Origin: Myxococcales bacterium
GTDB lineage: Bacteria > Myxococcota > UBA796 > SXON01
Length of the DNA stretch: 64,000 nucleotides
Direction of reading: 5' to 3'
Assembly (NCBI GenBank): GCA_009692585.1
Contig: SHYX01000020.1
Location: 20,561 to 84,560 of the forward strand
The notes below the pieces were generated by a model that saw only the letters and a list, made by a program, of their open reading frames with translations, was not told where the DNA came from and did not search any database. Shown piece by piece: positions 1-64,000 of the stretch; position 1 is the stretch's first letter, and every line of letters begins with the position of its first letter. A program made the position numbers and the translations under genes.

Positions 1-467
1 GGACGGTCGCAAGCCAGGGCCGACGTCGGCGCCGTTCGCCGAGTCATCAGCTGTCGATGCTGCCAAGAACTGGACGTTTTGTCGTTCGATGCGCGGTGCT
101 CACCGTGCTCATGCTGTGTAATTCTTCGTCCAACATGGCGTTTACAGAAAAACACCGGCGGCCGTCGCCCAGCGACACGCCGGTCACCTACTTCGGGCTC
201 GATCACTCCCTCGCTTGGTTCATCGACGCCCACGACTTCACATCACCGATGCGAAGCTCGCTGCACTGGCCAAGGGCCATCGCTGGTCGGGGACCGCGGG
301 CGTGGGGCTGGTCCTGATCGTGGACCGCTTGGTGAAGCGAAGGACCTGATGCCGAAGATCAAATCGCTCCAGCCCTGAACGCTCCCATGCCCGCGAGGTT
401 GTCGCGTTGATCGCAGATCAGGCGTCGCGAAACGCCGAGTCAGCGTGCCCTGAGCTAGACTCCCCCT
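1..467. other. No supported gene; possible frameshifted remnant
   Basis: I cannot support an intact gene here. On the + strand one frame reads a plausible stretch containing YFGLDHSLAWFIDAHDF near 196-240. The reading then continues better in another frame (KLAALAKGHRW, then GVGLVLIVDRLVKRR) up to a stop near 350. This suggests a short membrane-associated protein broken by a frameshift, but I do not recognise a family. The last bases before 468 hold the promoter of the next gene. Confidence 0.3.
456..467 (+). promoter_or_regulatory. -10 element for a leaderless transcript
   Basis: TAGACT at 456-461 is followed by exactly 6 nt and then the ATG at 468, so transcription would start at or next to the start codon. 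The same spacing recurs before the genes at 10651, 28490 (minus), 59701, 60879 and 63820 (minus). No convincing -35 box or ribosome binding site is visible. Confidence 0.5.
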
Positions 468-1604
468 ATGCTCGCCCCCCTCCTCCTCGCCTGCACTGCC
501 CCTGTCGCGACCGACACCTCCGCGATCGATACCGGCTCCATCCTCGACACCGCGGACACCGCGGACACCGCGGACACCGCGGACACCGCGGACGGCGCCT
601 ACTCCCTGCAACTGGCCGGCGAACTGGCCCTCCCCGGCGCGATGGACGTCTGGGGGGAGGGGAATACCGTGGTGCTGGCGGGCGGTAGGCACCCGTCGGT
701 GGACATCCTCATCGCCGACATCAGCGATCCGGCGCAGCCGACGCAGCTCGCCACGATCGAGGGCATCGGGGAGGTTCGCGACGTGGAGCTGAAAGGGGGT
801 CTCCTGGTCGCGGCCAGCGACTGCGGCTGCCAACGCGGCAGCGCCGAGCACGCCGCGTGGGACGGCATCGGGCTGCGGCTCTACGACCTCCAAGAGCCTG
901 CATCGCCGGTGCTGCTCGCCGAGATTGGCACGCCAACCGACTCCGTGCACAACCTGTTCTTGGATGGTGACCGACTCTACGCCACCTCCATGCTTGAAAA
1001 TGCGATTGTCATCTTCGATGTGTCAGACCCGCGCAACCCCACCGAGTTGGGCCGCTGGACCCCGCCCGAAGGCGGCGTGCACGATCAGACGGTGCTCGGC
1101 GACTTGATGTATGTGGCCCACGTGACCGGCTTCTCGCTGGTCGACGTCAGCGACGGTGCGAACCCGACCTCGATCCTGACCGTGCCGGTGGCGCGACTCG
1201 ACGGCACCTTCACCAGCCTTCACAGCATCTGGCCGCTACCCGATGGAATCCATGTCGCGACCGCCCAAGAGCAGGTGGGCGGGAAGCTGCGCGTCTGGGA
1301 CGTCGAACGGGCGGCGCCGACTGTGTCGCTCCCGGAGGGCGAAGAGCCCAACTGTGTGCACAACGTCTACGTCTTCGGGGACAGACTCTACGCGGCCTGG
1401 TACCTGGATGGGGTGCGTGTCTACGACATCTCGGCGCCGGCGACGCCCACGCTGTTGACCACCTACGACACCAGCGCCCGCGCGCCCGCGCCCATCGACG
1501 TCCCCGACATCCGCGGCGCCTGGGGCCTGTGGGTGGACGCCGGCCGCGTCGTCGTCGGCGACACCGAGCGGGGGCTCCTGGTGCTGACGGAGTCGGGGTC
1601 GTAG
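468..1604 (+). CDS. LVIVD-repeat lipoprotein
   Basis: This is a predicted exported lipoprotein of 378 residues. It starts with a very short hydrophobic segment and a lipobox (PLLLAC), followed by a Thr/Ala/Asp low-complexity linker encoded by five exact 9-bp repeats at 546-590. The rest is built of repeated units in which a short VYVADGxxGLxVxD-like strand is followed by DISDP-type turns (ADISDPAQP, FDVSDPRNP, VDVSDGANP, YDISAPATP). This is typical of LVIVD repeats, which form a beta-propeller-like surface domain. No catalytic motif is visible and the ligand is unknown. The gene stands alone with a leaderless-type promoter. The likely location is the outer membrane or cell surface. Confidence 0.8.
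   Translation: MLAPLLLACTAPVATDTSAIDTGSILDTADTADTADTADTADGAYSLQLAGELALPGAMDVWGEGNTVVLAGGRHPSVDILIADISDPAQPTQLATIEGIGEVRDVELKGGLLVAASDCGCQRGSAEHAAWDGIGLRLYDLQEPASPVLLAEIGTPTDSVHNLFLDGDRLYATSMLENAIVIFDVSDPRNPTELGRWTPPEGGVHDQTVLGDLMYVAHVTGFSLVDVSDGANPTSILTVPVARLDGTFTSLHSIWPLPDGIHVATAQEQVGGKLRVWDVERAAPTVSLPEGEEPNCVHNVYVFGDRLYAAWYLDGVRVYDISAPATPTLLTTYDTSARAPAPIDVPDIRGAWGLWVDAGRVVVGDTERGLLVLTESGS
546..590 (+). repeat. 9-bp tandem repeat, five copies
   Basis: GACACCGCG is repeated five times without a mismatch and encodes Asp-Thr-Ala units just after the lipobox cysteine. Copy number of such a repeat can change by slippage, which would lengthen or shorten the linker that holds the propeller off the membrane. 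Confidence 0.9.
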
Positions 1605-1887
1605 GTCAGGCGGCTTCTCCATGGCCAGCGCCGAACGGTTGTCTTCGACGAAAGAATCGTGCGCTGTACTGTCGCGAAAGTCGGTGCCGCTTTCCGGGCG
1701 GACAACGTTGGGGGGTGCGCGAGCGCGAGCACCCCCCCGACCTTTGTCCGGATTGGCGCCCACTCCATCGGAGGGGGCGGCCGTCACGCCCGTCGTTGCG
1801 GCGACCACTCCGTAAGTGAGGGCGTTCACCCGTCTACGCGGCGATTCCAGTTCGCTAAGTGACCGGCATTGAGGTTAGGCGAGCGGT
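1605..1887. other. Intergenic region with a GC-rich hairpin
   Basis: No gene is seen. A perfect inverted repeat with a 9-bp stem (1710-1718 with 1729-1737) and a 10-nt loop lies about 105 nt after the lipoprotein stop. It has no T-tract, so it is at best a weak terminator candidate for that gene. The sequence just before 1888 must hold the promoter of the selenocysteine tRNA, but no clear hexamers can be picked. Confidence 0.4.
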
Positions 1888-1988
1888 GGCAGGCCGTGCC
1901 GCGCTGGTGCCGGCCCCGGTCTTCAAAACCGGTCGGGGCGCTTCGAGAGGGGTTGCCCGGTGAGTTCGATTCTCATGGCCTGCCGCCA
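1888..1988 (+). tRNA. selC: tRNA-Sec (anticodon TCA)
   Basis: This is the selenocysteine tRNA that reads UGA together with SelB and a SECIS hairpin. It is recognised by an unusually long 8-bp acceptor stem (1888-1895 pairing with 1977-1984), the anticodon TCA at 1923-1925 in a CTTCAAAA-type loop, a long variable arm, a T-arm with the TTCGATT loop, a G discriminator and an encoded CCA end. The total length is about 101 nt, as expected for selC and longer than any standard tRNA. Its presence shows that the organism can insert selenocysteine. selA, selB and selD are not in the window. A GC hairpin (1986-1990 with 1995-1999) overlaps the 3' end and may terminate transcription. Confidence 0.93.
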
Positions 1989-2366
1989 CCGCCCGGTGGT
2001 GCCGCCGTGCGTCACCGGCTGCCGTGGGGCTCATACCGCCTGATCTTGATTCGGCTCGGCGCTCGCCTGTGCCCGACCCGTCGGGCTTCGTTGGGACCTC
2101 CTCACGGGTCTCGACACGCTCGTCGGCCCCGCCTTGCCAGCCGGGCCGTTCACGACGGCGATCATCCGATCCGAATCGGCGTCAGTCGGTATAAGAGTGT
2201 GTTGGCGATTCGGATAAACTTCGATTACGCTCGTTCGGACCGAAGTTCACGATGCAGACCCCGCCGCCGTGGACCCGCTTCGCGCGAGCCCTCCGGCCGT
2301 CGGCACGTCGCCGGCCTGCGCCCCGGGCGCTCCTCTCCCCCCTCCGGACGGCCCGCCGCCGCGTCG
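1989..2366. other. Intergenic region downstream of selC
   Basis: I see no supportable gene in these 378 bases. Long apparent reading frames that cross it are antisense shadows of the gene at 2367-3122. No direct repeat of the tRNA 3' end was noticed, so there is no sign of an element integrated at selC here. Confidence 0.4.
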
Positions 2367-3122
2367 CTACGGAAGGGTTCCGACCTCCGCCAGACTGTCG
2401 CGACCGAGTATGCGCTTGTGGTCGTCGTGGATGTAGATCATCTCTTCGAAGGCGGCGCTATGGGTGCCGTCGGTGACCACCGGGCGCAGGGCGAACATCC
2501 CGTCCATGCGTACGGGGTTCAGGCGGTGAAGGCGGTTGCGGGGAAGGAGCGTGGCCAGGTGCGCCGAGCGGGGAAAACCGGTGGAGTAGACGCCTTCGCG
2601 GGGGAGCACCCGATGGCCGACCGCATTGGCATTGAGGAGCTTGAGTCGCATGTTCACCGCCCACGCCGCGGTGACCACCACCGCCTCGCCGCAGGTCTTC
2701 CAGCGACTCAGAAAACCACACGCGGCGCGGGTGCACTCGCGTGCCTGCTCGACGATGTAGGGCTCGTCGGCGCGGCCGAAGACCCGGGTGACGCCGAAGT
2801 CGCCGTAGGCATCCCCGTTGGCGGGACCGAGATCGATGCTGACGAGGCTGCCGACCTCGAGCTTGGGACCCTTGCCGATGCGGGGCAGCGGACCGCGGCG
2901 CCCGATCTCGCCGCCGATCTCGACCTCGGGGGTGTGGTACCAGGTGGTGAAGCCCCGGTCGCCGAGCCGGGTCTCGGCCAGCTCGACGATGTCCCGGGCG
3001 TGCATCCCCGCCTCCAGCCGGGCGACGACGTCGGCCACCATGCCGATGGCGCGCCGCTGCGCATCATCGAAGGCGGCAATCACCGGGGGAAGCTGGGGCG
3101 ACGGCGACGGAGGAGCGCTCAC
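2367..3122 (-). CDS. M24-family (pita-bread fold) peptidase-like protein
   Basis: This 251-residue protein has the aminopeptidase P/methionine aminopeptidase (M24) fold, without the N-terminal domain of aminopeptidase P. Metal-ligand candidates are Asp97 (SIDLGP), Asp108 (YGDFG), His170 (AVGHR) and Glu226/227 (AFEEMIY). The Glu usually found in the GMxxxxEP motif reads GMFALRP here, with Arg in its place, so the dinuclear metal site may be incomplete. The protein could therefore bind a substrate without cleaving it, or use one metal. It lies 9 bp downstream of the lytic transglycosylase gene on the same strand and is probably co-transcribed. No signal peptide is seen, so it is likely cytoplasmic. 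Confidence 0.75.
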   Translation of the reverse strand: MSAPPSPSPQLPPVIAAFDDAQRRAIGMVADVVARLEAGMHARDIVELAETRLGDRGFTTWYHTPEVEIGGEIGRRGPLPRIGKGPKLEVGSLVSIDLGPANGDAYGDFGVTRVFGRADEPYIVEQARECTRAACGFLSRWKTCGEAVVVTAAWAVNMRLKLLNANAVGHRVLPREGVYSTGFPRSAHLATLLPRNRLHRLNPVRMDGMFALRPVVTDGTHSAAFEEMIYIHDDHKRILGRDSLAEVGTLP

Positions 3123-3131
3123 CGGCCGGGC

Positions 3132-5336
3132 CTATCCTGGCGAGGCGTCCACGACGATCGCGCGCCAGTCGGGCGCGACCGGCCCTTCCCCGTAGAGCAT
3201 CCGGTACATGATCCACGTGCTCGTCACCCGCTTGACGTAGTGGCGGGTCTCGCGAAAGGTGATGGTCTCGGCAAAGGTGTCGACGGGTGCGTCGGCGGGA
3301 AGGGCCGCGAGCCAGCGGTTGGTGTTGCCCGGCCCGGCGTTGTACGAGGCCAACGCCAGGATGGGGTCGGCGCCGTAGTCGTCCAGAAGACTATCCAGGT
3401 AGTACCCACCGATAGCAAGGTTGGTATCGGTTTCCCAGATTTGCGTCGAGCTGTAGCTGCGCCCCATCTTTTTTGCGACCATCTTGGCGGTGGCGGGCAT
3501 GAGCTGGCTGAGGCCGCACGCTCCGGCGTGGGACTTGATGGCCGGGTTGAAGTTGGACTCCTCCCGCACCAGCGCGTGAAACAGCCGGGGGTCCCAGCCG
3601 AAGCTGCCGGCCGCCTTGTTCACCTCGGGCCACCACTTGTCGGGGTAGGCGACCCTGAGCACCTTGCCGGCGTTGGGTCCGAGGGTGTCGGGCGGATGGG
3701 TCTTGAGCCAGCTGCGCAAGCGGTCGTGACCGACCAGGAAGTCGCCGGCGCGCGTTTCGAGCGACATGCGCAAGGCCGCCATGGAGCCGTCGAGTTCGGC
3801 GTCGGGAACCGTCGCCAGCTCCGCGAGGGCCTCGCGCACCAGTCCGACCCGTGCCAGCGCCAGCATCGCCTGCCCCGCCCGACCCCGGATGAACCGGTCG
3901 GGGACCTGCCAGGGCGCGGTGTCCGCGTCCAGGGTCGGGCGGGTGAGCGCCGCGGCGCGGGCCGGATCCAGTCGCGTCAGCTGGGCCGTCGCGAGGGCGC
4001 CGTAGTAGTGCCAGGGCGCCCGCTTCGCGAGCGCCTCGAAGCGGTCCGTGGCGAGCGCCCGCGCGGCAACGTCGCTGGTGAGCTGGTTGTCCTTGGGCCA
4101 CGCGCGCCAACGCGCCGCCCAATAGCCGCACGCCAGGACGTCGGTCGTCGACGCGCCGAGCGGAATCCGGGCGTTCACCTCGTCGGCCCACCGGATGGCC
4201 TCGACGGAGTCGCCCGCCAGCCACGCGCCCCAGGCCAGGCGCCAGCCGTTCTCGCCAGCCAGATCGCCTTCGGGGTAGGCCTCCATCCCCCTGGCCCACA
4301 AAAGCCGCGCTCCGGGCAGGTCGCCGGACTCCTGCAGCGCGATGCCGCCGAGGGTATAGCCGTCGTCAGCCATGCTGTGGGTGGGGAACCACTCCGGGAG
4401 CCTCCCGTACACCTTCGCGGCGTTGCCGGACTCCTTCTTGCGCTCGTAGGACTTGCCCGCCAGGTACAGGCCCTTGGCCGCCCGGTCAGGGTCCTTCTCT
4501 CGGCACGCCGTCGCCATCGCGTCCAGCACGCTCGCCGCTGACGTCACGTTGTTGAGCTTGTTCTGCGCGCGTCCGTACGCGTATCGGGCGACGCAGGCGT
4601 CGTCGGCGAAGCTGTCCAGATCGCCCAATAGCGCCACCGCCCCGGCGCTGTCGCCGCGCTCCTGGAGCCGGTCGGCTCGGAAGGCGCGATCGGCGGCCGA
4701 GGGTTTGAACCAGCCGGCGATGGACAGGTCCTCGCCCGAGCCGGGGTAGTGGCGGTAGATGCGCTCGGCGTAGGGGCGGCCCTCCTTGGACTGGGTGCCG
4801 ACCCGCTGCAACAGCCAGGAAAGCGCCTTTTCGGAGCCCGGCGTCGGGTCCGGTCGAGCGGCGAGCGCTTCGTACGCGGCCCGGGCGTCGGCGTCGCGAC
4901 CGGCATCGCGGTAGGCGTCGGCCAGCGCCAATTGGGCGCGCACCGCGAGGGGCGTATCGGCCGTGGTGGCGACGCGCGCGAGGTAGACCAGCGCGTCCGC
5001 GGGCTTGCCGAGCCCGCTCAGGACCTCGCCCGTGAGGAGCGCGACGTACTCCGGCGGGGGGGTGGGCGAGGCCTTCAGGGACTCCAAGAGGGGGGCGGCC
5101 TCGTCCGAGCGCCCGGCGCGGACCAGCTCCCAGGCGGTGACGAACGCGAGATCGGAGGCGACGTCGGTCGGCAGGCTGCTGCGCTTGATGGCGAGGAGGG
5201 CGCTGGCCGCGTCGCCGTGAGCGCGTTTCCCGAGGGCCAGGGTCACCGCCTCAGGAATCGGAAGCGCGAGCTCCAGCGCGTTGGGTGCCAGGGTCGCGTA
5301 CGGTTCGGCGAGCGCGATGGCGACGAGGAGCAGCAT
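3132..5336 (-). CDS. Slt70-like soluble lytic murein transglycosylase with TPR-like N-terminus
   Basis: This 734-residue periplasmic enzyme is predicted to cleave the MurNAc-GlcNAc bond of peptidoglycan and release anhydro-muropeptides. A short signal peptide (MLLLVAIALA) is followed by about 560 residues of helical, TPR-like repeats, as in the doughnut domain of Slt70. The catalytic SLT domain is at about 580-700. It contains REESNFNP with catalytic Glu592, the GLSQLMPATA motif and the ALASYNAGPGNTNRW motif. The start is the ATG at 5336, preceded by TAGACT nine nt upstream. It is the first gene of a two-gene unit with the M24 protein. A second, unrelated-context Slt lies at 18900-20909. Confidence 0.9.
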   Translation of the reverse strand: MLLLVAIALAEPYATLAPNALELALPIPEAVTLALGKRAHGDAASALLAIKRSSLPTDVASDLAFVTAWELVRAGRSDEAAPLLESLKASPTPPPEYVALLTGEVLSGLGKPADALVYLARVATTADTPLAVRAQLALADAYRDAGRDADARAAYEALAARPDPTPGSEKALSWLLQRVGTQSKEGRPYAERIYRHYPGSGEDLSIAGWFKPSAADRAFRADRLQERGDSAGAVALLGDLDSFADDACVARYAYGRAQNKLNNVTSAASVLDAMATACREKDPDRAAKGLYLAGKSYERKKESGNAAKVYGRLPEWFPTHSMADDGYTLGGIALQESGDLPGARLLWARGMEAYPEGDLAGENGWRLAWGAWLAGDSVEAIRWADEVNARIPLGASTTDVLACGYWAARWRAWPKDNQLTSDVAARALATDRFEALAKRAPWHYYGALATAQLTRLDPARAAALTRPTLDADTAPWQVPDRFIRGRAGQAMLALARVGLVREALAELATVPDAELDGSMAALRMSLETRAGDFLVGHDRLRSWLKTHPPDTLGPNAGKVLRVAYPDKWWPEVNKAAGSFGWDPRLFHALVREESNFNPAIKSHAGACGLSQLMPATAKMVAKKMGRSYSSTQIWETDTNLAIGGYYLDSLLDDYGADPILALASYNAGPGNTNRWLAALPADAPVDTFAETITFRETRHYVKRVTSTWIMYRMLYGEGPVAPDWRAIVVDASPG

Positions 5337-5474
5337 GGGCGAGTCAGTCTACCATCGCCCGACCCGTGACACCCCCGAGCGCCCGGGCTACCGTCCCGAG
5401 GGGGTAGCCATGGACACCACCGACGCGCAGACGGTCAGACCCAAACGCCCGCGCCAGCCGGACCCGCCCTCCCG

Positions 5475-7253
5475 TTGACGAGGGGGCGCCGCCGAATCGT
5501 TCTGGCCGCGGCCGCACTCGCGGTCGCCGTCCTCCTGGCGGAGGCCGGTCTGCGCCTCCGCTACCCCGTGGTCCCCAGCCTCGCGGCGGCCTACGCCGTG
5601 GACGGGCGCTGGCGCTCGCCGGACGTCGCCGCCGCGGGAGGCCTCGCCCTGGTGCCGCCTCGACGCTTCGATACACCGGGCGTCGGCGAGCCCGTGACCG
5701 TGTGTTTCGCCGGGGACAGCACCTCGGCCACACTCGACCTGCCGGCGTCGTCGTCGTGGTGGTACCGCGTGGCGGTTGGCGTCGCGGGCGGTCGTCCACT
5801 CACCACGGTCAACGTCGCCAGCCCCGGTGCCGATGCCGAGGACCTCGCCGACGCACTCGGCGCCATCGACGGGGGCTGCGACCTCGCCCTGCTCGGCCTC
5901 TTCGCCGACGATCTTCAGGACTATGAGTCGTACTCCGTGGATCAGCGCTGGGTGCTGCTCCCCGAGGCGGCGCCCCGCTGGCTGGAGCCTCTGGTGACCC
6001 GGTCCTACTCGGCCAACCTCGCTTGGTTCGCGGCTGAGAAGACCCGGGACGCTCAACGGGGGCGGCGGATCGACGAGGCGGGTCTGACCCGGCTGGACGG
6101 CGCGCTCCGCGCGGGCGTACGGCAGGCCGGCGCGCTCGGCGCCCGACACGCATTCGTGCTCTTCCCCGCTCCCAACCTGGGGGACTGCCCGGCCGCCGTG
6201 GAGCCCGACCACCCGTGCCGCACCTACCCCGACGACCTCGATGCGATGGCCTCACGGCTCGGCTCCGCCGCAGAGGCCTACGTCGATCTGCGCGACCTGT
6301 TCGCGTCGACGCGCTTCACGCTGTCGACCGAAGACCAGGAACAGGTGGCGGTGGGGCGACTGCGCTGGGGCGTTCATGTGGGGCTCGCCGGCCAGGCCAC
6401 CATCGGCGACGAGGTGCTCCGACAGCTCGATGCCATCGGCCTCGCGGAGGGGGGTCTCTCGCCTGACGCGCTGCCTACGCTCCTGCCGCCGCCGGTCGCC
6501 GATCCGGCGACGGTCGCCAGCACCCGCGAGCGGCCACCGGTCGCTGCCGGCGCGCCGGCCCTCCGCGTGGCCGGACCCGACGCGCTGTTTCAGCTGGTTC
6601 TGGCCCTCCAGGCGGACGCTTCCGCCTCCCGTTCCCTCTCCCTGTCCCACCTGGGCGCGTCGGGTGCCGCGGCGCTCACCGGGTTGGTCGAGGGTCGGGC
6701 GGACGTCGCGCTCCTCGGGCGGGCGCTTCGGCCGGCGGAATCAGGGTTCACGGCGGTCAGCTTCGGCCATTCCGTGGCGGCGGTGCTGGTGGCCGCGGAG
6801 AACCCCGTCGTTTCGCTGACGCGCACGCAGCTGCACGATCTCTTCGTCGGCGACGTCACGACGTGGCGCGCGGTCGGCGGGAACGCGGTGCCGGTCGCGG
6901 TGGTCGATCGCGGCGAGGGGGCGCCGATGAAACTGCTTTCCGATACGCTTCGCCTTCAGGGTCGGTTGCGCGCAGCGCTCGTGGCTGTGGAGCTCTCGCC
7001 CTGTGAGGCGGGAGTGCTGGCACCCGCGACGCTGGCCGAACTGGCGCGCCTCCCCACCGGGTGCAGGGCCCTCGCCGTCGACGGTGTCGTCCCCGCCGCC
7101 AGCGAGGTGCGCGCTGGTCGGTATCCCCTGTCCGGGCCGCTGGTGGTCGCGACGCTGGGTTCGCCGATCCCCGAGGCGCAGTTGCTCATCGACCAGCTGC
7201 TCTCGGACGCCGGACAGGCGCGCGTTGCCGACGGCTATGTCGGAGTGCGCTGA
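5475..7253 (+). CDS. SGNH-like hydrolase domain fused to a phosphate-binding-protein-like domain
   Basis: This 592-residue exported protein has two parts. After one N-terminal membrane segment (about 8-25), residues about 70-330 resemble an SGNH hydrolase: block I FAGDSTSAT gives the candidate nucleophile Ser, with NVASPGAD further on. Residues about 360-592 resemble PstS-type substrate-binding proteins: FQLVLALQ, LGASGAAAL, GRADVALLGR, LTRTQLHDLFVGDVTTWRAVGG and YPLSGPL are characteristic. The start is TTG 5475, inside the stop of a 22-codon reading frame at 5410-5478 that begins with ATG and might couple translation. The M50-like gene follows 2 bp later. The combination is unusual; substrate and role are unknown. 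Confidence 0.7.
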   Translation: MTRGRRRIVLAAAALAVAVLLAEAGLRLRYPVVPSLAAAYAVDGRWRSPDVAAAGGLALVPPRRFDTPGVGEPVTVCFAGDSTSATLDLPASSSWWYRVAVGVAGGRPLTTVNVASPGADAEDLADALGAIDGGCDLALLGLFADDLQDYESYSVDQRWVLLPEAAPRWLEPLVTRSYSANLAWFAAEKTRDAQRGRRIDEAGLTRLDGALRAGVRQAGALGARHAFVLFPAPNLGDCPAAVEPDHPCRTYPDDLDAMASRLGSAAEAYVDLRDLFASTRFTLSTEDQEQVAVGRLRWGVHVGLAGQATIGDEVLRQLDAIGLAEGGLSPDALPTLLPPPVADPATVASTRERPPVAAGAPALRVAGPDALFQLVLALQADASASRSLSLSHLGASGAAALTGLVEGRADVALLGRALRPAESGFTAVSFGHSVAAVLVAAENPVVSLTRTQLHDLFVGDVTTWRAVGGNAVPVAVVDRGEGAPMKLLSDTLRLQGRLRAALVAVELSPCEAGVLAPATLAELARLPTGCRALAVDGVVPAASEVRAGRYPLSGPLVVATLGSPIPEAQLLIDQLLSDAGQARVADGYVGVR

Positions 7254-7255
7254 CG

Positions 7256-7909
7256 ATGACCAGTAGACGTCGTCGTGACCTGGGAACGCTGCTGCTCGCC
7301 CTCGCGCTCGTCTACGCATGGAACAGCGTGCTCTTGTACCCACTCAAGCTCGTCGTGGTGCTGGTCCACGAGCTGGGCCATGCGGCGATGGCCGTCGCGA
7401 CCGGGGGGAGCGTGGCGAGACTCTCCGTCGGGGCCGACGAGTCGGGCGAGGTCCTGAGCCTCGGCGGCAACGCCATCCTCACCTTGAACGCGGGCTATCT
7501 CGGTTCGCTCGCGTGGGGGCTCGGCTTGTTGCTGCTGACACGCCGGCCGGGCTGGTCACGGGTCGCGGCCGGCGCGATGGCTGTACTGCTGGTCGGTGTC
7601 GCCGCGGTGTGGGCGCGCCCCGTCGCCTCCTTCGGATTCGTGTGGGTGCTGGTGGCTGCCGCCGGCTTCGCGGCCGTGGCGCGACTGGCCAACGATTCGG
7701 TCGCGACGCTCACCCTGCGCGTCCTGGGGGTCTTCTCGGTGCTCTATGCGGTCGGCGACATCGTGGACGATGTGCTCCTACGCCCCGGCGCCCCCTCGGA
7801 CGCGGCCTTCCTCGCCGCGCGCACCGGCGTGCCCACGCTGGTCTGGGGCCTGGGATGGACCGCGGCGTCGCTGGGCGCGGTGTGGGCGACGCTCCGGCGG
7901 GGGGGGTGA
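7256..7909 (+). CDS. M50-like (site-2 protease family) integral membrane metalloprotease
   Basis: This 217-residue polytopic protein has an HELGH zinc-binding motif within a membrane segment near residue 40 (VVVLVHELGHAAMAVATGG). The layout matches M50B-type peptidases such as the SpoIVFB-like group. Several more hydrophobic segments follow, and an LNAGYLGSLAWG stretch resembles the region after the active site. The usual second motif with a metal-binding Asp (NxxPxxxxDG) is not evident. A DIVDD sequence near residue 165 is a possible replacement. The ATG lies 2 bp after the stop of the SGNH/binding-protein fusion, so the two are certainly co-transcribed and may work together at the membrane. 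Confidence 0.75.
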   Translation: MTSRRRRDLGTLLLALALVYAWNSVLLYPLKLVVVLVHELGHAAMAVATGGSVARLSVGADESGEVLSLGGNAILTLNAGYLGSLAWGLGLLLLTRRPGWSRVAAGAMAVLLVGVAAVWARPVASFGFVWVLVAAAGFAAVARLANDSVATLTLRVLGVFSVLYAVGDIVDDVLLRPGAPSDAAFLAARTGVPTLVWGLGWTAASLGAVWATLRRGG

Positions 7910-7962
7910 GGATGGGCGCCGCTACGTGCGGGAGAGGCGCAAGCGGGACTCGCGACTCGAAT

Positions 7963-8412
7963 CTACGCCTTTGGGTCCAGGGGATCCAGGTCGACCAGCC
8001 GTTCGCCAGGAACCACGGCGCTTCCGACACGAGTGTGGATCGCACGCACGGCGCTGGGGACCGGCGCGCGCAGGACGATCTCGGTCTTCATCGCGCCCAA
8101 CACCAGCAGGGCCTGACCGGCGCGCACGACGTCCCCGACCGTCACCTCGACGCGCAGCACCGTGGCCGGCATCGGGGGAGTCAGCGCCGGGAGCGCGGCG
8201 CTGACTCCGGTCCCGACACGATGGACCGTCGCGCTGTCGCCGGCGAGCCCCGCGCGTCCACCCTCCACCCATACCCGGGCGCCGCCCACGATGAGCCCAC
8301 GCTGTGGGTCGCGGGCGCAGCTCAGCAGAAAGGTCTCCCCGCCGAGCGCGACCTGTACCTCGCTGCCGCGGACCTCCACCTCGACCGGGACCGTCCCCAC
8401 GAGCAGCTTCAC
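7963..8412 (-). CDS. Biotinyl carrier protein of an acyl-CoA carboxylase
   Basis: This protein of about 149 residues carries biotin between the carboxylase and carboxyltransferase centres of an acetyl-, propionyl- or other acyl-CoA carboxylase. The C-terminal domain (about 75-149) has the hairpin GAMKTEI with the acceptor Lys109. The usual motif is AMKME, so Met is replaced by Thr. The flanking PMPATVLRVEVTVGDVVRAGQ is typical for a biotinyl domain. The start is taken as GTG 8412, which overlaps the TGA of the upstream biotin carboxylase gene in a GTGA arrangement. An earlier ATG would create a 91-bp overlap and is less likely. It is the last gene of a three-gene unit. Confidence 0.85.
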   Translation of the reverse strand: MKLLVGTVPVEVEVRGSEVQVALGGETFLLSCARDPQRGLIVGGARVWVEGGRAGLAGDSATVHRVGTGVSAALPALTPPMPATVLRVEVTVGDVVRAGQALLVLGAMKTEIVLRAPVPSAVRAIHTRVGSAVVPGERLVDLDPLDPKA

Positions 8413-9842
8413 GGCCAACTCCCGAGCGTGCGCCAGGGCGTCGTCGGCTCGCTCGACGTCGCGACCGTAGATGCAGGAGTATCCTGCTGAAAGGCCCACG
8501 CTGCCGCGATCGTGGCCAGAATCCGATTGTCGAGCTGGCGGTTGAGCGCGAAGGCTTCGAGCCAGCGGGTGTGGACCGCTCCGGCCGCGAAGGCCTCGGT
8601 CTGGAGCGCGGCCGCGAGCAGCCCGGCCGTGGTCGGTAGCCCCTCTATCTGCGCCTCCGCCAGCGCCCGCCCCAGGCGCGCCCGCGCCGTGTGCCGATCC
8701 GGGCCCCAGGCCATCAGCTTGGCCAGGAGCGAATCGTACGCGGCGGGGACGTCACTCCCGCTCTCGACCCCAGGGTCGACCCGCAGTCCCGGACCGACGG
8801 GCCACACCACTCGGCCGAGGCGGCCGGGGCAGGGGAGGAAGCCGCCGTCCTCCGCGCAGATGCGGGCCTCGATCGCATGGCCGCGGGGTGGCGGGACGAT
8901 CGGGACCGGTTCGCCCATCGCCAGGCGAAATTGCTCTACGACCAGGTCGAGTCCGGTTACCAGTTCGGTGACACCGTGTTCGACCTGGATGCGGGTGTTC
9001 ATCTCCAGGAACCAGAAGTTGCCGTCCGGAGCGAGTAGGAACTCGACGGTGCCGGCGCCCACGTAGCCGACGGCGAGCGACGCGCGCACCGCAGCCTGCT
9101 CCATTGCGGCCAGGGTCGCCGACGGCAAGCCGGGCACCGGCGTCTCCTCGATCAGCTTCTGCCCACGGCGCTGCACCGAGCACTCCCGCGCGCCGACGGC
9201 GACGACCTTGCCATCCCGATCGCCGAGCACCTGTACCTCGATGTGCCGGGCCTGCTCTACGAGCCGCTCCGCGTACAACCGGCCATCGGCGAAGGCGGCC
9301 AGCGCCTCGGCCCTCGCGGCGGCGAGGGCGTCCGGCAGCTCGGCAGCGGCCCGGACCAGCCGCATCCCGCGCCCGCCGCCACCCGCGACGGCCTTGATGA
9401 GGAGCGGGAAGCCCAGCGCCGCCAGCGCGGCGGGGTCGTCGCTGTCCAGCCCGGGGACCACCGGCACCCCCACGGCGCCCATCGCGGCGCGGGCGGCCGT
9501 CTTGTCGGCCATCGTCGCGATCGCCGCCGGCGACGCGCCGATGAAGAGCAGGCCGGCCTCGCCGACGGCGCGCGAGAACGCCGCGCTCTCGGAGAGGAAT
9601 CCGTAGCCGGGGTGAATCGCGGTGGCGCCGGTGGCCGCCGCCGCGCCCAGCAGGGCGGCGACGTTGAGATAGCTCGCCGCGGGCTCGGCATCGCCGATGA
9701 ACGCGGCCTCGTCTGCCAGGCCCACGTGCACCGCGCCGCGGTCCGCCTCGCTGTACACCGCGACGGTGCTGAAACCCTGCTCCCGCGCGGCTCGCAGCAC
9801 CCGCACCGCGATTTCGCCGCGGTTGGCGACGAGGACCTTCAC
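8409..9842 (-). CDS. Biotin carboxylase subunit of an acyl-CoA carboxylase
   Basis: This 477-residue ATP-grasp enzyme carboxylates biotin with bicarbonate and ATP. It begins VKVLVANRGEIAVRVL, the standard N-terminus of AccC/PccA/PycA proteins. It also shows HPGYGFLSE, KAVAGGGGRGMR (glycine-rich ATP loop), the EYRHIEVQ-like HIEVQVLGD, CSVQRRGQKLIEE and LEMNTRIQVEH with the catalytic Glu/Asn/Arg set. The start is GTG 9842, overlapping the stop of the preceding surface-protein gene (GTGA). It overlaps the carrier gene by 4 bp downstream. A second, separate carboxylase/carrier pair is at 51364-53369. The carboxyltransferase partner is not in the window, so the acyl-CoA substrate cannot be told. 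Confidence 0.92.
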   Translation of the reverse strand: MKVLVANRGEIAVRVLRAAREQGFSTVAVYSEADRGAVHVGLADEAAFIGDAEPAASYLNVAALLGAAAATGATAIHPGYGFLSESAAFSRAVGEAGLLFIGASPAAIATMADKTAARAAMGAVGVPVVPGLDSDDPAALAALGFPLLIKAVAGGGGRGMRLVRAAAELPDALAAARAEALAAFADGRLYAERLVEQARHIEVQVLGDRDGKVVAVGARECSVQRRGQKLIEETPVPGLPSATLAAMEQAAVRASLAVGYVGAGTVEFLLAPDGNFWFLEMNTRIQVEHGVTELVTGLDLVVEQFRLAMGEPVPIVPPPRGHAIEARICAEDGGFLPCPGRLGRVVWPVGPGLRVDPGVESGSDVPAAYDSLLAKLMAWGPDRHTARARLGRALAEAQIEGLPTTAGLLAAALQTEAFAAGAVHTRWLEAFALNRQLDNRILATIAAAWAFQQDTPASTVATSSEPTTPWRTLGSWP

Positions 9843-10615
9843 CGGCGGCGCCGACCGACGATGACGAACCCGGCGCCCAGCGCTGCGGCCGTCGCCGCTC
9901 CGGGCGCCGCCGTCGCGCACCCGCAGGTGTTGGTGCTCTCGACGTCGACACAGCTGACGTCCCCAAGGAGCCAGGCGCCGTCGAGTTCGCGAGTCTGCGC
10001 CTGGACACACCAGCGCTCTGGGGCAGACGTGGGGTCGCGGGCGCTGTCCCACGAGGCGCTGTCGGAGAGGCCGGGGGCCCCGACCCGGGTGATCGCAGAC
10101 TCGGTGAGCGCGTCGGGCGGGCCGTCCGACCACTGCGCGATGAGGTCGCGGCCGCCCCCCCCGGAGTAGGTGACGGTGGCGTCCACGGTCAGGCGCGGCG
10201 GGCCGTCGGTCCAGGTGGCGGCCAACGACGTCACGGTCGGGACAATCCCCGCGGCCACCGTCATCGTCGACCCGGTGGTGAAGGTGATCTCGGCGCTGTC
10301 CGAGGCTCCCTCGCTCGTGAGCACCCAGGCGGTGTCCGCGGCCAGCGCCTCCGTCGGCACCAGCTCCCCCAGGCCGTCGGTGACGTCGGCGGTGGCGCTG
10401 GCGGTCTCGTCGCTCGTGCCCTTGTGGATGAGCTGCAGCGTCCGTTCGAGCGCGTCACAATCACCTGCGGTGTAGATGAATGCCGGCGAGACGTCCAGCG
10501 GGACGCCGACCGAGTCGGGTGCGGGGAGCGAAAATATTGGATCACCCTCCGTTCCACACCCCCCGCCGGTGTCGAAGCCCACGGCGGCCAATGCGGTGCG
10601 GCACAGGATCACCAT
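9839..10615 (-). CDS. Secreted protein with MYXO-CTERM-like C-terminal tail
   Basis: This protein of 258 residues has a predicted Ig-like or fibronectin-like beta-sandwich character (DVSPAFIYTAGDCDALERT, AADTAWVLTSEG, ITFTTGSTMTV). The last 30 residues form a sorting tail: a CGC pair, a small-residue hydrophobic helix (AAALGAGFVIVG) and a terminal RRRR. This is the arrangement of MYXO-CTERM signals that anchor proteins at the myxobacterial surface. The ATG at 10615 is chosen because upstream codons give a long arginine-rich extension. The N-terminus (VILCRTALAAVGF) may be a short signal sequence. Its stop overlaps the GTG of the biotin carboxylase, a surprising link between a surface protein and a metabolic enzyme. 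Confidence 0.7.
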   Translation of the reverse strand: MVILCRTALAAVGFDTGGGCGTEGDPIFSLPAPDSVGVPLDVSPAFIYTAGDCDALERTLQLIHKGTSDETASATADVTDGLGELVPTEALAADTAWVLTSEGASDSAEITFTTGSTMTVAAGIVPTVTSLAATWTDGPPRLTVDATVTYSGGGGRDLIAQWSDGPPDALTESAITRVGAPGLSDSASWDSARDPTSAPERWCVQAQTRELDGAWLLGDVSCVDVESTNTCGCATAAPGAATAAALGAGFVIVGRRRR

Positions 10616-10638
10616 GACCCGATCGTATCCCACCGGGG

Positions 10639-10650
10639 CATATTGGGTCC
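10639..10650 (+). promoter_or_regulatory. -10 element for a leaderless transcript
   Basis: CATATT at 10639-10644 precedes the ATG at 10651 by exactly 6 nt. It would drive the run of four propeller lipoprotein genes at 10651-14853. No ribosome binding site is visible before the first gene. Confidence 0.45.
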
Positions 10651-11631
10651 ATGCTGCTCCTCGCGCTCCTCGGCTGCCCCGGCGACACCGACACCGGCGA
10701 CCCCGCCCCCGAGCTCTCCGTCTGGCAGGACGTGGCCGACAACCTGCCCGGCTCCCTGCTCTCGGTCTGGGGGTCCACCGCCGACGACGTGTTCGTGGTG
10801 GGCGCCGACGCCGGCAGCGGGCCGATGGCGTTCCATCTTTCCGGGGGCTCGTGGGCACCGGTCCCGGGCCTGGACGCGGGAGACCTGTGGTGGGTGAGCG
10901 GCGACGACGCCGGGGTGTGGATGGCGGGTGCGGGCGGGCGGGTCTTTCACGGCGAGGCCGATGGCACGGGCCTTACGGGGGCGATCACCGATGCGTCGGT
11001 CACGCTGTACGGCGTCTGGGGGCCAGGGGATGGCACCGCCTGGGCGGTGGGCGGCAACCCCGAGGTGCCCGCGGACGCGGCACGGATGTTCCAGTACGAC
11101 GGCGCCGCCTGGGTCGACGTGGCGTTGCCGGTGGAGGCCGCGGCGCAGTTCGCGCTCTACAAGGTGTGGGGGGCGGCCGACGACGACGTCTGGGCGGTGG
11201 GGGCCAACGGCATCGCCATCCACTGGGATGGCCGCGTCTGGATCAACGTGCAGACCCTGAGCCTGGTGAACCTGTTCACCGTGCACGACGGCTATGCGGT
11301 CGGTGGCGACATCAGTGGGACCATTCTCCGGTCGGAGGGGGGCGGCACCACCTGGACCGACGAGTCACCCGAGTACGCCTTGCAGATCACCGGGGTGCAC
11401 GGCGGCGCCGCTCCCGTTGCCGTGGGCTCGCAGGGGAGCGTGTGGTTTCGGGAGCACGGAGCCTGGACCCCTGACCCTCGTGCCAAACCCACCTACCAGG
11501 ACCTGCATGCCGTATGGCGCGATCCAGACGGTGGCATCTGGGCGGTAGGAGGTCACATCTCATCCCTCCCCTTGATTCAGGGTGCGCTGGTATATAGCGG
11601 AGATGCTACAGTTCCGCCGGTGGAGGATTGA
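10651..11631 (+). CDS. Propeller-type lipoprotein
   Basis: This 326-residue lipoprotein has a short signal ending in LLGC, then a DTDTGD linker. The body consists of repeated units with a conserved VWGxxxDDVxxVG core (SVWGSTADDVFVVG, GVWGPGDGTAWAVG, KVWGAADDDVWAVG, AVWRDPDGGIWAVGG), predicted to be blades of a beta-propeller. No catalytic residues are recognised. It is the first of four consecutive exported propeller genes, and its TGA overlaps the ATG of the next (TGATG). The cluster looks like a set of cell-surface proteins made together. Confidence 0.8.
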   Translation: MLLLALLGCPGDTDTGDPAPELSVWQDVADNLPGSLLSVWGSTADDVFVVGADAGSGPMAFHLSGGSWAPVPGLDAGDLWWVSGDDAGVWMAGAGGRVFHGEADGTGLTGAITDASVTLYGVWGPGDGTAWAVGGNPEVPADAARMFQYDGAAWVDVALPVEAAAQFALYKVWGAADDDVWAVGANGIAIHWDGRVWINVQTLSLVNLFTVHDGYAVGGDISGTILRSEGGGTTWTDESPEYALQITGVHGGAAPVAVGSQGSVWFREHGAWTPDPRAKPTYQDLHAVWRDPDGGIWAVGGHISSLPLIQGALVYSGDATVPPVED

Positions 11632-12779
11632 TGTTGTTGGCAGCCCTGTTGCTCGCTTGCCCAGGCGAAACTGACACGGGGGACACCAGTGAAGAGCGGT
11701 GCGACGAGACCATCCCGGGCGACATCTGCACCTGGGCGGGAATGGCGCAGGCCGGGTACAACGGGGATGACATCGACCGCCGGGCGTCGTGGTTGTACTT
11801 CCCGATCGACGTGGAGTTCTCTCCCTATGGGCCTCCGGTGGTCCTGGACTGGAACAACCATCGCATCCGCATCGTCAACAATGACGCCACGTTCACCACG
11901 GTGATGGGGACGGAGTTCGTGGGGGACGGTCCCGCCGATCTGTCGGACCGCACCGCGCCGGGGGCGCCGGGGACCACCGTCAACCTGAACCACCCCACCG
12001 ATGTGATCTACCTGCCCGATGGCACGATGTGGAGCACCTCCTGGCATACCCACAAGCTGCGGGCGCTCGACCTCGGTACCGGGCTCGTCTACGTCTCGGC
12101 CGGCTCCGCGCCGGGCTTCGCGGGCGACAACGGTGAGGCGCTCTCGACCGCCTTGTTCAACCAACCCAAGGGGTCCGTCTACGACGAGGTCGATGGGACG
12201 ATCTACGTGGTGGACATGCGCAACGAACGTGTCCGCGCCGTGTTTCCGGACGCCACGATCCGGACGGTGGCCGGCACCGGCGAGCAGGGCTTCGGTGGGG
12301 ACGGCGGCCCGGCGCTGGCGGCGACGTTCGGGTTCCCCAAGAGCGCCAATCCGCGCCCCGGCGGCGCCATCGCCATCGACGGTCGGGTGCTCTACATCGC
12401 CGACACCGAGAACCATCGGATTCGAACGGTCGATCTCGACACCTGGCTCATCGCCACCATCGTCGGCACCGGCGAGCTCGGGTTCTCCGGCGATGGCGGC
12501 CTCGCGACGGCGGCGCAGCTCAATTACCCGCTGGACATCGAGGTGGAAGGCGGTGTGTTGTACATCGCCGACAGTGACAACAACCGCATCCGCGGGGTCG
12601 ACCTGGCCACCGGTGTCATCGACACTCTCGTCGGCAGCGGCGCGGTGGGCGATGCCGGCGACGGCGGCCCGGCGATCGAGGCGGAGCTCTTCGGCCCCAT
12701 GGGTATCGAGGTGGACGACACCGGCGCCATCTACGTCGCCGACTCCTACAATCATCGCATCCGCCGCGTGGCCCCATGA
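11631..12779 (+). CDS. NHL-repeat lipoprotein (copy 1)
   Basis: This 382-residue lipoprotein begins MLLAALLLAC with a GETDTGDTSE linker and a Cys-pair region (GDICTWAG). It then carries about six NHL repeats, recognised by NHRIR signatures (WNNHRIR, ENHRIRTV, DNNRIRG, YNHRIRR) and by GDGGPA turns between blades. The fold is a six-bladed propeller that usually binds protein or glycan ligands. The ATG at 11631 overlaps the previous stop. A TTG three bases earlier is possible but less likely. It is closely related to the next two genes, pointing to tandem duplication. Confidence 0.85.
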   Translation: MLLAALLLACPGETDTGDTSEERCDETIPGDICTWAGMAQAGYNGDDIDRRASWLYFPIDVEFSPYGPPVVLDWNNHRIRIVNNDATFTTVMGTEFVGDGPADLSDRTAPGAPGTTVNLNHPTDVIYLPDGTMWSTSWHTHKLRALDLGTGLVYVSAGSAPGFAGDNGEALSTALFNQPKGSVYDEVDGTIYVVDMRNERVRAVFPDATIRTVAGTGEQGFGGDGGPALAATFGFPKSANPRPGGAIAIDGRVLYIADTENHRIRTVDLDTWLIATIVGTGELGFSGDGGLATAAQLNYPLDIEVEGGVLYIADSDNNRIRGVDLATGVIDTLVGSGAVGDAGDGGPAIEAELFGPMGIEVDDTGAIYVADSYNHRIRRVAP

Positions 12780-13906
12780 TCTCGCTCCTCCTTCCGCTCC
12801 TCGTTGGCTGCCAGGGCGACACCGGGGACACCTCCGAAACCGGGCCGCTGGCGTGCGACCACGAGCCGGGCCACATCTGCACGTTCGCCGGGTATCAGGG
12901 CCTCGCGGCGCTGGGTCAGGACGACGTGCCTGCCAACGAGTCCTACCTATATCTCCCTCAGGACCTGGACTTCTCCCCGGCGGGCGATGCGTACCTCCTC
13001 GACTGGAACAACCACCGCATCCGCAAGATCGACGACCAGGAGATGATCTCGACGGTGGCCGGCAACGGCCTGCTCGGTGACGGGCCCGTCGGCGACGCGC
13101 GCCTGGCGTCGTTCAACCACCCCACCCAGCTCAGCTTCGCAGCGGACGGGACCCTGCTCCTCGCCGCCTGGCACAACAGCCGCATCGAGCGCATCGACCT
13201 CACCACCAACGTGCTCAGCTTCGTCGCCGGAACCGGCGCGCGCTCGTTCGCTGGCGACGATGGGGTCGCGACCGCTGGTGTGCTCGACCTGCCCTCGAGC
13301 GTCGTGGAGGGGCCAGACGGCACCCTCTACATCTCGGACAGCGGCAACCAGCGCATCCGGACCGTGACCACCGACGGGCTCATCCACACCTACGGTGGCG
13401 ACGGCACCGCGGGGTACGCCGGCGATGGGGGCGAGGTGGCGACGGCGCAGTTCAACAACCCCAATGGGCAGCAGGCGGCCCCCGCGGGTCGCCTCGCGTT
13501 GTCGGCGGACGGGATGCTCTACGTGGCGGACACGCTCAACCAGCGCATCCGGGTGATCGACCTGGCCGAGGGGACCATCGATACCTTCGCCGGAAACGGG
13601 ACGCCCGGCTTCGGCGGGGACGGCGGGCCGGCCACGGCGGCGATGCTTTTCTCCCCGGCCGACGTCGCGGTCGGCAACGAGGGCGAGGTCTACATCGCCG
13701 ACACCGAGAACTCCTGTGTCCGGGTGGTCCGCGACGGCACCATCAGCACCTTCGCCGGCATCGGTGCCGAACCGGACTACACGGGCGACAACGGCTCGGC
13801 GGCCTCGGCGCGCCTCAACAAGCCCTACGGTGTGGCGGTCGACGCGGTGGGAAACGTCTACATCGCCGACACCTACAACCACTCGATCCGAGCGGTTTGG
13901 CGCTGA
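12776..13906 (+). CDS. NHL-repeat lipoprotein (copy 2)
   Basis: This 376-residue paralogue of the preceding gene has a signal ending in LLVGC, a QGDTGDTSETG linker and the conserved region HICTFAGYQG. Six NHL blades follow (WNNHRIRK, WHNSRIER, GNQRIRTV, LNQRIRV, YNHSIRA). Aspartate-glycine turns such as FGGDGGPA recur between blades. The ATG overlaps the upstream TGA by 4 bp (ATGA). No enzymatic motif is visible. It is presumably exported to the outer membrane as part of the same surface set. Confidence 0.85.
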   Translation: MISLLLPLLVGCQGDTGDTSETGPLACDHEPGHICTFAGYQGLAALGQDDVPANESYLYLPQDLDFSPAGDAYLLDWNNHRIRKIDDQEMISTVAGNGLLGDGPVGDARLASFNHPTQLSFAADGTLLLAAWHNSRIERIDLTTNVLSFVAGTGARSFAGDDGVATAGVLDLPSSVVEGPDGTLYISDSGNQRIRTVTTDGLIHTYGGDGTAGYAGDGGEVATAQFNNPNGQQAAPAGRLALSADGMLYVADTLNQRIRVIDLAEGTIDTFAGNGTPGFGGDGGPATAAMLFSPADVAVGNEGEVYIADTENSCVRVVRDGTISTFAGIGAEPDYTGDNGSAASARLNKPYGVAVDAVGNVYIADTYNHSIRAVWR

Positions 13907-14853
13907 TCCTGCTGCTGCTCGGCTGCCCGGAGCCGGACTGCGGCCGGGGCGAGATCTGCACCGTCGTCGGTGACGGTTCGTCGGGGTGGAACGGGGAGGG
14001 GCTCCTTGCCCCGGATTCGTGGCTGTACCTGCCGACCGGGCTGGCTCTGGATCCGGATGGCCGCCCGTGCGTCGTCGACTTCAACAACTTTCGCGTCCGC
14101 TGCATCGATGCCGGTCGCCTGGTCACCGTGGCCGGCAACGGCCAGCACCTCTACAGTGAGCCTGGCGCCTTGCTCGCAGCGAGCCCCATCGAAAACCCCA
14201 TGGACATCGAGTGGTCGCCGGATGGCCGGCTCACCATCCTCCCGGTGCATGAGTCACGGGTCATCCGCGACGACGGCACCGGACGGGTCGAGCTGGTCGC
14301 GGGCACCGGGGACGAAGGCTTCGCGGGGGATGGAGGCCCGGCGGTGGACGCCAACTTCGGACAGCCGTGCGGCATCGCCTACGGCGCCGACGGGAGCCTG
14401 TGGATCGCCGACACCCAGAACGGGGCGGTCCGACGTGTCGGCGCCGACGGGATTATCGAGACCGTCCTGGACGATGTTCCCGGGGTCCAGCGCGTGCGGC
14501 CCGGGGCGGGAGACGAGATGCTGGTCGTGGATGCTTTTGCCGGGCGCGTGCTCGCGGTCGACGCCGAGGGCAGCCGCCGGGTGCTGGCGGAGGGGCTCTC
14601 CTACCCGTGGTCGGCTCGCTTGGGACCGGACGGGGCGCTCTACGTGGCCAACAGCGGCGCCCATGAGGTGCTCCGCATCGAGGACGGTCAGGCCGCGGCC
14701 ATCGTAGGCACCGGTGTGGCCGGCTTCTCCGGCGACGGCGGCCCGGCGGTGGACGCCACCCTGTCGTGGCCGAGCGACCTCCTTTTCCTGCCCGACGGGC
14801 GCATGCTCATCAGCGACATGCAGAACGGACGGGTCCGATCGGTGCAGTACTAG
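13897..14853 (+). CDS. NHL-repeat lipoprotein (copy 3)
   Basis: This 318-residue third paralogue of the cluster starts at TTG 13897, overlapping the upstream gene by 10 bp. The signal runs MALILLLLGC and is followed directly by the EICTVVGDGSSGWNG region shared with the other copies; the Asp/Thr linker is missing. NHL blades are more diverged than in copies 1 and 2 (FNNFRVRC, TQNGAVRRV, MQNGRVRSV). It is shorter by roughly one blade. It is the last gene of the cluster and is followed by a GC hairpin at 14867-14887. Confidence 0.8.
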   Translation: MALILLLLGCPEPDCGRGEICTVVGDGSSGWNGEGLLAPDSWLYLPTGLALDPDGRPCVVDFNNFRVRCIDAGRLVTVAGNGQHLYSEPGALLAASPIENPMDIEWSPDGRLTILPVHESRVIRDDGTGRVELVAGTGDEGFAGDGGPAVDANFGQPCGIAYGADGSLWIADTQNGAVRRVGADGIIETVLDDVPGVQRVRPGAGDEMLVVDAFAGRVLAVDAEGSRRVLAEGLSYPWSARLGPDGALYVANSGAHEVLRIEDGQAAAIVGTGVAGFSGDGGPAVDATLSWPSDLLFLPDGRMLISDMQNGRVRSVQY

Positions 14854-14866
14854 CGAGAATCGGGGG

Positions 14867-14887
14867 GAGAGGCCTCGCCGGCCTCTC
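14867..14887 (+). terminator. GC hairpin after the propeller cluster
   Basis: An 8-bp perfect stem (14867-14874 with 14880-14887) with a 5-nt loop TCGCC lies 14 nt after the last stop. There is no T-tract, as is common in GC-rich genomes. The gene on the other side (mreB) ends at 14941, so the hairpin could serve both directions. Its stem sequence resembles the hairpin inside the repeats at 16145 and 39924. Confidence 0.55.
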
Positions 14888-14940
14888 GCCGCCTGGGCGG
14901 TTCATCCGCTTGGGAGCCGCGGACCGCGGCATGGGTGACT

Positions 14941-16041
14941 CTACAGCGCAACCCGCTTGAGCAACTCGGGCCTCTCCAGGCATTCTCCGGCGCCCAGCAC
15001 CACGCAGCGCAGCGGGTCCTCCGCGATCACCACCGGCAGACCGGTCACGTCGCGGATCACGTCGTCCAGGTGGCGCAGCAGCGCGCCGCCGCCGGCCAGC
15101 ACCACGCCCTGGTCGATGATGTCGGCCGACAGCTCGGGCGGGGTCTGCTCCAGCGTGTGCCGGATGGCCTCGACGATCTGGGACACGCAGTCGGCGAGCG
15201 CTTCGGCGGTGTCCTCGCCGGTGACTTCGAACTGGCGCGGGGTGCCGGTGGCGAGATCGCGCCCCTTCACCACGATGCCGATCGGCTGGGGCGGAGGTGC
15301 GGCGCACCCGACGGCGAGCTTGATCTCCTCGGCGGTGCGCTCCCCGATGAGGCAGTTGTAGCGCCGCTTGACGTAGGCGGTGATCGCTTCGTCCATCGCG
15401 TCGCCCGCCACCCGAAGGGACTGGGTGATCGCCACGCCCCCGAGGGTGATCACCGCCACTTCGCTGGTGCCGCCCCCGATGTCGACGATCATCGAGCCGA
15501 TGGGCTCGCTGACCGGGAGACCGGCCCCGATCGCTGCGGCCATCGGTTCGGGAATGAGGAGCACCTCACGCGCGCCGGCCGATCGCGCCGACTCCTGTAC
15601 CGCGCGTTTTTCGACTTCGGTGATCCGGTAGGGGATGCACACGATCACCCGGGGATGCCCGAAGCTGCGCCGCCCCATTGCCTGCATCATGAAGTGCCGC
15701 AGCATCGCCTCGGTCACCTCGAAGTCGGCGATCACGCCGTCTTTCAGGGGCCGCACCGCGACGATGTTCCCGGGAGTGCGGCCCACCATGCGTTTGGCAT
15801 CGACCCCCACCGCGAGGACCTTGCCGAGGATGCCGCCCGGCCCCTTGGCCATCGCCACGACGCTCGGCTCGTCGACGACGAGCCCCCGACCGGTGGCGTA
15901 GACGAGGGTGTTGGCCGTTCCCAGGTCGATCGCGAGATCGCAGGAGAACAGACCGAAGGCGGACTCCAGCACAAACGCTCCGGAACTGGGCGCCGCGTAA
16001 CCGTTTGTGAGCCCGGCCGCCCCTACGGCGTAGTTCCCCAC
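14941..16041 (-). CDS. mreB: Rod-shape actin homologue MreB
   Basis: This 366-residue bacterial actin forms membrane-associated filaments that direct lateral wall synthesis. It shows the phosphate-1 motif DLAIDLGTANTLVY, the conserved PSVVAM, ECLLIPEPMAAAIGAGLP-type hinge (VLLIPEPMAAAIG), phosphate-2 VDIGGGTSEVAVI, and the adenosine motif VVLAGGGALLRHLD. The family is usually about 345 residues. The extra 20-25 residues at the N-terminus arise from GTG 16041, and an internal GTG (VLESAFGLFSCD) would give a standard length. mreC, mreD and rodA do not follow, so the gene stands apart from the usual operon. Confidence 0.93.
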   Translation of the reverse strand: MGNYAVGAAGLTNGYAAPSSGAFVLESAFGLFSCDLAIDLGTANTLVYATGRGLVVDEPSVVAMAKGPGGILGKVLAVGVDAKRMVGRTPGNIVAVRPLKDGVIADFEVTEAMLRHFMMQAMGRRSFGHPRVIVCIPYRITEVEKRAVQESARSAGAREVLLIPEPMAAAIGAGLPVSEPIGSMIVDIGGGTSEVAVITLGGVAITQSLRVAGDAMDEAITAYVKRRYNCLIGERTAEEIKLAVGCAAPPPQPIGIVVKGRDLATGTPRQFEVTGEDTAEALADCVSQIVEAIRHTLEQTPPELSADIIDQGVVLAGGGALLRHLDDVIRDVTGLPVVIAEDPLRCVVLGAGECLERPELLKRVAL

Positions 16042-16144
16042 GCCGCTCGCGGGTCGTCGCCCGGAGCCATGAAACGGCCGAGCGGCATGGGGGACCGCAG
16101 AGAGGGGGAGAGCGCCAAATCCCGGCGCGTTAGCAACGCGCTGG

Positions 16145-16253
16145 GCGCCGCAGGCCGGTAAGTGGAGCTTGGAGGGCGGAGGTCGGATACCCGAGTTGGT
16201 GGCGCGGTAGGGGGAGAGGGCGGCGAGCCATCTCCCCCCGTTTCAGGCTAGCG
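16145..16253 (+). repeat. Interspersed repeat, copy A
   Basis: This segment of about 109 bp is similar over its whole length to 39924-40017. Shared blocks are GCCGCAGGCCGG, an AAG...CTT mini-hairpin, GGCGGTAGGGG-like sequence, a hairpin with the loop GGCGA, and CCCCCGTTTC ending in TAGCG. The stem arms differ between copies but stay paired, which suggests selection for structure. On the minus strand the hairpin sits just after the stop of the gene at 16248 and could terminate it. Confidence 0.7.
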
Positions 16254-16718
16254 TTCGGCGCTCGCGTCCTTGGGAACGACCGTCTTGCCGATCTTCTCAG
16301 CGAGGCGGAAGGCCTCGATGGTGAGGGTATCGGTGTCCTCGGCGTAGAGGTACCGGCTGCCGTCGGTCTTGACCACCCACACCTGGTAGGGCACGGGCTT
16401 GGCGTGTCTGACATCCTCGACCGCCGAGATGTCCTTCCAATACACCCGATCCGTCGTCACGTCGTGGGGGGTCTTGGTCGTGAAGACCATGCTCTTGGTT
16501 TCGCGGTCGACGACGCTGGTGGTGACCTTCTGCTGCCCGTACATGAACGCGAAGATGGACGCCATCACGAACGAGGTGCCGACGCCGAGGAAAAGAAGAG
16601 TCCAAACTGGGCTCTTCTTCTTGGGCGCGACGTAGTGGAAGTCGTGGAAGCAGTGCTTGCAGAGGTTCGCGATCGCGGGGACCTCGGCGTTGCAGTTCGG
16701 GCAGATCTTGGTGGACAC
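16248..16718 (-). CDS. Zinc-ribbon membrane protein of unknown function
   Basis: This 156-residue protein begins with a zinc-ribbon (CPNCNAEVPAIANLCKHC, four cysteines as two CxxC pairs). A single transmembrane helix follows at about 38-62 (VWTLLFLGVGTSFVMASIFAFMY in two parts), then a C-terminal domain of about 90 residues rich in beta-strands. The C-terminal part (VYWKDISAVEDVRH, DGSRYLYAEDTDTL) looks like a small globular PH-like or membrane-associated fold, but I do not recognise it. A near-consensus sigma-70 promoter lies upstream, divergent from sppA. Confidence 0.6.
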   Translation of the reverse strand: MSTKICPNCNAEVPAIANLCKHCFHDFHYVAPKKKSPVWTLLFLGVGTSFVMASIFAFMYGQQKVTTSVVDRETKSMVFTTKTPHDVTTDRVYWKDISAVEDVRHAKPVPYQVWVVKTDGSRYLYAEDTDTLTIEAFRLAEKIGKTVVPKDASAER

Positions 16719-16753
16719 CCGCGCTCCGATGGGAAGGGTGGGTAAGGCGAGCT

Positions 16754-16782
16754 TTAGTAGAGGATCGGGGTTCCCCTGTCAA
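16754..16782 (-). promoter_or_regulatory. Sigma-70 type promoter
   Basis: On the minus strand TTGACA (16782-16777) and TACTAA (16759-16754) are separated by exactly 17 nt. This is close to the housekeeping consensus and would drive the gene at 16718-16248 with a leader of about 30 nt. Confidence 0.75.
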
Positions 16783-16799
16783 GCGGACACGGCGGCACG

Positions 16800-16828
16800 T
16801 TGACAGGGTTCTGTCCTCGTCGTACCGG
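16800..16828 (+). promoter_or_regulatory. Sigma-70 type promoter for sppA-like gene
   Basis: TTGACA at 16800-16805 is followed after 17 nt by TACCGG at 16823-16828. The ATG of the S49 peptidase is at 16839, so the leader would be only a few bases long. The two TTGACA boxes of this divergent pair lie 17 bp apart. Confidence 0.5.
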
Positions 16829-16838
16829 GGGGCCCCGC

Positions 16839-18488
16839 ATGCCTACCTCGTTCCCCTTGTCTCCGCGCCTCGTCGCCACGCCAATCTGGGCGGCGCACGC
16901 ATTGCGCCGCGCCTTCTGGGAGCGTGGCGCCCCATTGCTCGAGGTGCGGGTCGGGCCACGCTCGCCGCTGCCGCCGCCGCACGAACTGCGCGCCCTGACC
17001 GAGGGGTCGGACATCCGGGGGGTTTGGCTCAAGGTGGAGCGACTGGTGCTGCGGGGGGGGCAGGCCGCGTTGCACGAGTCGGTGGACGCGCTGGCGGCGT
17101 GTCGCGATTCCGGACACCTGGTGCTGGCCGAGTTCGATCACGTCGGCAATGCGGAGATGTTGCTCGCCGCGGCGTGCACGCGGGCGTGGGTCCGGCCGGG
17201 TTCCCAGGTCTTCTGCGTGGGTCTCGGCACCACCATGCGCTTCTACGGTGCGCTGCTGGCGCGCTTCGGCGCCGGCTTCGACGTCGAGGCGGTGGGCGAG
17301 TTCAAGAGCTTTGGAGAGCAGTTCTCGCGTGGCTTCGCCTCGGCGCCCAACCGCGAGTCCATGCGAGCGCTGGTCGAGGACCTCAGCGAGGAGTGGGTTT
17401 CGTCGCAGGTGCGCCATCGGCCGTCGCTCAGCGCGGCGAGCGTCGTCGCCGCGGTCGCCGACGCGCCTTTGTCGGCGGCGGACGCCGTGGAGCGCGGCTT
17501 CTTTTCTGGCGCGCTCTACCCCGACCAGGTCGAGGCCGACATCGAGGCGCTGGTCGGGAAGGAGCCTCGCGTGGTGCCCTTCGCGACGTGGGCTCACGCG
17601 GCCCGCCGCGAACGCGTCTTGTCGTCCTTCGTCGCCGGCGACGTGGGTGTGCCGGTCGTCTGGCTGTCGGGCCCGGTGATGGATGGGCGTGGCGCCCCGG
17701 GGCCCGAGATGATCGCGGTCGTTCCCGTCGTCGAGGCGCTGGATCAGCTCCGCGAGGACGCCCGGGCCAGGGCGGTGGTCCTGCGCATCACCAGCCCCGG
17801 CGGCAGCGCCCCCGCCAGTGATCTCATCTGGCGGGCAGTCGAGCGGCTCGCCGCTGAAAAGCCCGTGGTGGCGAGCTTCGGTGACGTCTCCGCCTCGGGT
17901 GGTGTGTACCTCAGCGCGGCCGCGACGGCGATCTGGTGCCATCCGGCGTCGGTGACCGGCAGCATCGGGGTCATCGCCGGCAAGCCGGTGCTCCGTGGTG
18001 CGATGGCGCGTCAGGGCATCCACAGCGAAGACCTCCTGACGGGCCCCCAGGCCGACCTCTTCGCCGAGACGGCGTTCTCCCCCGCGGGGCGTGCGCATCT
18101 GCGCGCCGGGCTCGAGCTCACCTACCGTGCCTTCGTGGAGCGCGTGGCCAAGGGCCGCAAGCGCACCTACGAGGAGATCGAGCCCCACGCCCGCGGCCGG
18201 GTGTGGTCAGGGCGACGAGCCCATGCGTTGGGACTGGTGGACCACCTTGGCGGCCTCGGTGACGCCCAGCGGGGCGCGGCCGGCCTGGTGGGGGCCACCC
18301 GTTGGCGCTCGTGGGACGTCAAGCCGCTGCCGTCGGGGGGGTTCCTCCAGCGCCTGGCACGGCGCTTCGCGTTCGCCGCCGTGCCGGAGTTGGCGCTGTT
18401 GCCGGAGGTGCCGACGGCGGCGCGGCTGTTCGCCGAGCACCCCGCCCAGCCGCTGGCGCTCCTGCCGTTCGAGTTCGAGGTGGGGTGA
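16839..18488 (+). CDS. sppA: S49 signal peptide peptidase (SppA-type, two-domain)
   Basis: This 549-residue serine protease of family S49 is built of two tandem ClpP-like domains like E. coli SppA, which degrades cleaved signal peptides at the membrane. The catalytic Ser is Ser353 in GDVSASGGVYLSAAA. The general-base Lys in the N-terminal half is Lys156 in VGEFKSFGEQFSR. TGSIGVIAGKPVLRGAMARQGI is a further family hallmark. No N-terminal transmembrane anchor is visible, unlike E. coli SppA, so it may be soluble or peripheral. ATG 16839 is preferred to an upstream TTG that coincides with the -35 box. Confidence 0.88.
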   Translation: MPTSFPLSPRLVATPIWAAHALRRAFWERGAPLLEVRVGPRSPLPPPHELRALTEGSDIRGVWLKVERLVLRGGQAALHESVDALAACRDSGHLVLAEFDHVGNAEMLLAAACTRAWVRPGSQVFCVGLGTTMRFYGALLARFGAGFDVEAVGEFKSFGEQFSRGFASAPNRESMRALVEDLSEEWVSSQVRHRPSLSAASVVAAVADAPLSAADAVERGFFSGALYPDQVEADIEALVGKEPRVVPFATWAHAARRERVLSSFVAGDVGVPVVWLSGPVMDGRGAPGPEMIAVVPVVEALDQLREDARARAVVLRITSPGGSAPASDLIWRAVERLAAEKPVVASFGDVSASGGVYLSAAATAIWCHPASVTGSIGVIAGKPVLRGAMARQGIHSEDLLTGPQADLFAETAFSPAGRAHLRAGLELTYRAFVERVAKGRKRTYEEIEPHARGRVWSGRRAHALGLVDHLGGLGDAQRGAAGLVGATRWRSWDVKPLPSGGFLQRLARRFAFAAVPELALLPEVPTAARLFAEHPAQPLALLPFEFEVG

Positions 18489-18502
18489 TCCGAGGACCCC
18501 CG

Positions 18503-18916
18503 CTACTTCTTCTTCTTGCCGCTCGGCGGTGGCGGTGGCGGCGGTGCCTCGACGTGGGGCTTGACCGCCATTCCCGACGGCTCGAAGCACATCTTCACGT
18601 ACAGGGGCGCGTTGACGTGGTTGACGCCTTCGAGCTTGACGTCGATGACGGCGGTGCCGCCGACCGCCTTTGCTTCATCCATGAGCCCGTCAAAGACCTG
18701 GCTGGGGTTCTGGAAGATCGGGATGATCACGATCAGCGAGTTGCAGTACTTGGCCGAGACCCGGCTGATTGCCTCCATCCGCTCGGCGGCGACGGCTTTG
18801 GTGGAGATGTCGAGCGGCGCGGTGTCGGCGCCGGTCTCCGCGAGCGCCTTGGCGATGACCCCTTCGTGCGCGGGGACCACGGCCGCCCCGGGCGACGTGT
18901 CAAGCGCCGGGGGCAT
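18503..18916 (-). CDS. Small protein with YbjQ-like fold and Pro/Lys tail
   Basis: This 137-residue protein has a core with alternating strands and helices (AKYCNSLIVIIPIFQNP, MDEAKAVGGTAVIDVKLEG). The core resembles the heavy-metal-binding YbjQ/UPF0145 group, where an ALGANAVVGV segment is typical. This match is weak. The protein ends with a run of eight prolines and KKKK. The ATG at 18916 lies inside the 3' end of the lytic transglycosylase gene (17-bp overlap), so translation is probably coupled. Function unknown. Confidence 0.5.
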   Translation of the reverse strand: MPPALDTSPGAAVVPAHEGVIAKALAETGADTAPLDISTKAVAAERMEAISRVSAKYCNSLIVIIPIFQNPSQVFDGLMDEAKAVGGTAVIDVKLEGVNHVNAPLYVKMCFEPSGMAVKPHVEAPPPPPPPSGKKKK

Positions 18917-20909
18917 CTCCGTACACGCGCCGGTACTGCTGCAGATAGCCAAGCACCCGGCGGACGTAGCGCCGGGTTTCCGCGAACGAGATGTTCTCGG
19001 CGAATTCGTCGATCTCGGGCGGCGTGGCGTAGCCACCCAGCCAGCGGCCCACCGCGTCGGCACCACCGTTGTAGGCGGCGATCACCAGCGGCAGGTGCGG
19101 CTGCACCGCGGCACGCTCCCAGCGCCGGGACAACAGGCCCAGCTCGGTGGTGCCGAGCCGTGCGTTGACGCCGGCTCGGTACAGCTCGCTGGCGTGGAAG
19201 CCGGGGACGCGGTCCTTGGCCAGGTCCGCCGCCAGCTTGGGCATCAGCTGCATCAGCCCCCGCGCGCCCGCGGGTGACGTCACCGAAGGGTCCAGGCCGC
19301 TCTCGGCGTTCATGACGGCGTACGGGAGGAGCGCCGGCAGGCCGTACTCGGCGGCGATGGCCCCGACCGCGCCGTGATGCGGGCGCACCAGACACGCTTC
19401 CAGCGCGGCGCGGTCGGCCTTGTAGGGGCAGGCGAGCTTTTTGGCGGCGCCATAGTCCTCGGCATCGACGAGCAACCATGCCATCGCGATGGCCGTGCGC
19501 TGGTCCTTGGCGGCGTCGGCGACCGCGCCCGCCAGGAGCGGCCGCGCCCAGTCGGGCATCCCCGCCTCCACCAGCAACGTCGCGGTCGCGACGCTGGGGC
19601 GGGCCGCCACCCACGCGGCCGGAAGTTCGGGCCGCGCCGCGGGGGGAGGGGAGGGCCAGCTTCTGCCCAGGCGCATCGCGGCGTACCAGGCGTAGCCGCT
19701 GTCGGGGTACAGGCTCAGCACCTGTTCGTACCCCTTGCGGTCCCCCTGGATCCGCGCCCGCCAGTACCGGGCGGCCACAGCCAGGTCGATCTGGGGCCAG
19801 GCACCCAGCAGTTTTTCCATCTCCGAGGCGGCCTCGATGTCGCGACCGAGCCGGTGCATATCCCAGGCGCGGAACCAGCGGGCGTCCCAGGCGAACTTCC
19901 CGGCAGGTCGGGCGTCGAGGTAGGCCCCGAGCGCGGTCACGGCGCCGACCAGGTCCCCGGCGTCGTGCTTCATGTAGCCGGGCTTCCACGCGGCTTCGTC
20001 GGCTTCCTTGGACTCGGGGAAGGCCCGGCCCAGCTCGGCGTAGAGCAGCTCGGCGGCAGGATAGTCCCCGGCACGGGCGGTGGTCAGCGCGTACTGGAAC
20101 AGCGTCGCGGGCCGCTGGCGAGCCGCGGGCAGCGCGTCGTACGCAGCGCGGGAACGGGCGTAGGCCTTGGCCTGGAAGAGCGCGTCGGCGAAGAAGAGGC
20201 GTTCGGCCTCGGTGTCGAGGGGCTCGACGGCGGCGACCGCGTCCAAGAGCACCAGGGCGTCGCCGGCCTGCTTCTCGCCGAGGAGGGCCCGCGCGCGCTC
20301 CATCATCAGGGCCCGTCCCTCGGGGGTACCGCTGTCGGGCACGGCCGCGCCCATGGCCGCGAGTCGTTCGGCGGCACGCTCGGCGAACGGGTGACTCGGG
20401 GAGCGCGCCCACACCGCGCGATGGCTGTCCAGCGCCGCGTCGCGTTCGCCGCGATCCTCGGCTCCGCGAGCCAGCCAATAGCGCGCTTCCGGCGCCACCG
20501 AACGAATTTCGGTCAGGGCGCGCAGGCCGTCCCGTGCGTCGAGCGACCGGCCGGCGCTGACCAGGGCACGCCCCCGAAGCAGCTCCTCCTGCGAGCCGGG
20601 GAGCGCACAATTCTCCAGGGCTTCAGCCGCGCCGGCGGGGTTGTCCAGCGCCAGCAGCGCTTCGGCCCGCACGACATTGGCATACGGCCGGAGTTGGTGG
20701 CCCGTCACCCCGGCGGCCAACTCGGCCGCACGGGCGCTGTCGCCCAGGCGCTGCAGGCAGCGCGCCGCCGCAAGGCGTTCCACGTCCTTGTCGGGCGCGG
20801 GTAGCGCGACGACGACCCCCCGGCAGTCGCCCGTGGCCATGGCTTCGCGCCAGGGGGCGGCGGTGGCCGCCAGTGGGACCAGAAACATGAGCGAGAGGCC
20901 GATGACCAT
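18900..20909 (-). CDS. Second Slt70-like lytic transglycosylase
   Basis: This 669-residue periplasmic lytic transglycosylase has a signal peptide (about 1-18, ending ATAA). A long helical TPR-like region (about 20-500) is followed by the SLT catalytic domain at about 525-650. Catalytic Glu536 lies in VMNAESGLDPS; the GARGLMQLMP and VIAAYNGGADAV motifs follow. It has the same architecture as the protein at 3132-5336 but differs in sequence and neighbours. It lies 10 bp after a WD40-like gene and overlaps the small gene at 18503-18916, so the three probably form an operon. Confidence 0.9.
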   Translation of the reverse strand: MVIGLSLMFLVPLAATAAPWREAMATGDCRGVVVALPAPDKDVERLAAARCLQRLGDSARAAELAAGVTGHQLRPYANVVRAEALLALDNPAGAAEALENCALPGSQEELLRGRALVSAGRSLDARDGLRALTEIRSVAPEARYWLARGAEDRGERDAALDSHRAVWARSPSHPFAERAAERLAAMGAAVPDSGTPEGRALMMERARALLGEKQAGDALVLLDAVAAVEPLDTEAERLFFADALFQAKAYARSRAAYDALPAARQRPATLFQYALTTARAGDYPAAELLYAELGRAFPESKEADEAAWKPGYMKHDAGDLVGAVTALGAYLDARPAGKFAWDARWFRAWDMHRLGRDIEAASEMEKLLGAWPQIDLAVAARYWRARIQGDRKGYEQVLSLYPDSGYAWYAAMRLGRSWPSPPPAARPELPAAWVAARPSVATATLLVEAGMPDWARPLLAGAVADAAKDQRTAIAMAWLLVDAEDYGAAKKLACPYKADRAALEACLVRPHHGAVGAIAAEYGLPALLPYAVMNAESGLDPSVTSPAGARGLMQLMPKLAADLAKDRVPGFHASELYRAGVNARLGTTELGLLSRRWERAAVQPHLPLVIAAYNGGADAVGRWLGGYATPPEIDEFAENISFAETRRYVRRVLGYLQQYRRVYGDAPGA

Positions 20910-20919
20910 GGGATGCCCC

Positions 20920-22755
20920 TTACCGCCCCAGTGCGCCGCCGGCAGCCTCGCTCGCGTCGAGGATGCCTCGGCTGCCGAACGCCACCCATTGGCCCCCAGG
21001 GAGTGAGCGCAACACGCGGCGTTCGGTGCCGTTCATCTCTCGTTCCAAGAGCGCACCGCTGCGGGCGGGTTCGATGACCAGCCCCTGGTCGGCGTCGACC
21101 TCGGCGGCGGGATGCAGTCCGGTCAGCTCACCGACGACCACCTGCTTGTGGATGTCCACGAACATGATCGTCGCGCGTTGGCCGTCGGGGATGCGGACGG
21201 CGGCAAACTGACCGCCGGTGATGCCCCAGATCCGGTCGGGGGCGGTGCCGAATTGGAGGACGTCCCGCGATTCGGCCGGCGTGCCGTCGCGGGCGCTGCG
21301 GGACAGGTCGTAGTGGGCGAGGATGTTGTCCTGGTCGAGCACCAGCAGGTCCGGGCGCCGATTCACGAAGGTCAAGAGTCGGATCGGGACGTCGGCAGCG
21401 GGGCGGGGGTCGGGGACGGCGTCGCGACCGGTGCCCGGCTCGACGATCTTGATGGCGCCGCGCGGGGTGACCAGACCCAGCCAGGTGCCGCCGTGGGAAA
21501 GCGCCATCGCGGTGGGCCATTGCAGCTCCCACGCCCGGTTGTTGCCCAGGTCCCACCACCGCACGCCGCGGTGGGCGAGCTGCGCCGCCATCACGCTGCC
21601 GCCGACCGCCACGTCGGTGGCCCCCGCGGTCTCGGGCCCGGCGTCGAACACGACCCGGCCGGTGCGGAGGTCGTACAGCCGCAGGGAGCCCGTCACCGGC
21701 CGGACCAGCACGTAGCGCCCCTCGCGCTCGGCCTGCACCACGGCGACGGGAGTGCCCACGTCGATGGCGTTGCCGCGACGGTCGCCCTGCCAGACCTGGA
21801 CACGGTCGCCATGCGCGACGAGGCGCACCGCGCCGAAGCCGCCGACCGCGGTGACCGGTCCCGCGGCGGCGTCTCCGCCGCCATGGGCCAGCCCATCGTT
21901 GCCGCCGACGCGGATGCCGTCCTGACCCCACCACGCCGCTCCGGTTGTCTCCGGCGCTCCATGCCGCACGCTCTCGACGGGTTGCAGGTCGGGCATCGAG
22001 AAGACGTGCACGCTCCGGGCGCTGACCGCCCCGATCTGCACCCCGTCGGGACGCTGGACCAGACCCAGCATCCCGCTGCCGCCGCGCGCGGCGAAGCTGT
22101 TGACCAGCCGCCCGTCCACGACGCGCAGGACCGACAGCCCGGACGCCCCCGCGGCGATGACCAGGGTACCATCCAGCGAGAAGGCCGCCCGATCGGCTGG
22201 CATCTGCAGCCGGTCCATCGGGAGACCCTGGTGCGAGATGAGATCGACCAGGCGTGGTTGCCCCTGGGCATCCAGGCAGAGGACCCGCTGGCCGTGGCCG
22301 TCGAAATCGACGGTGAGCCCGCCGAAACCCTGCCACGCGACCTCCCGTTTGCCGTTGGCGATGTCCCAGATGCGCAGCAGACCGTCCACCGCGATCGTCG
22401 CGACCCGCGCACCTTCGGGCGACAGGGCCACCCCGCGCATCGCGCGCACCCGGCCACGCGCGCCATCCCGCACCTCCTGGAAGACGGGCGCGCCGCTGTC
22501 CGCCTGGTACACCCCGATGGTCCCGTCGTCGTCGCCCGCGGCGAGCAGGGTGCCGCCCCGAATCACGGACAGGGCCCCCGTGATCCCGACCCCCGGCCGG
22601 AAGACCAGGCCCGGCGCGGCTTCGCCCGCCCGCACCACCGCGATCAGGCCTGAGGCATCTGCCGTGGCGAGGACCCCGCTCCACGGATCGAAGGCGGCCG
22701 CGGTGATCGGCGCATCATGAACGTTGGGGCAGAAGCCGTCTGCCAGGGAGGACAT
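20920..22755 (-). CDS. WD40-like propeller protein, probably cytoplasmic
   Basis: This 611-residue protein is built of WD40-like repeats, for example ITAAAFDPWSGVLATADASG, VALSPEGARVATIAVDGLLRIWDI and LVRPTGSLRLYDLRTGRVVF-like units. It probably folds into one or two propellers. No signal peptide or transmembrane segment is visible, so it is likely an intracellular scaffold. The ATG at 22755 follows an AGGAG ribosome binding site. The lytic transglycosylase gene begins 10 bp downstream. The link between a cytoplasmic scaffold and a periplasmic wall enzyme is unexplained. Confidence 0.7.
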   Translation of the reverse strand: MSSLADGFCPNVHDAPITAAAFDPWSGVLATADASGLIAVVRAGEAAPGLVFRPGVGITGALSVIRGGTLLAAGDDDGTIGVYQADSGAPVFQEVRDGARGRVRAMRGVALSPEGARVATIAVDGLLRIWDIANGKREVAWQGFGGLTVDFDGHGQRVLCLDAQGQPRLVDLISHQGLPMDRLQMPADRAAFSLDGTLVIAAGASGLSVLRVVDGRLVNSFAARGGSGMLGLVQRPDGVQIGAVSARSVHVFSMPDLQPVESVRHGAPETTGAAWWGQDGIRVGGNDGLAHGGGDAAAGPVTAVGGFGAVRLVAHGDRVQVWQGDRRGNAIDVGTPVAVVQAEREGRYVLVRPVTGSLRLYDLRTGRVVFDAGPETAGATDVAVGGSVMAAQLAHRGVRWWDLGNNRAWELQWPTAMALSHGGTWLGLVTPRGAIKIVEPGTGRDAVPDPRPAADVPIRLLTFVNRRPDLLVLDQDNILAHYDLSRSARDGTPAESRDVLQFGTAPDRIWGITGGQFAAVRIPDGQRATIMFVDIHKQVVVGELTGLHPAAEVDADQGLVIEPARSGALLEREMNGTERRVLRSLPGGQWVAFGSRGILDASEAAGGALGR

Positions 22756-22780
22756 CGCCTGCTCCTAACCTAACATGCAG

Positions 22781-23521
22781 CTAACGCTTCTTGGTGGTCG
22801 CGAAGCGCGCCACGACGATGCCGACGCCGTACAGGAGCACCAACGGTCCCGCCATCAGCACCTGGGAGATGACGTCCGGAGGGGTGAGGATGCCGGCGAC
22901 GACGAAGATCCCGACGAGGCTGTAGCGGAAGGCCCTGAGCATGTCGAGGTGATCGATGGCCCCCATGCGCGCCAGGAACCAGACCACGATCGGCAGCTGG
23001 AACGACACGCCGAACGCCGCCATCAGCGTCGTGGCGAAGCTGAGGTAGCTCTGGATGGAGAGGACCGCCTGGACATCGTCCCCGTTCATCTCCAAGAACA
23101 CCGGAAAGCCGAAGTAGAACACCACGTAGTAGGCGAACGCGCCGCCGCCGATGAACAGGGCGGTGCTGGTGCTGACCAGCGGCAACACCCACCGGCGCTC
23201 GGTGTCGTAGAGCCCCGGCGCGACAAAGCGCCAGATCTGCCAGAAGATGATCGGCGAGCTGATGACCAGCGCTGTGAACCCCGCGACGTGCATCTGGACG
23301 AAGAAGCCCTCCATGGCCTGGGTCACGGCGAGCGTGCCCTTGCCGGTGACATCGAGGGCGCGGTTCATCGGGCGGGCCAGCCACGCGAAGATCTGGTTCG
23401 CGAAGGTGAAGGACAGGATGAACGTCACCCCCAACGCGGCGATGCACACGATGAGTCGGGACCGCAGCTCCCGCAGGTGCTCGAGGATCGGCATCCGGAA
23501 CTCGTCGGGCACCGGGCTCAT
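22781..23521 (-). CDS. tatC: Twin-arginine translocase subunit TatC
   Basis: This 246-residue polytopic protein recognises twin-arginine signal peptides and forms the core of the Tat export machinery. It has six predicted membrane helices and the family motifs HLRELRSRLI near the N-terminus, PIIFWQIWRFVAPGLY in the first part, and FGVSFQLPIVVWFLARMG in the second. GILTPPDVISQ before the last helices is also typical. The ATG overlaps the tatB stop by 4 bp. tatA is not adjacent. Confidence 0.95.
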   Translation of the reverse strand: MSPVPDEFRMPILEHLRELRSRLIVCIAALGVTFILSFTFANQIFAWLARPMNRALDVTGKGTLAVTQAMEGFFVQMHVAGFTALVISSPIIFWQIWRFVAPGLYDTERRWVLPLVSTSTALFIGGGAFAYYVVFYFGFPVFLEMNGDDVQAVLSIQSYLSFATTLMAAFGVSFQLPIVVWFLARMGAIDHLDMLRAFRYSLVGIFVVAGILTPPDVISQVLMAGPLVLLYGVGIVVARFATTKKR

Positions 23522-23952
23522 GCGTCCCCGTCGTCGGGCGGGGGGGCGGCATGCGCCTTCAGTCGGGCCACCGCATCGACCGGCACGGGGCGCTCAGGCG
23601 CCTCCGCCTCTGGAACCTCGGCCGTGGCGGGCTCTTCGCCGGCAGCATCGGTGGCGTTGGCGGTGCGCTCAGCCCTGTCGCGTTCCTCTCGGCGTCGGCT
23701 CTCAATCTCCTTCCGGCGGGACTCGAGCTCCTCCCGGCGGCGATCGGACTCGTGCCGCGCGACCTCGGCGTTGAACGTACGTCGAAGGTCGTCGCTCATA
23801 CGACGGAACTTCCCGTAGTAGCGCCCCGCCACCGACATCAGCTCCGGGATGCGGTCCGGGCCAACAAAGACCAGAATCAACACCGCGATGACGAGCAGCT
23901 CACCGATGCTCAGGTCGAACAGAGGGACTCCTCGCGGGGCGGTGGCTAACAC
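23518..23952 (-). CDS. tatB: Twin-arginine translocase subunit TatB
   Basis: This 144-residue single-span protein pairs with TatC to bind Tat substrates. The N-terminal helix reads LFDLSIGELLVIAVLILVF, followed by VGPDRIPELM and an amphipathic helix, then a long charged coiled-coil-like tail (RREELESRRKEIE). The open reading frame begins at GTG 23952. However, the family normally starts MFDxG, and a CGAGGAG ribosome binding site sits just before a CTG codon for Leu11, so a non-standard CTG start is possible. It overlaps tatC by 4 bp. Confidence 0.88.
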   Translation of the reverse strand: MLATAPRGVPLFDLSIGELLVIAVLILVFVGPDRIPELMSVAGRYYGKFRRMSDDLRRTFNAEVARHESDRRREELESRRKEIESRRREERDRAERTANATDAAGEEPATAEVPEAEAPERPVPVDAVARLKAHAAPPPDDGDA

Positions 23953-24021
23953 GTCCCGGGGAGGCCACCTCCGCCGAGTTTTGCGTTACGTGGCCCTTTC
24001 CTCGGCCGATGTGGGTTCCCG

Positions 24022-24861
24022 ATGTGCAGGCTTTTCGGTTTCCGCTCGGCGGTGCTCTCCCGTGCGCATCGGTCGCTGGTCACCGCCCAGAACGCGCTGG
24101 CCGATCAGGCCCGGGAGCATCCCCACGGGTGGGGCATCGGCTACTTCCAATCGGGCGAGGCCTATGTCTTGAAGTCGGAGGGCCCGGCGGCCGACTCGAC
24201 CAGCTTCCGCCGAGCGGCCGACCGCCTCGCCTCCAACGCGCTGGTGGCGCACGTTCGCCGGGCCACCGTGGGCGAGGTGGGGCCGCTCAACACCCACCCC
24301 TTTCGACATGGGCGCTGGCTCTTCGCCCACAACGGGACCATCCACGGGTTCGCCCAACTCGAAGCCGCCCTCCGGCGGGGGACGCCGGATCCGATCTGGC
24401 AGGAGCGGCTCGGTGACACCGACAGCGAAGCCTTCTTCGCGCTGTTGTTGGGCGCCTTCCAGGCCCGCGGCGTCGACATCAGCGGCCATGAACCTGCCAA
24501 CGTCGCGACCGTGACCGAGGCGGTCCGGGCGGTGATCGCCTCGGTCACCGGCTGGGCCGAAGCGGGGGGGCACGAGGCGCCCGTGCTCAACTTCGTGCTC
24601 ACCAACGGGCGCGAATTCTATGCCCAGCGCTGGCATCGTGAGCTGTACTTCTCGACGCAGAAGCTCTTTTGCGGCGATTCGGCCACCTGCGCCGAGCGCG
24701 ATAAACCCTGCCTCCTTGCGGTGCGGCCGCCCGGTCGGGTGAACCACCTGCTCATCGCCAGCGAGCGCATCGGGGACGAAGACCAGTGGGAGGAGGTGCG
24801 AGAGCACGAGTTGCTGGCGGTGGACGGCGACTTTCATTTCCATCGGGCGCTCGTCGCTTAG
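24022..24861 (+). CDS. Class II glutamine amidotransferase (YafJ-type)
   Basis: This 279-residue protein is an N-terminal-nucleophile glutaminase. Cys2 of MCRLFGFRS would become the catalytic residue after Met removal. Substrate-binding motifs are HPHGWGIGYF, ALVAHVRRATVG, NTHPF and FAHNGTIHGF, all as in YafJ/EgtC-like proteins. There is no fused synthase domain, so its partner or acceptor is unknown. Related proteins can hydrolyse gamma-glutamyl amide bonds. It is a single gene, facing away from the tat genes. Confidence 0.85.
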   Translation: MCRLFGFRSAVLSRAHRSLVTAQNALADQAREHPHGWGIGYFQSGEAYVLKSEGPAADSTSFRRAADRLASNALVAHVRRATVGEVGPLNTHPFRHGRWLFAHNGTIHGFAQLEAALRRGTPDPIWQERLGDTDSEAFFALLLGAFQARGVDISGHEPANVATVTEAVRAVIASVTGWAEAGGHEAPVLNFVLTNGREFYAQRWHRELYFSTQKLFCGDSATCAERDKPCLLAVRPPGRVNHLLIASERIGDEDQWEEVREHELLAVDGDFHFHRALVA

Positions 24862-24888
24862 CCGCGCTTCAATCAGGATCAGGCGGTA

Positions 24889-25644
24889 TCAGGGCAGCAC
24901 GACGTGCAGCACCACCCCCGTGCTCCCCAGCGCTGCGAGGCCGATCGAGCCGAATCCCAGCGCCTGCTGGGTGGTCCACGCCTCGTCGAGGGCGGTCGTG
25001 GTCTCGGCGCCGGACATCACCTCGGACTGGGCGGCAGCGGCGACGCCCACCCCCACTGCCCCCGCCAGGAGCGCCCCTCCGGCGACCAGCCAGCCGGGGC
25101 CCTTGCGCGGCCGCACCTCGGCGTTGGGGTCCGGCAGCGGCGTGAGCGGGACCTCGACCGCGGACTCCTCGCCAGGCGCCATCACCACGACGCGGGCCCA
25201 CCGGACGTCCGGAGCCTGGAGGGCGTGGGGTCCAGATGCCAGCGTGGCGGGAAAGCTGCCGATAGGCACGCCGTCGACCTCCAAGGGACGGTTGGCGCTG
25301 AGCCGGGACGGCAGACCGTTTCTGGCGCGGGCCCATGCCTCGCGAACGGCGCTGCCGAGGCGATCGTCGAACCACGTGGCGTCCGCCGCGAGCGCCGCCG
25401 CGTAGAAGGGCTCGGCGGCGGGGAGGTCCCCGGAAAGCTGCAGTGCCGCGCCCCGAAGCAGCCACAACCGGGCGAGCTCGGCCCTGGTCGCGCGGCGGCA
25501 GGCGAGCACCGTCTCGACCTCAGCCAGGGCGGCCGTGCTGTCGCCGCCGTCGATGAGCACACTGGTGGCGGACTCGAGCGTGGCGCCCATCGTTGGACAG
25601 GCCGCCTGTGCCTGGACCCACAGCAGCATCATTCCCAGACCCAT
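24889..25644 (-). CDS. Exported protein with TPR-like region and two C-terminal membrane helices
   Basis: This 251-residue protein has a signal peptide (MMLLWVQAQAA). An N-terminal helical repeat region (STAALAEVETVLACRRATRAEL in parts, AAEPFYAAALAADATWF) resembles one or two TPR units. A PEGA-like small beta domain (LEVDGVPIGSFPATLASGPHAL) follows, then two hydrophobic helices near the C-terminus. The ATG at 25644 is chosen because an AGGGAG site lies 5 nt upstream. An ATGA-overlapping start at 25632 is also possible. It overlaps the end of the kinase gene, so it is probably in the kinase operon and may act in the same pathway. Confidence 0.6.
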   Translation of the reverse strand: MGLGMMLLWVQAQAACPTMGATLESATSVLIDGGDSTAALAEVETVLACRRATRAELARLWLLRGAALQLSGDLPAAEPFYAAALAADATWFDDRLGSAVREAWARARNGLPSRLSANRPLEVDGVPIGSFPATLASGPHALQAPDVRWARVVVMAPGEESAVEVPLTPLPDPNAEVRPRKGPGWLVAGGALLAGAVGVGVAAAAQSEVMSGAETTTALDEAWTTQQALGFGSIGLAALGSTGVVLHVVLP

Positions 25645-27341
25645 TTCTTCTCCCTGGAGCGGTAGCGGAGGACGCCGGCGGAGTTGCCGTCGACCATGAT
25701 CGTGTGTCGAGCGCTCCGGCCGTCGACGACGACCTCGATGAGGTGGTCGCCGTAGGTGAGCGGGCGCGCGGCGAGCGGGGTCTGGCCGACGCCGACTCCG
25801 TCGATGAGCACCGAGGCGCCGATCACGTCGGCCAGGATGCGCAGACTGCGCTTCCGGGCGGCCTCGGCCGGAGGGGTGGCCACGACGACCACCGGCGCCA
25901 CCGGCGCGGGCACGGCTGCCACCTGGGCCGGTGCCCGCACCTTGGTCGGGCCGGGGCCGGCTCGCGTTGGCGCCGATTCGGGCTGCAACTCGGCGACCAG
26001 CTCGGCACCCGAGGGGCCCTCGTCGCGCGGCGAGCGTGGCCGCGTCCTTGCGATCGGTTCCTCGGACGATTGGGCCGGGAGGGGTGCAGGGGTCGCCGCT
26101 ACGTCCGGGGGCCCGACGATGGCGTTCGCGGGCTCGGCGCTGCGACCCGGCTCGCCCGCGACCGCGGGCGGCGGCGCCTCGGCGTTCGTCGTCGACTCGG
26201 GCGGAGCGTGCTCCTGGCTCAGCCACCAGCCGACGCCGCCCAGGAGCGCCGCCCCCACCACCAGGGCCAGACCCGCTGCCATCGCGGCGAACCAGACCAT
26301 CGGGCTTCGCGGCGCCTCCGACTGCACGCCGACCTGGCCCAGCGAGGCGCCGGAGTCGTCGTCGGCCTCCGCAGGCGCGGGCAAGGCCGCGGAGAGGCTC
26401 ACCAGCGCCGAGCCCAGGCTCGCGGGCGGCGTGGTCACGGCGGAGGAGCCCGAAGCCGACAGGCCAAGCGCGTGGCGGGCCATGACTCCACTGACCGCGC
26501 CGGCGGCCCAGCTCCGCAGCGACTCTCCGGGCACATGGAGCGCCTCGAGAGCCTGCCCCACCTCCGCCGCGGTCGGACGGGCGGCGGGCTCCCAGGCGGT
26601 CATGCGAGTCAACAGGCTGTGCAGGACGGGCGCCGCGCCGTTGAGCTGCGCGCGCACCTTGGTGTTGAAGCGGCCCTCGGCCAGCGGTGGTCGCTCCCAC
26701 ACCGTGCCCACCGAGATCTCGAACAGGGTGACCGCGAGTGCGTAGACGTCGTTGGCGGCGCTCAGCTCGCCGCCGAGAAATTGCTCGGGCGCCATGAAGC
26801 GCGGGGTGCCAAAGGCCATCGACTGGGTGTGGCCCTCGCGGTCGAAGTCGGCCCGGGCCACCCCGAAATCCAGCACCTTCACCGCGCCGTGTACGGTGAC
26901 CAGGACGTTCGCGGGTTTGATGTCGCGGTGGATCACCCGCAGCGGCCGACCGGTGTCGGGGGCCACTGCGGTCCATCCAGCGTCGAGCGCGCCGGCCACC
27001 GCGATGCCGACCTCGAGCGCCGCGCCAAGGGGGAGCGGGCCGCGGTGTTTGATCACCGACGCCAGATCGGCGCCCTCCACGAACTCCATCACCACCGCCG
27101 GGAGCCCGTTGTGCTCGGTGAGATCGAAGACCTGGACGATGTGCGGGTGCTGCAACATTCCGAGCAGCCGGGCCTCGTCGCGCTGGCGGGCCACGATGTC
27201 CGCGGTGGCGCTGCCATCCTTCATCAGCTTGACCGCGACCCGTCGTGTGAATCCGTCACGACCGTGCAGCCTCGCAAGCCAAACCGTCCCGAAGCCCCCC
27301 TGGCCGAGCGGGCGAAGAAGCTCAAGCTCGCGCGCGTCCAT
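25629..27341 (-). CDS. PknB-type Ser/Thr protein kinase with PEGA domain
   Basis: This 570-residue membrane kinase has a catalytic domain at about 10-270: the glycine loop GQGGFGTV, ATP-binding Lys38 (VAVKLM), catalytic HRDIKPAN with Asp140, DFG (LDFGVA) and APE (MAPEQF). After a linker there is one transmembrane helix near 345-370. A long Pro/Ala/Glu-rich extracytoplasmic region follows, and a C-terminal PEGA domain (ASVLIDGVGVGQTPLAARPL) that probably contacts the surface or wall. It phosphorylates Ser/Thr on unknown targets. It follows the two TonB-type genes on the same strand after 60 bp. Confidence 0.92.
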   Translation of the reverse strand: MDARELELLRPLGQGGFGTVWLARLHGRDGFTRRVAVKLMKDGSATADIVARQRDEARLLGMLQHPHIVQVFDLTEHNGLPAVVMEFVEGADLASVIKHRGPLPLGAALEVGIAVAGALDAGWTAVAPDTGRPLRVIHRDIKPANVLVTVHGAVKVLDFGVARADFDREGHTQSMAFGTPRFMAPEQFLGGELSAANDVYALAVTLFEISVGTVWERPPLAEGRFNTKVRAQLNGAAPVLHSLLTRMTAWEPAARPTAAEVGQALEALHVPGESLRSWAAGAVSGVMARHALGLSASGSSAVTTPPASLGSALVSLSAALPAPAEADDDSGASLGQVGVQSEAPRSPMVWFAAMAAGLALVVGAALLGGVGWWLSQEHAPPESTTNAEAPPPAVAGEPGRSAEPANAIVGPPDVAATPAPLPAQSSEEPIARTRPRSPRDEGPSGAELVAELQPESAPTRAGPGPTKVRAPAQVAAVPAPVAPVVVVATPPAEAARKRSLRILADVIGASVLIDGVGVGQTPLAARPLTYGDHLIEVVVDGRSARHTIMVDGNSAGVLRYRSREKKWVWE

Positions 27342-27401
27342 TGTCGGTGGTATCGTAACACGCGCGCGGGTTCGGCCGCGATCGGGCGCGATCGGCCTGC
27401 G

Positions 27402-28490
27402 CTATCGAGGCGCGTTGAGGATGCCGGGGAACTGCACGTTCGCCCGTGGGTCGACTCCCTGGTATTGCATCTGTGCGGTGCCCACCTCGACGGTGAATTC
27501 GAAGTCCGGTAGGTACACCCTGTTGTCCCGTGCGATGAGCTGTGCAGGTGGGTTGGGGAAAGGCCCGGCGATCTTGAAGGCATGAACCACACAATCATCG
27601 ATGGGCGGCGAACCGCTGTCCTCCTTGATCTCGATGCTCTCCAACACGCCGTCGGCGTTGAGCACCACCGAAACGTTGGTCCGGAATCGGGGCTTGCCGA
27701 GCCGTACCGAGGACGAGAGGTTGGCCAGGTTCTGCTTCCAGTAGAAGTTGACCTGCCGCCGAATCCGGTTCATGTACTCGGCGCCGTAGAACTCGCGGGT
27801 GTTCAGCGCCACGCTGGCGCCGTACTTTTCGTCGAGCAGGTCGTTCTGCGGGGCGCCGCGCACGTCCTGGCGCGAGGACGACGCGACGGTGGGCGCGGCG
27901 AGCCCCTCCTTGTTGGTGATGAGGAACTGCGACGGGACGCTGGATTTCGGCGGACCCTTGCCTTGGCTCTCGGTTTCAACCCCGCCAGCCATGGCCCCGG
28001 AGGAGGCGTCGCTGGCGCCGACGTCGACCGTCTGCTCCAGCTCCATCTTGCTCTGTTCGCTGTAGGTCGGCGCGAGGATATCGGGGTTGATCTTGTATTT
28101 ACGGGACCTTGTCTCTTCGGGCACGGCGTTGTCGTGTTCGGCAAGGTAGTCCGCGTCGACCGGGATCATCTCGTCTCGGGGCGCCGGCGTCTCGACGATC
28201 TGGCCGTCGGGCGTCTTCGGATCGTCGGGCTCGGGCTCGGGTTCCACCTCCACGTCGGGCTCGGGCACCGGCGGCGTGAGCACCGCGTCGAAGGTCGGTG
28301 GCGTCACGTTCCCGGGGACGACGTCGCCAGCGAGCAGTGAAACGGAGACCGGACGATCCCAACCGGGCGGCGTGATCGGCAGGCCCACCACCGCGAGCAG
28401 GAGCACCGCCAGCACGTGCACCAGCACCGAGGTGACGCCCACACCGAGGAGGGTGAGCGCTGAGCCGCGAGTCCGGTCTGCACGCGCCAT
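27402..28490 (-). CDS. TonB-family protein
   Basis: This 362-residue protein has an N-terminal transmembrane helix (about 14-36), a Pro/Glu/Asp-rich periplasmic linker (VPEPDVEVEPEPEPDDP) and a C-terminal TonB-like domain. The latter holds IRRQVNFYWKQNL, then strands FRTNVSVVLNADGVLESIEI and an acidic end. In this fold the C-terminal region contacts outer-membrane receptors. Although it lies 9 bp after the large TonB-type gene, it has its own TAGACT box exactly 6 nt before the ATG, so it may be transcribed separately and leaderless. Confidence 0.75.
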   Translation of the reverse strand: MARADRTRGSALTLLGVGVTSVLVHVLAVLLLAVVGLPITPPGWDRPVSVSLLAGDVVPGNVTPPTFDAVLTPPVPEPDVEVEPEPEPDDPKTPDGQIVETPAPRDEMIPVDADYLAEHDNAVPEETRSRKYKINPDILAPTYSEQSKMELEQTVDVGASDASSGAMAGGVETESQGKGPPKSSVPSQFLITNKEGLAAPTVASSSRQDVRGAPQNDLLDEKYGASVALNTREFYGAEYMNRIRRQVNFYWKQNLANLSSSVRLGKPRFRTNVSVVLNADGVLESIEIKEDSGSPPIDDCVVHAFKIAGPFPNPPAQLIARDNRVYLPDFEFTVEVGTAQMQYQGVDPRANVQFPGILNAPR

Positions 28491-28502
28491 GGTCTGAGTC
28501 TA
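28491..28502 (-). promoter_or_regulatory. -10 element for a leaderless transcript
   Basis: On the minus strand TAGACT (28502-28497) stands exactly 6 nt before the ATG at 28490. It overlaps the end of the upstream gene, so it would be an internal promoter of the TonB-type operon. Confidence 0.5.
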
Positions 28503-31094
28503 CCTCACAGGGTCGGGGACCGCGCGCTGACCGCGCGCCTGTCCACCATATCGGAAGGTGTACCGGACCCGAAGCGCTCCGGTCCCCCCGGGGGGTGGGG
28601 GCACCGCGGCGGGGACAGCGGCGAGGGCCGCCAGTTGCAGATCGAGGTCCACGTTGGCATCGATCATGGTGACGTCCTTCACCGCGCCGTGTTTGTCGAT
28701 GACGAACTCCACGATCACCCTGCCGGTGACGCCGAGTGCCTTCGCCGCGCGCGGGACCGTCCACCCCGCCCGGACCAGGTCGTCGACGGGCGCAAACCAG
28801 ACCCCGAGCGCGGTCCGCCGTACCGCGACCTGCGCGTTGTCGGCTTCCGTCACCGTTTCGTCGAGCATCGTCAGATCGGTCCAGCCGGCCCCCTCGTCGC
28901 TGAACGTGGCCTTCTGGACGTCGTCGCCCGCGACGGCGGCGGGCGTGGCGTCCATCGTCGTGCCGAGTCCAACGTCGCCGACGCCGATGCCTCCCCAGAA
29001 GCCGTCGCTCTCGGGCGGAGGCCGGGGCGGCTGGGCCGGGGCGGCCGTCGCTGCGAGGGTGCTAGCATCGGGCTCTTCACGGGTAGGTATGCGGACTGGC
29101 TTACGCCGAACCGGCGGCCTGGGGGTGACCGGGGGCGGGGGGAGGGGTGAGCGCACACGCTCCAGGTCCGCATCCGAGAGCTCACCCGCGACCCAAAGAC
29201 GCAGCCCGCCCGGTCCCGCCGGGGGCGGCGCGCTGCCGGCAGTGGGCTGCGCCTGCCCGCGCGCCTCGGCGGTCGCGCCCACCCCCGGTCGGGCGCCGGC
29301 GGTCGAATCCTCGCCGGTCACGGCGACGGGGCTCGGTCGGGCCACCGCGCTGCGGGCGGTGGGGGCGTCCTTGGCGGCGTCGTGGCCCTCGGGGATCGGC
29401 AGGGCTTCGCCGCGGGCCTTCGCGTTGCCTGCGCTCCGTTCGACGGTGGTCGCCGCGCGGGTGTCGGTCGGCGCCGCGACGTTCTGGTCGCCGATGTGCC
29501 GGGCGTCGGCGACGTCCTCAGCTTCGGCCGACGGGAGCCCGGCGCTGCGCGCGAAGCGGAACATCTCACCGGCGCCGCGCCCCCGCTTGCGGGCGGCCGC
29601 GTCTGAAAATGCGGCCGGCTCCGGGGGGGGCTCGGCCTCACTGCCGGCGCGACGGTCGGCCTGCGGCGGAGGGGTGGGCTCGCGGACGCCGCCGCCGGGC
29701 GCTGCGGGAGCGCTGGTTGCGGTCTCGGCGCCGACGGTCGGGCGGTCGGCCTTGGGGCGCCCGACGGCCCTGGTCGGCGCCGGCTCGTTGGTTGCTGCGG
29801 CGCCGGGGAGGCGGTCGGGGTCTGCCGCGGCTGGCGCCCGCGCGATCGGTGGCGACGGCGCAGGCGCGGGGGCGGTCGAGCGGGGGCCGGCGGCGGCCTC
29901 GGGGACCGGCTGTAGCTCCTTGTGCGGCGAGCTTCCCTGGGAGGCACGACGCTCCACACCGGCCAGCGGCGCCGGGGGTGGGCGATCGCGGTACGGACGC
30001 GGCTTCGGTTTCGGCGTCGGTGGCAGTTTCGCGGCCTCGGGTTGTGGTCGAGCCGTACGCGGGGAGGGCGGGGGAGGCGCCCGTTCGGTGGGGGGCCTGG
30101 CCGGCACCACCGCGATGGCCTCGGGTCGGTGCGACGGACCGGTCGCTTCGGCGGCAGCGGCGGCGCGCTCCCGCGCTTCGGGCCGCTCCGCTTCGGCAGC
30201 GGCGGCAGCGGCGGCGCGCTCCCGCGCTTCGGGCCGCTCCGCTTCGGCAGCGGCGGCAGCGGCGGTGCGCTCCCGCGCTTCGGGCCGCCCCGCTTCGGCA
30301 GCGGCGGCAGCGGCGGTGCGCTCCCGCGCTTCGGGCCGCCCCGCTTCGGCAGCGGCGGCAGCGGCGGTGCGCTCCCGCGCTTCGGGCCGCCCCGCTTCGG
30401 CAGCGGCGGTGCGCTCCCGCGCTTCGGGTCGCCCCGCTTCGGCAGCGGCGGCAGCGGCGGTGCGCTCCCGCGCTTCGGGCCGCCCCGCTTCGGCAGCGGC
30501 GGCAGCGGCGGTGCGCTCCCGCGCTTCGGGTCGCTCCGCTTCGGCAGCGGCGGCAGCGGCGGTGCGCTCCCGCGCTTCGGGCCGCTCCGCTTCGGCAGCG
30601 GCGGCAGCGGCGCGCTCCCGGGTCGTCGCGTCGTCGTCGGCGTGCGCGTCCCCGGCGAGCGCGCGCTCCACCGGGTCCGGCGGCTCCGCCGCCTCGGCAA
30701 CCGCAACCGCAGCCGCGACCGCAACCTCCTCGGGGTCCGCCTCGGCGCGCTCCTCCTCCTCCGCAACGGGGGCCTCCGACGGCTGTCCCTCCGGCGAGGC
30801 GGCGCGCCCCTCTGACTGGCTCCGCTCCCCGGGCGGCGTGGCCGGGGCGACGTACGCCTCGGCGTCGTCCAACTCGGCCTCGATGGTGACCTTGCTCGGC
30901 TCGGATTCGGGGGGAGGCTCAGCCGCCGGCGCGAGGGCGCGCGACTCCGCTCCCTCGCGAACCTGTCCGACCGCGTCGAGCCCGGCAAGCCCGGACAAGA
31001 GCGCCACGTGCACCACCAACGATCCGCCCACGGGGCCGGGCCAGCGCCACCCCCGCAGCCGCGCCGCGGCTGAATTGTCGCCGTCGCCCGTCAC
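28500..31094 (-). CDS. Large TonB-family protein with long Ala/Glu/Arg repeat region
   Basis: This 864-residue protein starts at GTG 31094 with a basic N-terminus and one hydrophobic helix near 24-42. Next comes an acidic region and about ten copies of a 17-residue unit RERTAAAAAAEAERPEA (about residues 158-325). A further 400 residues of low-complexity Pro/Ala/Arg linker follow. The C-terminal 110 residues are TonB-like (GRVIVEFVIDKHGAVKDVTM, then a YTFRYGG end). The repeats should form a long helical rod able to span the periplasm. It is followed by a second TonB-type gene, and probably the kinase operon. Exact partner (ExbB/ExbD, receptor) is not in the window. Confidence 0.7.
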   Translation of the reverse strand: MTGDGDNSAAARLRGWRWPGPVGGSLVVHVALLSGLAGLDAVGQVREGAESRALAPAAEPPPESEPSKVTIEAELDDAEAYVAPATPPGERSQSEGRAASPEGQPSEAPVAEEEERAEADPEEVAVAAAVAVAEAAEPPDPVERALAGDAHADDDATTRERAAAAAAEAERPEARERTAAAAAAEAERPEARERTAAAAAAEAGRPEARERTAAAAAAEAGRPEARERTAAAEAGRPEARERTAAAAAAEAGRPEARERTAAAAAAEAGRPEARERTAAAAAAEAERPEARERAAAAAAAEAERPEARERAAAAAEATGPSHRPEAIAVVPARPPTERAPPPPSPRTARPQPEAAKLPPTPKPKPRPYRDRPPPAPLAGVERRASQGSSPHKELQPVPEAAAGPRSTAPAPAPSPPIARAPAAADPDRLPGAAATNEPAPTRAVGRPKADRPTVGAETATSAPAAPGGGVREPTPPPQADRRAGSEAEPPPEPAAFSDAAARKRGRGAGEMFRFARSAGLPSAEAEDVADARHIGDQNVAAPTDTRAATTVERSAGNAKARGEALPIPEGHDAAKDAPTARSAVARPSPVAVTGEDSTAGARPGVGATAEARGQAQPTAGSAPPPAGPGGLRLWVAGELSDADLERVRSPLPPPPVTPRPPVRRKPVRIPTREEPDASTLAATAAPAQPPRPPPESDGFWGGIGVGDVGLGTTMDATPAAVAGDDVQKATFSDEGAGWTDLTMLDETVTEADNAQVAVRRTALGVWFAPVDDLVRAGWTVPRAAKALGVTGRVIVEFVIDKHGAVKDVTMIDANVDLDLQLAALAAVPAAVPPPPGGTGALRVRYTFRYGGQARGQRAVPDPVR
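30144..30620 (-). repeat. 51-bp coding tandem repeat, about ten copies
   Basis: Ten imperfect copies of a 51-bp unit encode the Ala/Glu/Arg rod of the TonB-like protein. One copy is 9 bp shorter (Ala-Ala-Ala missing), the first copy is one codon short and the outer copies are most diverged. All changes keep the frame. Internal copies are near identical, which suggests recent expansion or gene conversion. Confidence 0.9.
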
Positions 31095-31200
31095 GCGCGC
31101 TCCACGTAGACAGCGTACCCGCGTCCGGGCGGGTGCGCCCGGCTACATGCGTCAGGATCGTGACTTGCTCGCCGCGCCGCAGCCGGCGAGGATGCACGCG

Positions 31201-31638
31201 ATGTCCGACCAGCCGGCGATCCCCTTCCGACTGTTGCGTGCGGGTCTCCGGGCCGCCAGCAAGGTGTCTGCCTCGGTCGTCGACCGGGTGCTTCGGAACG
31301 GCGCCGCCTCGGGCCCCGCGAGGCTCCCGTCGTTCCGGCGGGCGCCCACCGGGCCGCTCGAGGTGGTCTTCGGTGGCCGGGTGGTGCGCGCGAGCTCGGG
31401 CGCGACGCTCCTCGAGGCGGCGGTGCAGGGCGGCGTCGACCTGCGCTCCTACTGCGGCGGAAACTGCTCGTGCGGCACCTGTCGGGTGGAGATCCTCGCC
31501 GGCGCCGACAATCTCAGCCGCCCCGAACCGATGGAGAAGCTGGTGTTGGGGATGACGGCCGAGCGGCGCGGTGACCGGCTCGCGTGTCAGGCTCAGGTGC
31601 TCGGTCGGGTCGAGGTGCGCATCCCCGAGTGGTTCTGA
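31201..31638 (+). CDS. 2Fe-2S ferredoxin (adrenodoxin-type spacing)
   Basis: This 145-residue electron carrier has cysteine ligands Cys85, Cys91 and Cys94 in YCGGNCSCGTC (C-x5-C-x2-C spacing) with Cys129 in LACQAQV. The preceding GATLLEAAVQGGVDLRSYC is the typical ferredoxin approach strand. The N-terminal 45 residues are an uncharacterised extension. ATG 31201 has a GAGGA ribosome binding site. Earlier in-frame ATGs at 31147 and 31192 would only add residues. The partner reductase is not adjacent. Two unknown small proteins follow on the same strand. Confidence 0.87.
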   Translation: MSDQPAIPFRLLRAGLRAASKVSASVVDRVLRNGAASGPARLPSFRRAPTGPLEVVFGGRVVRASSGATLLEAAVQGGVDLRSYCGGNCSCGTCRVEILAGADNLSRPEPMEKLVLGMTAERRGDRLACQAQVLGRVEVRIPEWF

Positions 31639-31656
31639 GCCGGATAGGTCGCGGCG

Positions 31657-32085
31657 ATGCCGCCGCGTGCCAGCTCCCGCCTGCGGCTCTTCGTCCTCCC
31701 CGGCCAAGGCGACGTCGCCGCGGCGGCGGAGGTGCTGACCGCCCTTTCCGGCGTCGTAAGCGGTGCCGAGACCTGGAGCGGGCGGGAGCGTTTCTTTGCC
31801 AACGGTCAAGGTGGCTTCCGGGTGGGCTGTCCCTACGACGGGCGGTCGCTGACGGGGCCCTTCCGCGTCGCGATCGAAGACTGGCGGGCCGGCGGTCCGC
31901 GCCTGCTGCTCTGTTTGTGCGGTGAGCAGCACGACCTCGGCGACCTCCGCTACGAGCCGCCCGCCGGCTTCGCCCGCGAGGCGCTGGTGGTCAATGACGC
32001 ACCGAGTGGGGAGCTGTCGGCGCCAGCCACTGCCGTGCTGGCGCAGTTCTGGCCAGGGGCTCGCGTGGTCGGGAGCCGCGGATGA
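31657..32085 (+). CDS. Hypothetical protein
   Basis: I do not recognise this 142-residue protein. It contains a compact N-terminal part with strands RLFVLPGQGDVAAAAEVLTAL and a middle part with FRVGCPYDGRSLTGPFRVAI. It has Cys residues in LLLCLCGEQHDLGDLRYEPP but no clear binding motif. It has no signal peptide or membrane helix. Its stop overlaps the start of the next gene by 4 bp, so the two are translated together. Confidence 0.5.
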   Translation: MPPRASSRLRLFVLPGQGDVAAAAEVLTALSGVVSGAETWSGRERFFANGQGGFRVGCPYDGRSLTGPFRVAIEDWRAGGPRLLLCLCGEQHDLGDLRYEPPAGFAREALVVNDAPSGELSAPATAVLAQFWPGARVVGSRG

Positions 32086-32558
32086 ACGACGATACGCGGC
32101 GGCTGATGGATGCGTTCGAGCGGGTGCGCGAACGGCCGGGCACCCTCGAGCTCTTCGACGGGGTCGCCGCTGAAGACGCAGTCGCGACGGCGAAAGCCCT
32201 CTCCCGGTACCCTCGGCACCCGATGGCCGACGTGGCCGCGCGGTGGTTGGCCGCCCGTGGGGTCGAGGCCCCCGGGCCCCCGGCCCCCGACGTGATCATG
32301 GCGGAGCGAGGCATCGTCGACCTCGCGGCTCACCTCGACGCCGCCCAGAACGAGGCCACGAGGCTTCGCGTCAGCCTGGTTGCCGCGTTTGCGCGCGCGG
32401 GTCGGGCTGAGTCGTTGGCCAGCGCGTACGCCGCCATCGTCGTCTTGCTGGTCGCTGTCGCGGCGGCCGGCTGGGCCGCTTCCTTCGATCTCTGGGGTCC
32501 GGGTCCGCCGGTCGTGCCCCCTGAGCCGGTGGCCAGGCCGGCTCCGGTCGAGCGCTGA
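32082..32558 (+). CDS. Hypothetical protein with one C-terminal membrane helix
   Basis: This 158-residue unknown has an N-terminal helical region (about 1-105) followed by one transmembrane segment near 112-132 (YAAIVVLLVAVAAAGWAAS) and a short proline-rich tail. The arrangement suggests a tail-anchored cytoplasmic protein. The ATGA overlap ties it to the preceding gene. The position between a ferredoxin and the PfaD-like enzyme gives no firm clue to its role. Confidence 0.5.
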   Translation: MNDDTRRLMDAFERVRERPGTLELFDGVAAEDAVATAKALSRYPRHPMADVAARWLAARGVEAPGPPAPDVIMAERGIVDLAAHLDAAQNEATRLRVSLVAAFARAGRAESLASAYAAIVVLLVAVAAAGWAASFDLWGPGPPVVPPEPVARPAPVER

Positions 32559-32630
32559 ACCCGGCCGCGAGGACTCTCCGCCGAGCGCACCCCGGCCTGC
32601 ACGGATAGTTCCCCGGCGCCGGAGGCAAGG

Positions 32631-34400
32631 ATGGATCTGCGCGCATGCGCCGCCTACACCCGTACGTGGCGGGGTGGGGTACTCGAAGAGACCGCGGGTT
32701 CGGGCCAGGGACTCGCTCGCGCGCTCGACAGGGTGGGTCCGGGCGGGCTCGCGGCGCTGCTGGTCGAGGGTGTCGACCTCGTGGAACTCGAAGACGCCGA
32801 GGTCGCGCTGACGGTCGAGCGGCGTCCGGGCGGACTGCTCCGCGTGCGCACCCAGTGGGCCGGGGGCGAGACGGCGGAGCAGGAGCTCCAGCTGGAGATC
32901 CCGGTGCTCGACCTCGCGGATGCGCTCCACGACGGGTCGCGCGCGCTGCACTACCGCGAGGGGACCTGGTTCGAAGGGGTGCCGCCGGGGGCGGCCACCT
33001 TCGTGCTCCCCTCGCTGGCGCCCGAACAACTGGGCAGTCCCTCCTTCCGCGCCGCTCACGAACTCCGGTACGCCTACGTGGCCGGGGCCATGGCCGGTGG
33101 CATCGCCAGCGCCGAGCTGGTGTTGGCGATGGGGAACGCGGGCATGCTGGGGTATTTTGGCGCCGGCGGCCTCCCCCTCGAGGCCGTCGAGGCGGCCCTG
33201 TCGCGCATCCCGGCCGAGTCGGCGGGGCGTCCCTTCGGCTTCAACCTGCTCCACAATCCGGCCGAGCCCGGCGTCGAGTCCCGCACCGTCGATCTGTACC
33301 TTGCAGCCGGCGTCCGCGACGTCGATGCCAGCGCGTTCATGGGGCTGACCCCCTCCGTCCTGCGCTATCGGCTTCACGGCATCCGCGAGGTCGACGGACG
33401 CATCGTGGTTCCCAACCGTCTCTGCGCCAAGGTATCGCGACCCGAGGTCGCTCAACACTTCATGCGTCCCGCGCCTGAGAAGATGCTCCAGGAGCTGGTC
33501 GCCGCCGGGGTGATCACCGCCGACCAGGCCCGCCTCGCCAGGCGGGTTCCGGTGGCCGAGGACATCACGGCCGAGGCCGACAGCGGCGGGCACACCGACC
33601 GCCGACCGTTGCCGGTGCTCATCCCCATCTTCCGGCGGCTCGCGGACCGGATCTCCGCCGAAGAGGGCTACCCGAACCGCCTGCGGGTCGGCGCCGCCGG
33701 TGGAATCGGCGACCCGTGGTCGTTGGCCGCCGCCCTCCAACTGGGCGCCGACTACGTCATGACCGGGTCCGTCAACCAGTGTACGCCCGAAGCCGGGACC
33801 AGCGACGAAGTGCGCGACATGCTCGCGCAGGCCGGCTATGCCGACGTCGTGGAGGGGCCGGCCCCCGACATGTTCGAGATCGGCGCCCAGGTGCAGGTGC
33901 TGTCGCGGGGAACGATGTACGCGCAACGGGCGTCCCGCCTCTACGAGCTCTACCGCGCGTATGACGGGCTCGATGCCATCCCCGCCGCCGACCGGAGCCG
34001 GGTCGAGAAGCAGATCTTCCTCCGCCCCATCGACGAGGTGTGGGCCGAGACCGAAGCGTACTGGCGCCAGCGCGACGTGCGCGAGGTCGAGCGGGCGGCC
34101 AAGGAGCCCCGCCACCGCATGGCGCTGACGTTCCGCTGGTACCTCGGGATGTCCTCCCGCTGGGCCCGGATCGGCGATCCCGCCCGCAAACGCGATTACC
34201 AGATCTGGTGCGGCCCGGCGATGGGCCTGTTCAACGACTGGGTACGTGGCAGCGCGCTCGAAGCGGTCAGCAAACGCGGTGTCGTCACGATTGCCGATGC
34301 GCTGCTGCGGGGCGCGTGTGGCGCCATGCGGGTGCAGGCGGCGCGGGCGGCAGGCATTCCGCTTCCCGTCGAAGCCTCGGACATCCGGCCGCCTGCATGA
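32631..34400 (+). CDS. pfaD: PfaD-like FMN-dependent enoyl reductase
   Basis: This 589-residue protein belongs to the PfaD family (nitronate-monooxygenase-like TIM barrel). Members act in trans as the enoyl reductase of polyunsaturated fatty acid or polyketide synthases, with FMN and NAD(P)H. Family features include AYVAGAMAGGIASAELV, GFNLLHNP, GAAGGIGDPWSLAAALQLGADYVMTGS-type motifs (seen as VGAAGGIG and GADYVMTGSVNQ), and the C-terminal lid with FRWYLGMSSRWAR. No pfaA, pfaB or pfaC synthase lies in the window, so it is an orphan. An ATGA overlap joins it to the polytopic membrane protein downstream. The ribosome binding site GGAGG is 5 nt before the ATG. Confidence 0.85.
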   Translation: MDLRACAAYTRTWRGGVLEETAGSGQGLARALDRVGPGGLAALLVEGVDLVELEDAEVALTVERRPGGLLRVRTQWAGGETAEQELQLEIPVLDLADALHDGSRALHYREGTWFEGVPPGAATFVLPSLAPEQLGSPSFRAAHELRYAYVAGAMAGGIASAELVLAMGNAGMLGYFGAGGLPLEAVEAALSRIPAESAGRPFGFNLLHNPAEPGVESRTVDLYLAAGVRDVDASAFMGLTPSVLRYRLHGIREVDGRIVVPNRLCAKVSRPEVAQHFMRPAPEKMLQELVAAGVITADQARLARRVPVAEDITAEADSGGHTDRRPLPVLIPIFRRLADRISAEEGYPNRLRVGAAGGIGDPWSLAAALQLGADYVMTGSVNQCTPEAGTSDEVRDMLAQAGYADVVEGPAPDMFEIGAQVQVLSRGTMYAQRASRLYELYRAYDGLDAIPAADRSRVEKQIFLRPIDEVWAETEAYWRQRDVREVERAAKEPRHRMALTFRWYLGMSSRWARIGDPARKRDYQIWCGPAMGLFNDWVRGSALEAVSKRGVVTIADALLRGACGAMRVQAARAAGIPLPVEASDIRPPA

Positions 34401-36193
34401 CGCGTCGTTGGTGGATCGTCGCCGTCTTCGCGCTCGGGGTGGCCCTCTGGCACGCCTTCGGCGACGGCCCCTTCCGCCTCCGGTACCCGGTTGTGGGCGC
34501 CAGTCCCGACGCCCACGGCACCTTCTGGATGTATGACTGGGTGCGCGAGGAGGTGATGGCCGGGCGCTTCCCGATCACGACGACGCGGATGTTCTACCCC
34601 GACGGCATGGACTTCCTGGTGCTCAACGGCGTCAACGTGGTCGACGCGCTGATCTCCGTGCCGCTCCAGGTGTGGTTCGGCACCGGTCGCGGGGAGCTGT
34701 ACACCTGTGTCCTCATCGTCCTGGGCAACGCGCTGGCCTTCTTTCCGCTCGCCAGGAGGCTTGCGCCCGCCCGACCCGATGTCTCGATCCTGGCGACGTT
34801 CTGGTGGACGGTGAATCCCTACGTCCTCGCCGAGATGGGCGCCGGCCGCCCGACGCAGGCGATGTTGTGGTTCTACCCCCTGGCCGCGATGGCGATCCTG
34901 CGGTTCGACGGGTGGAAGGACGCCGCGCTTCTTGGCGTGGCCATGGGCGCCCAGGGGCTCATCTACTGGTATTCGCCCGTCTTCTTCGCGATCGTCTTTG
35001 CGCCTGTCGCGATTGCAAGGGTACTGCAAGAGCCCAGGGCCGTCGTACGCTTCGGCGCGGCGGTGCTGGTCTCGGTGCTCATCGTCGCGCCGTTGGCGTG
35101 GCCGATCGCCGAGGCGTCGATGCGCGGTGAGATTCCCGGGTTGGGGCTCGACATCGAATCCACGGGCATGTGGGTCCAGTCCCAGGAGCGGACGCGTCGC
35201 CTCTTCGCGCAGTTGGGGATGATCTCCACGCTGGTGGTGGTGCTCGGCGCGCTGGTCCGCTGGCGGCTCGCTCCGGCCCTCGCGCTCGGCGTGCTGCTGG
35301 GGCTGGCTTTTTCCTCGGGCGCCAGACTCAATTCCTTCGGCATCCCGATCGAGAACACGCCCTATGTCTGGCTCTTCGAACACAGCAGTTTATTGTCGCG
35401 ACTTAACTTTCCAGCACGGGTGCTCGGAGCGGTCTACTGCGTCGCGGTCATCGCGGTCGTGCCGGTGCTCGTCGCCAATCGCATCCGGATGATTCCGTGG
35501 GTGTTCTTCGCGCTCCTGATCCTCGAAGGGCGCGCCAATCGTCTCGGCCCCGGCTGCGTGTTGGCCGTCCCTCCCATGCCGGCGTCGGCGATCGTGACGC
35601 TGAATCCCGGCCCGATCCTGACCACACCGATGGGGGCTCCGGACATCTCCATGGTCCAGCAGGTCTTCCACCGCCAGCCGCTCGTGTCTGGAATGGGGGA
35701 CCATGTCGAGACCGTGCGCCCCAGCGGCTACGACGACTGGCTTGTCAATCCCTACTTCGCCGAGCTGGTGCAGGCCGACAACCTGATGGCGCCCTGGACG
35801 CGCAAGCACGAGGAGGAAGTGCGCAAGGTGGTGCGCTGGGTGTGGTTCGACCGTGCGCTCTTGGCCCGCGGCACCGAGAGCCCGCTGACGGAGACCATCG
35901 AGTCGCGGCTACACATCGCACTCGGCGAGCCCTACTACACGGACAGCTACACCGCCATCTGGGACCTGACCCGCAAGGGGGAGACGGCCACCGAAGTCGA
36001 GGTCGCGGCGGCGGCCGCGGCGGAAACGGTGCTCGAACAGGAGCGGGAAACGTGCACGGCGGGGCAGCTCCGTGGGGTGCTGTGGCCCTTTGGGGAGGGG
36101 AAGAGCTCGATCGCGGCGGCGGCCAAGGCCGAGGAGGCGGCGAAGGCGGCCAAGGATGCCGCGGCGGCGGGCGCCGCGTCCGAGGCGAGGTAG
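34397..36193 (+). CDS. Polytopic membrane protein, GT-C or YfhO-like (paralogue 1)
   Basis: This 598-residue protein has about ten predicted membrane helices in residues 1-400 and a large soluble C-terminal region. Early motifs (SPDAHGTFWMYDWVR, then WWTVNPYVLAEMGAGRPTQA) recur in the protein at 40027-41805 and mark the two as paralogues. The layout of helices with a large first loop fits GT-C glycosyltransferases or YfhO-like proteins that transfer sugars from lipid carriers, but no sure catalytic Asp is assigned. The C-terminus is rich in Ala, Lys and Glu. Its start overlaps the PfaD-like gene (ATGA), hinting at a shared lipid-related role. Confidence 0.6.
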   Translation: MTRRWWIVAVFALGVALWHAFGDGPFRLRYPVVGASPDAHGTFWMYDWVREEVMAGRFPITTTRMFYPDGMDFLVLNGVNVVDALISVPLQVWFGTGRGELYTCVLIVLGNALAFFPLARRLAPARPDVSILATFWWTVNPYVLAEMGAGRPTQAMLWFYPLAAMAILRFDGWKDAALLGVAMGAQGLIYWYSPVFFAIVFAPVAIARVLQEPRAVVRFGAAVLVSVLIVAPLAWPIAEASMRGEIPGLGLDIESTGMWVQSQERTRRLFAQLGMISTLVVVLGALVRWRLAPALALGVLLGLAFSSGARLNSFGIPIENTPYVWLFEHSSLLSRLNFPARVLGAVYCVAVIAVVPVLVANRIRMIPWVFFALLILEGRANRLGPGCVLAVPPMPASAIVTLNPGPILTTPMGAPDISMVQQVFHRQPLVSGMGDHVETVRPSGYDDWLVNPYFAELVQADNLMAPWTRKHEEEVRKVVRWVWFDRALLARGTESPLTETIESRLHIALGEPYYTDSYTAIWDLTRKGETATEVEVAAAAAAETVLEQERETCTAGQLRGVLWPFGEGKSSIAAAAKAEEAAKAAKDAAAAGAASEAR

Positions 36194-36329
36194 AGCTGCC
36201 CGATGCCGGCCCGCTACACCTCACCGGCAGGCGAGACCCCTCCGTCGTCGTTGATGACCGGGCGGGGCTCGCAGACCGAGGAAGCGCTCGTCCTGGGCGA
36301 GCCGGCTCCTCGAAACACACTCCACGGTC

Positions 36330-36560
36330 ACCAGCTTCGGTTGCGCGCCGTGTCGGTCCAGCGACGCCGAATACCTCGCCCTGGAGGAGGGCGCCCTTGA
36401 GAAGCACGAGTTCTACGAGGGGGCGATCCTCGCGATGGCGGGCGGCATCATCAGCCACTCCCTGCTCAAGACGAACCTTACCGGCGCGACGGTCGCCCGC
36501 CTGCGGGGCCGCCCCTGCCGGGCCTTTGACGCCGATCTTCGGGTGCGGACGACCGCGGCG
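36330..36560 (+). pseudogene. Uma2-family (DUF820) remnant
   Basis: A short stretch reads DAEYLALEEGALEKHEFYEG, then AILAMAGGIISHSL and RLRGRPCRAFDADLRV. This is the N-terminal half of a Uma2-type (PD-(D/E)XK-like) protein. The sequence ends abruptly at about 36560 where the convergent ceramidase-like gene stops. The upstream part does not hold a clear start, and the second catalytic half is missing. It is a fragment in a decayed zone. Confidence 0.65.
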
Positions 36561-36567
36561 TGGGGAA

Positions 36568-38343
36568 CTACTCCGCCAACTCGACGAACGCGCCCAGCAC
36601 CAGGTCCCCGAAGCTGGCGGAGCAGGAGTTGGTCTCCTCGTAGTGATCGCCCTGTTCCGTCGTCACGTCCACCCAGGTGTTGAAGTCGGGGCCGGGCACG
36701 ATATAGCCGCAGTAGGCGTTGGTGATGCCAAGCGGAAACTTGTAGGTTCCAGGAAGCAGATCAACGATTGGTGTCGGCTTTTCGGCGCTGATGAGGTACG
36801 GCGCAGCGTGGGCGTGGAGGCAATCGCAGATGCCGTCGCATTCCACGCCACCGCCGTCGCAGTCGCTGGGCATGGTCACCCGTTCGGTGTCCTTGCACTC
36901 GGTGCTCCAGTCCAGGCCGGCGCAGTCGTCATCCACCTGCGCCCAGCGCTTGTCGCCGGGCCGCAGCGCCGCGTCGACCATCGCCGGTTCGTCGGGTACG
37001 CCCCAGAACAACTCCGGGAAGAGCTCGCCGGGCGCCGAACCCAGGGTGACCGGTCCCAACTCGACCACCCAGGTGGCGGCCGGGACGCAGCCGAACACAT
37101 CCGAGTTGGTCCCGAAGCCGGGGCAGTCGGAGGTCTGGTCGATGTAGCTGTCGGGCGTGTCGAGGAGGCCCAGTTGGAAGGCCAGCTTGAACGAGATGTT
37201 GTCCACGGGCACCAGGTACTCGACCTTGCGGACGCGGATGCGGTTCCATGCCTGGGTGTCGGTAAGCGAGGCCTGGGAGGCCTGTGCCAACAGGGTGCCC
37301 CACATCCGGACGAACTCGAAGCCGCCGGTGTTGAACCACTCCGGTTCGCCGTCGCCGGTGAGCACACGGGCCCCGGCCTCGTCGACCGTGGGGATGGTGG
37401 CCCCGAGGGCCGACTGCATCCCGCCGAGCGCGCCGCTCAGGAACACCGTCGTGCCCCCGTCGGTGTCGTCGATCCAGTCGCGCAACACCCCCGGGTAGTC
37501 GGCGCTGAGCGAGTTGTGGTCAGAGTCGCTGACCTCCGGATGGCCGGACGCGCTCACGATGGTGGCGACCCGACCGTCGGGCCCGTCAAAAGCCATCGTG
37601 AGCACCTGGCCCGCGGTGATGAGGGGGTCCCGGATGTCGTTGATGCCGGCCTCGATGCTGGCGTCGGGGTTGATGCCACCGAAGGGCGCCCCGTTGAACT
37701 CAGACCCTGCCATGTCCGCGACGCCCACGGTCGGCGCGACCGCCACCATCGAGCTGGCCGCGGTCTCCACCGTGTCGTGGATCGCGGCCACCACCGACTC
37801 CAGGAAGGGCTGATCGGCGCCGCTGCTGACCTCGTCCAGGCCCCAGATGCCGACGGTGTCGACGCTGGAGTGGGCATGAGACGCTGAGATCAGCAGCCGG
37901 TCCCGGTCAAAGCCGTCGAGGGCCACGAGGTCGCGCGCGTCGCGACAACGGTTCTCGAGCACGCCGATGGCATCGACCCCCACGAAGGCCACGTACTCAC
38001 CGTTGAGGGCCAGAACGACCGCGCCCACGGTCAGGGGGTCGTGGATGTCCTGAGCCGGGCGAGGGGAGCCGAAGCCCGCGAGGAAGAGTGCGTCGAAGTG
38101 GCGGTCCCCGTCAATGTCGTCGTAGGGTTCGGTGCACCGCGCGTTGGTCATGTCCGGGTCGGCGTCGCACCCGTCGAACTGGTTGTCGCCGTCGAGGTCC
38201 TGGAAGGTTTCCTCGATGATGGGGGTGACGTCGATCCGCGCCGCGCCCACATAGAGTTGGCCGTCGTCGAGGAGCGGCATGCCGTACGGCGGCTCGCCGG
38301 GAACCGCTTCTGGAGGGCAGCCGAGGAGCAGGGCGAGGACCAT
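36568..38343 (-). CDS. Neutral ceramidase-like lipoprotein
   Basis: This 591-residue lipoprotein (lipobox LLLGC, then PPEAVPG) has a domain related to neutral/alkaline ceramidases. Features are YVGAARIDVTP at the start, LISASHAHSSVDTVG (zinc His pair), IVSASGHPEVSDSDHNSLSADYPG, and a C-terminal beta-rich domain. Neutral ceramidase hydrolyses N-acyl sphingosine; activity here is inferred from homology. An insertion after the first strand contains calcium-binding-like DxDxD repeats (DLDGDNQFDGCDADPD and DDIDGDRHFD). Cys-rich segments (CDGGGVECDGICDC) are also unusual. It is expected at the outer membrane or surface. Confidence 0.75.
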   Translation of the reverse strand: MVLALLLGCPPEAVPGEPPYGMPLLDDGQLYVGAARIDVTPIIEETFQDLDGDNQFDGCDADPDMTNARCTEPYDDIDGDRHFDALFLAGFGSPRPAQDIHDPLTVGAVVLALNGEYVAFVGVDAIGVLENRCRDARDLVALDGFDRDRLLISASHAHSSVDTVGIWGLDEVSSGADQPFLESVVAAIHDTVETAASSMVAVAPTVGVADMAGSEFNGAPFGGINPDASIEAGINDIRDPLITAGQVLTMAFDGPDGRVATIVSASGHPEVSDSDHNSLSADYPGVLRDWIDDTDGGTTVFLSGALGGMQSALGATIPTVDEAGARVLTGDGEPEWFNTGGFEFVRMWGTLLAQASQASLTDTQAWNRIRVRKVEYLVPVDNISFKLAFQLGLLDTPDSYIDQTSDCPGFGTNSDVFGCVPAATWVVELGPVTLGSAPGELFPELFWGVPDEPAMVDAALRPGDKRWAQVDDDCAGLDWSTECKDTERVTMPSDCDGGGVECDGICDCLHAHAAPYLISAEKPTPIVDLLPGTYKFPLGITNAYCGYIVPGPDFNTWVDVTTEQGDHYEETNSCSASFGDLVLGAFVELAE

Positions 38344-38599
38344 GGGGCGACTCCGGGTTGACGGGGCTTAACGCCGTCACCGGCGGGCGGGGGGTGGGTG
38401 GTGGTGGTGGCGGCGCCCGCGGCCGTGCCCGCGCCCGAGTCGCTGCCGTCGAAGACACCGCCCCGTCGTTGTCGGCGTCGCAGCCGTTACCCGACCCGTC
38501 GGCCCGCGATGACGCCCTACCCACCTTGGTCCCTGCTACCGGGCCGCGAAGTGCGGCGAGCCCGTGCGGCTCGATGTCGCAGGTCAGTCGACCAGGCGT
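38344..38599. other. Non-coding sequence between ceramidase-like gene and hemH fragment
   Basis: No gene is supported. The minus-strand frame that continues from the hemH fragment runs through low-complexity Pro/Arg codons and shows no ferrochelatase similarity. A short piece reading GSGNGCDADNDG resembles the Asp-rich linkers of nearby lipoproteins and may be debris of another gene. Confidence 0.35.
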
Positions 38600-39100
38600 A
38601 CCAGGCCTCGCCACCGCGGCCACGGCGTCGAGGAAGTCCGGATTCGCCCAGAACGGGGGCACCACGTGTACGGCGGGCACGCGCACCCGATTGGCAAGGC
38701 CCTCGCCCAGCGCGTCCATGGTCGGGGCCGTGGTGGCCGCCGCGTAGTGCGGGTGGAGTGGCAGCCCCACGACCTCGTCCACGTCGCCTTGGCGATCGAG
38801 TGACGCGGCGAGGCTCGGGCGCCCGCAGCGGGTGGCGTACACGCCGCCGACGGCGGCCGCGAGCCCTTCGCCGTACACGGTGAGCGGCGAGCCGGCCGTG
38901 GTCCAGATCTTCCCGTAGGCGGCTGCACTTTTTGGAGCCCGCAGCGGGGCGATGAGCCCGTGGACCAACGGGAGCCTCACCCAGGCGGGCATTCCGAGGA
39001 TGCGGGGATCACTCAGGAATCGGGCCAGATATTCCCGAACTGTGACCGTGCTCGGAGCGTCCGGGGAGCCGACGTTCACCAGGAGGATCCCGCGCTTCAC
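38600..39100 (-). pseudogene. hemH: Ferrochelatase, C-terminally truncated
   Basis: Starting at GTG 39100, about 165 residues match the N-terminal half of ferrochelatase: GILLVNVGSPDAP, REYLARFLSDPRILGMP, APLRAPKSAAAYGKIW, GSPLTVYGEGLAAAV and VVGLPLHPHYAAATT. Similarity ends near 38600 at DFLDAVAAVARPG. The second half, which holds the catalytic His (SxHGxP motif) and the iron-site Glu, is missing. Frame then runs on into unrelated codons. The GTG overlaps the stop of the hemL fragment (GTGA), which shows these were once an operon. Confidence 0.8.
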
Positions 39101-39337
39101 CCGCGCGCGGCCCAGGACTTGGCGGCGACGTCGATCAGCCACCCGACCTCCCCAGTGGTGTGCGCTGCACATAAAATCCCCACCTCGAAGGCGGAGGGTG
39201 GCATGTACACGCCCGCCTCGAGGCAGGCGTGGAACAGGTCGGCGTAGATCGGCTTGAACGAGGCGTCGAGCGCGGCGTCCGTCCGCGGCGGGGTGCCGCC
39301 GCCAAGCCACGGCCACAGGATCGGGCCCTCGCGCACC
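39097..39337 (-). pseudogene. hemL: Glutamate-1-semialdehyde aminotransferase, C-terminal fragment
   Basis: The last 80 or so codons match the C-terminus of glutamate-1-semialdehyde 2,1-aminomutase: ADLFHACLEAGVYMPPSAFEVG followed by AAHTTGEVGWLIDVAA. The rest of the enzyme, including the PLP-binding Lys, is missing. Upstream the sequence switches frame and becomes a hemC fragment. The stop overlaps the hemH start. This cannot code for a working enzyme. Confidence 0.75.
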
Positions 39338-39540
39338 CACTGCACGCGCCGAAGGGCAGGCTGCACCCGCTTCCGAGCCGCCCGAGCCACTGCCGCTCCA
39401 GCGTGATCGCCTCTGCCGCCGGCCGGTGGTGCAGCTTCGCCACCCGGGCGCGGGTCACCGCATCGTCGGCGCGGCACTGCACCGCGAGGTGGAGGGACGC
39501 CGTTCGGCGCGCCTGGAGCGCCGCCAGGGCCGTTGGAGCG
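39330..39540 (-). pseudogene. hemC: Porphobilinogen deaminase, internal fragment
   Basis: In a different frame from the hemL piece, the minus strand reads HLAVQCRADDAVTRARVAKL, then ITLERQWLGRLGSGCSLPFGA. This is the segment of HemC around the cysteine that carries the dipyrromethane cofactor (the usual motif is LEGGCQVPIGA). Sequence upstream of about 39510 lacks the expected GQG-type motif, and the end joins directly to hemL. Both ends are deleted. Confidence 0.7.
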
Positions 39541-39923
39541 GGTGTTCGGGAAGGATCAGCGCCCGAGCTGCGAGCGACGCGCGAAAACTGTCAAGGGAAG
39601 ACGACCACTATTCTTGATATTTCGGCGACGTTCGGCGACAATCGCTTGCATCGCCCGGGCGTGCAGCATCCGTTCATCGCCTCGCACGCCCGATTCCACA
39701 GGTGCCGTCGTGAGCCGCCCACCCCGGTTGTGGAACCGGCCCCGAGGGCGGCGGCGCGAGCGAAAATCGCGAATATCCTGCCCTTGTGGAAGGTCTATTC
39801 CGCGATGCGGATCGCGTGGTAGCAGGACCCTCGAGACGCTCGGATCGGTACCCGCCTCCGCGACAGCGGTTTCGTCCAAACTGCTGCGGCATGGGTGACG
39901 CCCAGGGTTATCCAACCCGACCG
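39541..39923. other. Non-coding sequence between hem fragments and repeat B
   Basis: No gene is supported in these 383 bases. A minus-strand frame reading FARRSQLGR at about 39570 could be a worn N-terminus of hemC, but this is very short. A perfect inverted repeat CGCGAT-GCGG-ATCGCG lies at 39801-39816. GC content is somewhat lower than that of the neighbours. Confidence 0.35.
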
Positions 39924-40017
39924 CCGCCGCAGGCCGGAAAGCGTAGCTTAGAAGCCGGAGGATAGGCGACGGTAGGGGAAAGACGCGGCGAGCGTCTTCC
40001 CCCGTTTCTGGATAGCG
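39924..40017 (+). repeat. Interspersed repeat, copy B
   Basis: This segment of about 94 bp matches the repeat at 16145-16253. It holds GCCGCAGGCCGG, the mini-hairpin AAGC-GTA-GCTT, a hairpin with arms near 39974-39986 and 39992-40003 around the loop GGCGA, and CCCCCGTTTC with a final TAGCG. Here it lies directly before the GTG of the gene at 40027, whereas copy A lies after a stop codon. Position relative to genes is therefore not fixed. Confidence 0.7.
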
Positions 40018-40026
40018 CGCCCCTGC

Positions 40027-41805
40027 GTGCCCCGCACCCGCCAGGAGTTCGTCGTCTACCTGCTCGTGGCGGTCCTGGGCGTGCTCCCGGCGCTGCTGCA
40101 GCCCCTGGCGATGGTCGGCGATGGAGTCGACGCCTTCGGCACGTGGTGGTTCTTCGATTGGATCCGGCTCTGCGTCGAGCACCTGGGGGACCCGTCGACG
40201 ACGCGCTTCTTCTTCTGGCCCCACGGCAAGGACAACTTCGCCCACACCGGCAACAATTTCGTCGATGCGGTGCTGTCGGTGCCCTTGCAGTGGGCGCTGG
40301 GGGCGCGCTACCAACCGTTCTGGATCGTGGTCGTTCTCGTCGGCAACGCGCTGACCTTCCGCCCCTTTGCAAGATTGATCCTGGGTGATGATGACCGAGC
40401 CTTCGCGGCGACCCTCTTGTGGTTGGTCAACCCCTACACGCTCTTCGAAATCACTGCGGGCCGCCCTACGCAGGCGTTCCTCTGGTTTGTGCCAGCGGTG
40501 CCGTACTTCTTGATTCTCATCGTGAGAAATGGCCGTTGGCTTGACGTCTTCTGGCTCGGTGCAGCCTGTGCGTTGGTGGGATGGGCCTACTGGTACCAGG
40601 CCTTCTTCGTGGCGCTCTTGCTGGTCCCGGTGGTGCTGGCGGAGCTGCGTACGGCGCCGTCGCGGCGCCAGGTGCTGCTGAAGTGGAGCGCGGCGCTGGC
40701 GATCGCGGTGTTGATCGTCGCGCCGGCGGCGATCCCGATGGCGCGGCTGTGGTCCAGCGGGGGGACTCCCGGCGGGACGCCGGCGGCGCAATCGATCTTC
40801 GCCCTGCCCGGCGGAATCGGGAACAGCGTCGGTGAAGAGCTCTACGGATTGTCGTTGATGGAGCAGTACGGCGCGCGGCTGTTGACCAACCTGACCTGGG
40901 CGCTGCCGATTGCCTGGGCGGTCGCCCGTCGCCGTCTGTCGTGGCGTTGGTGGCTCGGGGCCGCGCTGTGTGTGTTCATCGGGCTCGGCCCTGGCATCCG
41001 GTTCGGCGACGAGGTCGTCGTCAACGTGCCGTACATGATGCTCTACCGGTACGTGCCCTTCTTCAACCGCCTCTGGTTCCCCTACCGCTTCGTCTCCTGC
41101 GTCTTTCTCGTCGCGGCGCTCGGCATCGCCGCCTCCCTTCCCGCGGCGCGCGTCCGCCTCGCTGCGGTGCTGCTCGCCATCTTCGGACTGGTGGAGCAGA
41201 CCCGAAACGCGGCCTGGCCCTTCACCTGGCACGACGTGCGCTGCCCGGAGCTGTTGGTCGAGGCCGGGATAGAGGGCGGTGCGCTGGTCTTTCTGCCGTT
41301 CCGCATCCAGCACGACGGGCTCATCTGGCAGACCTTCTTTCGACTACCCACCTTCGGCGGCATGGGGGAATCGGCGCCGGTTCTGTGGCCGAAGCAGTTC
41401 AAACGCCAGCTCTCGACACCGGCGGCGCAGGCCCTCCGCATGGCGTCGACCGGCCAGGAGGCGATGCCACCGCTGCCACCCGGCTCGTGGACACCGCTGA
41501 CGTCGCACGGTTTTCGTTGGGTGGCGCTCCGTCGCGACCTCGTCCACATCGAGCAGATGCACCTCGCGTCCATTCCGGAGCCTGCTGAAGCCGTCCGTCG
41601 ACTCACGGGGCTCCTGGGGCCGCCGGTCGGGGTCGACGGGGGCGTGGTGCTGTGGGACCTCAAGGGCGGGTGGAGTCCGACGGCGGTGTTTGCGCCGACC
41701 GCACACAACCTGTCGGACGAAGGGTGGACGCCGGCGGGTCCGCCGGAATGGTCCTCCCGCCTCGCCGAGCAGGGCCGGCAGGGCCGCCCGGACGGTGGAA
41801 ACTGA
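40027..41805 (+). CDS. Polytopic membrane protein, GT-C or YfhO-like (paralogue 2)
   Basis: This 592-residue membrane protein starts at GTG with about ten helices up to residue 400 and a soluble C-terminal part. It shares with the protein at 34397 the early TWWFFDWIR segment, the NNFVDAVLSVPLQ stretch and LWLVNPYTLFEITAGRPTQAF. It probably handles a lipid-linked or membrane substrate as a glycosyltransferase-like enzyme. This is inferred from topology only. Repeat B immediately precedes it. The two paralogues flank the decayed 36.2-40 kb zone. The next gene starts inside its 3' end. Confidence 0.6.
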   Translation: MPRTRQEFVVYLLVAVLGVLPALLQPLAMVGDGVDAFGTWWFFDWIRLCVEHLGDPSTTRFFFWPHGKDNFAHTGNNFVDAVLSVPLQWALGARYQPFWIVVVLVGNALTFRPFARLILGDDDRAFAATLLWLVNPYTLFEITAGRPTQAFLWFVPAVPYFLILIVRNGRWLDVFWLGAACALVGWAYWYQAFFVALLLVPVVLAELRTAPSRRQVLLKWSAALAIAVLIVAPAAIPMARLWSSGGTPGGTPAAQSIFALPGGIGNSVGEELYGLSLMEQYGARLLTNLTWALPIAWAVARRRLSWRWWLGAALCVFIGLGPGIRFGDEVVVNVPYMMLYRYVPFFNRLWFPYRFVSCVFLVAALGIAASLPAARVRLAAVLLAIFGLVEQTRNAAWPFTWHDVRCPELLVEAGIEGGALVFLPFRIQHDGLIWQTFFRLPTFGGMGESAPVLWPKQFKRQLSTPAAQALRMASTGQEAMPPLPPGSWTPLTSHGFRWVALRRDLVHIEQMHLASIPEPAEAVRRLTGLLGPPVGVDGGVVLWDLKGGWSPTAVFAPTAHNLSDEGWTPAGPPEWSSRLAEQGRQGRPDGGN

Positions 41806-42557
41806 TCCTGGCGCTCCTGGCCTGCTCGGAGCCGTCGGTGGCCGACGCGCTCGCGATGGCGTGGACCGCGGGTGACGCGCGGGCCTGCGGTGCGATTGCG
41901 CCAGAGCATCGTGACACCTGTGAGCTTGGCCTGGTCTCCAGTGTCGATCGCGGCGCGCGCGCGGAGCTGTGTCGCTCGCTTCCGGAGGGTGGGGTGGCCG
42001 CCACCGAGTGTTGGTTCCGCGTGGGCGAGGCGGCCATCGCGCAGGCCGACATTGAGATGGCGTTGGTGGCGTGCAGCAACGCCGGTCGGTACGCCAAGGA
42101 CTGCGGCCGCCACCTGTGGCAGTCCACCTTCCGGGCCGACCCCGCCGCGGGGCGGGCGCTGCTCCCCCGACTGGCCGCCGCGCTGCCCGAGCACGCCGCG
42201 GCCTTCGATCCGCAGCGCGAGATGATCCGCGCTCAGGAGTGGAAGTTCTCACTTCGCGATCAGGAGGACATCTCGGCGGTCGAATGCGCCGGTGACGCCG
42301 CCTGCGACAAGGTGGTCCGCGACCTGATCACCGACCGCTGGCGCGCGGCGGCGGGAGGCACCGATGCCGAGCACTGGTGTGGGCGGGATCGGCGCGGGAT
42401 CGAACCCGACGACGGGGACCCGCTGATCTCGGTGTGGCTGCGCATCCCCGCGGGTGCGGAGGCCGCCCGGAGCGTGGGCATCCACGAGGCGTGCTCCGGC
42501 GAGGATCACGGGCCGGCCGGTCGCCGTGGGGGCGGGAACCGGATGCGGGAACGGTAG
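41748..42557 (+). CDS. Cysteine-containing lipoprotein of unknown function
   Basis: This 269-residue protein has a basic n-region, a short hydrophobic stretch and a lipobox (KLILALLAC). Mature sequence contains repeated Cys-bearing helices (DARACGAIAPEHRDTCELG, RAELCRSLPEG, ALVACSNAGRYAKDC), resembling Sel1/TPR-type accounting repeats stabilised by disulphides. The second half holds further Cys (VECAGDAACDKVV). ATG 41748 is the only start giving a full signal peptide, and it overlaps the upstream gene by 58 bp. No enzymatic motif is visible. Confidence 0.6.
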   Translation: MVLPPRRAGPAGPPGRWKLILALLACSEPSVADALAMAWTAGDARACGAIAPEHRDTCELGLVSSVDRGARAELCRSLPEGGVAATECWFRVGEAAIAQADIEMALVACSNAGRYAKDCGRHLWQSTFRADPAAGRALLPRLAAALPEHAAAFDPQREMIRAQEWKFSLRDQEDISAVECAGDAACDKVVRDLITDRWRAAAGGTDAEHWCGRDRRGIEPDDGDPLISVWLRIPAGAEAARSVGIHEACSGEDHGPAGRRGGGNRMRER

Positions 42558-42567
42558 GTGCGACCAC

Positions 42568-43383
42568 TCAGCGCCGGGTGAAGCTCCACGTCCGACTCTC
42601 GGTCTGCGTCGTCTCGATCACGTTTTTGCCGACGTGGCCGACCAGGTGCACGTTGTGTTGGGTGTGAAGCCGGCGCGGGCGCAGGTCGTCCGCTTCGGTG
42701 ACCAGCGTCGTCAGCGAGTCCGAGGCCAGCGAGTCGACGACCAGCCCCGGGGGCCCACCCTGCGCCGATGCGACCGAACGGCTGTGGTCGGAGACCGCGA
42801 GGGTCAGGTCGCTCGGGTTCAACCTGGCGCGCAGGGTGAACGACTCGCAGGTCGCGGCCCCGCCGGGCGCACAGGGGATCGAGCCGTCGTACACGCGCGC
42901 CGCATCGTTCTGGACCTCGCGATTCCCGAGCTGCGTCACCGGCGTCCGGAGCACGAGACTGTCGGGCTGGCCGCGCACCAGGGTTCCGCCCCGCCACGTC
43001 GGTACCAGGCCATCCCACCAGTCGCTGGCGGCGCGCGGCGTCACCGCCGCGTCGAGCATCTCGATGATCGCGCCGGTGGCATCGAGTCGGAAGGAGGGGG
43101 CGGCGGCCGCGGCGGTCGCGTTGGCGCCCTCGCGGACGTCGTTGGCCGGCAGCCCGGTCGTCCCGCCAAAGCTATAGTTCGACGCGCGCACCACCAGCGC
43201 GCCCACGCTCCCGGACACCGTCATCGTCCAGCTCGCCGCGGTGCGGGCGGTGTAGGCGTTGCCGGTCGCTGCCCGACTCGAGGTGCGCTCGAACGCGACC
43301 GTCCACACGTCGCCGGGTGCCCACGCGAAGGTCGGGGTGATCCGGTCCCCGGCAGTGGCGAGCGTACACAGGAGGGTGAGCAT
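42568..43383 (-). CDS. Exported hypothetical protein
   Basis: This 271-residue protein has a signal peptide (MLTLLCTLATA) and a beta-rich mature part (FAWAPGDVWTVAFERTSSR, WTMTVSGSVGALVVRASNYSF, SLVLRTPVTQLGNREV). Two cysteines (SIPCAPGGAATCESFTL) could pair. The pattern is that of a periplasmic or outer-membrane-associated beta protein, but I do not recognise a family. It converges on the lipoprotein gene at 41748-42557, with 10 bp between the stops. Confidence 0.55.
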   Translation of the reverse strand: MLTLLCTLATAGDRITPTFAWAPGDVWTVAFERTSSRAATGNAYTARTAASWTMTVSGSVGALVVRASNYSFGGTTGLPANDVREGANATAAAAAPSFRLDATGAIIEMLDAAVTPRAASDWWDGLVPTWRGGTLVRGQPDSLVLRTPVTQLGNREVQNDAARVYDGSIPCAPGGAATCESFTLRARLNPSDLTLAVSDHSRSVASAQGGPPGLVVDSLASDSLTTLVTEADDLRPRRLHTQHNVHLVGHVGKNVIETTQTESRTWSFTRR

Positions 43384-43433
43384 GGGTGGGTGGCATGTAA
43401 CGGGGCAAGCGGGCCGCGCGGGCGCACGCGGAC

Positions 43434-43799
43434 GTGTTCGATTATCGTGGGCCCGGGATGGGGGTTCGTTGGGTGGGAGCTGGGGCCGAGCGCCTGCCGT
43501 GGCTGACGCTGGCCGCCGGTTCGGTGGCGTGCTCCGATCGGCAACGGTGGGTCGTCGCGTCGATCGAGTCAGTGTTGGGGTTGGCGACCGTCTTCGACCC
43601 GCACCCCGTGGTGCGCCCGGCCCTGCTTGGCCTGGTGCTCGCGGGCGCGCCCTCGGTCGAGGCCGCGTGGGCGTTCGCGCTGGCCGCCGTTGGACTGGTG
43701 ATGGTGGCCGTGGTCGGCGCCTACCTGGTCCCGCGCGGCTACCGGGGGGCACAAGCCGCCGTCCGCTCCGCCGGGCTCCGCCTGCGCGTGGCTCGGTAA
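43434..43799 (+). CDS. Small membrane protein of unknown function
   Basis: This protein of up to 121 residues has two likely membrane segments (about 30-75 weakly, and 80-104 strongly: AWAFALAAVGLVMVAVVGAYL) and a basic C-terminus (AAVRSAGLRLRVAR). GTG 43434 is one possible start and ATG 43458 another. Neither has a good ribosome binding site. The truB GTG follows the stop by 4 bp, so the gene is in a unit with truB. Function is unknown. Confidence 0.45.
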   Translation: MFDYRGPGMGVRWVGAGAERLPWLTLAAGSVACSDRQRWVVASIESVLGLATVFDPHPVVRPALLGLVLAGAPSVEAAWAFALAAVGLVMVAVVGAYLVPRGYRGAQAAVRSAGLRLRVAR

Positions 43800-43803
43800 C
43801 CGC

Positions 43804-44535
43804 GTGATCCTCAGCATCGACAAGCCTGCGGGCTGGACGCCCCTCGAAGCCCTGGACGACTTGCGCGCCCGGACCCTCGCGCTCGCGGGCGAGAAGTTGG
43901 TCTACGCCGGGCGGCTCGACCCGATGGCCGAGGGCCTGCTCCTGGTGCTGACCGGTCAGGACCGATTTGCGTTGGCTGAACACCTGGCCCATGACAAGGA
44001 GTACGTCGCCACCGTGTTGTTCGGGGTCGGCAGCGACACCCACGATGCGCTCGGTCGGTTGATCGAGGGGTCGGCGCCGACGCTCGACGCCTGCGCGGCG
44101 GCGGTGGCCGCCCTCGCCGGCACCCACGAGCTGCCGCTGCCGGTGTGGTCGTCGTACCGGGTGAAGGGCCGCGCGCTGCACGCCTGGGCTCGCGCGTCGC
44201 GGTTGGACGAAATCGCCATCCCCCGGCGCACCATGACGGTGACGGCGATCGCCACCGGCGAGGCGCGTCAAACCCGCGTCGCAGAGGTGCTGCCCGGCAT
44301 CCGCGCGCGGATCGAGCGGGTGAGGGGAGAGTTTCGCCAGCCCGAGGCCCTCGCGGACTGGTTCCGCCTCGCTCAGAGCGACCCGCCGCTCGTTCTGTGC
44401 CGCGCGACGCTCTCCGTCAACAGCGGCAGCTACGTTCGCGCGCTCGCCCACGACCTCGGCGTGCGCCTCGGTTGTGGCGCCCTCCTGCTCACGCTCCGAC
44501 GGACGCGGGTGGGGCCATTCACGCTCCCTTCGTAG
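43804..44535 (+). CDS. truB: tRNA pseudouridine(55) synthase TruB
   Basis: This 243-residue enzyme isomerises U55 in the T-loop of tRNAs. The catalytic Asp39 lies in YAGRLDPMAEGLLLV. The N-terminus has ILSIDKPAGWTP, and the KEYVATVLFGVGSDTHDALG segment follows, all standard for TruB. A SYVRALAHDLGVRLG stretch is near the end. The family often carries a C-terminal PUA-like extension to about 300 residues, which is missing here. This shorter form occurs in some bacteria. GTG start. lon follows on the same strand with its own promoter. Confidence 0.9.
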   Translation: MILSIDKPAGWTPLEALDDLRARTLALAGEKLVYAGRLDPMAEGLLLVLTGQDRFALAEHLAHDKEYVATVLFGVGSDTHDALGRLIEGSAPTLDACAAAVAALAGTHELPLPVWSSYRVKGRALHAWARASRLDEIAIPRRTMTVTAIATGEARQTRVAEVLPGIRARIERVRGEFRQPEALADWFRLAQSDPPLVLCRATLSVNSGSYVRALAHDLGVRLGCGALLLTLRRTRVGPFTLPS

Positions 44536-44554
44536 CGCCGACGCGATCCTCGGC

Positions 44555-44582
44555 TTGCCCTCGGAAGGTCGGGGGATAGCTT
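44555..44582 (+). promoter_or_regulatory. Promoter candidate for lon
   Basis: TTGCCC (44555-44560) and TAGCTT (44577-44582) are 16 nt apart. Transcription would start near 44589, giving a short leader that includes the AGGAGA ribosome binding site before ATG 44606. The -10 box sits in a GC hairpin (GGGGGA/TCCCCC), which might influence promoter melting. No CIRCE or sigma-32 pattern is evident. Confidence 0.45.
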
Positions 44583-44605
44583 CCCCCCGTACCTGCAGGA
44601 GACCC

Positions 44606-47053
44606 ATGGCCTTCGACCCGCCCAGCTACGAACAAGGCGCCTCGCCGAACCTTCCGAGCGAGCTTGATCTTCCCATCCTCGCCATTCGCAACACCGTCAT
44701 CTTTCCGGTGCTGGCCTTTCCGATCAACGTGGGCCGCGACAAGTCGCTCGAAGCGGTCGAGCGTGCGCTGGCCGGTGACAAGTTGCTCGGCATCGTCGCC
44801 CAACAGGACGCCAAGAACGAGGATCCCGATACCTCCGAACTCTTCCTCACCGGCACCGTGGTGAAGATCCTGAAGTCGGTCAAGATGCCGGGGAACAAGC
44901 TCAATGTGATCATTCAGGGCCTGGCCCGGATCAAGATCGAGCGTTGGACCACCACGGCGCCGACGCTGGCGGCGCACGTCAAGGTGTACCCGGAGTCACA
45001 GGAGACCAGCTCGGAGCTGGAGTCCTTGATGTCGACCATGAGGGAGTTGGCCCAGAAGATCATCGATCTGAGCCCCCACATCCCGTCAGAGGCCAGCTTC
45101 CTGGTGCGCAGCATCGACAATCCGGGCATCCTGGCCGACATCGTCGCCAGCAACCTGTCGATCGGCGTTGAAGAAAAGCAGGACCTGCTCGACACCCTGG
45201 ACACCAAGGAGCGGATGACCAAGGTCATCGCCCTGTTGAACAAGGAGATCCAGGTTCTCGAGCTGTCGAACAAGATCCAGACCGAGGTCAAGGGCGAAAT
45301 GGACAAGGCGCAGCGCGAGTATTTCTTGCGCGAGCAACTCAAGGCGATCCAGAAAGAGCTCGGCGAGACCGACGACCGGGCGGAGGAGTTCGAGGAGCTC
45401 AAGAAGGGTGTCAAGAAGGCGCGGATGCCCAAGGAGGTAGAAAAGATTGCCTACAAAGAGCTGAAGCGCATGAGTCGCATGAGTCCAGGCGCCGCCGAGT
45501 ACACCGTCAGCCGCACCTACCTCGACTGGTTGATCGAGTTGCCCTGGTCCACCCAGACCGAAGACGTGATGGACGTGCTCGAAGCCGGCCGCATCCTCGA
45601 CGCGGACCACTACGGCCTGGAAAAGGTCAAGCAGCGCATTCTCGAGTACCTAGCGGTGCGCAAGCTGAAGCGGGACATGAAGGGACCCATCCTCTGCCTC
45701 GTCGGGCCTCCGGGGGTTGGCAAGACCTCGTTGGCGAAGTCGGTGTCCCGCGCGCTCGGTCGGAAGCTTGTCCGCATCTCCCTCGGCGGGGTGCGCGACG
45801 AGGCCGAGGTTCGTGGCCATCGGCGCACCTACATCGGCTCGCTCCCCGGCAAGGTGATCAAGGGCATCAAGAAGGCGGGCACCAACAACCCGGTCTTCGT
45901 GCTCGACGAGATCGACAAGCTCGGGATGGACTACCGCGGCGACCCGTCCAGCGCGCTCCTCGAGGTACTCGACCCCGAACAGAACGACACCTTTATGGAC
46001 CACTATCTCGATGTGCCCTTCGATCTGTCGAAGGTGCTCTTCATCGCGACGGCCAACCTCGCCGACCCCATTCCCGGGCCGTTGCGTGACCGGATGGAGA
46101 TCTTGGAGATTCCCGGGTACACCCAGGAAGAGAAGATGAAGATCGCGAGGAACTACCTAATGATCGAGGCGATTGAGGATCACGGCCTCACCGCGAAGCA
46201 GGTGGACTTCCCGGACAGCGCCTTGCGCTTTCTGATCGCGTCGTACACCCGGGAGGCGGGGGTCCGGGGACTCAAGCGCGAGATCGCGGCGGTCGCTCGA
46301 TGGGTCGCCAAGGAGGTCGCGTCAGGCCGCCTCGAGGGCACCTTCGAGGTCACCCCGGAGAAGATCGAGGAAATTCGCGGTCCGATTCACTTCTTCCCCG
46401 AAGTGGCGGAGCGCACCAGCGTGCCTGGGGTCGCGACCGGGCTGGCCTGGACCGCGGCCGGCGGCGACATCCTGTTCATCGAAGCCACCAAGATGAAGGG
46501 CAAGGGCGGGATCCAGCTCTCAGGCTCACTCGGCGACGTCATGAAAGAGTCGGTGGGGGTGGCGCGCAGCTACATTCGGGCCTCGGCGCCCGAGCTCGGG
46601 ATCGACCCTGACTTCTTCGAGAACACCGACATTCACGTCCATGTGCCGTCGGGCTCCATTCCGAAAGACGGGCCGAGCGCAGGTGTCACCATGCTCACAG
46701 CGATGGTCTCGCTGCTCACCGGACTGAAGGTCGATCCCACCCTGGCTATGACCGGCGAGGCGACGCTCCGGGGCGCGGTGCTTCCCGTCGGCGGCATCAA
46801 GGAAAAGGTCCTGGCCGCGCATCGCGCCGGCATCAAGACCATCATCCTGCCTGAGAAGTGCAAGAAGGATCTGGTCGAGGTCCCGAAAGAGGTGCGCGAC
46901 GACATGACCTTCCACTTCTGCAGTCGCATGGAGGAGGTGCTCAATCTCGCGCTCGGCACCGACAACATCGCGCAGCTGCGAAGCACGCTCGCCATCGACC
47001 TGGCGCGTCGGGCCACCAAGCCCGTCGCCCCGGTCAGCGAGGCGGAAGCGTAG
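44606..47053 (+). CDS. lon: ATP-dependent Lon protease
   Basis: This 815-residue cytosolic AAA+ serine protease removes misfolded and regulatory proteins. Domains in order: N-terminal substrate-recognition domain (about 20-210), coiled coil (about 215-300), AAA+ module with Walker [10 protein letters not shown] and Walker [10 protein letters not shown], and a C-terminal protease domain with Ser691 in [11 protein letters not shown] and Lys734 in [14 protein letters not shown], forming the Ser-Lys dyad. Length matches standard bacterial Lon. The start is ATG 44606, with AGGAG 6 nt upstream. Myxobacteria often have two lon genes; only one is seen here. Confidence 0.97.
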
Positions 47054-47090
47054 GTTTGGAGGCCAGAGGGGATGGCGCGATGGCTGGTGG

Positions 47091-47255
47091 TCAGCGCGCG
47101 GGCACCCAGAACCCCAGCAGCGTGGTCTCGTCGTCATCGAGAGGCTCCGTCGGCATATTCACCTCCGGCGTCCCATCGAGGTCGAAAGAGACGACCTGGG
47201 CGAGGCGGTCGGCTCCCGCCTTCCGCGTGAATCCAAAGCTGGGATCGGCCGTCAT
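47091..47255 (-). CDS. Small acidic protein (54 residues)
   Basis: This short gene has ATG 47255 preceded by a GAGGTGA ribosome binding site. The product starts MTADPSFGFTRKAGADRLAQ and ends with a hydrophobic-aromatic tail (TLLGFWVPAR) after an acidic stretch (EPLDDDETT). I do not recognise it. It is convergent with lon, with its stop 38 bp from lon's. Codon use fits the genome, and the clear ribosome binding site argues that it is real. Confidence 0.55.
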   Translation of the reverse strand: MTADPSFGFTRKAGADRLAQVVSFDLDGTPEVNMPTEPLDDDETTLLGFWVPAR

Positions 47256-47438
47256 GGCTCACCTCGGAGGGGGGGCTCCATAGCTATACGTACTGATGGG
47301 GTATTTTACGTCGTCACAAGCTCACCACAAGTGTGACTACTTGTCGCGCCCCGAACGAGTATCGCTAAACAATGGGTATAACAACGGCACTTATGCCGTT
47401 GGCCGAGAGAGTCCACCCCACGAAAAAGTTCGGCCGGG
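47256..47438. other. AT-richer intergenic region
   Basis: This stretch is less GC-rich than its surroundings and probably holds the promoter of the small gene at 47255-47091 (a TATAGC-like box about 30 nt upstream). A short inverted repeat ACAAG...CTTGT lies near 47320-47345. No gene was found. The Fur-type gene ends at 47439, so a terminator may also lie here. Confidence 0.4.
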
Positions 47439-47852
47439 CTAGTCAGCCGCGGGAGGGCGAGGGGCACAGCGGGCGCACGGCAACACGAAATGCACCGCGG
47501 CAGGCATTCGCACGCCGTCGAGGCGCACCTCGACGGCGGCATCGGGGATATCTTGGAGCGCGCCGCAGGTCGGGCATACGGCGTGATGGTGCGGAAGCAG
47601 ATTGGGGTCGTAGCGCACCTCGCTCCCGTGCTGATCCAGGATCCGCACCACGCCCAGCCGCGCCAGGAGGGCCAACGTGTTGTAGACCGTCGCGCGGCTG
47701 GCCTCCGGGTGGTCGTGGGTGACGGCCACGAGCACGTCGCCAGCGGTGGGGTGGGTGAGGTTGCCGTGCAGGCAGCGGGCGACCGCCAGCCGCTGCGGCG
47801 TGACCGAACAGCCAGCCGCCCGCAAGCACGCCTCGACCGCGACCGGGTCCAT
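47439..47852 (-). CDS. Fur/PerR-family transcriptional regulator
   Basis: This 137-residue metal-dependent repressor has a winged-helix DNA-binding part (VTPQRLAVARCLHGN, then ASRATVYNTLALLARLGVV). The metal/dimer part has HHHAVCPTCGALQDI and a second CARC pair, forming the structural zinc site. A Fur versus PerR assignment cannot be made from these motifs alone, but the gene directly upstream is a peroxiredoxin. That favours a PerR-like role in peroxide defence. ATG 47852 overlaps the peroxiredoxin stop (TGATG). Confidence 0.85.
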   Translation of the reverse strand: MDPVAVEACLRAAGCSVTPQRLAVARCLHGNLTHPTAGDVLVAVTHDHPEASRATVYNTLALLARLGVVRILDQHGSEVRYDPNLLPHHHAVCPTCGALQDIPDAAVEVRLDGVRMPAAVHFVLPCARCAPRPPAAD

Positions 47853-48316
47853 CAGCCGACGGCAACCGCGTTGACGGCGGCGTAGTCGGGCTCGACGCCC
47901 GGGTTCGGCGCGATCCATTCGTACACCACCTGTCCGGTGGCGTCGATCACGAAGATCGATCGGTTGCAGACCTCCAACCCCGCGATGCCCGCGAAGTTCG
48001 GCCAGGCCACGCCGTAGGCGCGAGTGACCGCACGGTGTACGTCGGACAACAGCGGGAAGGTGGCTCCGGTCTTGGCCGCGAAGGCGTTGTTGGAGAAGGG
48101 CATGTCGACGCTGATGCCCAGGACCTGCGCGCCGGCGGTGTCCAAGGCGGCGAACTGGTCACGCAGCGTGCACAGCTCCTTCTCGCAGACGCCGGTGAAC
48201 GCGGCCGGGTAGAAGGCCAGGACGACCTTCCGACCGCGGAACGCCGAGAGGGTCACCGCCTCTTTTTTGTTGTTGAACAGGGTGAAGTCGGGGGCGGGTT
48301 TGCCAAAGAGGGACAT
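47852..48316 (-). CDS. Thiol peroxidase, AhpE/Bcp-type peroxiredoxin
   Basis: This 154-residue peroxiredoxin reduces H2O2 and organic peroxides. Peroxidatic Cys44 lies in the FTGVCEKELCTL motif after PAA, and the fold motifs GKPAPDFTL and RKVVLAFYPAAF are standard. A further Cys at 49 could be the resolving residue, as in some BCP proteins; Cys116 (LEVCNRSIFVID) is another candidate. It is cytoplasmic. It sits between the Fur-type regulator, whose start overlaps its stop, and DUF3501, in a probable peroxide-stress operon. Confidence 0.9.
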   Translation of the reverse strand: MSLFGKPAPDFTLFNNKKEAVTLSAFRGRKVVLAFYPAAFTGVCEKELCTLRDQFAALDTAGAQVLGISVDMPFSNNAFAAKTGATFPLLSDVHRAVTRAYGVAWPNFAGIAGLEVCNRSIFVIDATGQVVYEWIAPNPGVEPDYAAVNAVAVG

Positions 48317-48334
48317 GGGAACTCCAGTGGGGGG

Positions 48335-48916
48335 TCAGGCGCGCGCGAGGTCTTCGGCCAGCGCGGCCCGCAGGGTCAACGGTAGGGGTGAGGCGACCGC
48401 GTAGGCCGGATGGGTGCAGGCCAGCGTAGCCGACCGGCCCAGGTCGCGGAGGGCCACAATCTGTGAGGCGGTCAGCGCAATGCGGAGGAATTGCACCGCT
48501 GAGACCCGCACGGCGTTGAACTGCTCGCCGTCGAATCGCGCCGGGGCCGGCGGCTCTCCGTCCAACTGCAAGGCGACCGCGTGGTGCAGGCCCACGAGCT
48601 GGTGCAGGAAGGCGGACCGCGCGGCGGGGTCGTCCACCGCGATCAGGAGCGTGGCGCTCAACTCGGCGGGGCCGGGAAGGAGGGCGTTGTAGGTGTCGAG
48701 CTCGTGTTGGATGGCGGCCGGAGCGGTGATGCCCTCGACGCGACACATCTCCTGCACCTGCCAAAGACAGGTGGCGTGATTTTCGAACAGGAGGGTCATG
48801 TTCGTCCCGAGCGCCAGGCGCCGGACGCCCTTGGCCTGCAGGACGCCAGCTTCCAGGCGGCGCCGCTGCACGACAAAGGTGTCGTTGGGCAACAGATCGG
48901 TGAGGGTCAGCGTCAT
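48335..48916 (-). CDS. DUF3501 family protein
   Basis: This 193-residue protein belongs to the DUF3501 family. It begins LTLTDLLPNDTFVVQRRRLEAG and contains NMTLLFENHATCLWQVQEMCRVEGI, the conserved core. These proteins are regularly encoded beside a rubrerythrin and a two-cluster Fe-S protein, as here. The function is not established; a role in the same redox process is inferred from the constant gene order. Its ATG overlaps the stop of the Fe-S gene by 4 bp. Confidence 0.82.
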   Translation of the reverse strand: MTLTLTDLLPNDTFVVQRRRLEAGVLQAKGVRRLALGTNMTLLFENHATCLWQVQEMCRVEGITAPAAIQHELDTYNALLPGPAELSATLLIAVDDPAARSAFLHQLVGLHHAVALQLDGEPPAPARFDGEQFNAVRVSAVQFLRIALTASQIVALRDLGRSATLACTHPAYAVASPLPLTLRAALAEDLARA

Positions 48917-50307
48917 CGGTCGAGCCCGTACGCCTTCCACAGCAGCTCGATCGGGTGTTTCACCGGCTTCCCGCTTTGCTCTTCGATCTGGAGCTTGGCG
49001 ATCAGGCAATCGGAGCTGTAGGTGTCCGCTTCGGCGCCGGCGAGGCCCTCCATGAGTTTCTTGCTTCCCTTCTTGCTCAGTTCGTAGAACTCGGTCTTCA
49101 TGCCCCAGGTGCCATCCATGCAGCTGCACTGGTCCACCAGCGTCACCTGCGCCCCGGGGAGCTTCTTGAGGATGTCGCGGCTCCGGAAGCCGATCTTCTG
49201 AACCTTCAGGTGACAGGGGAGGTGGTAGCCCACCCGTCCGATGTCGGTGGTGTACTCTTCGTGCAGTTTTCCCTCTTTTCGAAGGTTGAACAGGAATTCC
49301 ATCAGGTCGAAGCTGGCGTCCGCCACACGCCTTGCGGCTTCGGTGCCAAGGTAGTCCGGCCATTCCCGTCGCATCATGAACGAGCAGGTCGGGCCGGGGC
49401 TCACGATGCTGCATCCGGCTTCGACATAGGGCAGGAGCCGATCGACATCGTGCCGCGCCCACTCGGTCGCGCGAAGGACGTCGCCGCCGTCGAGCGCGGG
49501 CATGCCGCAACACCGCATCTCCGGCGCGTAGACGGTGATGCCGTTGTGTTCCAAGACCTCGACCGCGGCGCGACCAACCTGGGGCTCGTTCCACTGGACC
49601 GAGCAGGTGTAGAACAGGACGACCTTCGGCCCGGCGACGGCGCCGGGCGGCGGCTGAAGCGGGTGGCGGCGCGCGAACCACGCCAGGAAGGTCTCGCCGG
49701 CGAACTGGGGGAGCTGGCGGTCGCGATGAATGCCGATCGACCAGTCCATGGCGATGCGGTTGGGACGAAGGTTGGTCACCGCGTTGGCGATCGACGGCGC
49801 CAAGGTGCCGATGCGCCCGATCAGATCGGGGTCGCCGAGCACTCGGTCTTGGAGGCGCACCCCGTGTTCTCGGGCATCGAGCGCCTTGTGGCGCAGCATC
49901 AGCCGCGGAAAGTCGATCGCGAACTCGTGCGGAGGCGTGTATGGACAGATCGGGTCGCACAGCTTGCACTGGTAGCAGAGGTCGACGACGCGCTGAGACA
50001 CCGACGCTGGCAGCCGGTCTAGCGCCTCGGCCTGGCCCATGACGTCGTCACGGGGGCGGGGGGCGTGGGCGGTGGCGTGGGCGTGGTTCCCGAGCGCGTC
50101 GACCTCTGCCGCGGCGCCCGACGCACCCAGAAGCAGGGCGGTCGGATCCAGCGCGTCGATGGCGTCGAACAGCGCGGGAAAGCTGGGGCAGAGGTTGAAG
50201 CACAGCCGACAACCGTTGCAGATCTCGAACACCCGCCTTTCTTCGGCCACGAGCGCGCCCCGGGACCAATAGGCGTCGTCGCGTGGAGACGGGTGCGAGA
50301 TCGACAC
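48913..50307 (-). CDS. Heterodisulfide reductase-like Fe-S protein (GlpC/HdrD type)
   Basis: This 464-residue protein has two N-terminal 4Fe-4S motifs (CNGCRLCFNLCPSF near 30-43, CYQCKLCDPICPY near 111-123) and a C-terminal pair of CCG-type domains (MRCCGMPAL and DQCSCMDGTWGMK). It would pass electrons, most likely to or from rubrerythrin encoded just upstream. The start ATG 50307 is 8 nt after the rubrerythrin stop. The next gene is DUF3501. This trio is a recurrent set linked with oxidative stress. Confidence 0.88.
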   Translation of the reverse strand: MSISHPSPRDDAYWSRGALVAEERRVFEICNGCRLCFNLCPSFPALFDAIDALDPTALLLGASGAAAEVDALGNHAHATAHAPRPRDDVMGQAEALDRLPASVSQRVVDLCYQCKLCDPICPYTPPHEFAIDFPRLMLRHKALDAREHGVRLQDRVLGDPDLIGRIGTLAPSIANAVTNLRPNRIAMDWSIGIHRDRQLPQFAGETFLAWFARRHPLQPPPGAVAGPKVVLFYTCSVQWNEPQVGRAAVEVLEHNGITVYAPEMRCCGMPALDGGDVLRATEWARHDVDRLLPYVEAGCSIVSPGPTCSFMMRREWPDYLGTEAARRVADASFDLMEFLFNLRKEGKLHEEYTTDIGRVGYHLPCHLKVQKIGFRSRDILKKLPGAQVTLVDQCSCMDGTWGMKTEFYELSKKGSKKLMEGLAGAEADTYSSDCLIAKLQIEEQSGKPVKHPIELLWKAYGLDR

Positions 50308-50315
50308 TGCCGCGG

Positions 50316-50732
50316 CTACAGGCTGTCCAGGCCCTTCTGGAAGCGGCCTGCATGGGACTTCTCGGCCTTGGCCAGCGTCTCGAACCAGTTCGCGACGTCC
50401 GCGAAGCCCTCTTCGCGCGCGGTGCGGGCCATACCCGGATACATGTCGGTGTATTCGTAGGTTTCGCCGGCGACCGAGGCCTTCAGGTTCTGTTCGGTGT
50501 CGCCGATCGGCAGACCGGTCGCCGGGTCCCCCACGGACTTCAGGAAGTCCAGGTGACCGTGAGCGTGGCCGGTCTCGCCCTCGGCGGTGTCACGGAACAG
50601 GCCGGCGACGTCGGGGTACCCCTCCACGTCCGCGACCTTGGCGAAGTAGAGATAACGGCGATTGGCCTGAGACTCGCCCGCGAAGGCGGCCTTGAGGTTG
50701 GCGTGGGTCTTGGTTCCGTTGAGGGACGACAT
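50316..50732 (-). CDS. Rubrerythrin (ferritin-like di-iron, no rubredoxin tail)
   Basis: This 138-residue protein has the ferritin-like di-iron fold that reduces H2O2. Metal ligands are in [43 protein letters not shown] and [14 protein letters not shown]. The C-terminal rubredoxin domain of classical rubrerythrin is absent, so an external electron donor is needed. The Fe-S protein downstream is the natural candidate. ATG 50732 follows a GGAG ribosome binding site. It is the first gene of this operon. Confidence 0.92.
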
Positions 50733-50805
50733 CGGGCGCTCCAGGGTGGGGTGACGGGGCTCCGTCGGCCGCACCCTTATCTGGACCCAGTCTAAATCAC
50801 CACCC

Positions 50806-51108
50806 TCAATTCTGTCTGGTCACGACCCGGCGTCCGGCATCGATGCCCAGCGGCTCGACGGCCTCGGCCTCGAGGTTCCCAAGGGTCTCGATGCCGGGCT
50901 CGGCCTCCGTCAACGCGACCTCGACGGCCGACACCTCCACGAAGCCCGCGAACGGGTCGTCGTCCTGGATGCCCTCGTCCTCGATCCCGTCGTCGATGGT
51001 GACGTCGGGTCCGGACGCCAGGGCGTGGCGCCGCAGGAGGCGCACGTGCGGCGGGACCTCCTCCGTCGGGTCGTCGTCGTCGGGGTAGGGATCTGAGCCT
51101 CTCGGCAC
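50806..51108 (-). CDS. Small acidic protein (100 residues)
   Basis: This protein of 100 residues starts at GTG 51108. It is highly acidic in the first half (SDPYPDDDDPTEEVPP, DVTIDDGIEDEGIQDDDP) and contains FAGFVEVSAVEVALTEAEPGIETLG. No domain is recognised. It could be an unfolded regulator or a metal buffer. It lies upstream of the rubrerythrin operon on the same strand. Confidence 0.5.
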   Translation of the reverse strand: MPRGSDPYPDDDDPTEEVPPHVRLLRRHALASGPDVTIDDGIEDEGIQDDDPFAGFVEVSAVEVALTEAEPGIETLGNLEAEAVEPLGIDAGRRVVTRQN

Positions 51109-51182
51109 GCCTTGTTCCGGGGGGTCCGACGACCCTAACTGAGCGTCCGTCAGGGGAGGAGGCGAAAGTTGGGGGCCGGTGT

Positions 51183-51287
51183 CTATTCGTCTTCTTCCTC
51201 TCGGCTTTCCGATACGTCGGGTACGTCGCCCCAGACCGACCGGGCGAGTTCGAATGCGAGTTCCTGGGTCGTGAGTCGCTGGGGCAT
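51183..51287 (-). CDS. Small protein (34 residues)
   Basis: ATG 51287 is preceded by AGGAG 7-8 nt upstream. The product starts MPQRLTTQELAFELARSVWG and ends with an acidic tail (SESREEEDE). The middle is a likely amphipathic helix. It has no known family. It precedes the acidic 100-residue gene on the same strand by about 75 bp. Confidence 0.45.
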   Translation of the reverse strand: MPQRLTTQELAFELARSVWGDVPDVSESREEEDE

Positions 51288-51363
51288 GCGTGCTCTCCTG
51301 TGCTGGTGATCGGCAGCAACGGAAGCGGGCATGAGAGCCCCCGGCTCATGATACCCGGCGTCG

Positions 51364-52872
51364 ATGCGTCCGCCTCCCTTTCAGAAGGTCCTCGTCGCCA
51401 ACCGTGGCGAGATCGCGGTCCGGGTCATCCGGGCGTGTCATGAACTCGGCGTGCGCACGGTCGCGGTGTACTCGGCCGCCGATCGCACCGCGCTGCACGT
51501 CCGCAACGCCGGTGAGGCGTGGCTGGTGGGGCCGGCGCCGTCGGCGGAGAGTTACCTCCGCGGGGACATCATCCTGGACGTGGCGAAGCGCTCGGGCGCC
51601 CAGGCCATCCACCCCGGGTATGGTTTCCTCTCCGAAAACGCGGAGTTCGCGCGCGCCGTCACCGCGGCGGGCCTGGTGTTCATCGGCCCCCCCGCCGACG
51701 CCATCGAGGCGATGGGGGGCAAGACGCGCGCCCGGCAACGGATGATCGCCGCGGGTGTCCCCGTGGTGCCGGGAACCGCGGAGCCCATCGAGACCGAGGC
51801 GGAGGCGCTCGCCATCGCCATCCACTTCGGGTTCCCGGTCATGCTCAAGGCGGCGGCGGGCGGCGGGGGCAAGGGGATGCGTCGCGTGGACCACGCCGAT
51901 GAGTTTCCCAGCGCGTGGCGGTCGGTGCGGAGCGAGGCGCTCAAGAGCTTCAAGGACGACGCCGTCTACCTGGAGAAGTTCGTCACCGACCCCAAACACA
52001 TCGAAATCCAGGTGCTGGCGGACGCGCACGGCACCACCGTGCACCTGTACGAACGTGACTGCTCGGTGCAGCGTCGCAACCAGAAGGTGGTCGAGGAGAC
52101 CCCCTGTGCGGTGTTGCCCGCGGCGACGAGGGACGCGATGGCCCGGGTTGCGGTGCAAGCGGCAGAAGCGGTGGGCTACGTCGGCGCCGGCACCATCGAG
52201 TTCCTCTACAGCCAGGCCACGGGCGATTTCTACTTCTTGGAGATGAACACCCGCTTGCAGGTCGAACACCCGATCACCGAGATGGTGACCGGGGTCGACC
52301 TCGTCCGCGCCCAGCTCCGCATCGCGGCAGGGGAAAAGCTCTGGTTTGCCCAGGCCGACATCAAACAGAGCGGCCATGCCATCGAGTGTCGGGTATACGC
52401 CGAAGATCCGGCCAACAACTTCGCGCCGGCGCCGGGCCTCATCGCCGGGCTGCGCGAGCCGGGAGGCCCGTGGGTTCGCGTCGATTCGGGCGTGTACGCC
52501 GGGTACGAGGTGCCCATCCACTACGACCCGATGGTCGCCAAGCTCATCTGTTGGGGGGCCGACCGCGAGGAGGCCATCTCGCGCAGCATCCGCGCGCTCC
52601 GAGAATACCGGGTGCGGGGCATCCGCACGTCGATTCCGTTCTTCAGCGCCATCCTCCGGGACCCGGACTTCGTCGCCGGGAGCTACTCGACCGGGTTCTT
52701 GTCGCCCGCGCGTCTCGACGCGCTGTGCGCCGTCTCCCAGACCGACGAGATCGCCACGATCGCGGCGGCGCTGGCGCAGTACGAGAAGGACACCCGCCCA
52801 GCGCGCGCCGCCACCGCCGCCACGACGGAGAGCGCCTGGAAACGTGCCGGACGCACGGGAGGTGCTTGGTGA
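51364..52872 (+). CDS. Biotin carboxylase subunit of an acyl-CoA carboxylase (second copy)
   Basis: This 502-residue ATP-grasp biotin carboxylase has the standard motifs: KVLVANRGEIAVRVI, HPGYGFLSENAEF, KAAAGGGGKGMRRV, HIEIQVLAD, CSVQRRNQKVVEETP and LEMNTRLQVEHP. It differs clearly from the copy at 8409-9842. It is followed by its biotin carrier with a GTGA overlap. ATG 51364 lies inside a GC-rich leader. The carboxyltransferase is not adjacent. The neighbour is leucine dehydrogenase, so a link with branched-chain or propionyl-CoA metabolism is possible but not proven. Confidence 0.93.
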   Translation: MRPPPFQKVLVANRGEIAVRVIRACHELGVRTVAVYSAADRTALHVRNAGEAWLVGPAPSAESYLRGDIILDVAKRSGAQAIHPGYGFLSENAEFARAVTAAGLVFIGPPADAIEAMGGKTRARQRMIAAGVPVVPGTAEPIETEAEALAIAIHFGFPVMLKAAAGGGGKGMRRVDHADEFPSAWRSVRSEALKSFKDDAVYLEKFVTDPKHIEIQVLADAHGTTVHLYERDCSVQRRNQKVVEETPCAVLPAATRDAMARVAVQAAEAVGYVGAGTIEFLYSQATGDFYFLEMNTRLQVEHPITEMVTGVDLVRAQLRIAAGEKLWFAQADIKQSGHAIECRVYAEDPANNFAPAPGLIAGLREPGGPWVRVDSGVYAGYEVPIHYDPMVAKLICWGADREEAISRSIRALREYRVRGIRTSIPFFSAILRDPDFVAGSYSTGFLSPARLDALCAVSQTDEIATIAAALAQYEKDTRPARAATAATTESAWKRAGRTGGAW

Positions 52873-53369
52873 GCGCGCTTCGTTACACGATCACGGTCGG
52901 CGGCCGAGCGCAAGTCGCACATGTCTCTCGCGACGAGGATGGTCGCTTTCGGGTCGTTCTGGACGACATCGTGCATCTGGTCGACCTCGTGCGGCCGACG
53001 CCGGATGCGTTCCAGATGCTGATTGACGGCCAGTCCTGGGAGGCCGGTGCGTCGCCGCGCGAGGGTGGGTGGCTCATCGACGTGCTCGGCCTCTCGACCG
53101 AGGTCGACGTGGTCGATCCCCGCCGGGCGGTGGTGGCTCGCGCTGCGGCGCGAGGCGGCAAGGTGATCTGCGCCCAGATGCCCGGACGGGTCGTACGGGT
53201 GCTGGTCACCGTGGGCGACGTCGTGAGGAGGGGACAGCCGCTCCTGGTGCTCGAGGCCATGAAGATGGAGAACGAGCTCAAGGCCGCTGGGGATGGTTCG
53301 GTGGCGGAGCTGTACGTGAACGAGGGCCAGGCGGTCGAGTTGGGGGCGAGGCTGGTGAGGCTGGAGTAG
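52869..53369 (+). CDS. Biotinyl carrier protein of an acyl-CoA carboxylase (second copy)
   Basis: This 166-residue protein has an N-terminal domain of about 90 residues and a C-terminal biotinyl domain with the classical EAMKMENEL motif and acceptor Lys132. The flanking MPGRVVRVLVTVGDVVRRGQPLLVLE is typical of biotin carriers of propionyl-CoA and acetyl-CoA carboxylases. GTG 52869 overlaps the carboxylase stop (GTGA). It is the partner of the 51364 gene. Confidence 0.9.
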   Translation: MSALRYTITVGGRAQVAHVSRDEDGRFRVVLDDIVHLVDLVRPTPDAFQMLIDGQSWEAGASPREGGWLIDVLGLSTEVDVVDPRRAVVARAAARGGKVICAQMPGRVVRVLVTVGDVVRRGQPLLVLEAMKMENELKAAGDGSVAELYVNEGQAVELGARLVRLE

Positions 53370-53449
53370 GGCGCGCCCGCGCAGGATTTGCCCGGCGCTG
53401 ACATGGTGGGGGTCGCCGCCGGTTAGCTCCCGCGCCTGTCGAGGCCCTC

Positions 53450-54523
53450 ATGAGCATCTTTGAGCAGCTCTCCTCCTACGACCACGAGCAGGTGGTCTTC
53501 TGTCGCGACGAGACGGTTGGTCTCAAGGCCATCATCGCGGTGCACAACACCACGCTTGGTCCGGCGCTCGGCGGCACGCGCATGCTCGACTACCCCAGCG
53601 AAGCCGACGCCGTCCGCGACGTGCTCCGGCTCTCGCGCGGCATGACGTACAAGGCTGCCGTGGCCGGCCTTGATCTCGGCGGCGGCAAGGCGGTGATCAT
53701 CGGTGACCCGAGCGAAAAGACCGAACAGATGTTCCGTGCGTTCGGTCGTTTTGTCGCCACGCTCGGCGGTCGGTACATCACCGCCGAGGACATGAACACG
53801 ACCGTAGAGGACATGGGCAACATCCGCCGCGAGACGCGATGGGTGACGGGCTCCGAGGCCGCGCACGGCGGCTCGGGCGATCCCTCGCCGGTGACGGCCT
53901 GGGGTGTCTTCCACGCCATCCGCGCGTGCCTGGAGGTCACCTACGGCAGCCCCGACGTGACTGGCCGGACCGTGGTGATCCAGGGGGTGGGCAACGTCGG
54001 CTACTGGCTTGCCCGGTACCTGCACGAGGCCGGCGCCAAGCTCTCCTACGCCGACGTCTCCAGCCGCCGGCTCACCCGCGTGGTGGACGCGTTCGGCGGC
54101 AAGGTGCTCGAAGGCGACGAGTTCTACAAGGCCGAGGCCGACGTCCTTGCGCCCTGTGCCATCGGCGGCATCATCAACACCCGCACCATCCCGATGCTGC
54201 GCGCCCCGATCATCGCCGGCGGCGCGAACAACCAGCTCGATGACGAACGTCGGGACGGCGAGGCCCTTTCGCAGCGGAACATCAGCTACGCGCCGGACTA
54301 CGTGTGCAACGCCGGCGGGCTGATCAACGTGTACAGCGAGCTCAAGAGCTACGGCCGCGAAAAGGCGATGCAAGACGCCGGGAACATCTTCGACACCGTC
54401 AAGCGCGTCATCAACAAGGCCAAGGTCGACGGCATCACCACGGCGATGGCCGCGAACCGGGTGGCCGAAGAACGGCTCGCCGCGGTGCAGCGGCTCAAGC
54501 GCGTGTGGGTGCCTGCAACCTAA
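53450..54523 (+). CDS. Leucine dehydrogenase (Glu/Leu/Phe/Val dehydrogenase family)
   Basis: This 357-residue NAD-dependent amino acid dehydrogenase reversibly deaminates leucine, valine and isoleucine to 2-oxo acids. Lys68 (TYKAA) and Lys80 (GLDLGGGKAVI) match the substrate- and catalysis-related lysines of leucine dehydrogenase. The Rossmann motif is VVIQGVGNVGYWLARYL, and RYITAEDMNTT is typical. Length (usually about 350-365) fits. It is convergent with the lipoprotein gene, the two stops overlapping by 4 bp. Specificity among branched-chain amino acids is not certain. Confidence 0.92.
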   Translation: MSIFEQLSSYDHEQVVFCRDETVGLKAIIAVHNTTLGPALGGTRMLDYPSEADAVRDVLRLSRGMTYKAAVAGLDLGGGKAVIIGDPSEKTEQMFRAFGRFVATLGGRYITAEDMNTTVEDMGNIRRETRWVTGSEAAHGGSGDPSPVTAWGVFHAIRACLEVTYGSPDVTGRTVVIQGVGNVGYWLARYLHEAGAKLSYADVSSRRLTRVVDAFGGKVLEGDEFYKAEADVLAPCAIGGIINTRTIPMLRAPIIAGGANNQLDDERRDGEALSQRNISYAPDYVCNAGGLINVYSELKSYGREKAMQDAGNIFDTVKRVINKAKVDGITTAMAANRVAEERLAAVQRLKRVWVPAT

Positions 54524-55032
54524 CGATACCGCAGGTCCAGTTCGGCGCGGCGCGTGTCCTTGCCGAGGGCGTCCGCGACGCTCTCCAGGAACGCACGCTC
54601 CTTCCGACAGCTGGAGGGGACGTCGATCCACTCGTAGATGCTGCCGGTGAAGGTCAGGTTGGCCGAAATGATGTCCTTTTCGACCTGCTCGCGATTCTTC
54701 ACCGTCACGCGGGTGCGGCCCTTGTGCTGGTCCACCACGACGGTCACCCGGTACCGCACTTTCTCCGGGATGCGGGTGCCACCGTACTGGTTGAAGATGT
54801 AGTCGCTCTGGCCGATCACCCATTCGGTGGTGACGCGGCCTTCACCCTTGTTCATGCGGTCGATCGGCCAGGTGTCGCCGGCGACCGTCAGCACCTCCTC
54901 CCACACCTTGTCCGAACCGGAGTCGAAGCTCACCTCGACCGGACGTTCTTCCCAGACGGGCAACTTGTCCTCAGGGAAGGGAGCTGGCATGCAGCCGGCG
55001 AGCAGCGGAAGGAGCAGGAGGGACAGGCGCAT
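54520..55032 (-). CDS. Lipoprotein, possibly BamC/NlpB-like
   Basis: This 170-residue lipoprotein has lipobox LLAGC after a short signal. The mature protein holds one alpha/beta domain with DKVWEEVLTVAGDTWPIDRMN and KVRYRVTVVVDQHKGRTRVTV, like the helix-grip domain of BamC. The match is by pattern only. If true it would be part of the beta-barrel assembly machine. The start is ATG 55032. The stop overlaps that of the leucine dehydrogenase. Confidence 0.6.
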   Translation of the reverse strand: MRLSLLLLPLLAGCMPAPFPEDKLPVWEERPVEVSFDSGSDKVWEEVLTVAGDTWPIDRMNKGEGRVTTEWVIGQSDYIFNQYGGTRIPEKVRYRVTVVVDQHKGRTRVTVKNREQVEKDIISANLTFTGSIYEWIDVPSSCRKERAFLESVADALGKDTRRAELDLRYR

Positions 55033-55114
55033 GGTGGACCGATTGTGGATGATCATGGGACGGGGGGCAAGCCCCCCGTAACGCCCCCGGGTCCGGCGCC
55101 GTAGCGGCGGTGGC

Positions 55115-55492
55115 TCAATCCCACAGGGCCAGTGGGTAGTTTCGCCGGATGGTCTCGTCGGCGGTGACCAGCGATGCTGCCTGTGCCAGCGCACTCCCGA
55201 CGATCAGTCGGTCGAAGGGGTCGCGCGTCCACCCCAGCCCCCGCGCGGCGGCGACCGCGCTCGCGAACGGCACCGCCGACAGCGTCAGCCCGATCGCGGC
55301 CTCGAGGTGATCGAGGATGTCCCGTCCGGGCCGCGTCACCCGGCCGATCTCGAACAGGACGTCGAGCTCCAGCGCCACCATCGGTGACACCGCCACGGTC
55401 GAGCCTTCGATCCGTCGCCGTACACCCACGGGAATCCGCCGATGCTGCTGACCCGCCAGCCACACGAGGATGTGGGTGTCGAGGTGGATCAC
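55115..55492 (-). CDS. VapC-type PIN-domain toxin
   Basis: This 125-residue PIN-domain RNase has the acidic residues IHLDTHILVW (first Asp), ALELDVLFE (Glu), and a DPFDRLIVGSALAQA then LVTADETIR set, matching the four-acid active site of the VapC/PIN family. GTG 55492 overlaps the antitoxin stop (GTGA). It is the toxin of the pair with the gene at 55489-55737. Confidence 0.88.
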   Translation of the reverse strand: MIHLDTHILVWLAGQQHRRIPVGVRRRIEGSTVAVSPMVALELDVLFEIGRVTRPGRDILDHLEAAIGLTLSAVPFASAVAAARGLGWTRDPFDRLIVGSALAQAASLVTADETIRRNYPLALWD

Positions 55493-55737
55493 AGGTCTTT
55501 CCCGGCGGTCCAGAATGGGAGCCAATCCAGGGACACCAGCTCGGCTGGATCTCCCACGATCAAGTCGCTGCACAACGGGACCACGTTGAGCGGATCTTCC
55601 GCCTCGGCCGCTGACTCCACCAACGAAATGCGGATGGTGGCGCTGCCGCGATGAATCAGCAAGGGTTGCCGGGTTTCAATCACCTGATCCAGAAGGCGGT
55701 AGAGGTCGGCGCGGAGTTGCGTGGGGGTGAGGGCCAC
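55489..55737 (-). CDS. Antitoxin (Phd/YefM or VapB-like)
   Basis: This 82-residue protein starts at GTG 55737. The N-terminal half (LTPTQLRADLYRLLDQVIETRQPLLIHRG in parts, then SATIRISLVE) resembles Phd/YefM-type antitoxins, which bind DNA and neutralise their toxin. The tail is acidic and ends with FWTAGKDL. The overlap with the toxin gene ensures coupled synthesis. The pair is expected to autoregulate. Confidence 0.8.
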   Translation of the reverse strand: MALTPTQLRADLYRLLDQVIETRQPLLIHRGSATIRISLVESAAEAEDPLNVVPLCSDLIVGDPAELVSLDWLPFWTAGKDL

Positions 55738-55797
55738 GGGCGTACGTTAGCTCTGAATGGGGCGTACGTCAAGCGAGGAAGGCCGGAGCGGCACCCG

Positions 55798-57867
55798 CTA
55801 CTTCAGCTCCTTCCACAAAAAGCTGTAGGTCAGGCCCCACATCGTCGCCTTCTGCTCGCTGGTCGACGCGCCGCCGTGGCCGCCTTCGGTGTCCTCCCAC
55901 AACAGGACCGGCTTGCCTTCGGCCAGCATTTTCGCTGCCATCTTGCGTGCGTGGCCGGGGTGCACGCGGTCGTCGCGCGTGGAGGTGGTGAACAGCACCG
56001 GCGGCGACTTCCGGTCGGGGCGGTCGAGTTGGTAGGGGGAGAAGTGCCGGATGTAGTCCCACTGCGCGGGGACGTCGGGGTCGCCGTACTCGTCCATCCA
56101 CGAGGCGCCCGCCAACAGATGGCTGTAGCGCTTCATGTCGAGCAGCGGAACCTGGCACACGATGGCGCCGAAGAGCTCAGGGTACTGCGTCATCATGTTG
56201 CCCATCAACAGCCCGCCGTTGCTGCCGCCCATGGCGCCGAGGTGCTCGGCCGAGGTCAGCTTGCGGGCCACGAGGTCCTGCGCCACGGCCGAGAAGTCCT
56301 CGTAGACGCGTTGGCGATTCTCCTTGATCACCGAGGTGTGCCAGGCCGGTCCGAACTCCCCGCCGCCGCGGATGTTGGCCAGGACGTAGACGCCGCCCTT
56401 CTCCAACCAGCCGTTGCCGATGATGCCGTTGTAGTTGGGCAACAGCGACACCTCGAAGCCGCCGTAGCCGTACAAGAGGGTCGGGTTCTTCCCGTTCGCC
56501 GGGAGGCCGACCTTCGCGACCTGGAAGTAGGGGATCTTGGTCCCGTCCTTGCTGGTGGCGTAGTGCTGGGTGATCGCCAGCCCCTTGGCGTCGTACATCG
56601 CCGGGAGCGCTTTGAGCAGCGCCGGTGCGCTACCGTCGGTGTTGCCGAGCGCCAGCCGGGTCGGCGTGACGAAGTCCGTCGTGGTGATGAACAGGTCCTC
56701 GCTGCGGTCCGAGTCGACGGCGGTGACCCCGATGGTGCCGAATTCGGGCAGTCCGGACATGGGTTTGCTGACCCACGCACCCGAGCTGTGGTCGGCGATG
56801 AACACCCGGCTCTTCACGTTGTCCAGCGTGTTGATCACCACGTGGGTCGGCGTGAACGCCACCGCATTGAGCGCCGTGCTCGGACTCGGCGTGAACAGTT
56901 CCTCGAACTCCCGCTTCCCCGCCATGAAGTCGTCGAATCGGGTGACGAGCAGGCTGCCTCCCGCCCAGGTCTTGCCGCCGGTCGTCCACGCCGTACGCAG
57001 CTCGACGAACAACCACTCCCGAAACACCGATGGCGACGCGTCGTCGGGGACATCGATGTGGGTGAACAACCCCCCCTGCGAGACGTAGGTGCGACTGGTG
57101 AAGAAGGTGGGGGACCGCGTCGCGAAGTGCCGTGTGGTGCCGGGCTCGTGGCTGGTCCAGGCGCCGGCAGAAACGTCGGTCACCGGGGCCGAGAACACCA
57201 CCGGCGCGTCCGCCAGGGCGGTGCCGCGGTCCCACAGTCGGGCCTCACGAGGATAGCCCGAGGTGGTCAGCGACCCTTCGCCGGTGTCGATCATCACCCA
57301 CAGCTTGTCCGCCGTCACCCACGACACCTCGCTCTTGGCCTCTGCAAGCGCGTAGCCGTCTGCCACCCAGGACCGGGTCGTCAGGTTGAACTCGCGCTTG
57401 ACGTCGGCGTCGGAGCCGCCGCGGGACAGCGCGATCATGCAGTGTTCGTACGCCGGCTCAAGGCAGTTGGCCCCGTGCCACACCCAGGACACGCCCTCGG
57501 CCTTGCCGATGGCGTCGACGTCGACGATCGTTTCCCACTTCGGGGCCGCCTTCTTGTACTCGGCCAGCGTCGTCCGCCGCCACAGTCCGCGTTCGTGGTC
57601 CTTGTCCTGCCAGAAGTTGTAGTAGTGGTCGCCCAGCTTCTGGACGTAGGGGATGCGGGCGTCGGAGTCGAGCACGGCCCTGAACTCGTCGTGGAGCCGC
57701 TTGTATTGGCCACCTTGAAGCTGCCCGGTACTCTGCTTGTTTTGATCTTCGACCCACGCCAGCGCCTTGTCGCCGGTGACGTCTTCGAGCCACAGGTACG
57801 GGTCGACCGGCTCGTCGGCATGGGCGGCGGTGGACATCAAAACGAACGAAAACAGGGCGATGTGCAT
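55798..57867 (-). CDS. Prolyl oligopeptidase, secreted S9A peptidase
   Basis: This 689-residue serine peptidase has a signal peptide (ending AAHA), an N-terminal propeller (about 60-420) and a C-terminal alpha/beta hydrolase domain. The catalytic Ser549 is in AMGGSNGGLLMGN. The Asp is in STRDDRVHPGHARKM, and the His in EDTEGGHGGAS. It cleaves after proline in short peptides, probably outside the cytoplasm. Motif DPYLWLEDV at the start of the mature part is a family hallmark. ATG 57867 is the start. Confidence 0.93.
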   Translation of the reverse strand: MHIALFSFVLMSTAAHADEPVDPYLWLEDVTGDKALAWVEDQNKQSTGQLQGGQYKRLHDEFRAVLDSDARIPYVQKLGDHYYNFWQDKDHERGLWRRTTLAEYKKAAPKWETIVDVDAIGKAEGVSWVWHGANCLEPAYEHCMIALSRGGSDADVKREFNLTTRSWVADGYALAEAKSEVSWVTADKLWVMIDTGEGSLTTSGYPREARLWDRGTALADAPVVFSAPVTDVSAGAWTSHEPGTTRHFATRSPTFFTSRTYVSQGGLFTHIDVPDDASPSVFREWLFVELRTAWTTGGKTWAGGSLLVTRFDDFMAGKREFEELFTPSPSTALNAVAFTPTHVVINTLDNVKSRVFIADHSSGAWVSKPMSGLPEFGTIGVTAVDSDRSEDLFITTTDFVTPTRLALGNTDGSAPALLKALPAMYDAKGLAITQHYATSKDGTKIPYFQVAKVGLPANGKNPTLLYGYGGFEVSLLPNYNGIIGNGWLEKGGVYVLANIRGGGEFGPAWHTSVIKENRQRVYEDFSAVAQDLVARKLTSAEHLGAMGGSNGGLLMGNMMTQYPELFGAIVCQVPLLDMKRYSHLLAGASWMDEYGDPDVPAQWDYIRHFSPYQLDRPDRKSPPVLFTTSTRDDRVHPGHARKMAAKMLAEGKPVLLWEDTEGGHGGASTSEQKATMWGLTYSFLWKELK

Positions 57868-57904
57868 GGCCGGCCCTGTACTCCACCCGGCGCGCGCCCG
57901 CCGC

Positions 57905-59197
57905 TCAGCGCCCGAGGTTGTAGTCGGCCCAGGCGGTCAGGAAGTCGCGGCGTTCGCCGAACCCGCGCCGCGTCGCGACCACGCGCGCATCGTGCTCCTC
58001 GATCGTGTAGTACTTGTTGGGGTCTGCATCGAGCCAGTCACGGATCTGGGCATCCCACTCCAGCAGCTCGGCGTCCATCGCCTCGGCGTCGAAGGCTTCC
58101 GCGTACTTGGCGATGTATTCCATGAAGCGCTGCTCGTAGCGATCCTGGGACAGCACGCTTCGTTCGTGGGGAACGGAGTCCCAGTATATGCCGGTCAGTG
58201 GATCGTAGGAGGTGGCGTCGTAATAGCCGAAGGTCGCGTCCAGGTCCCACGGCAGGTACATCAGCCCCCGCTCGGGGTGGTCGTAGAGGAAGTAGTTGTG
58301 CCCCGAGATCCAGTACCCGTCCCAGTCGGGCATCGCCGCCTCTGCCGCCCACTCCGAGACCCACTGATCGGGGTCCCCGTAGGTCTCCAGGTTCTCGAAG
58401 GCGTAGCTCGACCACCATCCGTCGATGCGCGAGGTGTCGGCGCCGGGGTTGTTCTTCAGCTCATAGCCATACTTGTACAGGTTCCCGGCGGCGTTCTCCT
58501 TGCCGAAGTTGCGTTCGAGGTATTCGCGATCCGGTTCCTCCATATGGGCGTAGATGCCGTAGTATTCGTCGTTGATGTACATCAGCGCGTTGTTGGCGCA
58601 CGGCGCGGGCTGGTCGAGGCGGCGCAGAAAGCGGGTGGCGGTCCGGTTGTTGAGGAGGGTCGGGTCATACCAGGTGGCGTCGAAGGCCACGTGGCGCTGG
58701 CCATGGAAGCGCTGATTCTCGTCGACCTCGACGAACGAGATCACGAACTGCATCTTGGTGCCGACCCACGAGTAGCCCTCATTGCCCTTGAGGCGGATCG
58801 ACACGTCCGAAAGGGTCTCGCCATCGACCTCGAAGGCCTCGACCTCGTGGTAGCCCTTGGTGCCGTCGTGGGCGGTGAACTCGGACTGCAGGCTGTTCCA
58901 GGTCTGCCGGTCGAGGGTCAGGTGGTACGTCGGGAGGCGGTCCTGTTCGAACAGGCTGGAACAGCCCCAGCGGGCCTGGTCGGAATCCGCCGGGGGCTCG
59001 TCGTCGTCCGGCGCCGAGGTGTCCTCGCCGTCGGTCTTGCCCGGGAGTTCCTCGGCCACGGTCGGGGCGTCCGAAGCGGGAGCGTCGGCAGCCGGAGGGT
59101 CGTTGGCCACACAGGCGACGAGGACGGGCAGGACGAGCACCCGCACAGCGTAGCCGAATCGGAGCCCGGTCGGGGCGTTCGTCGGGCTTGGGAGCAC
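57905..59197 (-). CDS. CotH-like kinase-fold lipoprotein
   Basis: This 430-residue protein has a lipobox (VLVAC) and an Asp/Glu/Pro-rich linker (ADAPASDAPTVAEELPG). A CotH-like domain follows: RLKGNEGYSW, YDPTLLNNRTATRFLRRLDQP, NDEYYGIYAHMEEPDREYLERNFG and LPWDLDATFGYYD. CotH proteins have a protein-kinase fold and phosphorylate coat proteins in Bacillus. Here it is a surface or periplasmic protein with an unknown substrate. The start is uncertain: an internal GTG close to the hydrophobic segment is also possible. Confidence 0.82.
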   Translation of the reverse strand: MLPSPTNAPTGLRFGYAVRVLVLPVLVACVANDPPAADAPASDAPTVAEELPGKTDGEDTSAPDDDEPPADSDQARWGCSSLFEQDRLPTYHLTLDRQTWNSLQSEFTAHDGTKGYHEVEAFEVDGETLSDVSIRLKGNEGYSWVGTKMQFVISFVEVDENQRFHGQRHVAFDATWYDPTLLNNRTATRFLRRLDQPAPCANNALMYINDEYYGIYAHMEEPDREYLERNFGKENAAGNLYKYGYELKNNPGADTSRIDGWWSSYAFENLETYGDPDQWVSEWAAEAAMPDWDGYWISGHNYFLYDHPERGLMYLPWDLDATFGYYDATSYDPLTGIYWDSVPHERSVLSQDRYEQRFMEYIAKYAEAFDAEAMDAELLEWDAQIRDWLDADPNKYYTIEEHDARVVATRRGFGERRDFLTAWADYNLGR

Positions 59198-59299
59198 GGA
59201 GAACCACGTGGGTCGAGCCCGGACACGCTCCCGCGCACGAGTCCGTCCCCAAGGCGAACTACGATCGACCCCACACGATGACCTTCACGTTCACGTTGA

Positions 59300-59608
59300 C
59301 GCGATTCCTACGTTCTGAAGATCGATGCCCTCGAGGATCGCCACCACATTCCGCTGGCGTGAGCGTGAGTCGCCGTCGGGATACCAAAACGACGGTGTTC
59401 GAGTTTCTTGTAGACCAGCACGAACCCGCCGTGCGAGCACACCAAGAACTTCAAGGCGTTTCAGCTATTGTTTCTGAAAACGAACATCGTGGCCGGCAGC
59501 GGCGCCGCCCGAGGTTGCACCTCCACCAGCGCGGCCAGCCCATCGGTCGACTTCCGAAAGTCGGCCGGCGCCGTTGCCAGCAGGATGCGCGTCCGCGTCG
59601 GGATCATG
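59300..59608 (-). pseudogene. IS66 TnpB (ORF2-like) remnant
   Basis: The minus strand from 59608 reads MIPTRTRILLATAPADFRKS, then DGLAALVEV and ATMFVFRNNS, followed after a frameshift by LKFLVCSHGGFVLVYKKLEHRRF and, later, ILEGIDLQNVG. These are the parts of the IS66-family TnpB protein in order, without a continuous frame. No transposase gene or terminal inverted repeat was found nearby. The gene is dead. Confidence 0.75.
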
Positions 59609-59688
59609 ACCGCGGGCCGAGTGCGTCTCGAAGCCAGACCATGTCGGTGCCGGGCGGATGAAACTGCGCGACGATTAGGCGTCTCGGC

Positions 59689-59700
59689 TATGGTGCCCGT
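59689..59700 (+). promoter_or_regulatory. -10 element for a leaderless transcript
   Basis: TATGGT at 59689-59694 lies exactly 6 nt before the GTG at 59701. There is no visible ribosome binding site. Confidence 0.4.
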
Positions 59701-60777
59701 GTGATTTTCTCTTGGACAGTACTTGCGTGCGAGCCCGCTGGGAAAACGGACAATCCGGGCGTGGACGAAAGTGGCGACACCACCGGTGGATCGGGCGACA
59801 GCGCCGATTCGGGGGATTCGGGGGATTCGGCTCTGGATACTGGCGGCACGGCAAATCCCTACGCGGACACCGATGGGGACGGGTTTCCCGATGTCTGGGC
59901 CGATCCGGAATACTGGGCTTCGGGGTTGCTTTCCCCGCTCATTCTCCCCACAGAGGTTCCCTCGGAAACCCACTGGGAGGTGCGGATCGCGACGAGTCCG
60001 GACGGAGTCAGTTGGACGGCCGACGCGCGAATTATCGCTTACGGCTTCTCAAGTTTGGACATGCTCATCGCCGGCGATTGGGTGGTGTTGGCCGGCATGG
60101 TGGATGGGGCGGTGTTCGCGGATTTTTCGGGAATGATACCCTCCTACTCGATTCCGGCGCTCGCGAGCACCGACCTCCAAACGTGGGGTAGTCAAATCTG
60201 GGCGATCGGCGCGGGGAGCGGGAACTTTCTGGTTGATCCGGCCTTGCAACTCGGCGGCGACGGGGTACTCCGCGCGACATGGTTCGCCCACTCGACTCCC
60301 GGTGTTGATCCTGCACAAATCGAGGGTGCACATGCAGTCCAGAGGGGGATTTGGTCGACGACTGGCACCTTTGTGCAAGGCGATCCGGACCCCGAGTACG
60401 CCTACGACTCGCTGGCCGACCCGGTCATCTGCGAAATGGGCGATGTGCCATGGCTATTTTACACCAATGAGCATAAGCGGGTGCACGCGGCACTCTCGAG
60501 CGATGGCGGCGAGCACTTCGAAAAAGTATCGAGCTTCTCGTGGGAAGAGCCGAGCGTGCCATTCTGCATTGGCGGGAGCGAGCAGATCACGCTGTTCGTG
60601 CAGGAACCGCAGGGCCTCCAACCCCCGCGCGTGGCGGTGTTGCACTCGGATTTGAGTTTCGAAGAAACGGGCACCATTTATTCCGAGCATCCTTGGGGAG
60701 ATAATTGCACATCCCCAGTTGTTGGGTGGTTTCAGGGTGGCTGGTTGCTCGCATGTGCGGTGAAGGTCGATCCGTAG
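59701..60777 (+). CDS. Lipoprotein with glycosidase-like propeller
   Basis: This 358-residue lipoprotein starts at GTG 59701 with a very short signal (FSWTVLAC). A Ser/Gly/Asp linker follows (GGSGDSADSGDSGDSALDTGG), partly encoded by a 9-bp repeat at about 59806-59832. The remainder has strands and turns (IATSPDGVSWT, PALASTDLQTWG, FYTNEHKRVHAALSSDG) reminiscent of five-bladed propellers of the GH43-like type. No catalytic triad can be assigned. Coding GC is lower than in neighbours, a possible sign of transfer. Confidence 0.65.
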   Translation: MIFSWTVLACEPAGKTDNPGVDESGDTTGGSGDSADSGDSGDSALDTGGTANPYADTDGDGFPDVWADPEYWASGLLSPLILPTEVPSETHWEVRIATSPDGVSWTADARIIAYGFSSLDMLIAGDWVVLAGMVDGAVFADFSGMIPSYSIPALASTDLQTWGSQIWAIGAGSGNFLVDPALQLGGDGVLRATWFAHSTPGVDPAQIEGAHAVQRGIWSTTGTFVQGDPDPEYAYDSLADPVICEMGDVPWLFYTNEHKRVHAALSSDGGEHFEKVSSFSWEEPSVPFCIGGSEQITLFVQEPQGLQPPRVAVLHSDLSFEETGTIYSEHPWGDNCTSPVVGWFQGGWLLACAVKVDP

Positions 60778-60866
60778 TTGCAAGGGGGCGCTCAGCGACG
60801 CTTGCGCGTGCGGCGATGGATTCCCCCTTGCCGTCGGGGGCGTAAATCGTCTTAGGTGCGCCCGCG

Positions 60867-60878
60867 TATGGAGCGCTC
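60867..60878 (+). promoter_or_regulatory. -10 element for a leaderless transcript
   Basis: TATGGA at 60867-60872 lies exactly 6 nt before the ATG at 60879. Confidence 0.4.
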
Positions 60879-61079
60879 ATGATTCGCCTTTCCCTCCTGA
60901 CGTTGATGCTTTCCACGGTAATCGCTTGCGACCAAGGAGAGTCCGACGGTGTGGACGACAAGTCGGGTGACACGGGCACGCGGCGGCCGTACTTCTCGAA
61001 GATGATGGCGATGACGGCTACTTACACCGCGAGTCTGTCAACCACAGCTCCCCAAAACTCCACTCTCCCACGCCGGTGA
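60879..61079 (+). CDS. Short lipoprotein, probably truncated
   Basis: This 66-residue product has a good lipoprotein signal (LTLMLSTVIAC) and an acidic DQGESDGVDDKSGDTG linker as in the larger lipoproteins of the window. After that the sequence loses character. A second frame reads EDDGDDGYLH at the same place, as if an Asp-rich Ca-binding region was cut by a frameshift. The 3' end overlaps the convergent gene by about 60 bp. It is probably a degenerate lipoprotein gene. Confidence 0.45.
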   Translation: MIRLSLLTLMLSTVIACDQGESDGVDDKSGDTGTRRPYFSKMMAMTATYTASLSTTAPQNSTLPRR

Positions 61080-62121
61080 ACCCGGCGTAGGCGCCGAAGG
61101 GAGCGCCGGGAGGGGCGGGTACCTCCAGGACGGCGGCGCCGTCGAGTTCGACCACCAATAGACCATCCGCGGCGTGCACCTGGACTGCGTGCGGACCGGT
61201 GTCAAAATCGGGGAGCGAGGAGCAGGCGAGGGGTGCGCCCACGTCCCCGTCGGCCACCAGGGACACGGTGGGCGAGGGGGCGCAGTCGTTGCCGTCGCCG
61301 GGCAGGGTGTCCACCACGATGGACCAGCCCGGGAGGCCAGTCCCGGCGCAGGCCTCCGGGCCGAGGCCGAGGCCACAGCCCCCGCCGACCACCCACTCGG
61401 TCGCGCGGGTGCTGTCGAGCAGCGTCAGGGTGAACCCTGCCCCGCGGCCGGACACGGTGAACGGGGCGTCGAAGAGATCGCTGTCGAACACGAGGTAGGC
61501 ATCGAAGGCGCTCCCGAGGTCGGGCCCCAGGGAGGTGGTACCGGTCGTCTGGTCCACGCTGGCCTGCCCCTCGACGCGCCACACGTCGGCCACGAGGCTC
61601 TCCACCGCCCAGGCGCCGTCCTGGCAGGCGTAGATGGAGTTCTCGCCGGTGTTGCCGCAGGCGTCGGTCAGCACCAGTTCGAACACGTGCGGGCCGGGCC
61701 AGCGGGTGTCGGCCGGCCACTCCGTCACCACGCGACCGCCGTCGTCCACCGTGGGGCTGGCCAGGAAACCTACCCGATTGGACCGCCACTCGCCGACCAG
61801 TTCGGTGGCGGGCGTCTCCTGGTCGGCGACCATCGCCTTCAGCTCGAAGGGCAGGGTCACGTCCAGCACCGCCCCGGGCGCCAGGACGGCGGGCAGGCTG
61901 GGGTGGCTGGCCGACCAGCCCTGACCGACGAGTTCGACCGCGGACAGGGTCAACGGCGCGCCGCCCCGGTTCTGCAACGCGAGGATGCGTGTCTCCGAAA
62001 CACAGACGCCATCGAGCTAGACGGCCTCGGGGACCACCTGCGCGTGCGCAGGCTCGACGGGCGCCGGCTCGGGCGCGACGCCGTACTCGATGCAGCCGAG
62101 GAGCCCGACGAGCGATCGCAT
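61018..62121 (-). pseudogene. Lipoprotein gene with in-frame TAG after codon 34
   Basis: From ATG 62121 the frame reads a lipoprotein signal (MRSLVGLLGC), a Pro/Glu linker (APEPAPVEPAHAQVVPEAV), then TAG at 62019-62017, and continues without any other stop for 333 codons. The continuation begins LDGVCVSETRILALQNRGGAP and has the strand pattern of ASH/Hydin-like domains (LTLSAVELVGQGWS), followed by a second beta-rich domain with several Cys. So one gene is split by a nonsense codon. It is either a pseudogene, a readthrough product or a sequence error. It lies 8 bp after the putative selenoprotein gene. Confidence 0.7.
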
Positions 62122-62129
62122 CAGGAAGG

Positions 62130-63182
62130 CTACCCCCCTCCGCCCGCGCCCGCCTCTGGTTTCCCGAAGGCCCAGGACACGCCCGCGGCCACGCTCAGCG
62201 GTTGGGACACCGATGCATCCTCGTCGGTGTGGTGCACCGCCGCCCATACCGGTACCCGCGCGGTGAGCTGCACCGACACCTCGGGGGACAGGGTGTACAG
62301 CGCGCCTGCCGACGCCGAGACCGAAGCGCGCCCGCCGTAGGACTCCCCCTGCCACAACTCCTCGCCCTCGTAGGCGGCGTCGGCGAGCAGCCAGGCGTAG
62401 AGTTTCGGGGTGACCGCGAGGGTCGGACCGGCGCTCCCCGCCACCACCCGCGGGGCACGGTACCCGTTGGCCCCTTCGTAGAGCGGCAGGCGCGAGGACA
62501 CCGTGGCTAGCGCACCGAACCGACCGAAGCGAAACACGGCGTCGACGCTCACGAGCGGGTCGAAGGTGCCGGTGCCGAACTGCATGTGTTGGTGTTTTTC
62601 CCCCAGTTCGGTCAGCGCGAACGGGTCGTCTTCGGTGTGCCCGACCGGAATCGAGCTGCCGACCGAAGGGGTCAGCACGACGCTCCCCACCATCAGCGTG
62701 CGCTTGAGCCAAAGGCTGCCGTCGACGGGACCGAACAGGACTTCCTCACGATGGTGGATGTCATCGTAGGGCGGACTGTAGGGCGCACCATCGATGGTGT
62801 AGTCCACGGTGATCGAGCGCACGTCGAACGGCAGGCCCCCCGCGACGGCCCAGCCGTTGCCGAGTCCGGCGCTCAACAGCGCGTCCAGACGGAACCAGGT
62901 GATGCTCTGGTCGTGCCAATGCTCGGGGATCTGAGTGGTCGCGCACAGGAGCGGGTCCACCTCGGGGCAGGCGGCGACGTGTTGGATGCGGGTGGTCTGC
63001 GCGACGAATTGCACGTCGAGCCGAAAGCGGCCGGCGTCAAGGTACGGGTGGGCGCGGGAGCCTCCAACCTGGAGGTTTGGATTGCTTCACCCGGGTCACG
63101 TGGCGTGGGCGGGAGGCGCCATCACCGCGTAGATCATCGCGCCGACGACGGCGCGGAGCGCGGCGGAGCGCAACGCCGCCAT
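62130..63182 (-). CDS. Putative exported UxxU selenoprotein, barrel-like
   Basis: From ATG 63182 the frame encodes a signal peptide (AVVGAMIYAVMAPPAHA), then Thr-TGA-Pro-Gly-TGA (TGA at 63098-63096 and 63089-63087), then SNPNLQVGGSRAHPYLDAGR and about 300 residues with no other stop. The total is 350 residues if both TGA are read as Sec. The mature part alternates short beta strands and Gly/Asp turns (FRLDALLSAGLGNGWAV, TVSSRLPLYEGANGYRAPR) as in outer-membrane beta-barrels. Without readthrough the signal peptide would be lost, since the next start is GTG 63014. A SECIS-like hairpin follows the second TGA, and selC is in the window. ATG overlaps the thioredoxin-fusion stop (TGATG). I cannot exclude a pseudogene. 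Confidence 0.6.
63061..63089 (-). promoter_or_regulatory. SECIS-like hairpin after second in-frame TGA
   Basis: On the minus strand, the TGA at 63089-63087 is followed by 11 nt and then CCTCC-AGGTT-GGAGG (63075-63061), a perfect 5-bp stem with an AGGTT loop. The E. coli fdhF SECIS also has an upper hairpin 11 nt after its UGA and an AGGU-containing loop. A bulged U in the stem, important for E. coli SelB, is not seen here. Confidence 0.5.
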
Positions 63183-63820
63183 CAGCGGCCGCGCTTGCGG
63201 TCGATGGCCGCGATCGCCGCGGCGGGGGCGCTCCCTTCGTACAGCTTCTTCCCGTCCGGGCCGACCACCTTGTACCAGGGGAGCCCCTCCGCGAACGCGA
63301 GGTGCTGCGCGACCACCGGCAGCGCGAACGAGGCCTTGGCATCACCCGCGTCGAGCCAGACGATACGCGCCGAGACGTCGCGCTTTCCGGTGATGTAGGT
63401 GGTGAGCAGCGCGGCGCCCGCGTGGCAGGGCGCGCACCAGGGCGCCCCGAAGTCGAAGATGGTGTATTTCCCGCCGACCGGCGTGAGCTCCACGCGGTCG
63501 CCGTGAGAAATCGTGACCACATCGAGCCCCTTGGCGGCGGCCCACGGGTCCACCGCCACGTGCAGGCCGGCCGGGCACGCCGCGACTTCCGATAGGCTGA
63601 CGATGCCGTACCCCGCCGACTCCAGCGCCTTGCCGAGGCTTGCGGAGGTGAGGGGGCCGGACGCTTCCATGCATGCCTGATTCTTCTCGAACGACGCTGC
63701 TACAGAGGTCACCATGGGAACCGACTGAAGTGCGGTCACGACCTTCTGCGCGCAGCAGGGGTCGTCCATGCCCGAGACGGACGCCAGCCACGCGGCCGAC
63801 GCGGTGGTGATGAACAGCAT
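63182..63820 (-). CDS. Secreted HMA-like / thioredoxin-domain fusion
   Basis: This 212-residue exported protein begins with a signal-like hydrophobic segment (MLFITTASAAWLASVSG). An N-terminal domain of about 60 residues resembles heavy-metal-associated (HMA) folds: GMDDPCCAQKVVTAL instead of GMTCxxC, and GKALESAGYGIVSL near its end. The C-terminal domain is a thioredoxin with FGAPWCAPCHAGAALL, active Cys129 and Cys132. It likely reduces disulphides or diselenides in the periplasm or passes metal/selenium-linked thiols. The stop overlaps the start of the putative selenoprotein, so the latter is a likely partner. The -10 box is exactly 6 nt before ATG 63820. Confidence 0.78.
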   Translation of the reverse strand: MLFITTASAAWLASVSGMDDPCCAQKVVTALQSVPMVTSVAASFEKNQACMEASGPLTSASLGKALESAGYGIVSLSEVAACPAGLHVAVDPWAAAKGLDVVTISHGDRVELTPVGGKYTIFDFGAPWCAPCHAGAALLTTYITGKRDVSARIVWLDAGDAKASFALPVVAQHLAFAEGLPWYKVVGPDGKKLYEGSAPAAAIAAIDRKRGR

Positions 63821-63832
63821 AGGGCCAGTCTA
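63821..63832 (-). promoter_or_regulatory. -10 element for a leaderless transcript
   Basis: On the minus strand TAGACT (63832-63827) lies exactly 6 nt before ATG 63820. Its first three bases are also the stop codon of the biotinyl protein gene upstream, so the promoter is embedded in a gene end. Confidence 0.5.
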
Positions 63833-64000
63833 CCCCGATTCCCGCGGGTTGACCCACGCCACCACCATCCCCGCCTCCACCGCGGCGCCGTCGCCGACCA
63901 CCCAGCGTTCCAACACGCCGGTGAGGCCGGCGGCAACCGGCGCGAAGGTCTTCATCACCTCGATGAGGCCGATGGTGCGGGCGGGATGGAGGGTCTCCCC
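63830..64000 (-). CDS. AccB-like biotinyl domain protein (partial, C-terminus only)
   Basis: The window end cuts this gene. The visible 56 residues are the C-terminus of a biotinyl domain: LIEVMKTFAPVAAG carries the acceptor Lys in a VMKTF context. Then LTGVLERWVVGDGAAVEAG and a short tail follow. It is a third biotin carrier in the window, this time of the AccB type. The stop TAG is also the start of the -10 box for the HMA-thioredoxin gene. Confidence 0.82.
   Translation of the reverse strand, partial: GETLHPARTIGLIEVMKTFAPVAAGLTGVLERWVVGDGAAVEAGMVVAWVNPRESG

Follow-up and report, generated by a model that had tools for sequence, protein, structure and literature searches.

The window, by which we mean the whole 64,000-nucleotide stretch of DNA analysed here, carries on its minus strand a gene with two in-frame TGA codons and, overlapping its start, the gene of a putative thioredoxin partner, while a tRNA-Sec gene lies far off on the plus strand. 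By window position, the features are:

62130–63182, minus strand: probable gene of a UxxU selenoprotein (350 codons), its pair of in-frame TGAs read as selenocysteine (Sec; U29 and U32)
63102–63182, minus strand: putative signal peptide (residues 1–27, ending PPAHA), from a reading of the sequence, with an inferred cleavage site
63096–63098, minus strand: first in-frame TGA, codon 29 (Sec29)
63087–63089, minus strand: second in-frame TGA, codon 32 (Sec32)
63061–63075, minus strand: hairpin resembling a SECIS (CCTCC-AGGTT-GGAGG), which starts 11 nt past the second TGA
62166–63026, minus strand: predicted β-barrel (residues 53–339), COG4313-like outer-membrane channel
63182–63820, minus strand: gene of the partner, which combines a MerP-like HMA domain with a thioredoxin (WCAPC)
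1888–1988, plus strand: tRNA-Sec gene, from ARAGORN and Rfam RF01852

Read from the ATG at 63182 to 62130, the selenoprotein frame gives MAALRSAALRAVVGAMIYAVMAPPAHAT-U-PG-U-SNPNLQVGG..., and the two TGAs are the only stops before its end; behind SNPNLQVGG, about 310 β-rich residues run stop-free to 62130. The first-pass annotation had proposed a signal peptide, Thr-TGA-Pro-Gly-TGA and a long, otherwise stop-free frame without stating the strand, and the minus-strand reading bears it out; a plus-strand reading of the same interval was rejected (in-frame stop, no exported protein). Its 5-bp hairpin with an AGGUU loop 11 nt past the second TGA is found at 63075–63061, and its tRNA-Sec gene is recovered by ARAGORN and matched by RF01852 over 1888–1984 (65.8 bits). 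From the sequence, the Sec pair likely lies directly behind the cleavage site of the signal peptide. The program-made list of open reading frames begins the gene at 63014, downstream of both TGAs (294 amino acids). In the next gene downstream (61018–62122, minus strand) VPEAV is followed by an in-frame TAG, at a place that is sense in the relatives L001 and L002; the TAG reflects either an assembly error or a decayed gene.

What stands at the two TGA positions in relatives carries the assignment. A search of 5.8 billion proteins, in which scoring was limited to the 7996 candidates with the most words in common, gave 102 relatives. Among the matches listed, 26 of the 102 have CxxC-x-N-P/A within residues 1–70, and the two TGAs align with the two cysteines of such full-length homologues; the remaining 76, judged by their first 80 residues, start downstream of the motif region, so that annotation often truncates the family. 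No homologue retaining the following N-P-x-L/I/M without CxxC was found among these 102. At the DNA level, 107 distinct related genes divide into 75 UxxU, 16 CxxU, 12 CxxC and 4 with only the second position, as Cys, with no UxxC; the counts derive from best matches (at most 30 loci per search) and are not unbiased frequencies. A one-genome-per-species scan with a single peptide pattern yielded the first 49 loci, which read through TGA as 34 UxxU, 5 CxxU, 6 CxxC and 4 second-Cys-only. Profile searches (E ≤ 1e-15) in the phyla of genomes G012, G001, G037 (a Poribacteria record) and G030 (an Acidobacteria record) yielded 96 loci, those from the G001 phylum being the best 30 of 66 and those from the G037 phylum the best 30 of about 117. 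An HMM match was obtained for 95 of these, and 89 reach the motif (63 UxxU, 16 CxxU, 10 CxxC); the 6 that do not were left out, and L030/L135, with an extra in-frame TAG, was retained. Both motif positions and the next N and P are invariant in 24 chosen full-length forms, with Sec taken as Cys.

Homologues that reach the motif mostly have Cys or Sec at both TGA positions, an agreement beyond chance, and on these comparative criteria the gene very probably encodes a UxxU selenoprotein, as first suggested; a UxxU/CxxU/CxxC series occupies the same two positions. The homologous forms anticipated in the first-pass annotation were CxxC, CxxU and UxxC, of which the first two occur and the last occurs in none; the contrary case, homologues lacking Cys/Sec at both positions, was absent among those of the 102 that retain N-P-x-L/I/M. 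In one small clade (L033, L036, L041 and L045) only the second motif position is kept, as Cys (QATC/RATC), and there the thioredoxin lies downstream in the same frame.

The decoding machinery largely follows the TGA forms. By an Rfam model that is not fully specific (5 of 14 control genomes exceed its cut-off), tRNA-Sec is present in 67 of the 69 TGA-form genomes tested (38/39 and 29/30, the second batch belonging to 36 matching genomes picked by hand rather than all of them) and is not seen over the cut-off in G030 and G615. Genomes with a CxxC copy exceed it in one of six cases (50.5 bits, cut-off 47) and, in the second batch, two of six; the two clear exceptions, G111 and G139, still have LPVG, as the Sec forms do. 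Three of four second-Cys-only genomes have tRNA-Sec, and one of the three, G036, also has a UxxU copy. SelB at E ≤ 1e-60 was found in 31 of 39 TGA-form genomes (for G017 and G023 with scores under the curated cut-off) versus one of six CxxC genomes, and was not found at that threshold in the other eight; such absences weigh little because most genome records are MAGs. Of the Sec machinery, the window carries the tRNA-Sec gene; of its near relatives, G002 and G003 have SelB, and G001 gave none at 1e-60.

For the hairpin we used the bSECIS rule in the form in which it appears in PMC13188914: a 3–9-nt loop with G in the first two positions, a 4–16-bp stem, 16–37-nt spacing and at most −7.5 kcal/mol. 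The window's hairpin conforms in loop, stem and spacing, with −7.3 kcal/mol for the bare stem and −8.4 for a 27-nt fold, and taken alone it does not exceed chance (z −0.85 against synonymous recodings). In all 62 non-Poribacteria TGA-form genes, the window included, the best rule-conforming hairpin places its loop 16–18 nt after the second UGA (57 at 17). The energy threshold is reached by 49 of these 62, where 23% of controls (60 synonymous recodings for each gene) do so, and by 53 of 92 TGA-form genes overall. A SECIS was also sought in Poribacteria, where none was clear or consistent (4 of 30 genes pass the rule, versus 11% of controls); these genes may use another element. Since 3 of 12 CxxC genes (controls 19%) and all four second-Cys-only genes (controls 41%) pass too, the hairpin alone does not separate the forms. 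Single-sequence folding against synonymous recoding, weak evidence and with related rows, yields mean z values of −1.56 for UxxU (n = 35, 12 with p < 0.05), −1.61 for CxxU (n = 5, 1), −0.52 for CxxC (n = 6, 1) and −0.24 for second-Cys-only genes (n = 4, 0).

Covariation was scored on 40 TGA-form rows (L001–L049 plus the window) split by hand into registers of 20 and 11 rows, 9 being dropped (L035, L038, L040, L044, L046 and L047 for a shifted or bulged register; L037, L039 and L042 as Poribacteria). In the selected set of 20 relatives sharing one register, 95.7% of cells pair, versus 41–56% once the partner is slid, and 17 cells differ on both sides, where shuffles average 4.6 and none of 500 is as high. 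One stem pair, formed by third codon positions of Leu and Gly, alternates between CG, GC, GU and UA, which indicates coordinated silent changes. The hairpin is supported by compensatory changes in these 20 relatives; in the window's own clade (11 rows) the stem is nearly invariant and so gives no covariation signal.

Modelling refines the 'exported beta protein' of the first-pass annotation: the prediction is an outer-membrane barrel with about 12 strands and a COG4313-like fold. The barrel was both predicted and matched by fold, and the N-terminal segment bearing the Sec pair has pLDDT below 50. The closest predicted likeness is to COG4313/PF13557 (Phenol_MetA_deg) channels such as Pput2725 (PDB code 4rl8), and to FapF (5o65), at 12% identity. 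In Pput2725 the segment before the first strand acts as a plug in the barrel, which it enters from the periplasmic side. What distinguishes the double-Sec family from COG4313/PF13557 channels is its UxxU/CxxC-x-N-P start, together with IHHR and HQH stretches that are invariant. The window selenoprotein has no match to PF13557 at E ≤ 1, and 2 of 24 family members match it at E ≤ 0.01, a scarcity that makes the family at most a distant branch of these channels. A PDB sequence search with the window selenoprotein returned four matches, the best at E 0.17, which is chance level. Six histidines (H68, H90, H143, H144, H197 and H199 in window numbering) are invariant in the 24 chosen full-length members; by strand order the modelled barrel would have them nearer its extracellular side, where they might possibly form a second ligand site.

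The partner gene runs from 63820 to 63182 upstream of the selenoprotein gene, and its TGA stop overlaps the selenoprotein ATG by one base (TGATG). Its product scores 30.4 bits against PF00403 (HMA; cut-off 24.8) and 15.5 against PF00085 (thioredoxin), below the cut-off of 23.5; its model (pLDDT 91.7) has Foldseek matches to thioredoxins, MerP and the ZntA N-domain. With an HMA domain, a predicted thioredoxin fold and WCAPC, it belongs with the HMA-thioredoxins. W-C-x-P-C and a later L-P are invariant in 17 aligned partners, and others deviate (WCAAC in L014, WCAGC in L025). In L012, L013, L021 and L022 the partner thioredoxin is lipoprotein-like, with Cys/His pairs replacing HMA. A thioredoxin is adjacent or fused in 64 of 77 distinct non-Poribacteria genes (upstream in 46, downstream or fused in 18), counted in same-strand frames from −1500 to +2300 nt with an HMM built from these same partners; by that count it was not found for 13 of the 77, two of them at contig ends, or for any of 30 Poribacteria genes. 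With only the window's partner as query, an earlier search left 10 of 50 loci without a thioredoxin; a broader one recovered two, one of which is cut by a contig end. Among the protein matches listed, 5 of 102 have a precomputed thioredoxin domain. Comparison of these loci establishes the partnership of putative barrel and thioredoxin outside Poribacteria, alongside Sec at two positions. Neighbour families common to at least 6 of 50 loci are, beyond these two, mostly apparent shadow frames; one exception, at 6 loci, reads like a Ser/Thr kinase.

By general topology, a barrel of this kind should have its two termini in the periplasm, so that a thioredoxin at the C-terminus would be on one side with the Sec pair at the N-terminus. 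We propose that both UGAs would be decoded as selenocysteine, most simply via one SECIS 11 nt past the second, and that Sec-Pro-Gly-Sec would sit on the segment before the first strand, at the periplasmic mouth of the channel. A periplasmic thioredoxin, encoded here by the overlapping upstream gene and elsewhere as a C-terminal fusion, would reduce or load the Sec pair, whose state would in turn set that of the channel or of bound cargo. We hold this explanation as a whole (an exported barrel, both UGAs read as Sec, a thioredoxin-coupled Sec pair) to be highly probable. Its parts differ in strength. A redox role draws its support from the thioredoxin neighbour, and the conserved association and gene fusion point to redox coupling, which is unsupported in Poribacteria; periplasmic placement, gating and a soft-metal or metalloid cargo are what we infer, the last two as guesses. 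Bolder, and to us rather doubtful, is the idea of a widespread class of redox-gated channels, in which a double Sec served by one SECIS would act as a diselenide/selenol switch on an N-terminal plug, a switch whose state a dedicated periplasmic thioredoxin, often able to bind metal, would set. If true, selenium would control how permeable the outer membrane is or how metal is transferred there.

The main rival concerns what the Sec pair does. It may bind metal instead of acting in redox chemistry, the HMA-thioredoxin partner passing a soft metal or metalloid to the selenol pair for export or uptake and the thioredoxin only keeping the ligands reduced. HMA is detected at E ≤ 0.1 in 11 of 17 partners scanned (13 of the 17 had been selected as HMA-type), and this reading also accommodates the MerP and ZntA N-domain fold matches, a CxxC(H/N)P...CxxCHPDL stretch in the partners of L012, L013 and L021, the invariant barrel histidines of the 24 chosen members, and the existence of a UxxU metal-binding selenoprotein family, NF041115 (PMC13188914, Table 1). 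Against it, the fused forms carry a thioredoxin with no HMA seen in them, the partner's match to NF041115 reaches just 12.9 bits where the cut-off is 95, the plasmid collection has no match to the family at 1e-5, and no other neighbour family common to at least 6 of 50 loci suggests metals, taken without one-by-one annotation. We regard metal binding in place of redox as a genuine but not a favoured possibility; metal handling by the Sec pair is possible and compatible with the thioredoxin-coupled redox reading that we prefer.

A second rival concerns decoding. Only the second UGA might regularly be Sec, with the first a leaky or regulatory stop and the gene partly a selenium-responsive switch, its yield of full-length protein following the supply of selenium. 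The hairpin does stand at a shorter, usual distance from the second UGA, and position 1 alone is Cys in 16 of 107 genes, position 2 alone in none. On a tree of 108 rows, made by a quick method with no mixture model and a long-branch warning and used only for counting label changes, gain and loss being indistinguishable, CxxU needs 6 changes, and position 1 changes 9 times while position 2 changes three times. That position 1 varies on its own fits a SECIS placed for the second UGA. We nevertheless think this reading improbable: 76 of the 108 tree rows retain the TGA pair, the first position is Cys in 28 of the 32 genes where it is not TGA, and the first UGA lies about 25–26 nt from the loop, inside the 16–37-nt range of the bSECIS model as it appears in PMC13188914, so that a single element could serve both UGAs. 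The variants with Cys at position 1 alone offer a natural experiment on the way in which a single SECIS may serve a pair of UGAs. A third rival takes the gene for a pseudogene, the TGAs for errors of sequencing, or the stops for genuine ones ahead of a later start codon (294 amino acids from 63014). It would suit the closest listed database homologues, annotated from a downstream start, and the in-frame TAG of the neighbouring gene, and is scarcely credible given that 75 other distinct genes have the same two TGAs where homologues have the two Cys, that a signal-peptide-like piece lies ahead of them and that tRNA-Sec tracks the TGA forms.

The family appears to be a broad, undescribed group of double-Sec selenoproteins in an unusual setting, Sec being placed on a predicted outer-membrane channel with a thioredoxin partner. 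The 24 family members have no match among NCBIfam models. Prx-like proteins of PF00578 have their motif in a thioredoxin-like domain, whereas the present family has UxxU on its putative barrel and the thioredoxin as a separate or fused partner with CxxC. The UxxU redox motif itself is shared with those thiol:disulfide oxidoreductases (UxxC/UxxU; PMC13188914, Table 1). In Table 1 of that 2026 inventory of 119 prokaryotic selenoprotein families, UxxU is confined to Prx-like proteins, NF041115 and FmdB; no double-Sec barrel family is listed. NF041115 likewise has two Sec in UxxU and a metal theme there, but its model has 74 positions and is not a barrel, and the window selenoprotein does not match it. 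The outer-membrane Sec proteins in the same table, the MtrB/PioB barrel NF041027 and the FCYXU-type TonB-dependent receptor NF049945, are other families with one Sec each. Nor is the family among the new families in the available part of the deep-Sep account, and, within the scope of open-licence literature, neither the titles and abstracts of papers on selenoproteins with Myxococcota, Poribacteria or β-barrels nor the accessible portions of PMC13188914, PMC9312934, PMC2398784, PMC12013277, PMC8318568 and PMC4493636 describe it.

At E ≤ 1e-15, matches occur in 66 of 84 genomes of the Poribacteria-record (G037) phylum, in 25 of 195 and 62 of 377 genomes of the phyla of two myxobacterial-type genomes (G012 and G001, respectively), and in 10 of 396 of the Acidobacteria-record (G030) phylum, five of these only over the C-terminal part. 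Two copies are present in 51 of the 66 matching genomes of the G037 phylum (for example, G637, G630 and G665); the pairs often join a two-TGA copy to a one-TGA copy (UGAU and CPAU in the loci read). The CxxU form occurs in named myxobacterial strains (L012, L013 and L021), which opens the family to testing. One relative of this deltaproteobacterial-type gene (L010, CAMAWH010000105.1) comes from a record titled as a Klebsiella pneumoniae MAG, a label that is probably wrong.
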